Shown here: one piece after another, positions 1 to 33,517 of the stretch
Layout of the letters: the number at the start of each line of letters is the position of its first letter
How positions within the stretch are numbered: position 1 is the first letter of the stretch
DNA from: a virus
Strand: one strand, 5' to 3'
IMG/VR virus record: IMGVR_UViG_3300021376_000198
Coordinates: 1-33,517 of that record
Length of the DNA stretch: 33,517 nt
The notes under the pieces: model-generated
What the model saw: the letters and a program-made list of their open reading frames with translations, nothing else
The model's database searches: none
Told to the model about the DNA's origin: nothing
Program-made: the position numbers and the translations under genes

Positions 1-1786
1 GGTTGGCGATTGCCTTTTTAGCATAGTCTCTAGCAGCTACAAAGGCAGTAATAGATTCAGATTCTTCATTAAGCAGCCCAGTTGTTAAAGCATATCCAGC
101 TCCATTGAAATATCTTTTAGTTGCATATACAATGTGTTGGTTTGAACCATAGGAAATATCTTGTGCAATTGCATCTACAATGTATCCAAGATCTCTAGCA
201 CACTTACGACCACCAATAATATTAGTAGAACCAATACCAATGCTACCACAAACTACGTTACACGATGTAGTAATACCTGCAAAATAACCAAGATTTGCAG
301 TTGTAATACCTGCTGTACTACCAGCACCAATTGTAGTTGTAACAATACCAACGAGGTTATCGATACTTGATTGTACGTTAGCACAAGAGTTTGGATCAGT
401 ATTTGAACCAGTTGCAGGATCTGCAGTAACAGTTAGATCTTGAATAGGAAGACGATTAGTAATCGCTTCCTTCATTAAAGTTCCAGCGGAACGGAACGCA
501 TAAATGGTTTCTTGCTCTTCTCCAGCAAGACTGCCGATACCTACACCATTAAAATACTTAAATACAAATTCTCTAGCATAGTTATTACCACCAGTAAATA
601 CGTCTGTTGACACTGCATCAACAAACATACCCAAATCTCTTTGACACTTGGCTGGATTTGGTTGTACAAAGGATGGATATGCAGTGGCAATACCAGCGTA
701 TGCATAATCAATAATTGTTTGACGATTCTGTTGAATCAAACGATAAGAATCATAAAATCTTGAACGAGTATTAGTTGATTGTTCTCCAGGGAAATAGAAA
801 TCTGAGTGTGCAATAGCAACTGCAGCAAGAGATTTATCAATAATCTCTTGTCTATTTGCTACAATTCTATTTCTAGCGTCTTTTCTACGATGGAAGTAAT
901 TTGCGTTGACATTATTAGGATCTTGAATTATAGTGTAATCAAAGACCTGTCCTACAGCAGTTTGATAGAGTGTGGGTGGTGTTTGATTGTTGATGATATA
1001 CTGGGAGATAAAGCCAATATACTGGTAGGCAAAGAGAGCTTCCTCCTCTTCACCAGCAACATAAGATACACCACCACTCCAGTAAGATAGAGCAGCTTCA
1101 ACTGTTTTAGAATTACCACCATAGGAAAGGTCATAAACAATTGCATCGACGATGAGCCCTACGTCTCTAATGCAAGTTGTGCGATCATAATCTGGTTTAT
1201 CTGTGGTAATATTGGGATAATTAAATTCTAGATACGATACAACTTCATTTTGAATGAATTCTTTATTAGCTTCTAAAAGATTACCAGCATCTAGGAATCT
1301 ACCACCAGGAAGATTAAAGCTTCTGAAAGATGCTAACTGAGCAGCTTTCTTAATTGTTTTGACTGGAAGTGCTCGTCCATCGTTATTGTCATCCCCATTT
1401 GCAGCAGAAACGTAAAATCTATTTTCGTATAAACCTGCAGTGGTAAATCCTAGCTGACCATTTGGACCAATCGTTAAAGTTTGACCATCTGTACCTGCTC
1501 TAGGAGGTAAAATAATCTCGTAAGACCCAGTATATCCAGCTCCTACACTTGGAGGAGAAATAGTGATTTGATTTCCATTAGAACTGATTCCAATTCTAGA
1601 TTGGAAGGTAACAATTCCTTGAGCACCATTACCATCTACTGCCGAAATAATTCCAACAGTTGTAATTCCAGTAATCTTAGCGTGTCGAAGTGTCGCAATA
1701 CCAGCGTTAATATTTCTATTTGCGTCGGCAAAAGTATTAGTTCCAATACCAATGCCGTGTTTTACCCTAAAATTCTGATCAGCCAA
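1..1786 (-). CDS. Giant fibre-like structural protein, N-terminal part (gene runs off the left edge)
   Basis: An open minus-strand frame of 595 codons enters from the window edge without a stop. An in-frame TGA lies two codons upstream of TTG at 1786-1784 and no Met codon follows for hundreds of residues, so TTG is the likely start, with AAGGGG about 10 nt upstream. The protein begins LADQNFRVKHGIGIG. Near residue 125 it has YVSAANGDDNNDG...TIKKAA, like the start of pectate-lyase-type beta-helix modules. Three related blocks start at about Cys205, Cys381 and Cys529, each with C-x-R-D-x-G-x-x-V-D-A followed by a GGN or GSN turn and an aromatic-rich stretch. It is the third of three consecutive fibre-sized genes and has a late-promoter box just upstream. 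A virion fibre or baseplate appendage is inferred; the receptor and exact role are unknown. Confidence 0.8.
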   Translation of the reverse strand, partial: MADQNFRVKHGIGIGTNTFADANRNINAGIATLRHAKITGITTVGIISAVDGNGAQGIVTFQSRIGISSNGNQITISPPSVGAGYTGSYEIILPPRAGTDGQTLTIGPNGQLGFTTAGLYENRFYVSAANGDDNNDGRALPVKTIKKAAQLASFRSFNLPGGRFLDAGNLLEANKEFIQNEVVSYLEFNYPNITTDKPDYDRTTCIRDVGLIVDAIVYDLSYGGNSKTVEAALSYWSGGVSYVAGEEEEALFAYQYIGFISQYIINNQTPPTLYQTAVGQVFDYTIIQDPNNVNANYFHRRKDARNRIVANRQEIIDKSLAAVAIAHSDFYFPGEQSTNTRSRFYDSYRLIQQNRQTIIDYAYAGIATAYPSFVQPNPAKCQRDLGMFVDAVSTDVFTGGNNYAREFVFKYFNGVGIGSLAGEEQETIYAFRSAGTLMKEAITNRLPIQDLTVTADPATGSNTDPNSCANVQSSIDNLVGIVTTTIGAGSTAGITTANLGYFAGITTSCNVVCGSIGIGSTNIIGGRKCARDLGYIVDAIAQDISYGSNQHIVYATKRYFNGAGYALTTGLLNEESESITAFVAARDYAKKAIAN

Positions 1787-1823
1787 GGTTCACTATCCCC
1801 TTATGCGTACTTTTATCTTAGGT

Positions 1824-1831
1824 TATTTATA
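1824..1831 (-). promoter_or_regulatory. T4-type late promoter box TATAAATA
   Basis: The minus strand reads TATAAATA, identical to the T4 late-promoter -10 box. It overlaps the TAA stop of the 2253 aa fibre gene. Transcription would start near 1818 and give a leader of about 30 nt before the TTG start at 1786. gp33, the late coactivator, is encoded in the same window. Confidence 0.7.
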
Positions 1832-4800
1832 TTCTGAATCCTACAAAGTTAATTATAAATGTTGTAACTCCAACTTGTGCTGGTGTTGCTTGAAGACGAA
1901 TATAACCAGCGTCTAATCCTTCATCAATATCAATTATATAACTTGAAACATCAGTTCCAGTTCCAACGTTTGCATATTCCACATTATAAGCAATTGTACC
2001 ATCATGAACTGCTAGAATTCTAGTAAATTGGTATCTACCTGTTGCTCCTACACCAGATGTAGATGCTTGAATTTGATATTCCACAGATCGATATTCCAAT
2101 CTAGATAATGTTTCATGAATAGTTGTGTTGCCTGTAGTAGTAATAGCAACTCTTGCAGTTCCTGTATTGGTATTATCACCATACATGATGTTACCATATA
2201 CATGTAACTTTTCTCTAGCATTTGTTGTACCAATACCAACAGATCCAATACCACTTACAACACTAAAGAGTGAGCCACCAACTCCAACATGAAGACTTCC
2301 AGTGGTTGTAAAACCACTATTTTGTATAATAGTAGTATTAAGAACTCCAATGGTTCCAATTCCACTATAATTTAAATTAATTCCTCTTAGATAATCAGCT
2401 TTTGCGTTTGTAGAATCTAAGTTTTGGAATGTTGCAATACCAGTAAAATTAAGAGCACCTCCACCAAGATTAAAGTCTTGAGTTGTAATCGAAAGTGCTG
2501 TTACAATTCCGAGAGTTACAATTCCAGTATAAGCTATATTATTACCTGAAAGGAAATTAATTGTACCAACGCCAGCATAATTTAAATTAGTTCCTGAAAC
2601 AAAGGTTACTATACCAACATTAGATCTCAATGTTGTAATACTTGAAATACCTGTGGTATAAGTATTTGTAAGATCTGCTTGAGAATATGTTACTCTTGTT
2701 CCAGATAGTGTTGTTACAATACCACTATTAACTCTCAGGGTTTCAATTGTGCTAATGCCAGAAGTTACATTATTAATATTACCAATATACTCAAGAGTTG
2801 CTGCAGTATAACCAATACTAACTCCAGAAAGACTTGCAATTGTACCAACACCAGTATATCTTATATTTTGACCAGTAAGAAATGTAACAAATCCAACAGT
2901 AGAAACGAGATTTACAGCGGTTCCTACACCACTAATATATGCATAATTAATATCTCCATTAGTAAATGTAAGTCTATCGCCAGATATTGATGGCGCAGAT
3001 AATGTGGTTACATTTAAAGTTCCAATCGTGCCGATACCGCTGTAATTTAAATTTGTACCAGAAACAAAAGTTACAAATCCGACATTTGTTCTTAATGTTG
3101 CAATTGAACCAATTCCGACATAATTAAGATCTGTTCCAGATATTGTTGTTACAAAACCAACCGTTGAATATAGTGTATCTGCAGTACTGACTCCAACATA
3201 ATATGAATTTGTTCCAGTAAGACTTGTAACAAATCCAACATCTGCACGTACTGTCCCCGTTGTTGTTATACCAGAAACTTCCACTCCATCTGAAATTAAT
3301 TTTGTTATGGTTCCAATACCAATTAATCCCTGAGTAATATTAAAGAATGTACCAAATCCAGAATTTACATACAACGTAGAAATTGATGCAATTCCAATAT
3401 TGTTACTTCTAACAATTGATATTGTTGGATTAGTTTCAAATATATTATTAGAATAACTACTCAATACAACAATTCCAGTCAATACATCAAGTACTGTAGT
3501 GTCTAGCGAAATTCCTCCAATATCGGATAATACAAAATCGCCAATTTGAACACCAGTGGTTGTAATTGCAACTCTATCAGTGCTTACACCTAAAGTTATT
3601 GATTCACTTACAATGTTAGTTGTTGTATTTGTCGCAGTTAAATATTTAACTTGGAGGTCAGTAAAAATACCAACATTAGATCCTATAGTTCCACCAATTG
3701 ATAATGCACCAATTGTAGCCGCAGAACTTACGTTAATATCTACAGCAGTTAATATTCCAGTTACATTTGCATTTGTTATAGTTGCTTGTGTAGCAATTCC
3801 ACTATTGACATTAAGTATTGAAAAATTACCAGTAGTTATATCAGCAGTTGTTGAATTAAACGTAGTAATTATTCCACTTGTTACAACAAGATTTGTAATT
3901 GTTGCCGCCGAACTTACATTTACCTCAGTAGCAGTTATAATACCACTAACGCTTGCATTATAAATTATTGCCTGAGTTTCATAAGACTCAGTAACGTAAA
4001 GATCAGTAACATAGGCGGTGTCTATTGTGGACGTAGTGCTGTTAAGACTATCAATTGTGCCGTTTGGCGAATATAGTGTATCAATTGTAGCAGCGGAACT
4101 TACATTGACATCTACAGCAGTTATAATTCCTGTAATATTACCATAAGTACTAGTTGATGACGTAATAGTTCCTGTAGTATATGTTAAATCTGTACCACTA
4201 ATTGTTGTAACAACACCAACAACATTATAAAGATTATTGATATTTGCATCATTAGTAACTCTTAAATATGCAAAAGTGTTAATACCAGCACCAGTTACTA
4301 ATATAGTGCTAGCGACAACATTTCCAGCATTAAGTGTTCCTGTAAAAGTTGAGATACCAATAACTGTCAGTCTATTCAGTGCCGCCGTACCATTACTCTG
4401 TACAATATTGTTTCCAGTATTAGTAAAAGTAGTAATACCAGTTAAACGAGCATTAACTAATTCAACTCCAGTTGAATGAACAAAGGAACTTCCAATATCA
4501 TAACCAGACGTATGAATTCTTGTATTTGCACCAACAAGAACTTCATCAGTAGTTCCCTTCAATGTAATTGAAGAACCACCAACTGTTAAAATTCCAGTAA
4601 CTCTTGCATTACCATTTACAATTAAATCAGTATTACCAAATCCAATTTGCACATTTGCAAATGTACTGATGCCAGTTACTCTAGCATTCGTTGCGGTAAA
4701 ATGAGTAACTACACCAACATTAGCATAAAAATTAGTGACTGATCCAATTCCACTATAATATAAATTAGTCCCATCTAAGAATGAAATTGTACCATCTCTA

Positions 4801-7800
4801 CCAATGAACTTGGTTGCAGTTACATTAGTATCAGTTAATTGAATACCACCAACAGATAATCTAACACCATTAGGAACTAAAGTAGAACCAATACCAACTG
4901 CATAATTAGATAACCATGCGTCAGTAGTTCCAGCACCCATAGTATTTCCCTTCACCCACATAAGTTGTTTGTAGGTGTTGGGTGTGGTATTAATACCTGT
5001 AACAAATAGTGGAACTAAGGCACTACCTTCAGTGCTAGCAATGGCAATACCACCATAATTTGCAGAGGTATCAGTAGAAACATCAGCATCTAAGGCATTT
5101 GTGGTGATGCCAAGAATAATTGATTTATCTTTAATTTTTAATTCTTGTGCAGTTAAAGCAATCGTTGTACCACCAATGGTTACGTTACCTGCAACAGTTA
5201 AATTACTGTTAATGATTACATTATCACTTAAGGTTGCACTAGTAGCAAAAAGTGGACTTGCTAAAGTTGTAATACCAGAAACATATAAATTACTATTCAA
5301 TAAAGCACTTCCACCTAAAGTTGTTACACCAGTAACTCTTAAATTACCACTGGTTGTAACTCCAGCAACATTTAGGTTACTACTCAATTGAACATCACCA
5401 CTTAGAGTTGAGATGCCAGTGACTCTAAAGGTTGATGTTGTAGTAATTCCACCAACATTGACATTATTTGTAAAGTTTGTATCACCTGTTAAAGTAGAAA
5501 TTCCAGTAACTCTAAAGTTGCCAGTTGTAGTAATACCAGTAACATTTAAGTCACTATTAATTCTGGTTGAGGAGCTAAAAGTAGAAACACCAGAAATTCC
5601 TAACGTTTGTGCTAATAGAGTTCCATAAACAGTTGCACCGTATCCAGTGGTTTCAAACTTCTTGGAGTTGTCGTAGTAGAGTTCTATCGATCCATCTGGA
5701 TTTGCAACTAACTGATTTTCATCACCTGTTCTCTTTCTTAAATTAATAGAAGTATCAGATCTTAGAATTAGAGATCCAGTTCCAGCATCATCGATGATGC
5801 TATTTGATCCATCATGGAATATCTGTAAGTCATTACCATCACCCAGATTCAGAATATCATTATCACCAAAGTAAGCATTACGACCAAATGTTACGTTTCC
5901 AGTGAATGTAGTAATTCCAAGAGTTGAAACACCAGCAACTCTTAGGTTATTGCTTAATTCTACATCTCCAGTTAATGTAGAAATACCAGTAACTCTGAAG
6001 TTACCAGTTGTAGTGATACCAGAAACATTTAAATTATTACTGAAGTTTGAATCACCAGTAAATGTAGATAGTCCAGTAACTCTTAGGTTATTAATTGTAC
6101 CAATACCAGAAACTCTGATGTTATTAGTAAACTCAGTATCTCCTGTGAGAGTAGAAATTCCTGTAACCCTAAAGGTTGCAGTAGTTGTAATTCCACTGAC
6201 ATTTAAGTTATTACTAAAATTAGAGTCACCAGTAATTGTTGAGAGACCCGTAACTCTCAAGTTATTAATTGTACCAATACCAGAAACTCTTAGATTGTTG
6301 GTAAGTTCTACATCACCAGTTAATGTGGAGATACCAGTAACTCTAAAAGTTGCTGTAGTTGTAATTCCAGTAACATTCAAGTTACTGTTGACCATCATTG
6401 GGTTATTAAAGGTTGATACACCAGCAACTCTTAAATTGTTACTTAACTCAACATCACCTGTTAGTGTTGAGATACCAGTAACACGGAAGGTAGAAGTTGT
6501 AGTGATGCCACTGACATTTACATTGTTTGTAAAGTTTGTATCACCAGTTAAAGTAGAAATACCAGTGACTCTAAAATTTCCAGTTGTAGTGATTCCAAGA
6601 ACATTAAGATTGTTTGAAAGATTAGTGTCACCAGTTAAAGTAGAAACACCAGTGACTCTGAAATTACCAGTTGTAGTAATACCAAGAACATTAAGATTAT
6701 TGGTAAGATTTACATCTCCACTTAAAGTTGAGAATCCAGTAACTCTTAGATTTGTAATCGTACCAATACCAGAAACTTTGATATTATTATTGAATTCTAC
6801 ATCTCCCATGAGAGTAGAAATTCCTGTAACCCTAAAGGTTGCAGTAGTTGTAATCCCAGTAACATTCAAGTTACTGTTGACCATCATTGGGTTATTAAAG
6901 GTTGATACACCAGCAACTCTCAAGTTATTGCCAAGTTCTACATCACCACTTAAAGTTGAGATACCAGTAACTCTAAATGTTGCAGTTGTTGTGATGCCAG
7001 CAACATTCAAGTTGCTTTGTAGCATTGTGTCACTGCTGACTGTGGTAAATCCAGTAATTGCTACATTATTTGCAAATGTGGAGATACCAGCAACGTATAA
7101 GTTATCATCAAATTCTACAGGATCTTGAAATGTAGAGATTCCAATAACTTCTAGATTCTGAATCGTAGCAGTTCCATTAACATTGATATTACTTGTACTT
7201 GCAAGAGAAACTGCTCCAGTTTCTTGACTAATCTCAAAAATATCACCAATTCTAAAATTACCTTCTTGGTCTACAGATTGATAGTATACTCGACCACCAT
7301 TTAATTGAATTGCCTCATTTGCACGAACTGTGAGTGTAGGGTCTTGAGTGAATGTTTTACCAGAACCAACACAACCAAAATTATAACCAAAGAGTCTTAA
7401 TTGTACACCGACACCATTACCACGAACACCAATAATACCAAAGTTTGATGCAGATGCAATTGATCTTAAGTCAGCACCAAATTTCTGGTAATCTGCCCAA
7501 AGAATTGTGCTAGCAGTACCAACCTGAGTTATACCATCTGATTGGAAAATTCTAACATCTTGAGTAGATCCAATGCCTACAGAATTAAAGATGCCCGAAC
7601 CCTTACCACTGATTGTTACATAAGCACCATCAACAGATACGACAGTACCAATAGCAACTGGTGAGCCACCTTGATAATATTTAATGACTTGGTTAGTTGT
7701 AACAGTGGTAGAAATACCAGACAGTTTTAACGATGCGTTTGCTGTGCTTGCTAAGCCAACGCTACCAGAGCTACCATCAACAGAAACACTAGAGAAATAA

Positions 7801-8588
7801 GTAAAACAGTTAACCCATTCTACTCTTGCACCATTGGTCATCTTAAGAGCAGTTTGGTTTGGTGTAATGAAGGTAACTTCATTAAACAACATTGCAGGTT
7901 CTAATGTAGCCGAAGAAACTACACTTCCATCCACAAATGCACCACGACCCGCAACCTTTGAAGTTGGATAATTATCAGGTGTATCAAAGCCATAAGGATC
8001 TGTTGCTGAAGTAGCAGAACCTCTAGTAATTACACTAATTCTTTGAACATATGGACTTCTGGTGGATGTAACCATTCCAGGAGCAAATCTGAAACCATAT
8101 CCAGTGTCTGTTGAAGAGTTATAATAAAAATTAGTAATCGAAAGTTCTTCGATAGTGGTTTCACCATTTAGCAGAAAAGCATCATTTCTTTCTGTTCCTG
8201 CTGTTGGTTCAATTGTTGTCGAACGCAAACCTTTACCACGAACTGTGACTCCTTGTGGTACAGTTAATGGAAAAATTTCGGTAAATGTTCCTGATGTAAG
8301 TTCAACAGTATCTCCAGCAACACAAACACTTAAAGCATGTTTAAGTGTAGCAAAAGCACTGGAAAGACTTTCGCCGTCGTTAGTATCTAAACCTTCTTCT
8401 GTAACAAAATATGTCTTACCTGGGTATCCTCCACCAATATTAACAATCGTTTCTACACCAGCTACATCTTTTTTAAGAAAAGCTTTACCATCATAAGTAT
8501 TTACAGCCAATTCACCTAACTGAACCTGATCTACTGTAGGTACTTTTCCAGGTACAGCACTTCTACGAATGCGGATTGGTGTAGCCAT
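1827..8588 (-). CDS. Giant repetitive tail-fibre-like protein, 2253 aa
   Basis: The ATG at 8588 is preceded by GAGGA at suitable spacing. The first 50 residues (RIRRSAVPGKVPTVDQVQLG, then ELAVNTYDGKAF) resemble the N-terminal segment common to cyanophage fibre-like proteins. Residues about 55-110 (YFVTEEGLDTNDG...ATLKHAL) look like the start of a beta-helix. From about residue 490 the protein is a long array of 29-residue units of the type NLNVSGITTTATFRVTGIST, then LTGDVELSN, with 18-residue variants. The array is interrupted by one module at about residues 900-985 (GDGNDLQIFHDGS...VELYYDNSKKFETTG), also familiar from cyanophage fibres. The second half has looser V-x-G-(I/V)-x-T repeats, and the last 110 residues are non-repetitive. 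No S74 chaperone domain is visible. A fibrous virion role is inferred from architecture. Confidence 0.85.
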   Translation of the reverse strand: MATPIRIRRSAVPGKVPTVDQVQLGELAVNTYDGKAFLKKDVAGVETIVNIGGGYPGKTYFVTEEGLDTNDGESLSSAFATLKHALSVCVAGDTVELTSGTFTEIFPLTVPQGVTVRGKGLRSTTIEPTAGTERNDAFLLNGETTIEELSITNFYYNSSTDTGYGFRFAPGMVTSTRSPYVQRISVITRGSATSATDPYGFDTPDNYPTSKVAGRGAFVDGSVVSSATLEPAMLFNEVTFITPNQTALKMTNGARVEWVNCFTYFSSVSVDGSSGSVGLASTANASLKLSGISTTVTTNQVIKYYQGGSPVAIGTVVSVDGAYVTISGKGSGIFNSVGIGSTQDVRIFQSDGITQVGTASTILWADYQKFGADLRSIASASNFGIIGVRGNGVGVQLRLFGYNFGCVGSGKTFTQDPTLTVRANEAIQLNGGRVYYQSVDQEGNFRIGDIFEISQETGAVSLASTSNINVNGTATIQNLEVIGISTFQDPVEFDDNLYVAGISTFANNVAITGFTTVSSDTMLQSNLNVAGITTTATFRVTGISTLSGDVELGNNLRVAGVSTFNNPMMVNSNLNVTGITTTATFRVTGISTLMGDVEFNNNIKVSGIGTITNLRVTGFSTLSGDVNLTNNLNVLGITTTGNFRVTGVSTLTGDTNLSNNLNVLGITTTGNFRVTGISTLTGDTNFTNNVNVSGITTTSTFRVTGISTLTGDVELSNNLRVAGVSTFNNPMMVNSNLNVTGITTTATFRVTGISTLTGDVELTNNLRVSGIGTINNLRVTGLSTITGDSNFSNNLNVSGITTTATFRVTGISTLTGDTEFTNNIRVSGIGTINNLRVTGLSTFTGDSNFSNNLNVSGITTTGNFRVTGISTLTGDVELSNNLRVAGVSTLGITTFTGNVTFGRNAYFGDNDILNLGDGNDLQIFHDGSNSIIDDAGTGSLILRSDTSINLRKRTGDENQLVANPDGSIELYYDNSKKFETTGYGATVYGTLLAQTLGISGVSTFSSSTRINSDLNVTGITTTGNFRVTGISTLTGDTNFTNNVNVGGITTTSTFRVTGISTLSGDVQLSSNLNVAGVTTSGNLRVTGVTTLGGSALLNSNLYVSGITTLASPLFATSATLSDNVIINSNLTVAGNVTIGGTTIALTAQELKIKDKSIILGITTNALDADVSTDTSANYGGIAIASTEGSALVPLFVTGINTTPNTYKQLMWVKGNTMGAGTTDAWLSNYAVGIGSTLVPNGVRLSVGGIQLTDTNVTATKFIGRDGTISFLDGTNLYYSGIGSVTNFYANVGVVTHFTATNARVTGISTFANVQIGFGNTDLIVNGNARVTGILTVGGSSITLKGTTDEVLVGANTRIHTSGYDIGSSFVHSTGVELVNARLTGITTFTNTGNNIVQSNGTAALNRLTVIGISTFTGTLNAGNVVASTILVTGAGINTFAYLRVTNDANINNLYNVVGVVTTISGTDLTYTTGTITSSTSTYGNITGIITAVDVNVSSAATIDTLYSPNGTIDSLNSTTSTIDTAYVTDLYVTESYETQAIIYNASVSGIITATEVNVSSAATITNLVVTSGIITTFNSTTADITTGNFSILNVNSGIATQATITNANVTGILTAVDINVSSAATIGALSIGGTIGSNVGIFTDLQVKYLTATNTTTNIVSESITLGVSTDRVAITTTGVQIGDFVLSDIGGISLDTTVLDVLTGIVVLSSYSNNIFETNPTISIVRSNNIGIASISTLYVNSGFGTFFNITQGLIGIGTITKLISDGVEVSGITTTGTVRADVGFVTSLTGTNSYYVGVSTADTLYSTVGFVTTISGTDLNYVGIGSIATLRTNVGFVTFVSGTNLNYSGIGTIGTLNVTTLSAPSISGDRLTFTNGDINYAYISGVGTAVNLVSTVGFVTFLTGQNIRYTGVGTIASLSGVSIGYTAATLEYIGNINNVTSGISTIETLRVNSGIVTTLSGTRVTYSQADLTNTYTTGISSITTLRSNVGIVTFVSGTNLNYAGVGTINFLSGNNIAYTGIVTLGIVTALSITTQDFNLGGGALNFTGIATFQNLDSTNAKADYLRGINLNYSGIGTIGVLNTTIIQNSGFTTTGSLHVGVGGSLFSVVSGIGSVGIGTTNAREKLHVYGNIMYGDNTNTGTARVAITTTGNTTIHETLSRLEYRSVEYQIQASTSGVGATGRYQFTRILAVHDGTIAYNVEYANVGTGTDVSSYIIDIDEGLDAGYIRLQATPAQVGVTTFIINFVGFRI
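6367..6431 (-). repeat. 65-bp exact direct repeat, copy A
   Basis: This stretch is identical, as read by eye, to 6856-6920. The offset is 489 bp (163 codons). It encodes the NLRVAGVSTFNNPMMVNS-type unit and the junction into the next 29-mer. Recombination between the copies would remove 163 codons in frame. Confidence 0.85.
6856..6920 (-). repeat. 65-bp exact direct repeat, copy B
   Basis: Second copy of the 65-bp sequence at 6367-6431, in the same orientation and reading frame of the fibre gene. Confidence 0.85.
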
Positions 8589-8603
8589 TTAGTAATCCTC
8601 TAT

Positions 8604-8635
8604 GGTATATACCGTATGGTGGTATATACCACCAT
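8604..8635. promoter_or_regulatory. Two palindromes sharing the core GGTATATACC
   Basis: In the gap between the two largest fibre genes, 8616-8635 is a perfect 20-bp palindrome, ATGGTGGTATATACCACCAT. A second copy of its core, GGTATATACC, lies at 8604-8613. On the plus strand the large palindrome runs into TTTTTT, like an intrinsic terminator for antisense transcription. On the minus strand it follows the stop of the 2302 aa gene without a T-tract. If the CTAAATA box at 8642-8648 is a late promoter, the fibre mRNA would begin at or next to this hairpin. It could act as a terminator, 5' stabiliser or protein-binding site. Confidence 0.75.
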
Positions 8636-8640
8636 TTTTT

Positions 8641-11600
8641 CTATTTAGTTCTCTTTAATTCGTCAACTTCTGCTTTGAGTTCACGGATAGCTTCAATAAG
8701 AACTGGGATCAAACCATTATAGTCAACAGTCATAATCTGCTTATCATTTTCCTTAACAAGATCAGGGAAAATTTCTTGAACTTCTTGGGCAATAACACCA
8801 TATTGATGAAGTTTGGCGTCAATTCTATCATATTCAACACCACGAAGATTTAATAGTTTAGCAAGAGATCCCTCAAGTGGTTGAATATTTGTTTTTAATG
8901 AAATATCAGAAGTTACTGTTATAGAAGTAGTTGCTGAGAAGGACGTAGCATAAACAGTGCCACTGTTCATATATACGGAGCTATTATAATATTGCGGTTG
9001 ATTACCAGAAGCAGAAACCCATCCACTCAAATATGTGGTTGAATTAGTAGAATTTACACTTAAATTGGAAGCATTTGTTGCAGTTGTTGCATTTGTTGCA
9101 CTTCCAGCTGATGATACCGAAAGGCTACTTGCATTTACCCATGTAGGAGCCCCAGATCCACCAGATTGCAATAATTGACCTGAAGTGCCAGTAGCACTAA
9201 ATCCAGTAGCGCCATTAGCAGATTGATATGGAATTTGTCCTGCTGAACCTCCACCTAGTTGAGTTGCAGTAGTGGCATTAGTGGCACTAGTTGCATTTCC
9301 ATTAAATGTAGTAGCAGTAATTGTATTTGTACTTGGATTGACAGATATACCAGTTGCCATATATACTGTTTGTTGACTTCCACTACTACCAACAAAAAGT
9401 AAATAATAAGTAGTTGCAGCAGCTATTAAAGTAACATTTATTGCATTAGCATTACTTGCAGTTCCAGTTAATGGACCATTAATATTGCCAGCAGTAATAA
9501 TCCCAGCACTAACTCCATTAGTATGAACATTACCCCATTTAGCGACACTGCTTCCTAACTCTTGATAAACACCAGTTTGGGGTATAAGATCACTTCCTAT
9601 GCGACAAGAAAATACTGCTTTATGACTTGCAACACCACTTCCAAAAAAGACACTACCAGCAACTGTCAAACTCTTACCAATGCCAGTTATAGTTGTATTA
9701 TCATTAAAGGTAGAAATACCAAAAACAGTTAAAGCGGATGCTGCATTTACTGCACTGACAAATGTAGTTATTCCAGCAACATATAAAGAATCGGCAGCAT
9801 ATAATCTGGTTGTAACAGTTGCAACGCCAACAGATAGATTAGTTCCAGTAATATATGTTAACGTTGAAAGTCCAACTGAATTAACATTACCAGTTAAATT
9901 ACCAGTAACATTTCCTGCCACATTTCCAGTAACGTTACCTTCAAGTGTAGTAGCAGTAATAATACCAGCAACAAATCCACCAGATGTATTTCTAGAAACT
10001 ATTGTATCATTAGTATTATCACTTGTAGCATTAGACGTTACTGTAAATGTTACGATTCCAGAGTTATTATATGTTGCAGAACCACTTAATCCAGTTCCTG
10101 AAGTATTAAATGTTAATGTATTGTTTAATGTACCATGTAAGGCAGATGCAGTAAGAATACCAGCAACTACAACACTATCAGATGAAGGATTATAAGAAAT
10201 ACCAGAATCTACAAATAATTTTTCACCACCACTTCCTTGGTCAACACCAGTACTGCTAGTTACAAAAGGAATATAATGTGTAGCATTTGTTGAGATACCA
10301 GCAGTAATGATGTTCTTTGTATTTGATGCTGTTCCAGTAAAACCATCTGGGAATACAATGTCAATTGTATCAACTTTCAAGTTGCCCATTTTAACATCGC
10401 CAGTGAATGTTGATACACCAGCAACATTTAGATAAGCGTTGGTTGTAATCGCAACACGAGTAGAGTTATAACCACCAAATGTTGTAATTCCTGCGAAGGA
10501 AATGCCAGTTCCAGTTTGAGCATAAACACCAGAACCAGTAATAAATGTTGTAAAGCCAACATTTTGAACATCACCAAGAGAGATTCTATTAACACTACCA
10601 CCATTATCAAAAGTTACAATACCAGTAACTCTAAGTTGGTCAAAAATAGCACCACCACCTACAATTTGAAGAAGATCTTGGGGTTGTGCAGTTCCAATAC
10701 CAATCTTATCTGGAGTAATGACTGTTGAATTTGCTTCTTGGCTGATAAGACCAAATCTCTTCCAGCCAGTTGCCGCACCAGTATAAACCCAACCAAGATA
10801 CTTACCAACTTCAGCTGTACTATTGAATGTAACATCACCTTGAGTTACAACAGTTACAGGAGTTGAGATACCAACAGTATAAGATCTAACCTGAGTTGCA
10901 TTACCCTTAAGTTCTAACTTAACAGCTTCAATACCGTCAGTTGCAGTAGAAGTGAGTTTCTTATACAATGAAACTGGACCTCTAAATTCTGAGGATTGGA
11001 AGTTACCAATACCACCAGTTACCTTAAGACTATTATTAACTGTAATATCATCATAAGTTACTGAAAGACTTGAATCATTAATTCCAAGATATGTCTCAGT
11101 TGGAACATTAATTGAAATCTCAGTGTTATTGATTGGGCTAATAATCTTATTGCCAATATAGAAATCACCACTATCGTTAGTACCAGTATATGCAGCAGTA
11201 CCACCATCACATTGCACTGACTGTGTTAAGAACTGCTCTTCACGAGTTAGAATTCTATTTTGTCTTGATGGTAGTGCGGCAGCATAGTTACCATGACCAA
11301 AACCAACATATTCAAATGTATGTCCAGATGCACGAAGAATTGAATGTCTTCTCAATTCTGTTGGAATAACACGAATTTTTCTTGCTAATGAATTAGCTTC
11401 ATGAGATTCTGCTTTGGTTCCAAGAACACCTCTAACAATATCAGCACTATTTGTTGAAGTGTTAACATTACCTGAAATACGAACAATTTCACTATCAATT
11501 TGTAAGAAATCCCCAGTATTAAATCCAACAATACTTCCACTTAAGGTGATTGAAGTTCCTGTTGTAGTAATACCTGCAGAAGAAACTGTTCCAATTCCAG

Positions 11601-14600
11601 CATAGAATGGAATCATTCGACTTGCAATCTTTTCATCTGCAATTGCAGTATCTGCAGCTCTTGAATCAGTAGCACCAGAAAGAATAAAGCAGCTACCAGT
11701 AAATGTGGGATTGGTAACTCCAGCACCAATAAAGAAGTTAAAGCTATTAACGCTAAGTCTATTTCCTACAATGAATGTTCCATTATATACCGTTTGAGCA
11801 GCACCAACAATGGTAAATTTATTACCAGATACAAGACCATGTGATTGTGATGTGAATACAGTTACAATACCAGTTGCGGTGCTAGAATATTGAATTCCAG
11901 TAGCAACACCTACTTCATCAGTCAATCTTACATAACCATTAATACCTGTGGTTCCTGTGTAAATACCAGGATTTCCACCATTATCATATGTTAAAATCTT
12001 ACTGCTCGTAATTCCTGAGATTCTGTAAACACCATTATATCCACTGGTTGTTCTATTACCAGTTGTACCAACACCAACAACTTCGATTGCATCACCAATG
12101 TTATTGTTGATAGCAGTAACTTGAACAACTGCAGGAGACCATGAAGCTTGTGTAGTAACGCCAATAACTGTCATGGTCATACCTACACCGTAGGCAGAAC
12201 CACCGTCAACTACAGTAAGACCATTAATCGTGCCAGCAGCACTTACCGAGACATTAGCTGTTGCACCTTCACCAGTAATACCAACACCAACAAGCTTAGC
12301 ATTATAAAGAACAGTGGCAATTCCAGAGTATCCATAATTTGCACCAGCAGAAACAATTGAAAGAGATGTTACTGAGTTTAGATTATGCTCAACTTCAGTA
12401 AAGATTGAGGTAATGCCAGCATTATTTGTAGCTCCAGTTACAGCGATACCAATTCTATTGTTGCGTAAGAAAGTTGCTACAGTTTCTTTAGTAATACTAT
12501 TTTGTCTGCTGTTAACAACGATCTTACCAAGTAAATCATTCTTAGCGTTAGAAATTGCAGGTACTGGGTCTGAATTAAAATTGTCTCTATCTAACGTTGG
12601 ATATAGATTTGCAGGACTTTGTGAGAAATTATAGTTACTGAAGAATGGATCTGTTGGTGATACGTTACTTGTTAAGCAAGTTAAGTGATAGATACCATCT
12701 GTTTTATTATATTCATGCGTTTGTAATTTCTCAATATTATAGATGTAGAAAGTATTTTTATACTCTTGCCTATAAACATATGGAAGTGTTTCGTTTCTTG
12801 TAGAAGAAGTATTTAAAAACGTTCCTAATGTAGTATCAACTGAATAAGTGAATTGTTTTGAATTTAAAACCGCATTTACAGTATTAATTCCATTGAATCC
12901 TAAATTATCAAGACTATTTAAGTTATCAGTACTCTTAACATTTTTAAGCGTTACTTTATCCCCAACCATAAAATTATGTGGGGTTTCTGTTGTAACAGTT
13001 ACTAAATTAAGAATAGAATCATAATCTACATTTGAAATGATTCTAGGATTTCTTTTCTTGATTTGATCATTAACTAATGAAAATTCTGATGAATTTTTAA
13101 CTCCACTAGTTCTAGATTCTTGAATAATAAAGTTTAAAGATGGCTCTCTTGCAATTTCATATTGTTTTGGAATTACATAACGGAATCTATAAATTCTATC
13201 ATTTACAGAACGAGTATCAATCTTCCTCGTAATATATGACTTAGAACTTTCTCCTGTAATTAAGAATTGTCTATATGCAGTAAATCCACTTCTAATTGTA
13301 TTTTTAGATGTTGAAGATGATGTATTAACGTACCAATTAGAATTGGTATCGTCATATTGAATTGGGTGTCCAATTTCGTTTGGTGCCTTATCATTGACAC
13401 GGCTAACGACTCTTAAAAGACCACCTTTTGTATTGTAAATATCAATAGGAATTGGAGTTCCAGAAACAGCATCATTTAAACTTCTGGAAAGTTGAATTTG
13501 ATTTGATGATAAGGCTCCACCAGTAATTGCATAGTAAATTTGATTCGCTTCAAGACCATCTGGTGTTAATCCATCATCACTAAGAACACGAACACTTTCA
13601 CCAGTAAATAAATTATGTGGCGTTTCTAAGTTTAATGTATTGCCTGAAGTGATACTATTTGCAGCACCAACACGAACTACTTTAAATGATTTTTCTGAAG
13701 TTGTCCCGTCAGTTCCATCAGGAACAGGCATCAAAATTGGAGCAGAAAGAGTCACTTCAGAGGTTGCAGTAGCAACATTAACATAAAGAATTTCGTCTCC
13801 CTTAGCACCAACTGAGAATGAATCTACAATATGTGGAGGTGGATTATCTTCACTTGTTGATCCATACAAATAAATTCTGTTAGTTGTAGTAATACCTGGA
13901 GCATTGGTTGTTAAACCAACATTAAGTGACAACCAAGTTTTCGTGTCAGGAAGAGTGTTTAAATCTTTTGGTGGAATGATGTGAGTAATGTATCCAACAT
14001 CATCTCTGGCAAAAGCATTTTCTTGGAATCCCTTAGCAACCAGAGATCTTGCACCAAAGTTTGAGTTGGAGTTGGTGATTGAAATATCACCACCAGATTC
14101 TGCGAGGAAGTGTTGAGAGAATCCGATGGAGAAGATTGAAACTGCCTGAATGAATGATGAATTTGATGTCCTAACGTGATAAGACTCATATTCAGGTTTA
14201 TAAATTGCTTTTGAATTTAAGTGTAGTGGAACAGAAGAAATACCAGCATTGATTGCAGTATCATTATCTTGATAAGTACCAGCATTTCTATTGTAAATTA
14301 CAAAAGCATTGTCGTCTCTTTGTAGAGAAATACCAGTAAACTGGGCAACAACAATAGATTTGAATCCAGAAGCTTTTGAACCGTCTCCATGAAGACCATT
14401 CATGCCATATGTGGATCTTAGTGAACAGTTAAAAATGTATGGAGAGGCACCATTAACGTTATCTGGTTCAATAATAAGTTTTTCGCTTCCAGTTAAGATT
14501 ACACCAGCGGTTGCAGGAACTGCACCAATATTAACTTGGAATTGTTTTGTACTTGAAACTCCAACAACAACCCACGATCCATTATAAACTGTTGAGGTAA

Positions 14601-15549
14601 ATCCAGAAATTCTTACAATATCATCTTTGGATAAACCATGATCATTTGATGTATCGACAGTTACTGTTAATGGATTAGCAGAAACTGAAACAGCACTACT
14701 AATACCAATATCATTTGCATTTACAGCGCCAACAATCTTAAATTCTGGTATTGATGGTTGAAAATCTTCACCAGCTGGATAATCGAGAATATCTCTTCCA
14801 GAAGTTGCACCATAAGCTCTTGTAAGCTTATAATAATACATCTGAAGATCAGTAATACCTGAGGATGTACCGATACCAACACCATTTACACCATCAGCAT
14901 ATTCAAAACAAGATAGTTTATGGTGAGAGAAAGTTGGTGCTCTTAAATTTCTCGTATTATTATAGTATACAGTATTATTAATATCACCATCAAAGAATGA
15001 AAACTGCCAGAAATAACATCCACCAGTAATTTTAAAAATGGAAGATGAATCCATCGTTGCATTATATGGATCTGGAACATACTTAGGTCTAATCTTAGTT
15101 TTACGAAGATCAAGACCTACAATTGATGTACCTCTAGGTACAATAATACCACCCTCTACTGAGTTGAATTTATATAGATCATTATCAGGATCTTCAATAT
15201 CGTAATTGCTATTATTTGTTAGTTGGAGTACTGTTTGTGCCTGCCCATTAACATCACGGAAGGATGCAGTTCCAGAGGAGTCTACAACACTAAATCCAGG
15301 TCTATTATCTACGTTATAAGAACCAGGCATCAATAGAATTGTGGTTCTATCAAATCTATCGTTTTCTACACCAATATTATACGAAAAACGAGCAGCTTCA
15401 ATCAGTGCTCGTTGAATTGTTTTAAAAGGTCTTGCTTGCGAGTTACCCTGATTGTCAATTGCATCAGTAGAATCTAGATCTGATGCATTAACATAAAGAA
15501 TATTGCCATCAACATTCTTGAGAAAATTTTCCAGTCTACTTAAAGGCAT
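8641..15549 (-). CDS. Giant tail-fibre/spike-like protein with C-terminal S74 self-cleaving chaperone, 2302 aa
   Basis: The N-terminus (residues about 15-65: NILYVNASDLDSTDAIDNQG, ...PFKTIQRALIEAARFS) resembles pectate-lyase-type beta-helix starts. A long beta-rich body follows, with V-x-G-I-x-T repeats in the last third. The C-terminal 92 residues are a peptidase S74-type intramolecular chaperone: SDISLKTNI, then GVEYDRID...GVIAQEVQEIFPDLV, and a terminal coiled coil. Ser2214 and Lys2219 match the spacing of the Ser/Lys dyad of the endosialidase family, so cleavage before Ser2214 is expected after trimerisation (family knowledge). The ATG at 15549 lies about 24 nt below the predicted late start, with no clear Shine-Dalgarno. 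A trimeric host-recognition fibre or spike is the best inference; the receptor is unknown. Confidence 0.85.
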   Translation of the reverse strand: MPLSRLENFLKNVDGNILYVNASDLDSTDAIDNQGNSQARPFKTIQRALIEAARFSYNIGVENDRFDRTTILLMPGSYNVDNRPGFSVVDSSGTASFRDVNGQAQTVLQLTNNSNYDIEDPDNDLYKFNSVEGGIIVPRGTSIVGLDLRKTKIRPKYVPDPYNATMDSSSIFKITGGCYFWQFSFFDGDINNTVYYNNTRNLRAPTFSHHKLSCFEYADGVNGVGIGTSSGITDLQMYYYKLTRAYGATSGRDILDYPAGEDFQPSIPEFKIVGAVNANDIGISSAVSVSANPLTVTVDTSNDHGLSKDDIVRISGFTSTVYNGSWVVVGVSSTKQFQVNIGAVPATAGVILTGSEKLIIEPDNVNGASPYIFNCSLRSTYGMNGLHGDGSKASGFKSIVVAQFTGISLQRDDNAFVIYNRNAGTYQDNDTAINAGISSVPLHLNSKAIYKPEYESYHVRTSNSSFIQAVSIFSIGFSQHFLAESGGDISITNSNSNFGARSLVAKGFQENAFARDDVGYITHIIPPKDLNTLPDTKTWLSLNVGLTTNAPGITTTNRIYLYGSTSEDNPPPHIVDSFSVGAKGDEILYVNVATATSEVTLSAPILMPVPDGTDGTTSEKSFKVVRVGAANSITSGNTLNLETPHNLFTGESVRVLSDDGLTPDGLEANQIYYAITGGALSSNQIQLSRSLNDAVSGTPIPIDIYNTKGGLLRVVSRVNDKAPNEIGHPIQYDDTNSNWYVNTSSSTSKNTIRSGFTAYRQFLITGESSKSYITRKIDTRSVNDRIYRFRYVIPKQYEIAREPSLNFIIQESRTSGVKNSSEFSLVNDQIKKRNPRIISNVDYDSILNLVTVTTETPHNFMVGDKVTLKNVKSTDNLNSLDNLGFNGINTVNAVLNSKQFTYSVDTTLGTFLNTSSTRNETLPYVYRQEYKNTFYIYNIEKLQTHEYNKTDGIYHLTCLTSNVSPTDPFFSNYNFSQSPANLYPTLDRDNFNSDPVPAISNAKNDLLGKIVVNSRQNSITKETVATFLRNNRIGIAVTGATNNAGITSIFTEVEHNLNSVTSLSIVSAGANYGYSGIATVLYNAKLVGVGITGEGATANVSVSAAGTINGLTVVDGGSAYGVGMTMTVIGVTTQASWSPAVVQVTAINNNIGDAIEVVGVGTTGNRTTSGYNGVYRISGITSSKILTYDNGGNPGIYTGTTGINGYVRLTDEVGVATGIQYSSTATGIVTVFTSQSHGLVSGNKFTIVGAAQTVYNGTFIVGNRLSVNSFNFFIGAGVTNPTFTGSCFILSGATDSRAADTAIADEKIASRMIPFYAGIGTVSSAGITTTGTSITLSGSIVGFNTGDFLQIDSEIVRISGNVNTSTNSADIVRGVLGTKAESHEANSLARKIRVIPTELRRHSILRASGHTFEYVGFGHGNYAAALPSRQNRILTREEQFLTQSVQCDGGTAAYTGTNDSGDFYIGNKIISPINNTEISINVPTETYLGINDSSLSVTYDDITVNNSLKVTGGIGNFQSSEFRGPVSLYKKLTSTATDGIEAVKLELKGNATQVRSYTVGISTPVTVVTQGDVTFNSTAEVGKYLGWVYTGAATGWKRFGLISQEANSTVITPDKIGIGTAQPQDLLQIVGGGAIFDQLRVTGIVTFDNGGSVNRISLGDVQNVGFTTFITGSGVYAQTGTGISFAGITTFGGYNSTRVAITTNAYLNVAGVSTFTGDVKMGNLKVDTIDIVFPDGFTGTASNTKNIITAGISTNATHYIPFVTSSTGVDQGSGGEKLFVDSGISYNPSSDSVVVAGILTASALHGTLNNTLTFNTSGTGLSGSATYNNSGIVTFTVTSNATSDNTNDTIVSRNTSGGFVAGIITATTLEGNVTGNVAGNVTGNLTGNVNSVGLSTLTYITGTNLSVGVATVTTRLYAADSLYVAGITTFVSAVNAASALTVFGISTFNDNTTITGIGKSLTVAGSVFFGSGVASHKAVFSCRIGSDLIPQTGVYQELGSSVAKWGNVHTNGVSAGIITAGNINGPLTGTASNANAINVTLIAAATTYYLLFVGSSGSQQTVYMATGISVNPSTNTITATTFNGNATSATNATTATQLGGGSAGQIPYQSANGATGFSATGTSGQLLQSGGSGAPTWVNASSLSVSSAGSATNATTATNASNLSVNSTNSTTYLSGWVSASGNQPQYYNSSVYMNSGTVYATSFSATTSITVTSDISLKTNIQPLEGSLAKLLNLRGVEYDRIDAKLHQYGVIAQEVQEIFPDLVKENDKQIMTVDYNGLIPVLIEAIRELKAEVDELKRTK
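8642..8648 (-). promoter_or_regulatory. Late promoter-like box CTAAATA
   Basis: The minus strand reads CTAAATA, one T4-like late box variant, overlapping the stop codon of the 2302 aa gene (ACT AAA TAG). The predicted start, near 8635, would lead into the 2253 aa fibre gene. Confidence 0.5.
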
Positions 15550-15578
15550 TGATATTAACCAATAGAGCTATTATGTTT

Positions 15579-15586
15579 TATTTATA
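15579..15586 (-). promoter_or_regulatory. T4-type late promoter box TATAAATA
   Basis: Exact TATAAATA on the minus strand in the 46-bp gap upstream of the 2302 aa fibre gene. The predicted start near 15573 gives a leader of about 24 nt. Confidence 0.75.
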
Positions 15587-15595
15587 CTTGTGATT

Positions 15596-16111
15596 TTAAC
15601 ACCACTGCCTTTTATAATTCTCAAATTTTAGTATTTGTTTGTCTACAAATTTAGCATATTTATCCTCAAATTCAAGAATCCAAGCATCTCTATCAATTCG
15701 TTGACGAAGAATCACTTCTCCATTTTTTGTTCTTTTGGGTTGAAGTAATCCCCTTCCTTGATTTGAAATTTCATACTCAATTTCTTCAATATAAACTTCA
15801 TTAGTTTCAACTAACGTAAGCAATCCATTTTGATTTTTATATCGAACAAATAGAAATTTGAGATCATTATTTTTGTTACGAAGCCATTGATTAACTTCAG
15901 CAGTACATAAACGTCCTTTGTTTTGATCTGACATCAAGTTATCAGTCTTTACATTTAATCCTAAGTTTTCAGTAATCCAAACATCAGCATACTTTTCTCT
16001 TTTAGATTTTTGCTGATAACCAAAATAATTTTGAACTTCTGCCTGAATAAACTCTGCTGCTTCTGCATTAGGAGTAATGTTGTAAATTTCCTTCAAATCA
16101 TACGGTAGCAT
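15596..16111 (-). CDS. Protein of unknown function next to tRNA genes, 171 aa
   Basis: The frame can be extended upstream to 16168, but those 19 codons lie in tRNA-Ala and its 3' flank. The ATG at 16111 (MLPYDLKEIYNITPN) is therefore the likelier start. No clear ribosome binding site is present. The protein is charged and probably globular, with no signal peptide or membrane segment. Residues 40-75 (KYADVWITENLGLNVKTDN, then a GRLC segment) and 86-92 (FLFVRYK) loosely recall restriction-type PD-(D/E)XK folds, with Asp43 and a V-K pair at 54-55. The acidic residue expected before V-K is Asn53, so this is a weak suggestion. A DNA-acting enzyme would be plausible beside tRNAs, but the function is not established. 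Confidence 0.75.
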   Translation of the reverse strand: MLPYDLKEIYNITPNAEAAEFIQAEVQNYFGYQQKSKREKYADVWITENLGLNVKTDNLMSDQNKGRLCTAEVNQWLRNKNNDLKFLFVRYKNQNGLLTLVETNEVYIEEIEYEISNQGRGLLQPKRTKNGEVILRQRIDRDAWILEFEDKYAKFVDKQILKFENYKRQWC

Positions 16112-16129
16112 AACATTAATTACAGCTAT

Positions 16130-16199
16130 GGAGAATACCAGAGTCGAACTGGTGATTGATGCTTGCAAAGCACCTGTTTTACCACTAAACTAATTCCCC
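16130..16199 (-). tRNA. tRNA-Ala (anticodon UGC)
   Basis: The cloverleaf folds by eye. The acceptor is GGGGAAT/ATTCTCC with a G3-U70 pair, the alanine identity element. The D-arm is GTTTAGTGGTAAAAC and the anticodon arm is GGTGC-TTTGCAA-GCATC. The T-arm is ACCAG-TTCGACT-CTGGT. No CCA is encoded. Confidence 0.92.
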
Positions 16200-16203
16200 A
16201 TAT

Positions 16204-16275
16204 CCTCTGGCTGGGAATCGAACCCAGTTTCTATGTGTATTGTCTACCCGTCCTTACCAATAGACTACGCAGAGG
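16204..16275 (-). pseudogene. tRNA-like sequence without a foldable anticodon arm
   Basis: It has a good T-arm (CTGGG-TTCGATT-CCCAG), six matching acceptor pairs (CCTCTG/CAGAGG) with a C-C mismatch at pair 7, and a D-arm-like GTCTATTGGTAAGGAC. The segment where the anticodon arm should be, GGGTAGACAATACACATAG, forms no 5-bp stem with a 7-nt loop and offers no acceptable U33-anticodon. An alternative pairing, GTCTA with TAGAC, spans the D region. It lies 4 nt from tRNA-Ala. It may be a decayed tRNA or a tRNA-like RNA with another role. Confidence 0.6.
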
Positions 16276-16382
16276 TGGCGGCCCTTTTGTTTAATGGAGG
16301 AGTAGCCGATCCCCACTATGAGAATAGGATTTGGACTCCTATTCTGTTTGTAGGAAGAACCAGACATGTCCAGATCTTCCAA
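16276..16382. other. Gap between tRNA genes holding a 9-bp perfect hairpin
   Basis: No credible coding region is seen. AGAATAGGA (16321-16329) pairs perfectly with TCCTATTCT (16337-16345) around a 7-nt loop. On the minus strand, the tRNA strand, the loop reads GTCCAAA, like a U33-CCA-A37 (Trp) anticodon loop, but no tRNA acceptor or T-arm surrounds it. Further right, GGAAGA...TCTTCC flanks the 8-bp palindrome GACATGTC. It could be a tRNA relic, a processing signal or a small structured RNA. Confidence 0.45.
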
Positions 16383-16453
16383 GCCCTCGACTGGATTTGA
16401 ACCAGCGACCAATGGTTTACAAAACCATTGCTCTACCACTGAGCTACAAGGGC
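16383..16453 (-). tRNA. tRNA-Thr (anticodon UGU)
   Basis: The cloverleaf folds by eye. The acceptor is GCCCTTG/CGAGGGC, the D-arm GCTC-AGTGGTA-GAGC, the anticodon arm ATGGT-TTTGTAA-ACCAT and the T-arm GCTGG-TTCAAAT-CCAGT. No CCA is encoded. Confidence 0.93.
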
Positions 16454-16461
16454 AAAAAACC

Positions 16462-16468
16462 TATTTAG
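16462..16468 (-). promoter_or_regulatory. Late promoter-like box CTAAATA upstream of tRNA-Thr
   Basis: The minus strand reads CTAAATA. The expected start falls about at the 5' end of tRNA-Thr (16453). The motif is short and AT-rich, so chance is possible, but the spacing is suggestive. Confidence 0.4.
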
Positions 16469-16477
16469 AAAATTTTT

Positions 16478-16503
16478 GGCGGGATTTTTTTCCGCCCTTT
16501 TTT
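16478..16503 (+). terminator. Intrinsic terminator-like hairpin between tRNA-Leu and tRNA-Thr
   Basis: On the plus strand GGCGGGA pairs with TTCCGCC (one G-U pair) and is followed by C and TTTTTT. The polarity suits plus-strand transcription, although no plus-strand gene lies to its left in the window. On the minus strand the hairpin is preceded by an A-tract and followed by AAAAATTTT, so it is a weak terminator for the tRNA transcript at best. Confidence 0.5.
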
Positions 16504-16531
16504 GAAACTAAAAGTCAATTTTGGTTTCAGT

Positions 16532-16614
16532 AGGAGCGGGGGGAGTCGAACCCCCACGGGATTAATCCCAGCGGATTTTAAGTCCGATACGGCTACCGAT
16601 TACGTCACGCTCCC
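16532..16614 (-). tRNA. tRNA-Leu (anticodon UAA)
   Basis: A class II tRNA. The acceptor is GGGAGCG/CGCTCCT with a G1-U72 pair, the anticodon loop is CTTAAAA, and the long variable arm is GGGATTAATCCC. The T-arm is GGGGG-TTCGACT-CCCCC. No CCA is encoded. The anticodon reads UUA/UUG, suited to an AT-rich phage genome. Confidence 0.93.
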
Positions 16615-16632
16615 AGAACAGTTTATGTTTAG

Positions 16633-16652
16633 TGACCGAACTGCGGCGGTCA
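16633..16652. other. Hairpin between the small gene and tRNA-Leu
   Basis: On the minus strand TGACCG pairs with CGGTCA around CCGCAGTT. There is no following T-tract, so an RNA-processing or 3'-stabilising element is likelier than a terminator. Confidence 0.45.
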
Positions 16653-16662
16653 TGAGGTAATT

Positions 16663-16845
16663 CTAGCAGGTCTCTACAGTCTTGTCAACTCCATAAGTCG
16701 GGGGATGGAAATTACAATACTCATTAAAGGTAATTTTCATTTCCTTTAATGTAAGATTAGCATTAGCTGCTGCTTTTGGCAAGTTCCATTTGGCAGCAAA
16801 CAGCATTTCCATTGACTGTCTAGTTTCTGGTCTCATAAGATACAA
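16663..16845 (-). CDS. Small conserved-looking protein, 57 or 60 aa, possible helix-turn-helix
   Basis: It begins either at TTG 16845 (MYLMRPET) or, more likely, at ATG 16836 (MRPETRQSM). There is no clear Shine-Dalgarno for either. Residues 20-45 (WNLPKAAANANLTLKEMKIT, then FNEYC) resemble a small helix-turn-helix: helix, AAANANLT turn, helix. It is the first gene after a consensus sigma70-type promoter and a GNRA-capped leader hairpin, and it heads the tRNA cluster. An early regulatory role is possible but unproven. Confidence 0.65.
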   Translation of the reverse strand: MYLMRPETRQSMEMLFAAKWNLPKAAANANLTLKEMKITFNEYCNFHPPTYGVDKTVETC

Positions 16846-16859
16846 GTAAGATTTGAGGA

Positions 16860-16877
16860 GGGGGGATTGCTCCCCCC
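16860..16877. promoter_or_regulatory. Leader hairpin with GCAA tetraloop
   Basis: In minus-strand RNA GGGGGGA pairs with TCCCCCC around GCAA (a GNRA loop). The hairpin lies between the 16904-16932 promoter and the small gene. The 3' arm continues into CCTCC, which is anti-Shine-Dalgarno-like. There is no T-tract, so it is not an intrinsic terminator in this direction. Confidence 0.65.
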
Positions 16878-16903
16878 ACGCACCCCTTCACACGGACAAG
16901 AGT

Positions 16904-16932
16904 ATTATAAAACATTTAAAGCAACTTGTCAA
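16904..16932 (-). promoter_or_regulatory. Consensus sigma70-type promoter (TTGACA-17-TATAAT)
   Basis: On the minus strand TTGACA (16932-16927), exactly 17 bp, then TATAAT (16909-16904). The -35 box contains the TGA stop of the upstream 428 aa gene. Start near 16897. It would serve the small gene and the tRNA cluster with the unmodified host polymerase. Confidence 0.88.
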
Positions 16933-18215
16933 GCATCTATAATTTTATTTGTTTCTGGATCATTTAGATATTGAAGTGAATTATTTAATTGGTCTTGTTC
17001 ATAGTATAATTCCGATAAAGTTTGTCGGATTCCCCAAATTTGTAGAGTATATTTTCTTTTTAAATTTCTAAAAATATTACTTGTAATTATTCTTGGCAAT
17101 ATACTTGTAGTGCCCGAAGTGAGCTGACTTTCTGAAGTTACTAATGTATTCAATGCTGCTGTCAAATTTGCCTCTTGAGTTGGACAACTTGGTAATGAAA
17201 TGTATGGTGGAGGCCCTGGTGGAGTTACTACAGTAGTATAACCAACATTTGCCTCTACACCCCCGTTAGATGGTGCTTGAGTAACACCAATATTATAAAT
17301 TGTAACCCCAGCTCCAACTGTAGGTTCAGTAACAACAGACTTTTTAATTTTAATACCCTTTAAAAATGGATTCCAAGATTGGACAGAAGATGGATTTCCA
17401 GAATTATCATATACAATATAAGTTCCAATTCCTGAAGTAGTTGTTTGCATTATGCCGATAGCCTGTGGAATAAGTGGGTTACTTGTCATTGGAACTGGAG
17501 GTATAGATAGTGTCGTTGAAAAACCCAAAACGCTAAACTGAGTAAAACTTGTTGCAGTAACTGCAGCTGCTACAGCAATAGATGTAATAATAGTATCAAC
17601 AACTTCAATATCTCCCGTACTTCCTATCCCGATGGGGGAGAGATCAGCAACTGAAGTAGAAAACCCAACAATTGTTGTTGCACCAGCAAAAACACCTGAT
17701 TGAGAACATGTGATAATATTACCAACTTTCATATTGGAAGTTACCCCAGTTCCAGCAATACTCATAATTGTAATTACAGTTGATCCAGCACCGACTGTGC
17801 CAATAAAAGAACCACTTGCAGCATCAATTACATTTAAACTATGAGGTTCTTGATAATACTTAATCCCATGTAAATTTTTATTTTGTGTAAATGCACTATC
17901 AATTATACAAATATATGCTTCAGATTCAACACCTGTATCAGGATCAGTAGTAATCCCCGCTGATAACCAATTTTTTAATGTTCTGCATCCAGCAGTAATT
18001 CTGGCATCATATGCTAGTGCAACATTTTTAACGTCATTATTAACACTATCAATTTGAGTTTGAACTGATAAATCAAGTTTTTCTATTGAAGAATCAATAT
18101 CTTCCTTCTCAGCATCAAGAACAACTGCTCTCGATTTCATAAAATCAACTTGCTCAGTAATTTGAGCAGTAAACGTCGAGATTTTTCCTTTAATAGATTC
18201 TGAATTAGTAGCCAT
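16929..18215 (-). CDS. Unassigned tail/baseplate structural protein, 428 aa
   Basis: Not assignable to a T4 gene by eye. Residues 1-65 (SESIKGKISTFTAQITEQVD...SIEKLDLSVQTQIDSVNNDV) are polar and heptad-like, fitting a coiled coil. The middle (about 130-340) is Gly/Thr/Ile-rich beta sequence with short V-G-x-x-T-T motifs like those in the fibre proteins. The last 60 residues (NLKRKYTLQIWGIRQTLSEL, then YYEQDQLNNSLQYL) again look helical. It follows the 342 aa gene by 2 nt and is the last gene of the hub cluster before the tRNA promoter. A virion component such as a fibre adaptor is inferred from position and architecture. Confidence 0.75.
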   Translation of the reverse strand: MATNSESIKGKISTFTAQITEQVDFMKSRAVVLDAEKEDIDSSIEKLDLSVQTQIDSVNNDVKNVALAYDARITAGCRTLKNWLSAGITTDPDTGVESEAYICIIDSAFTQNKNLHGIKYYQEPHSLNVIDAASGSFIGTVGAGSTVITIMSIAGTGVTSNMKVGNIITCSQSGVFAGATTIVGFSTSVADLSPIGIGSTGDIEVVDTIITSIAVAAAVTATSFTQFSVLGFSTTLSIPPVPMTSNPLIPQAIGIMQTTTSGIGTYIVYDNSGNPSSVQSWNPFLKGIKIKKSVVTEPTVGAGVTIYNIGVTQAPSNGGVEANVGYTTVVTPPGPPPYISLPSCPTQEANLTAALNTLVTSESQLTSGTTSILPRIITSNIFRNLKRKYTLQIWGIRQTLSELYYEQDQLNNSLQYLNDPETNKIIDA

Positions 18216-18217
18216 AA

Positions 18218-19246
18218 TTAATTTTTAACGTCGTAATGATAACCAGCAATAGAATATTCTTCGTTGTTTCCAGGATAATCTTTTGGACTTTGACCTTCAT
18301 ATTCTGGAATTAATTTTTCTCCATCTGCACGTTCAGCAAATACATGATAAAAGCAATTAATTGGAGAAGATGATTTTAAATAAATTTTGTTGTTTTCTAT
18401 TTTTTCAACAACGATGTTTTGTTCTGTATTGATAGGGGTAATTGAAACAGTAATATTATCAGCATCTACAAACACTTCCCAATAATCTGGAAGATTGATA
18501 ATATTAGTATCTTTTATTTTACCTCTTATGTATACATCACTTGTGGGGGATTCCACACAAGTGTGTCTAAGTCTCCATCCCACTTTAGTTGGATGTTGGA
18601 TATCAAAATTTTTTTTACTGATTTCCAATCTAGTAATAGTAGGAGACTTAACTTCAGCTGCGACATTTAATGTTGCATTTTGTGCTGCTACTCCCGTTTC
18701 TGCTCGTGCTCCAACATCTGCTTTTGCACCAGTCTCTGCCTTAGCGCCAGTTTGTGTTTCTGCTCCTACCTTATTTCTGGTTCCAGTAGACACATAATTA
18801 CCAACAAATACTTCATTAGTAGTGACAGTCATTGCAGGACTTGACATAGTAATCATGTCACTGCTCAATAAATTAACTCCAACAGCTGTTGGAGGTACAG
18901 GAACATTTGCACTAATTACATGTGTAATTGCATTTGCAAGAATACCTGGGCCTGGATAAGGAACTGCGCCATCACCTAAAGCACTAATTTTTAATCCAGC
19001 AGTTAATGCTGGAACCATACCAGTTGGAACTGGTACTAAAGTTGTAGTTACTTCTGCAGGTTTAATGATATTGCAAAGTGCCGAGGTACTCAGAGGTTTT
19101 ACTAATTGACCATCAATATTCCCACCGATAACAACTGGGCCATTAAGAACTGTAGATCCTGGTGGCATCGTAGGATCTTTTGGCACAAAAGTTGGATCGC
19201 AATGCCCAACATACAGTCTCCCTAAAGCTAATGCTGCACCATTCAT
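18218..19246 (-). CDS. Unassigned baseplate/tail structural protein with hexapeptide repeats, 342 aa
   Basis: The N-terminal 140 residues are Pro/Val/Gly-rich (VPKDPTMPPGSTVLNGPVVI, ANVPVPPTAVG) and look beta-structured. Residues 160-189 are five six-residue repeats of (V/T)-G-A-(K/R/E)-A-(E/D). The C-terminal 140 residues form a mixed domain (WRLRHTCVESPTSDVYIRG, ...FYHVFAERADGEKLIPEYEG). The ATG at 19246 lies one base after the TAA of the needle-like gene, so translation is probably coupled. Its place directly after gp5 and the beta-helix protein suggests a spike-tip or hub accessory role, but no family is recognised. Confidence 0.75.
   Translation of the reverse strand: MNGAALALGRLYVGHCDPTFVPKDPTMPPGSTVLNGPVVIGGNIDGQLVKPLSTSALCNIIKPAEVTTTLVPVPTGMVPALTAGLKISALGDGAVPYPGPGILANAITHVISANVPVPPTAVGVNLLSSDMITMSSPAMTVTTNEVFVGNYVSTGTRNKVGAETQTGAKAETGAKADVGARAETGVAAQNATLNVAAEVKSPTITRLEISKKNFDIQHPTKVGWRLRHTCVESPTSDVYIRGKIKDTNIINLPDYWEVFVDADNITVSITPINTEQNIVVEKIENNKIYLKSSSPINCFYHVFAERADGEKLIPEYEGQSPKDYPGNNEEYSIAGYHYDVKN
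18680..18769 (-). repeat. Five 18-bp coding repeats (six-residue repeats)
   Basis: The units read VGAETQ, TGAKAE, TGAKAD, VGARAE and TGVAAQ. The pattern approaches the left-handed beta-helix hexapeptide rule, with Thr often in place of the aliphatic residue. It could form a short fibrous linker between the two domains of the 342 aa protein. Confidence 0.7.
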
Positions 19247-19247
19247 T

Positions 19248-19811
19248 TTAAATTGACTCCAAAAGTTTTAACAAATCAGTAAATCTACCTTCTAATGATG
19301 TAATTGAAGATGCAATGTCAGTCACCTCCACAAGTCCAAGAAAATTAGCTGCAATATTTGTAGTATGTTGTCCCACAAGTGTAGCAGTTTTTGATGCAGA
19401 AACAGTCACGTTAGTTCCTGTAATTGTTACATTGTCCGTAGATTTAATGTAAACATCGTTACAGCAACTTAAAAATATATTACCATCAGGATCTGCTCCG
19501 TTAGAATTTAATACAATATTTTTTGCGTTCAAATATATTGTGCCATTAGGGGCATCAAAAAGAATATCTCCATTATTTGCCCTTATCCATTTAGTTGGAA
19601 GATAAGGACCATTTTTTCCAACCTCAACATCAAAACCTACACTTTCATGAGATGTAGCATCACATGCCATAACATGCTTGCCATTTTTTAAATAAGCAAA
19701 TCCATTACCACTTTCAGTCAGTAAAGAATATTCAACTTCGCCTAATTTGGGAAGTGTATTTCCCGAATCCACTCTATACTTTTCATAAATTTGAGGATGT
19801 CCTATTGTCAT
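19248..19811 (-). CDS. Beta-helical needle protein, counterpart of the gp5 C-terminal spike, 187 aa
   Basis: The ATG at 19811 overlaps the gp5 stop (ATGA). A TTG at 19817 is possible but less likely. Residues about 75-150 run as short beta repeats: GDILFDAPNGTIYLNAKNIV, GNIFLSCCNDVYIKSTDNVT and ITGTNVTVSASKTATLVG. This periodic pattern is like the triple-stranded beta-helix that ends T4 gp5 and VgrG spikes. The N-terminus (KHVMACDATSHESVG) is globular and the C-terminus (ITSLEGRFTDLLKLLESI) helical. Because the gp5-like gene upstream lacks an obvious needle, this gene probably supplies it. That is inference from pattern and position. Confidence 0.72.
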   Translation of the reverse strand: MTIGHPQIYEKYRVDSGNTLPKLGEVEYSLLTESGNGFAYLKNGKHVMACDATSHESVGFDVEVGKNGPYLPTKWIRANNGDILFDAPNGTIYLNAKNIVLNSNGADPDGNIFLSCCNDVYIKSTDNVTITGTNVTVSASKTATLVGQHTTNIAANFLGLVEVTDIASSITSLEGRFTDLLKLLESI

Positions 19812-22006
19812 ACACAATCAACCACTTTAACTACTGTTTGTGCAATTCCTACTTGAGGTACTGTTGATACTCCAACTGGAGTAAACGCAAGCACTGGAAC
19901 AAGATTAGCTGCCGCACCGTTTTCACTATTTATTGTAACTGGCGGAATCTCTGATGCTGGACAGTTAGAATCTACAGTAACACTAAGAATTTCACCAGTT
20001 GGACCAATTTGAGTTGTGGTTGGACAATTACCAACAGTAACTGTAGTATTAGGATTATACCCATATCCAGGATTTATAACCTGTACACCAGTAACAATAC
20101 CAACATAAGGTTTTCCATCACCACCAACAATTGTAGATGGTGTTTGTTGAGTAGTTGTTCCAACTCCTACATTTGGCGGTGTAGTTGTTCCAACTCCTAC
20201 ATTTGGTCCAAATGGAAGTGGAAGTGTAGATCCATATTCAATTTGTACTGGATTACTTAAATAATTTTCTCCAGGTTGAACAATTACAATACTTTGAATT
20301 GGTGTACCTGGATTTTGAGGAGATCCTGGAGGATATTGTGCATTAGGTGCTATTGGGGGTAGGACTGCAATTGCTTGTGCTCCACCCCCAAAATCACATT
20401 CATCAATAATTGAAACCTGGGGTGGTGATATATAGCCGCTTCCAACATTATTTAAAATTGCGCCAATGACTTGACCTAAAGGATTTACAACAGCGGTAGC
20501 ACTAGCTCCAGATCCTCCACCACCACTAATTACAATCTTTGGAGCCCCACAAATAATTTTTTTAGGATTACAAGAATTTAAATCTAATTTAATATCACCA
20601 AGATCTTTTAATTCTTCTCCAATATTTCCAACAACTTTTCCAACATCCCCAACGTCTTTGACAACTTTTTTAAAGTCATTAACAACAGATCCAAAATCAA
20701 TACCTTGAGTAATTGAAAATGTTTGTGGTTTTGGACAAAACTTTTCTGGCTTTGCATATTTAAGAAGTTGATTAATCACTCCAATAAGATTTAATGATTG
20801 TTCCAACAAATTAGCTACTGATCCTAAAGCACCCTGTACAAGGGAATTAATTTGATCTAAAAGTGGTAAGATAATATCGTTAATTGCACTTAAAACTTTT
20901 GAAAGTAATTGTCCTACAAAGTTTTGAACAGCACATGCAGTTGGAGCAATTGCATTTCCAATAAAATTAGTTAATCCATCAGATACAAGATCTGGAAGTG
21001 ATATCCCTAATTGTTTAAATGCAGCATATATTGCCTCCAGGATAGTGTCTATTTTTTTACCAATTTCCGATTGTTTTGTTTTTGGATATAACCCCCCAAA
21101 AGTTAAACCTAATTTTTTACTTAGTTTTTCAAATAGATAATTCATTCCCTGCTTAATATATGCTGAAATATCTCCCGAAACAATGGCAGAAACTTTCCTA
21201 ATTTCTCCAGAAAAATCTGTAATTTTATTTCTTATTTTATCTTGATAATATGTGTTGGCAACATTTTGATAATTCCTTATTTTTTTTAGTAATGATTCAA
21301 TCGCTGCAGTAATTCTAGCAAATCTATTTTTATTACATAGAGATGGCTCAACTGTTTTATTATTAACTTTATCTGAAAATAATTTTGCAGCTGCAGGAGC
21401 ATCTTTTTCACCCTGTTCTGCTGCAATATTTTCTATGCCCGATTTATTTCCTGGCGATGATTGCCCTTTATCATTTGGCGATCCTTGACCAGTTCCAACA
21501 TTTTGTCCGCTATCTTTTTTAGGTGCTAATGAATTATGAGGTTTAGCTTGGTTTGGATCAAAAGGTTGAAGTTTTGATGATGAATTTTGTACTACTTGGT
21601 CTAAACTTACTGATTTAATTTCAGAAGATTTATATAAACTACCAAAGATAACTGGCTGTTGAGCATCATCTCCATCAAGAAAAAATCCCATCACAGTCTC
21701 ACCGCCCTGATAACTATGAGCCTTTCCTATTTTACCAACACCGTTAGATTCTCCAGGAGGAACTAATATGTGTGCCCATGGAAGTTTATCATCTGGTAGT
21801 TCATTAGTACTAATTGGATGATACCCAAAAATTCTTACTTTAACTCTATTATAATAAAGTTCTTCACCTTCTTTTTTCTTTTTAATATCTACTGCATCCC
21901 ACTTACTAGTTTGGCGAGCAGCAACTTGACCTACCCACCATACAAAACCATCTCTTCCAATGAAGTGTGTTCTTAATAATTGATTGGATGACTGATCTAA
22001 TAACAT
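19808..22006 (-). CDS. gp5: Baseplate hub protein gp5-like, without lysozyme domain, 732 aa
   Basis: The N-terminal 130 residues fit the gp5/VgrG OB-fold: FVWWVGQV at 21-28, NRVKVRIFGYHP at 53-64, LPWAHILVPP at 75-84, then GETVMGFFLDGDDAQQPVIF. A polar linker follows, then long amphipathic helical stretches (about 230-460). Gly/Pro-rich beta repeats with G-Y-x-x-(P/N) turns (SGYISPPQV, ENYLSNPVQ, GYGYNPNTTV) occupy about 490-690. The T4 gp5 lysozyme domain is not seen, and lytic domains occur in two neighbouring genes instead. In the virion it should sit below the gp27-like trimer as the membrane-puncturing hub. The ATG overlaps the stop of the 71 aa gene (TAATG). The assignment rests on the OB region and gene context. 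Confidence 0.8.
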   Translation of the reverse strand: MLLDQSSNQLLRTHFIGRDGFVWWVGQVAARQTSKWDAVDIKKKKEGEELYYNRVKVRIFGYHPISTNELPDDKLPWAHILVPPGESNGVGKIGKAHSYQGGETVMGFFLDGDDAQQPVIFGSLYKSSEIKSVSLDQVVQNSSSKLQPFDPNQAKPHNSLAPKKDSGQNVGTGQGSPNDKGQSSPGNKSGIENIAAEQGEKDAPAAAKLFSDKVNNKTVEPSLCNKNRFARITAAIESLLKKIRNYQNVANTYYQDKIRNKITDFSGEIRKVSAIVSGDISAYIKQGMNYLFEKLSKKLGLTFGGLYPKTKQSEIGKKIDTILEAIYAAFKQLGISLPDLVSDGLTNFIGNAIAPTACAVQNFVGQLLSKVLSAINDIILPLLDQINSLVQGALGSVANLLEQSLNLIGVINQLLKYAKPEKFCPKPQTFSITQGIDFGSVVNDFKKVVKDVGDVGKVVGNIGEELKDLGDIKLDLNSCNPKKIICGAPKIVISGGGGSGASATAVVNPLGQVIGAILNNVGSGYISPPQVSIIDECDFGGGAQAIAVLPPIAPNAQYPPGSPQNPGTPIQSIVIVQPGENYLSNPVQIEYGSTLPLPFGPNVGVGTTTPPNVGVGTTTQQTPSTIVGGDGKPYVGIVTGVQVINPGYGYNPNTTVTVGNCPTTTQIGPTGEILSVTVDSNCPASEIPPVTINSENGAAANLVPVLAFTPVGVSTVPQVGIAQTVVKVVDCV
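20151..20206 (-). repeat. Two direct repeats of 26 bp at 30-bp period in gp5
   Basis: 20151-20176 and 20181-20206 are identical, as read by eye. They encode a duplicated PNVGVGTTT(P/Q) turn motif in the Gly/Pro-rich region of the gp5-like protein. Confidence 0.8.
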
Positions 22007-22218
22007 TAGCTTTCGTAAATTCTACATTCAGATGCGTCTGGATTATCACTACAGTATAATTCAAACGGAGTTGGATCGTGTGTATCTTCTGGATACCGTT
22101 CACGATACCGTTCTAAACTTTCCAATTCATTTTCATAATATCTTCTACTTTGACTAGAGATTACTGGATCTTCTAATTTATTTTTATTAAATTGAATATG
22201 TTGATTGATATTGTCCAT
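22006..22218 (-). CDS. Small protein between gp27-like and gp5, 70 aa
   Basis: The ATG at 22218 overlaps the TGA of the gp27-like gene and has AGGAGG six bases upstream, which decides it over the TTG at 22221. The protein is highly charged (SRRYYENELESLERYRERYP) and ends with two cysteines in CSDNPDASECRIYES. No membrane segment or signal peptide is visible. Overlap on both sides with hub genes suggests a hub assembly factor or minor structural protein. Function is not recognised. Confidence 0.75.
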   Translation of the reverse strand: MDNINQHIQFNKNKLEDPVISSQSRRYYENELESLERYRERYPEDTHDPTPFELYCSDNPDASECRIYES

Positions 22219-23480
22219 CAATTTCCTCCTGATTTTAATTCATAAGAATCGCGTATCAGACTTAATAAAGTATAACTTTGATTTCCTTGAAATTTATGGC
22301 ACAGATTTGCAATCATATAATTACCAGTTTGTTGCGATTCAAATTTTTTGTTTAGTGAATTTGCAGTTGATTCGGGTATTCTGCATTCTATAACTTGTCC
22401 AGCTCTCAAATCTAAGTTGCATGGTATAACAATATTCAAAATTTGAGAGAATAATAAATTATATCTAACTGCAGCTTCTGCTTGATATTTAGGTAAGTTT
22501 TCTATAGTTTCCATCTTTCCATCTAAACTCAAATTACCAACATCTAGTGTGCGAACTACAAATCTTGATGTAGTATTTTCAATTCCTTCTGGCAATTTTG
22601 GATAATTGCTAGTTTGAGATGACTTTGATAGACTAGAGTATTTATCTTGTAACGTATATTTAAAAGGAATGACTTTATTATCATATAGACTGTAGAATAA
22701 ACTTTCATTCGTATACATTCCCATTCTCAATGAAGATAATATATCATTGTTCTTAGATATATTTGATGATAAAATTCTAAGTTTATTTTTAGGATTATAA
22801 GGATCTACTTTCTCAGTTTTTTCATATGTAAAAGAACTTTTCTGACTAATTAATTTATCTACACTCTTAAAAGTATAACCGTCTTGTGTTTCAAAAAATA
22901 AATAACCAGCAGTTCCAAATCCCTTACTTCCTACTGGAACTGCTTTCGGACAAAGCCACATTATTATATCAAAAGGTCTTCTAATGTTGCCAATGAAAGA
23001 ATACTTATTTACACTATCTTCTGTTACAAGTGTTTTTTGAGATTTTAATTGACTAAAAATTGATTTAACACTTTCATTTATTTTTCCATCAAATCTATTT
23101 TTAACCCTAGTAACTTCACTCACTAAAGTTTCTCGACTCACCATTTCAATGCTATAAGTTCCCAAATTAGATTTTTTATCTACTGATGCAGACCTAACAT
23201 ATAAACTTCTTTTAGCATCATTCAGTATCAAATTGTTATTAGAAGACGTTGTTGATATTCTGATATCTACTTTTTCCCCACCGTAAATATCAAATCCTTG
23301 TGGTAAATTTTTAATATCAACAATTGCAAACGTAGCCTTGGCAGTAATTGTGGGTGAAAGAACATCTTCATAATATTCAAATGAAGCTAAAGAATTGACT
23401 GATAAATCAATCTTTACTGAATTTCCTTTTAGAGGAGTGATGGTAAATTCTTCTACTTTATAATTATTTTCTGCTGACAT
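22218..23480 (-). CDS. gp27: gp27-like baseplate hub protein, 420 aa
   Basis: The length is close to T4 gp27 (391 aa), and the gene lies in the hub cluster upstream of gp5. Features consistent with a gp27/VgrG-type hub are a beta-rich N-terminus (FTITPLKGNSVKIDLSVNSL), LYVRSASVDKKSNLGTYSIE at about 90-110, and a C-terminal tudor-like part (NIVIPCNLDLRAGQVIECRI, GNYMIANLCHKF). The trimer would form the torus linking the tail tube to gp5. The ATG at 23480 overlaps the preceding stop by one base. The assignment rests on position, length and motif style rather than clear identity. Confidence 0.65.
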   Translation of the reverse strand: MSAENNYKVEEFTITPLKGNSVKIDLSVNSLASFEYYEDVLSPTITAKATFAIVDIKNLPQGFDIYGGEKVDIRISTTSSNNNLILNDAKRSLYVRSASVDKKSNLGTYSIEMVSRETLVSEVTRVKNRFDGKINESVKSIFSQLKSQKTLVTEDSVNKYSFIGNIRRPFDIIMWLCPKAVPVGSKGFGTAGYLFFETQDGYTFKSVDKLISQKSSFTYEKTEKVDPYNPKNKLRILSSNISKNNDILSSLRMGMYTNESLFYSLYDNKVIPFKYTLQDKYSSLSKSSQTSNYPKLPEGIENTTSRFVVRTLDVGNLSLDGKMETIENLPKYQAEAAVRYNLLFSQILNIVIPCNLDLRAGQVIECRIPESTANSLNKKFESQQTGNYMIANLCHKFQGNQSYTLLSLIRDSYELKSGGN

Positions 23481-24463
23481 TATCCAACATTAAAGGTAGT
23501 GTGAGTTAACAATACTTCTGTGAAGTTACTATAATTTTTATTTAGAGAGGTAGAAGGAGCGGTTGAAGCAACCTGTTGATTTTGTGTTACTTGTGATTGA
23601 TTATTTACTACTGCTATTAACTGACGGTTTTTTCCTGCAGATGATAATTGTTGAGGAATATTTTTTTCTGGTTTCTTAACATCAACTTTACTTGATCCCC
23701 CTCCAACATATTCAAAGTGTACATCATCATTTGGAATTGCCATCCATTTCCATCCATATTTCATTCCATTTTTTTTCATCCAATCATGACCTGCACCCAA
23801 TTCAATATCTAATGCAATACCAGCACCATGAGGAGATGCTCCAGGAGTAGCAACCACTGCATATTTTCCTTGTAAAGCTTTCTGATGTTCTAAACTTCTA
23901 TAAGCACTATTAATTATAATAGTAATACCTGCTTTATTAGCATCTTGCTTTGCTCTTAAAAATGCTTGAGCAGCATCAGGTCTTAAGTATGCTGTTCTTC
24001 CATACCAATATGGACCTCCTTCTGGAGATCCTGATAAGGTTCCGACAGATGTTAATTGATCTTGTCTCAATTTTCCATTTGTTCCATCAGGAGTATATTG
24101 TGATACAACAGCACCAGTTAATCCAGCTGCACCAACACCAGCAACTTTCCCCAATCCAAAAGCTTTTTCTTCTCTTTCTCCTGGAAGTAAATCTTCTTCT
24201 ATTTGTGATGGCGGAGCAGAAACTTTGTACTCGGGCGGTTCATATGTTGAGACTGGTTTTGCAGTAGGAACTCCCTCAGGTTTTTGTGTGGTTTCATAAT
24301 ACTTTTGTAAAGATACCTGAAGGCTTTCATCGAGTATACTTTTTTTAGCTTTTACAACATAATCTTTGCTAATAGATTCTGATGCCTTAATTAAATCTTT
24401 AATTAAATTATCTAAGTATCCTAAACTATTTTTTGTAAGTAAATCTGTTTTCAAATCTCCCAT
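23480..24463 (-). CDS. Baseplate-associated M15-type (VanY-like) peptidoglycan peptidase, 327 aa
   Basis: Residues 145-255 carry the D-Ala-D-Ala carboxypeptidase/endopeptidase M15 signature: SAYRS (186-190), SPHGAGIALD (210-219) and VHFEY (248-252). His212, Asp219 and His249 are the expected zinc ligands. The usual catalytic Glu three residues before the last His is Asp246. The first 100 residues are helical and polar with a Pro-rich linker, and the C-terminus is Gln/Ser-rich. There is no signal peptide, so delivery as a virion part is likelier than secretion. It sits between the lysozyme-like gene and the gp27-like gene, suggesting it cuts stem peptides during injection. M15 membership is firm; the virion role is inferred. 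Confidence 0.85.
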   Translation of the reverse strand: MGDLKTDLLTKNSLGYLDNLIKDLIKASESISKDYVVKAKKSILDESLQVSLQKYYETTQKPEGVPTAKPVSTYEPPEYKVSAPPSQIEEDLLPGEREEKAFGLGKVAGVGAAGLTGAVVSQYTPDGTNGKLRQDQLTSVGTLSGSPEGGPYWYGRTAYLRPDAAQAFLRAKQDANKAGITIIINSAYRSLEHQKALQGKYAVVATPGASPHGAGIALDIELGAGHDWMKKNGMKYGWKWMAIPNDDVHFEYVGGGSSKVDVKKPEKNIPQQLSSAGKNRQLIAVVNNQSQVTQNQQVASTAPSTSLNKNYSNFTEVLLTHTTFNVG

Positions 24464-24467
24464 TTTA

Positions 24468-25838
24468 TTATACCATAATTCCTAGGATTGCTCTAGAAAG
24501 AGATGGATAAAAATTATTTCTATTTTCAGTTAGTCCACCAGGAATAGCATTTCCAGCTGAAACTTGCATGTCTTGTCCAGCTGGTGTTTGATTATTATTT
24601 ACTGGTATTACAATAGGAGGACCAGCCGATGCCATGTCACCTTTAGATTGACTTAAAGTTTCTGCTTTTGTTTTTTCTCCTTTTTGAGCCTTCACCTGAC
24701 TTGCCATAATAGATTTTTCTTCTTCTGCAATTTGTGCGGGTGTTTGTGGTGCTGTGGATATTTGTGTCGCTTCGACATTTGTAGTGGATAAAGATGCCAC
24801 AGTTGCTGATGCTGGTTCTGTAGTTGCACTGGCTTGTGGTGAAGTTCCTGCTGGTTTTTCTGTAGGTTTACCTTTTGCTGTAGTTGGAAGTTTTTTAATT
24901 TGTTCCAATGCACCCTTATATTTTTCTCCACCAAAAGTAGTCCATGCACCAAATTTAGATCCGCCAGATAATGCGAATGCAACCCTAGCATTAACTTGAG
25001 GATCCCACAGTTCCTCATTAGATTTTAAATTAAATTTCTTTCTTCGTTCTTCACCAAGCATATATCCTGGCTCATCAATCATGTTAATTTGCCACAATCC
25101 ATAAGAGTTATCGTCACCACCCCTCTTGTAATTATCATTATGTGCTTGAGTATTTCCTGTAGATTCTGCATATGCAATCGCAGCAGCTTTATCAGCATTT
25201 TCACCTTTAAATCCAACACTTAATGCTAACTCTTTTAATTGCTGTAAACTATATGATTTTCCAGGTGGCGGCGTATAATTAGAATCATCTTCATCATCAA
25301 GCATATTTCCTAACAAAGCTCCACCAGTACCTATTAATCCTCCAGCAACAGCACCTACTAAAGAAGTTTCTCCACCTTCACCATCACCTCGATCACTATA
25401 TGATGGTGGAGTATATGTAGAAATAAGTCCCTCACTAGGAGAAGCAAAAGTTTCTCTCTTTGTTACCTCTGCATATTGAGTATATGCCTGCCTTTCTTTT
25501 TTCTTATCTAACCTTTTTGATGCACTTAAATAACTTTCAAAATCAGATTTTAGTCTGAATAAACTTGATTGCAATCCAAATATTCTTTGCTGCAATCCAT
25601 TAACTAGAGATTGCAATATATCATCATTACGATCTTCAACTCTGATAAATTCTTTTTGTTCAGTGCTTATATCTGTTGTAGTTTGAATTATTCTCAGTAT
25701 ATCTGATAAATCTTTGCCACTCATGACAACTTGTGCCTGTGGTATTGCTCCCAATTCGTCTCTAACCCCAACGCCAGAAGGTGATGCAGAATCTTGTCTG
25801 AAAAATCTAGATAAATTTATTCTTTTAGATCCTGCCAT
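24468..25838 (-). CDS. Baseplate-associated lysozyme/lytic-transglycosylase-domain protein, 456 aa
   Basis: Residues about 196-316 show a goose-lysozyme/SLT-like domain: AAIAYAESTGN with putative catalytic Glu225, NSYGLWQINM at 244-253, then WDPQVNARVAFAL...FGAWTTF. The N-terminal 130 residues are helical (DILRIIQTTTDISTEQKEFI, SLVNGLQQRIFGLQSSLFRL), probably a docking coiled coil. A Gly-rich stretch (160-178) precedes the enzyme domain and a Thr/Ala/Gln-rich tail follows. The start overlaps the end of the gp26 frameshift extension and has GAGAAGG upstream. It may replace the lysozyme domain missing from gp5 and cut glycan strands during entry. Confidence 0.82.
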   Translation of the reverse strand: MAGSKRINLSRFFRQDSASPSGVGVRDELGAIPQAQVVMSGKDLSDILRIIQTTTDISTEQKEFIRVEDRNDDILQSLVNGLQQRIFGLQSSLFRLKSDFESYLSASKRLDKKKERQAYTQYAEVTKRETFASPSEGLISTYTPPSYSDRGDGEGGETSLVGAVAGGLIGTGGALLGNMLDDEDDSNYTPPPGKSYSLQQLKELALSVGFKGENADKAAAIAYAESTGNTQAHNDNYKRGGDDNSYGLWQINMIDEPGYMLGEERRKKFNLKSNEELWDPQVNARVAFALSGGSKFGAWTTFGGEKYKGALEQIKKLPTTAKGKPTEKPAGTSPQASATTEPASATVASLSTTNVEATQISTAPQTPAQIAEEEKSIMASQVKAQKGEKTKAETLSQSKGDMASAGPPIVIPVNNNQTPAGQDMQVSAGNAIPGGLTENRNNFYPSLSRAILGIMV

Positions 25839-26013
25839 TTTGTTGCGCCTTCTCGTTTAATTGCTCAATATGTTGCCGTAGCAATTCTAAATAGATTTCC
25901 CTTTCCCAAGGAATCATATCTTCAACTTCAGTCAAAGAATATTTATGTTGATGCATTAACGAGAAATTAATTCTATAGTAAGTTTCCAAGTCTTCATGCG
26001 CTAGGGCTAACTG
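25825..26013 (-). CDS. Frameshift extension of gp26 (second tail/baseplate chaperone domain), 62 codons
   Basis: This -1 frame is open from 26043 to a TAA at 25825 and has no ATG or GTG start before its conserved-looking part (QLALAHEDLETYYRINFSL, ...VEDMIPWEREIYLELLRQHI). It is most simply expressed by a -1 shift at U_UUU_UUC (26019-26013) near the gp26 stop. The product would be a 302 aa fusion reading ...LADFF-QLALAHEDL. Its aromatic, acidic helical character recalls the T-type extensions of tail assembly chaperones (lambda G/GT logic), and by position it may stand where T4 has gene 51. The last bases overlap the start of the lysozyme-domain gene. An internal TTG or ATG start cannot be excluded. 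Confidence 0.72.
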   Translation of the reverse strand, partial: QLALAHEDLETYYRINFSLMHQHKYSLTEVEDMIPWEREIYLELLRQHIEQLNEKAQQNGRI

Positions 26014-26732
26014 AAAAAATCGGCAAGACCCTCCAAGACTACATTATTTTCTACTTCAGTTTGAGGATTTATTACTTTCGTGGAGTAAGAAAGCTTTGGC
26101 ATTGTCTTAAAAAACTGCTCAACTTTTTTATACTGTTTTGGAGTTAGTTTACCAATATAATCAATTAATTCTTTTTCAGTACATTCAGATGCTGTCCATG
26201 CACTTTCTTCATTGTACACGGTGTCAATACATGAGGACATCAATTTAAATGCTCTGTCAATTTCATTAGAACTTTTTTTAGTAAACTCAAAATTCTCTTC
26301 AATAAATTGAATCAAAGATGGATACTTCATTTTAATATAATACCCATCTTCTAAATCAATTGTATCATTGTGATCATCTGGTTTTTTGATTTCAATTTCA
26401 TCAACATAAACTGTCAATGGTACTTGTGTGACATTATCATCTCCACAAGTAATAAGTAACTCAATTGATTCACCAATAGATTTTGCTCGGATATTTAAAA
26501 ACAAATATTCAATGTCAAAGATTGGAAGAGACTCTACTTTGATTCCTTTTGTAACAATACATGCTTCTAAAACTTGTTTAATTGCATTAGAGATTTGTTT
26601 AATATCTTTTGATTCTACTGCCAAGATTAGAATCTTTTCTTCTCTAACAACAAATGGTCTATACTTTATTTTCTTTCCGTTAGATGGCAGAGTAAGTTCA
26701 TACTGCGGAGCAGTGGGTTGTGGTAAAGGCAT
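26007..26732 (-). CDS. gp26: Baseplate hub assembly protein gp26-like, 241 aa
   Basis: The N-terminus (PQYELTLPSNGKKIKYRPFV, VREEKILILAVESKD) is characteristic of the T4-type baseplate protein/chaperone family. Length is close to T4 gp26 (208 aa). The middle holds a beta-rich part (ESIELLITCGDDNVTQVPLT) and the C-terminus is helical. The ATG at 26732 has AGGAC upstream and lies 33 bp after the gp54-like gene, with a late-like box at that gene's stop. It ends in TAG at 26009-26007, six bases after a slippery heptamer. Expected role: chaperone or minor subunit for central hub assembly. Confidence 0.8.
   Translation of the reverse strand: MPLPQPTAPQYELTLPSNGKKIKYRPFVVREEKILILAVESKDIKQISNAIKQVLEACIVTKGIKVESLPIFDIEYLFLNIRAKSIGESIELLITCGDDNVTQVPLTVYVDEIEIKKPDDHNDTIDLEDGYYIKMKYPSLIQFIEENFEFTKKSSNEIDRAFKLMSSCIDTVYNEESAWTASECTEKELIDYIGKLTPKQYKKVEQFFKTMPKLSYSTKVINPQTEVENNVVLEGLADFFS
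26013..26034 (-). promoter_or_regulatory. Probable programmed -1 frameshift site (U_UUU_UUC) with upstream SD-like GGAGGG
   Basis: In the gp26 reading frame the sequence is GAT TTT TTC AGT TAG, so T_TTT_TTC at 26019-26013 is a canonical X_XXY_YYZ heptamer in the correct register. GGAGGG at 26034-26029 lies 9 nt upstream, near the spacing known to stimulate -1 shifting in bacterial dnaX. I see no convincing downstream hairpin. A tandem slip leads directly into the open 62-codon extension. Confidence 0.75.
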
Positions 26733-26759
26733 AATGTCCTAAAGTAACTTCAGTAAAAT

Positions 26760-26767
26760 TATTTATT
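26760..26767 (-). promoter_or_regulatory. Late promoter-like box AATAAATA upstream of gp26
   Basis: The minus strand reads AATAAATA, one mismatch from TATAAATA, overlapping the stop of the gp54-like gene. The gp26 start lies 28 nt downstream. Weak on its own; placement matches the other late boxes. Confidence 0.4.
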
Positions 26768-27617
26768 AAGCAATATTAGGGTTAAGTCCCTGATCAATTC
26801 CACCAATATTTAAATTTGAATTGGTATTGGGATTATTAACTACTGTTGGTGGTGTTACATTAGAAGTTTTTAAATCGGGAATAATCAAAGACTTATCAAA
26901 TGTTGGTGTTCCATTCGTAATAAAATACCTATTGTATACAAAATTAACTGTTAAACTTAATACAGAAGTTCCTTCGTAAGAAACTGCCGAAGCAATAATA
27001 TTGCTTGGATATGCTTTTACAAATTCATAAGTTAATACTGGTGAGTTTTGATAAGCATAATTTCCCTTACCAGTTTTGCTAGTAGGTTTGGGTGTATTTA
27101 AATCTCTTTCAAATTTAGAAATGTATATCGTTTGAGTATAATCATTTGGGTATCTCATTTTAAAATAATTATTTTCTTTCTTCGCTTGCTTTACAACCAA
27201 CCCATTATCATTAGCCTCAACTTTTCCATTTGTAGTATACATTGGTGTAATATAATTAGACCATTCTTCAAAAAATTTAACCACATTATGATTGGTATCA
27301 ACATAAAATGTCAATGCTACTTCTGGATATTGTTTAAATATAGGATATTTTTCTAAAATTCCTTGACGATTTCCAGCTGTTTCTGTCATTTTAAAGCTAG
27401 TGCCAGGAAGAATAGCACCAGCACAAAGTAATTCAATTGCCTCTATAGGATCTAAACCATCACTAACTTTTAATTTATATAATCCTATTTCTTTCATCCA
27501 ATCTTTCAATCCACCCGAAATCGGAAAGGCAACTTTATAAAAAGAAGTAGATGATACTTTTGAAAAGGTGTTCCTTATACTTTCAATTGGATAATAAAGT
27601 TTGGTATTTGATGACAT
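26766..27617 (-). CDS. gp54: Baseplate tail-tube initiator, gp54-like, 283 aa
   Basis: The pattern is that of the tube-protein fold shared by T4 gp19, gp48 and gp54: FYKVAFPISGGLKDW near residue 26, ILPGTSFKMTETAGNRQGIL, then EVALTFYVDTNHNVVKFFEE followed by WSNYITPM, and a late LTVNFVYNRYFI strand. In T4 gp54 the corresponding stretch is followed by the same W-x-N motif. Length (283) is near T4 gp54 (320). Its expected job is to nucleate tail tube polymerisation on the hub, together with gp48. It is divergent from gp4 across a 27-bp gap and lies upstream of gp26. gp19-type or other tube-fold proteins are the alternatives. Confidence 0.65.
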   Translation of the reverse strand: MSSNTKLYYPIESIRNTFSKVSSTSFYKVAFPISGGLKDWMKEIGLYKLKVSDGLDPIEAIELLCAGAILPGTSFKMTETAGNRQGILEKYPIFKQYPEVALTFYVDTNHNVVKFFEEWSNYITPMYTTNGKVEANDNGLVVKQAKKENNYFKMRYPNDYTQTIYISKFERDLNTPKPTSKTGKGNYAYQNSPVLTYEFVKAYPSNIIASAVSYEGTSVLSLTVNFVYNRYFITNGTPTFDKSLIIPDLKTSNVTPPTVVNNPNTNSNLNIGGIDQGLNPNIA

Positions 27618-27619
27618 TT

Positions 27620-27626
27620 CTAAATA
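27620..27626 (+). promoter_or_regulatory. Late promoter-like box CTAAATA for the gp4-gp53 operon
   Basis: Plus-strand CTAAATA lies in the 27-bp divergent gap before gp4. The predicted leader is very short (about 10-15 nt) and lacks a Shine-Dalgarno. On the other strand, TATAAAAT (27642-27635) is a possible opposing box for the gp54-like gene. Confidence 0.45.
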
Positions 27627-27644
27627 CTTTTAGTATTTTATACT

Positions 27645-28088
27645 ATGTATATGTATTATCAAGGTAAATTTTCTCCAAAGAATTATAAAAAATATAAAGG
27701 CAATTCTACAAATATTTTTTATCGTTCTCTTTGGGAATTGAAATTTATGAATTATTGTGACATGAATGAAAATATTTTAGAATGGAATAGTGAAGAAGTT
27801 GTAATACCATATATTTCTCCGTTAGATAATAAACCTCATCGGTACTTTGTAGATTTTTGGGTAAAACTTAAAGAACGAAATGGTGAAATAAAAATTTACT
27901 TATTTGAAGTAAAGCCAAAAAAATATACACAACCACCATTACAAAATCCAAAAAGAAAAACTAAAAAATGGGCACAAGAAAATTATGAGTATGCAAAAAA
28001 TCAAGCAAAGTGGAAAGCAGCTAGAGAATATTGTGCTGATCGATTAATGGAATTTAAAATTTTAACCGAAGAAGAGTTAGGATTATGA
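27645..28088 (+). CDS. gp4: Head completion protein gp4 (nuclease fold), 147 aa
   Basis: Clear T4 gp4 family: YQGKFSPKNYKKYKGN, IFYRSLWELKFM, ILEWNSEEVVIPY, PKRKTKKW, KNQAKWKAAREYC and the ending FKILTEEELGL, over nearly the same length as T4 gp4. Asp70 (FVDFWV) and Glu88-Val-Lys90 (LFEVKP) form a PD-(D/E)XK-type site, as in TnsA-like nucleases. The family acts late in head completion, before tail joining. ATG codons at 27645 and 27651 are both possible starts. First gene of a four-gene plus-strand operon, overlapping the next by ATGA. Confidence 0.93.
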   Translation: MYMYYQGKFSPKNYKKYKGNSTNIFYRSLWELKFMNYCDMNENILEWNSEEVVIPYISPLDNKPHRYFVDFWVKLKERNGEIKIYLFEVKPKKYTQPPLQNPKRKTKKWAQENYEYAKNQAKWKAAREYCADRLMEFKILTEEELGL

Positions 28089-28594
28089 AACCTTCCGAAC
28101 AAATAGATCAAGATAAAAGAAGAGAATTTGGAGGAAGATTTGTATCTCAAGACTGGTATCGAAATAAAATGTTTGAGGTTTTAGCTAATCAACCTCAAGA
28201 GAATCAAACACATTTTTTAGATACATACGGATTAGATATTGGAAAATTTTATTATTTTACATATTCTGCCAGATATCCAAATCGATATCCATATTGGGAT
28301 AGATTTCCACTGGCACAGATTTTAAAAATAAATACTCAGAAGGGAACAATTCTTGGTGCTAATGTCCATTATTTAAATCCAGCATACCGAGGGCAAGTTG
28401 CGAAAAATTGGATAAATAGTTTAAATAGTATACCAGAAATATGCCTACATACTTATATTATAAGTGGAATTGAAGGTATATCTAAAGTACCTAATAATGA
28501 TGTTGAAGGTTTATCAAAATATATTGTTGAATTATTTGTCGATGAGCGTGGTCAAAGAGTAGTTCCAAACCGTGTATGGTCAGGTAACAAGTAA
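28085..28594 (+). CDS. Unassigned structural protein between gp4 and gp48, 169 aa
   Basis: The ATG overlaps the gp4 stop (ATGA). A central motif, PNRYPYWDRFPLAQIL (residues about 66-81), is followed by GANVHYLNPAYRGQ (about 94-107). The pattern P-Y-W-D-x-x-P-L...G-x-N-x-H-Y-L recurs in structural proteins of large tailed phages, but I cannot name the T4 counterpart. No signal or membrane segment. The operon position between gp4 and gp48 suggests a head-neck or baseplate role. Confidence 0.75.
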   Translation: MKPSEQIDQDKRREFGGRFVSQDWYRNKMFEVLANQPQENQTHFLDTYGLDIGKFYYFTYSARYPNRYPYWDRFPLAQILKINTQKGTILGANVHYLNPAYRGQVAKNWINSLNSIPEICLHTYIISGIEGISKVPNNDVEGLSKYIVELFVDERGQRVVPNRVWSGNK

Positions 28595-29997
28595 TGGCAG
28601 TTCCTCAAAAAAATACTTTAGTCAATGCTCAAGTACAAGATTCTAATGGGAATACATATTCGGCTTTAGTATCATCAAATGGCCCAAATCAAGGTCAAAT
28701 TTTACAATTATATCAAGTGCAGCCACCAAATAATTTAATTCCAGTTGATTATCAAACAGCAACTAATTTATATCAAAATAATCAAAATAATTGGAATAAT
28801 CAAATTAATGGTTTTTTACAGGCAAATAACCAAGCAAGTGTAGGAGTAGCCCCATCATTTCAAGGCATTGCTGATCAATCATTATTTGATAAAAACTATC
28901 AAGAAAAAGTAAACGCAGCAAATGCAACTGGTGCAGCAGGAACTAATGCACCATTTCAAAATCTTGCCAGTAAAAATATTCAACCACCCCCATCAACTTA
29001 CGGGAAAGTATATGTATTTCCTGAAGATTTAAACGTAGGAAAATTTGGATCTGCAAGCAATAAAGAGTCTACTCCACAAGATTATATTAGAATTGGTGCT
29101 TTAAAATATCAAGTTCCTCAGCCTGGGTTAATTACTCAAGGTGGATTAGATAAATCAATTATCGCTCCATCAGCAATTATTGGAAATGGTTTAGCTTCTT
29201 TTAACGCATCATTACCAAAAAATTTAAGTTTTCTAGGTGAAGTTGTTCTTCCAATGCCAGCATCAATCACCGATGGCGCAAAAACAGAATGGGGAATTTC
29301 TAAAATGAGTGTGATGGGTGCCGCATTAGCAACTTCACTTTCTGGATTATATGGAGCTGGAGTTTTAGGAACTGCTTCTGAATTAGGAGCAGCTTTAGGT
29401 GCAGATGGCGGTATACAGGCATTTGCTGCATTAGGTAAGTATATGGCTGAAGCAAAATTAGCAAGTAATCCAGCAGCCTCTCAAGCCTTTAGTGCCGATG
29501 TCATATCTCAAGTTATAGGTAAAGTATCTTCAACGCCAGTTGAGCCAGGTGATTTGCTTACCAGATCTACTGGTGCTGCAGTCAATCCAAATGCAGAATT
29601 GCTATTCAGATCCCCATCATTAAGAACATTTGATATGCAATGGAAGTTAACACCAAGGTCTAAGAAGGAAGCATCTTTAGTTAGAAAAATAATTAGATTT
29701 TTTAAAATAAATATGTTACCAACTGCGCCACAATCAGGTTCAGTTCTTTTACAATCACCAAACGTATTTGTTCTTCGTTATGAAAAAGCTGATGGTAACT
29801 ATAATCCAAGTTTACCAAAACCAAAATTATGTGCTTTAGGACAAATTACAGTTAATCATACACCAGATGGAGTAGGTTGGGCAGCATATCAAGATTCCCA
29901 TCCAGTATCAACAATAATTCAAATGTCATTCCTTGAGTTGACTCCACTACTTGCTAATGATTTTGCAACAACAGCAGAAGACGACGTAGGACTCTAA
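28594..29997 (+). CDS. gp48: Baseplate tail-tube cap protein gp48, 467 aa
   Basis: The start overlaps the preceding stop (TAATG). The first 150 residues are Gln/Asn-rich and low in complexity. A Gly/Ala-rich hydrophobic stretch follows (about 230-300). The C-terminal part has tube-fold motifs: RTFDMQWKLTPRSKKEASLV then RKIIRFFKINMLP, LRYEKADGNYNPSLPKPKLC and STIIQMSFLELTPLL, as expected for gp48. It is longer than T4 gp48 (364 aa), mainly in the N-terminal part. gp48 sits on the central hub and starts the tail tube with gp54. Its position directly before gp53 supports the call. Confidence 0.82.
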   Translation: MAVPQKNTLVNAQVQDSNGNTYSALVSSNGPNQGQILQLYQVQPPNNLIPVDYQTATNLYQNNQNNWNNQINGFLQANNQASVGVAPSFQGIADQSLFDKNYQEKVNAANATGAAGTNAPFQNLASKNIQPPPSTYGKVYVFPEDLNVGKFGSASNKESTPQDYIRIGALKYQVPQPGLITQGGLDKSIIAPSAIIGNGLASFNASLPKNLSFLGEVVLPMPASITDGAKTEWGISKMSVMGAALATSLSGLYGAGVLGTASELGAALGADGGIQAFAALGKYMAEAKLASNPAASQAFSADVISQVIGKVSSTPVEPGDLLTRSTGAAVNPNAELLFRSPSLRTFDMQWKLTPRSKKEASLVRKIIRFFKINMLPTAPQSGSVLLQSPNVFVLRYEKADGNYNPSLPKPKLCALGQITVNHTPDGVGWAAYQDSHPVSTIIQMSFLELTPLLANDFATTAEDDVGL

Positions 29998-30662
29998 TGG
30001 CATACTTTAAAAATTTACCAAACATAATTTATCCCACTCAACAAAGTGGCAAAAATTCTGGTAATGATTATACCAAGATTAAGAATCTTTTTAAAAGACC
30101 TTTCATTCCAGAAAGTATTTTAAAAATTTATTCTGCATTTGAAGATTATCAAATTATTGGTAATGATAGACCAGATAATGTTTCGCAAAAATATTACAAT
30201 AACGCAACATATGATTGGCTAATTTTCATTGCAAACAATATTCAAAATGTACAAGATGAGTGGCCCCTATCCCAATCAGATTTAAATAATTTTCTATTTT
30301 CAAAATATACCGAACAAGAATTAAGTGAAATACACCATTATGAAACTACCGAGGTTAAAAATTCATTTGGAAGTGTAATATTAAAGGGTGGTATAAAAGT
30401 AAAAAGTAATTATACTTTAAAGTATACTGAAACTGTAGGTGGCAATATATTAGTGCGAACAGTATCTCCAGTTAAACCAGTATCAAATTATGAGTATGAA
30501 TTACAACTCAATGATGATAAAAGAAGTATTGTTTTAATTAGACCTGAATATATTTCGCTTATAGAGCGAGAACTAAATCAGATTTTTAGATATAAACCAT
30601 CATCATTGTTTGTAGATGAATTTAATATTAAAGTTAATGATCAATGTATCCCTAAGATATAA
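29997..30662 (+). CDS. gp53: Baseplate wedge protein gp53, 221 aa
   Basis: The hallmark of the gp53 family is seen at residues about 44-82: YSAFEDYQIIGNDRPDNVSQ, then KYYNNATYDWLIFIANNI, followed by DEWPLSQSDLNNFL. Length (221) is near T4 gp53 (196). In the baseplate it clamps neighbouring wedges to one another. The C-terminus (IRPEYISLIERELNQIFRYK) is helical. Last gene of the plus-strand operon; its stop is 5 bp from a bidirectional terminator shared with gp32. Confidence 0.88.
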   Translation: MAYFKNLPNIIYPTQQSGKNSGNDYTKIKNLFKRPFIPESILKIYSAFEDYQIIGNDRPDNVSQKYYNNATYDWLIFIANNIQNVQDEWPLSQSDLNNFLFSKYTEQELSEIHHYETTEVKNSFGSVILKGGIKVKSNYTLKYTETVGGNILVRTVSPVKPVSNYEYELQLNDDKRSIVLIRPEYISLIERELNQIFRYKPSSLFVDEFNIKVNDQCIPKI

Positions 30663-30666
30663 AAAA

Positions 30667-30684
30667 ACCCTCCCGAAGGAGGGT
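30667..30684. terminator. Bidirectional intrinsic terminator between gp53 and gp32
   Basis: ACCCTCC pairs with GGAGGGT (7 bp) around CGAA on the plus strand. On the minus strand the loop is TTCG, a very stable UUCG tetraloop, followed by TTTTTT, which gives a strong terminator for gp32. The plus-strand side has only AATTTTA and is weaker. Confidence 0.93.
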
Positions 30685-30691
30685 AATTTTA

Positions 30692-31594
30692 TCATGCATC
30701 TACAAGACTTTGAAAATAGCTAAGAGCATCATCATCTTCATCATCACTTAAACTACTAGAAGAAAGATTCTTTAGTTCAGAACTAAGATCTTCTGGAACT
30801 GAAGGTGCTCGATAGTCATCTTCATCTTCAAAAGATTCATCAACAGGCTTAGCAGCAGTCTTACCAAGAACAGTATCAAGACGAGTCTTTAGCTGTTCAT
30901 AAGACTTGAACTTCTCAGCAGAAACAAATTCAGCAAGAGAATATTCCTTTTTCCAGATTGCTTCTAGTGCTTCGTCATCACTCAGTAGTGCAGAGGGAGC
31001 AGTAAACTCACTGGAGTCATAGTTCCAATAACCAGCAACCTTCTTAATCTTCAGTTTAAAGTCGGCACCTTGCCAAAAGTCAAAGGGATTGATGGGAGAT
31101 TCATCTTCAAACTCAGGTTGCATTGCTGCTTGAATCTTGTCAAAGATTTTTTTACCATACTTGAAGAGGAACACTTTACCCTCGTTATCAGGATTGGAAG
31201 GATCCTTTACAACATAGATGTTGCTATAATAAGAAAGTTTACGCTTACGATTCCTAGCAATTTCTTTATTTGCATCAGAACCACTATTCCAAAGCAAACT
31301 ATTTGCTTCACACACAGGACACTTAGCACCAATGCTAGTGAGGCAGTTATCAATCAGCCAACCACCAGTGCCTTGGAATGCATGGTTGTACACTTTAACC
31401 CAAGGAAGTTCTTCCCCATCGGGAGCAGGAAGAAAACGAATGACTGCATAGCCATTACCTGCTTTATCAACTTCTGGCTTCCAGAGACGGTCATCAGAAG
31501 AGGAACTTGTTGAGTTAAGTTTTTCGACTTCCTTTACAAGCTTTGCTGTAAGGGAACCAAGTTTAGATTGTTTTTTAAGATCGGAAAAGGACAT
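30692..31594 (-). CDS. gp32: Single-stranded DNA-binding protein gp32, 300 aa
   Basis: T4 gp32 family, same length as T4 gp32 (301 aa). The basic N-terminus (SDLKKQSKLGSLTAKLVKEV) is the self-assembly segment, and RLWKPEVDKAGNGYAVIRFL starts the OB core. Zinc ligands are His71, Cys84, Cys92 and Cys95 (H-x12-C-x7-C-x2-C, against H-x12-C-x9-C-x2-C in T4). FLFKYGKKIFDKI and INPFDFWQGADFKLKI are typical core motifs. The last 45 residues are strongly acidic and Ser-rich, as in the partner-binding tail. It coats ssDNA in replication and recombination and recruits gp59. It has its own sigma70-type promoter, a leader with TATCC repeats, no Shine-Dalgarno and a strong terminator. Confidence 0.97.
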   Translation of the reverse strand: MSFSDLKKQSKLGSLTAKLVKEVEKLNSTSSSSDDRLWKPEVDKAGNGYAVIRFLPAPDGEELPWVKVYNHAFQGTGGWLIDNCLTSIGAKCPVCEANSLLWNSGSDANKEIARNRKRKLSYYSNIYVVKDPSNPDNEGKVFLFKYGKKIFDKIQAAMQPEFEDESPINPFDFWQGADFKLKIKKVAGYWNYDSSEFTAPSALLSDDEALEAIWKKEYSLAEFVSAEKFKSYEQLKTRLDTVLGKTAAKPVDESFEDEDDYRAPSVPEDLSSELKNLSSSSLSDDEDDDALSYFQSLVDA

Positions 31595-31596
31595 TC

Positions 31597-31631
31597 GGAT
31601 AAAACGGATAGATTGGATAAGTGTACGGATA
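31597..31631 (-). promoter_or_regulatory. Four TATCC repeats in the gp32 leader (candidate autogenous operator)
   Basis: On the minus strand TATCC occurs at 31631-31627, 31619-31615, 31610-31606 and 31601-31597, with periods of 12, 9 and 9 nt. The last copy is two bases from the ATG. No Shine-Dalgarno is present. T4 gp32 represses its own mRNA by binding an unstructured leader with repeats, so these could be protein-binding units. The function is inferred. Confidence 0.6.
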
Positions 31632-31632
31632 G

Positions 31633-31661
31633 ATTCTAACAGATGTTAGTTTGGTTGTCAA
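31633..31661 (-). promoter_or_regulatory. Sigma70-type promoter for gp32 (TTGACA-17-TAGAAT)
   Basis: On the minus strand TTGACA (31661-31656), 17 bp, TAGAAT (31638-31633). The -35 box includes the TGA stop of the upstream small gene. Start near 31626, leader about 31 nt. Confidence 0.85.
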
Positions 31662-31888
31662 GCATCTTTGGTTGGAATGGAGGAAGCTTTTTTCTCCTCA
31701 GGTGGAATTTCAGCTGGTGCTTCTTCTTCCAATTTAACACCAATTCCTTGTAGATATTCAGCAATTCCTTGCATTTTGGTAGCCATCTCTCTGCGTTGAG
31801 TTAGCTCTGCTTCAAGATTGCGAATATCTGACAAGACTTTTTGTAAATTCTCAAAACAAGTTTTGAGATGCTGTTGCTGCTCAGTCAT
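31658..31888 (-). CDS. Small coiled-coil protein between gp59 and gp32, 76 aa
   Basis: The ATG at 31888 overlaps the end of gp59 by 8 bp. Residues 1-55 (HLKTCFENLQKVLSDIRNLE, then AELTQRREMATKMQGIAEYL) have heptad-like spacing and should form a coiled coil. The C-terminal 25 residues are Pro/Glu/Lys-rich and disordered. The stop codon is embedded in the gp32 promoter. Not recognised as a T4 gene. Neighbours suggest a replication or recombination accessory role. Confidence 0.78.
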   Translation of the reverse strand: MTEQQQHLKTCFENLQKVLSDIRNLEAELTQRREMATKMQGIAEYLQGIGVKLEEEAPAEIPPEEKKASSIPTKDA

Positions 31889-32477
31889 TTGTTAAGGTCT
31901 CCTTCAAAATTTTTTTATAAGGTACTACATCAATATTAATAAATGGTTTATATTTCTTGATCTTCATACTATAAGATTCCCAAATAGGGTCTATTAAATT
32001 CACATCAAACTTTTGAACATAATTAAAAATATGATCAAGAATAACCATTGTTTCAATGGACACTTTATTTATAATGTGTTGTTTAAGTAAGATTGGGTGA
32101 TTACCCATCTTACATACAAACACATCTTTAAAATCAAATTCAGTAAATAAAGAATTAATTTCTTGTTTAAAATTATAACTTAAACTTTGAGTGCGTTTAC
32201 TCCATTGATCATAATATTGATCACCACAATTGATGATTTCTCTGATCCATATTTTTTGAGAATCATCACACTCAATAAAACTAGCAAGAAAATAATTTTT
32301 TATCTCATCATCACTTTTTTGTCTAGACATCTTTTCAAAAAAGTAACGATCATTTCTTTTATAGAAAGACTCTGGTGTTGCTCGTGTCTTCCCATTATAT
32401 TTAAAATAATCAAAACTTTCTTTTGAAAAATGATTCTTAAATGCTAAGTATGTTTTATAGCAATCAATTGGAGTCAT
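31881..32477 (-). CDS. gp59: Helicase loader gp59, 198 aa
   Basis: The ATG at 32477 overlaps the gp33 stop as ATGA and gives MTPIDCYKTYLAFKNHF, matching where T4 gp59 shows its S-V-Y-K-L-Y-L segment. The TTG at 32513 is therefore rejected. Further family-like features are FDYFKYNGKTR, YKRNDRYFFEKMSRQKS, ETMVILDHIFNY and WESYSMKIKKYKPFINID, in the same order as T4 gp59 (217 aa). gp59 loads the replicative helicase gp41 on gp32-covered forks. Its neighbours gp33 and gp32 agree. Confidence 0.92.
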   Translation of the reverse strand: MTPIDCYKTYLAFKNHFSKESFDYFKYNGKTRATPESFYKRNDRYFFEKMSRQKSDDEIKNYFLASFIECDDSQKIWIREIINCGDQYYDQWSKRTQSLSYNFKQEINSLFTEFDFKDVFVCKMGNHPILLKQHIINKVSIETMVILDHIFNYVQKFDVNLIDPIWESYSMKIKKYKPFINIDVVPYKKILKETLTND

Positions 32478-32734
32478 AAAGGAAGTTTTGCTCTTGATGA
32501 TTTGCGAAGACAATTCAATTGAATTGCTTCACATCTAATTCTTTCTTTAAGTGGTTTAGATAAAAGTTTAGGTACAGATTCAACTTCAAGATTATTATCT
32601 TCACAATATTGGATTATTGCTTCGATATAAGTTAAATTATTAGTATTGACAATTGTTTCAATTTCACTTGAGAATTTACTCTGACTTAAAAATTTATCGT
32701 TTAATGCTGTTTGAACATTAGTTAGTGTTTCCAT
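32474..32734 (-). CDS. gp33: Late transcription coactivator gp33, 86 aa
   Basis: The ATG at 32734 lies inside the end of the exonuclease gene (17-bp overlap). It is preferred to the in-frame TTG at 32758. The protein is small and helical: FSSEIETIVNTNNLTYIEAI, then IQYCEDNNLEVESVPKLLSK and PLKERIRCEAIQLNCL. This matches the gp33-like late promoter accessory protein of T4-like cyanophages and is somewhat shorter than T4 gp33 (112 aa). gp33 links RNA polymerase to the sliding clamp and acts with gp55 at TATAAATA promoters, several of which are present here. Confidence 0.82.
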   Translation of the reverse strand: METLTNVQTALNDKFLSQSKFSSEIETIVNTNNLTYIEAIIQYCEDNNLEVESVPKLLSKPLKERIRCEAIQLNCLRKSSRAKLPL

Positions 32735-33398
32735 TTGATTCCAATTTATCGTGAACAAATTGTTTGATATACTGAATCAAAAGTTCTATGTAATCACCTT
32801 TGTTTCTCTTATCAAAAACTTTAACCTCACCATCAGGAGTTACCATAATGGTAATAAGTTTTTTAACTTTTGTTTGAGTTAACTCATAATACATGCAAGC
32901 ATAAGCAACTTCTTGAACGAAGTATTGTTGAATCCAAGCCTCTGGTTTAATACTCTTAGAAGTCTTGAAGTCAATGACTGCTAGTTCCCCATCATACTCA
33001 GCAATACAATCAACTCTACCAGCAATACCTAGTACATCACTGTATAGAGATTTTTCAATTGCATGAATATTATTTATCCTATCTATATAGGGCTTAGCTG
33101 CAAGAAACATATAGTGTGCTAGGGAATCATAATTATTATCTTCCTTCAAACTATTCTCAAGATAATCTTGACAAATTTCATGAAAGTTAGTTCCTCTAGT
33201 TGTAGATTCCCTAGTAATTCTATTTGCCTCCTCTTCACCAACACGCTTTCGCCAGTCCTTAAAGACTTGACGATTGACGTGTGAAGTTACAGATGTAATA
33301 GATGGATAAAGAGACCCTGATGGGGTAGGATAAAACCTAGTCCCATCAATGGTACGACTTGCCATTTCTGGCAAGTCAATGTCAAGGTGTGTAAACAT
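32718..33398 (-). CDS. PD-(D/E)XK exonuclease, RecB/MGME1-like, 226 aa
   Basis: The motif order is that of RecB-family single-strand exonucleases: RGTNFHE (68-74), GIAGRVDCIAEYDGELAVID with FKTSK (124-148), then Q-x-Y-F-V-Q-E-V-A-Y (158-166). Asp130 and Asp143-x-Lys145 are the metal and catalytic residues, and Gln158/Gln162 lie in the usual QxxxY region. The fold resembles MGME1-type exonucleases annotated in cyanophages. It likely trims DNA ends during recombination or processes host DNA. Its ATG overlaps the stop of the upstream gene (TAATG), so it is in one operon with gp33-gp59. Confidence 0.87.
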   Translation of the reverse strand: MFTHLDIDLPEMASRTIDGTRFYPTPSGSLYPSITSVTSHVNRQVFKDWRKRVGEEEANRITRESTTRGTNFHEICQDYLENSLKEDNNYDSLAHYMFLAAKPYIDRINNIHAIEKSLYSDVLGIAGRVDCIAEYDGELAVIDFKTSKSIKPEAWIQQYFVQEVAYACMYYELTQTKVKKLITIMVTPDGEVKVFDKRNKGDYIELLIQYIKQFVHDKLESNGNTN

Positions 33399-33517
33399 TA
33401 GAATCCCAAATTCAGTTTATTAACGATATAAGATTTAACCAAACCTGAACGAACAATATCCTCTACACCAAATTCAATACAATCAAATTCAGGCATGGCA
33501 TGTAGAATCTTTGTGAA
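33398..33517 (-). CDS. C-terminal 39 codons of an unidentified gene (runs off the right edge)
   Basis: The minus-strand frame is open from the window edge to a TAA at 33400-33398 that overlaps the exonuclease ATG. The visible end is FTKILHAMPEFDCIEFGVED then IVRSGLVKSYIVNKLNLGF. It is too short to assign. A replication or recombination gene is expected from context. Confidence 0.7.
   Translation of the reverse strand, partial: FTKILHAMPEFDCIEFGVEDIVRSGLVKSYIVNKLNLGF

Follow-up and report, generated by a model that had tools for sequence, protein, structure and literature searches.

The locus considered here raises the question of how a conserved reading frame that lacks an ordinary start codon is expressed. 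In the window, by which we mean the whole 33,517-nt stretch of DNA analysed, which comes from a T4-related cyanophage, a gene resembling T4 gp26 is followed on the minus strand by an open -1 frame whose conserved core is preceded by neither ATG nor GTG. We propose that a single message very probably yields two proteins, gp26 itself and a -1 frameshift fusion that would be the counterpart of T4 gp51. The proposal is based on the sequence elements at the junction, on their conservation, on the homology to T4 gp26 and gp51 and on the lack of such a start in the window, and by comparison with other phages the locus appears to be a well supported new case of a known mode of phage decoding. The features of the locus are collected in Table 1.

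Table 1. Features of the gp26 locus and its neighbours, in window coordinates.
Feature	Position	Strand	Evidence or remark
gp26-like gene, 0 frame; putative short tail assembly chaperone (TAC-N)	26007..26732	(-)	PF12322, phrog_150, AlphaFold model
GGAGGG, SD-like element, 9 nt 5' of slippery site	26029..26034	(-)	
Slippery heptamer T_TTT_TTC	26013..26019	(-)	in register in 258/263 related loci
TAG, 0-frame stop	26007..26009	(-)	spacing from heptamer differs among relatives
-1 frame extension, 64 aa + TAA; TAC-C domain, putative counterpart of T4 gp51 C-terminal tail	25825..26019	(-)	
Tail tube-like protein, upstream neighbour	26766..27617	(-)	PF23849 E=4e-13, phrog_45
Downstream neighbour, lytic transglycosylase domain	24468..25838	(-)	SLT_3 E=1e-17, ORF list

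The gp26 gene encodes a product of 241 aa and ends in GAT TTT TTC AGT TAG. The heptamer TTTTTTC is read GA_T TTT TTC in this frame, with its TTC two codons 5' of the stop. The initial annotation had placed the heptamer at this distance from the stop and GGAGGG 9 nt upstream of it, and the coordinates proved exact on the minus strand. It had also described a -1 frame open from 26043 to 25825, without ATG or GTG before its structured part, and a fusion of 302 aa; both were re-derived exactly, the frame running from 26043 to a TAA at 25827-25825 and the predicted fusion consisting of 238 + 64 residues. The residues spanning the predicted fusion junction are DFFQLALAHEDL, and the junction-spanning peptide of the predicted fusion is LADFFQLALAHEDL, or its equivalent in relatives such as DSL-LC03. 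The earliest possible start in the -1 frame of the window is a TTG at 25989, 18 nt 3' of the stop; no ATG occurs until the domain has begun. At its far end, the frame overlaps the start of the downstream gene by 14 nt. The main ORFs of the window contain 68 in-frame X_XXY_YYZ heptamers, and the one at gp26 opens 64 codons in the -1 frame compared with 30 for the next longest. A chance origin of the heptamer together with the open -1 frame was dismissed because both are conserved in relatives.

The 0 frame matches Pfam PF12322 (T4_baseplate, E=1e-66) and covers positions 5-232 of the 282 in phrog_150, and the -1 frame covers positions 231-279 of the same profile. The -1 frame also matches phrog_634, 'baseplate hub assembly catalyst' (E=1e-26), and hhalign aligned its tail with residues 201-244 of T4 gp51 (36% identity, E=4.9e-5). 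The locus therefore holds both the gp26-like N part and the gp51-tail-like C part of the T4 gp26/gp51 family. The match of T4 gp26 to phrog_150 stops short of the end of the profile (14-235 of 282), whereas that of gp51 spans it in full (13-280). We therefore read gp26 as the short chaperone and regard the predicted slip product as corresponding to T4 gp51, the "hub assembly catalyst". Judged by the same matches, T4 gp51 is a whole second copy, with a gp26-like body and a C-terminal tail, and thus more than the tail alone. The initial annotation had suggested that the shift merges gp26 with what T4 may encode separately near gene 51, which holds for the C-terminal tail, homologous to gp51, but overlooks that gp51 is a full second copy. 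The two T4 proteins are homologous, and gp51 shares its two-part build with the frameshift product predicted for the window; the difference is that in T4 they are encoded by two separate genes on opposite strands, without a frameshift. An uninterrupted separate gene for the long form, as in the T4 layout, was not found in the window. T4 gp26 has been described as the short, and gp51 as the long, tail assembly chaperone (Vladimirov, Gautam, Davidson 2022, Virology 566:9-15; PMC10885494, PMC12846349), and for some T4-like phages a separate fused gene is described as the source of the long form (Vladimirov 2022; PMC10885494). The T4 'hub assembly catalyst' would then gain a plausible role, that of a minor long chaperone.

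The AlphaFold model of gp26 was confident (pLDDT 88.8), and its significant matches in a fold search were viral gp26 relatives and unnamed phage proteins, with no others. HK97 chaperone 2ob9 was among the PDB fold matches at a non-significant level (E about 2, prob 0.41). An AlphaFold-type prediction of the extension was helical (pLDDT 79.9); the fold search with the extension gave nothing significant, and the PDB sequence search gave no match.

Conservation of the slip site was assessed in 263 loci with a gp26 end, drawn from IMG/VR contigs and phage records and represented by 146 non-redundant loci. The site is in register in 258 of the 263 (241 T_TTT_TTC, 16 T_TTT_TTT and 1 T_TTT_TTG) and lies 2 to 10 codons from the stop across these 258. 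TTT-TTC is present in 131/146 non-redundant loci, where 19% would be expected from Phe codon use, and in only 12 of the 145 other Phe-Phe pairs in the same genes. The codon 5' of the heptamer is GAT, AGT, AAT, TCT or GCT, and so specifies Asp, Ser, Asn or Ala but ends in T in every case. The joint probability of a T-ending preceding codon with the conserved heptamer is about 1e-25, as computed from codon use with relatedness ignored. Such probabilities assume independent loci, though the loci are related, and more weight should be given to the agreement among phages whose hosts are unrelated. The hosts of phages sharing the junction are Synechococcus, Pelagibacter, Caulobacter, Vibrio, Aeromonas, Rhizobium and Stenotrophomonas, and the same junction was found in KVP40, PX29, AS-zj, Cr30 (T_TTT_TTT), Mosig, IG49, RHph_I34 (T_TTT_TTG) and Mendera. 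Among the T4-like phages examined that fall outside the group of T4 itself, the putative frameshift arrangement is conserved. In a pelagiphage-like clade (L086, with L105, L114 and L119 for example), the 0-frame stop lies 10 codons past the heptamer rather than 3, and the overlap of the two frames is longer.

With this breadth of conservation, there is next to no likelihood that the split is a sequencing or assembly frameshift error or the mark of a decayed gene. Such an account can point to the split frame itself, to one contig (L005) without the junction and to nothing more, but the same split recurs in 258 loci, taken from isolate genomes as well as independent assemblies, and the stops vary in type and place. 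The independent genomes refute it. The five exceptions among the 263 loci are L005 and four Ackermannviridae-type loci (L090, L091, L096 and L097). Loss of the heptamer in close relatives had been named in the initial annotation as evidence against a shift, and L005 is such a case, its gp26 locus near 3700 being about 80% identical to that of the window but with an apparent deletion of ~39 nt that takes out the heptamer; this is apparently an assembly error or a loss. In the four Ackermannviridae-type loci the -1 frame is still open, with an M-P-W or V-P-W motif, but G_ATT_TTC, C_CTT_TTT or A_CTT_TTC stands in place of the classical heptamer, so that a different slip may be used there. The -1 extension of these four is unannotated or partly annotated.

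Across the relatives the -1 frame constitutes a conserved helical domain of 62-67 residues and is kept as protein, with changes chiefly at its own third codon positions. In principle, it could be a small gene of its own, annotated in cyanophages as a short 'gp51' and translated by termination-reinitiation or from an internal TTG or ATG. Many records do annotate a 55-60 aa gp51 at this position, the window has its TTG shortly past the stop, and 61 of the 146 representatives have an in-frame ATG between heptamer and core, in some lineages just past the stop, where reinitiation is possible. However, nearly all of these ATGs lack an SD, an SD-like 4-mer being found at only about 3/80, and in 71/146, including AS-zj, ACG-2014e, Mosig, IG49 and DSL-LC03, there is no ATG, GTG or TTG before the core. 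The initial annotation had regarded an ordinary start with a ribosome-binding site in homologues as counter-evidence; what was found is an ATG in a part of the loci, but almost never with an SD. A separate gene would also leave unexplained the invariant in-register heptamer, the T-ending codons for differing amino acids and the stem-loops ~5 nt downstream, and T4 gp51 holds both parts in one chain. We therefore consider a separate gene improbable and favour the frameshift, although in the ATG-bearing representatives a second route of expression appears open.

Several records, among them those of AS-zj (an Aeromonas phage with the heptamer) and the close isolate DSL-LC03, leave the -1 frame unannotated. 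Cyanophage and marine vibriophage gp51 was reported to be without the first about 200 residues, and gp51 to be missing in Aeh1 (Sullivan 2010, PMC3037559). The short cyanophage gp51 of that report is the same C-terminal piece as the -1 frame of the window, but it is described there as a truncated gp51, with frameshifting unmentioned. A frameshift explains this truncated look in both groups, and probably also the apparent absence of gp51 in some phages, Aeh1 included.

The initial annotation had asked whether heptamer, register and GGAGG are conserved. The first two are, but GGAGG is conserved in the window's own clade only, being present in 39/52 window-near representatives and 46/146 overall and scarce in other clades. 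At the Glu codon, GAG is used in 48/52 window-near representatives compared with 32% elsewhere. Most relatives, L057 among them, have a stem-loop about 5 nt 3' of the heptamer. In the A1 set, which was picked by sequence similarity and leaves out the freshwater clade, an 11-bp stem starts 5 nt past the heptamer, with 88% of cells paired compared with 28-46% when slid, and 8 compensatory cells compared with 2.3 in shuffles. Relative to synonymous recoding, the mean z for downstream folding was -2.8 when all loci were taken together; a control stretch gave -0.5 and the window +0.6. The downstream RNA structure of the relatives is, on these comparisons, under selection. In the window no downstream structure beyond shuffles was detected (z +1.0 to +1.7), and the stem is absent both here and from L001 and DSL-LC03, the freshwater sisters of the window. 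Since the window has no stem-loop, its shift rate may be low. RNAalifold over large clades found no common structure because the stems differ between lineages, and the Rfam search gave no credible match. The stem-loop of the relatives and its apparent loss in the freshwater lineage of the window are the main addition to the earlier account, and the natural variants with or without stem-loop, and with or without the SD-like element, represent a test bed for the drivers of -1 shifting.

These elements also bear on whether the fusion message might be made by transcriptional rather than ribosomal slippage, given the run of six or seven T at the site. Polymerase slippage usually needs runs of eight or more, however, and the run here is short and, in most loci, terminated by a C. 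The conserved codon register, the SD-like element and the downstream stem fit ribosomal shifting, and we regard slippage by the polymerase as very unlikely.

In the ribosomal frameshift that we favour, the majority of ribosomes would stop at TAG to give gp26 as the main short tail/hub assembly chaperone. A smaller share would slip back one base on T_TTT_TTC, aided by pairing of the upstream GGAGGG with 16S rRNA, and would read 62 codons past the two Phe to give the 302 aa long form. This would resemble T4 gp51, where the same two parts are fused in frame in a separate gene. We infer the occurrence of shifting, its rate and the stimulatory role of GGAGGG, and we take the chaperone function from T4 and the tail assembly chaperones of other phages. 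The central claim of the initial annotation, a programmed -1 frameshift joining gp26 to a start-less frame, is borne out by the invariant in-register heptamer, the conserved -1 domain and the match of T4 gp51 to both parts. More tentatively, and with slightly less than an even chance in our estimate, the stimulators may have turned over: the ancestor would have had the heptamer and a downstream stem-loop, the cyanophage clade would have gained the SD-like GGAGG, and the freshwater lineage of the window would have lost the stem-loop and come to rely on GGAGG alone. On this view, the separate gp51 of T4 would be the derived condition, gene duplication having freed it from frameshifting.

Frameshifting by -1 is classic for tail assembly chaperones, as in lambda G/GT and others (Levin 1993; Xu, Hendrix, Duda 2004, cited in PMC5009743). 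For T4-like phages, the literature already mentions poly-T slip sites. Cassettes of the G/GT kind lie between the tail tube and tape measure genes, and their shift yields a few percent of fusion, which is absent from virions. The window resembles G/GT in having a short protein with a predicted minor -1 fusion, a slippery site at the 3' end of the first frame, a conserved second frame without its own start and a tail tube gene immediately upstream. It differs in its N part, which belongs to PF12322 (the T4 gp26 family), in its heptamer and in the SD-like element upstream, and sequence kinship is not evident here. No tape measure was clearly recognised beside the cassette; the downstream gene has a transglycosylase domain. 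In Vandenendeviridae and Andersonviridae, chaperone -1 frameshifting uses a GTTTTT motif (PMC12846349); there too the short chaperone gene carries a T-rich site for the -1 shift at its 3' end, and the shift is family-wide, although the phage families and the motif are different.

Where the tape measure would be expected, at 23480-25838, the window has two genes whose products contain domains of cell-wall enzymes (SLT_3 and VanY/M15), and S-SM1 and ACG-2014e have a single protein of >900 aa at this position. In DSL-LC03 (L082 9496-9708), an inserted CP12 carbon metabolism gene separates the gene for the tail protein from that for the spike; none was listed at the corresponding place in the window.
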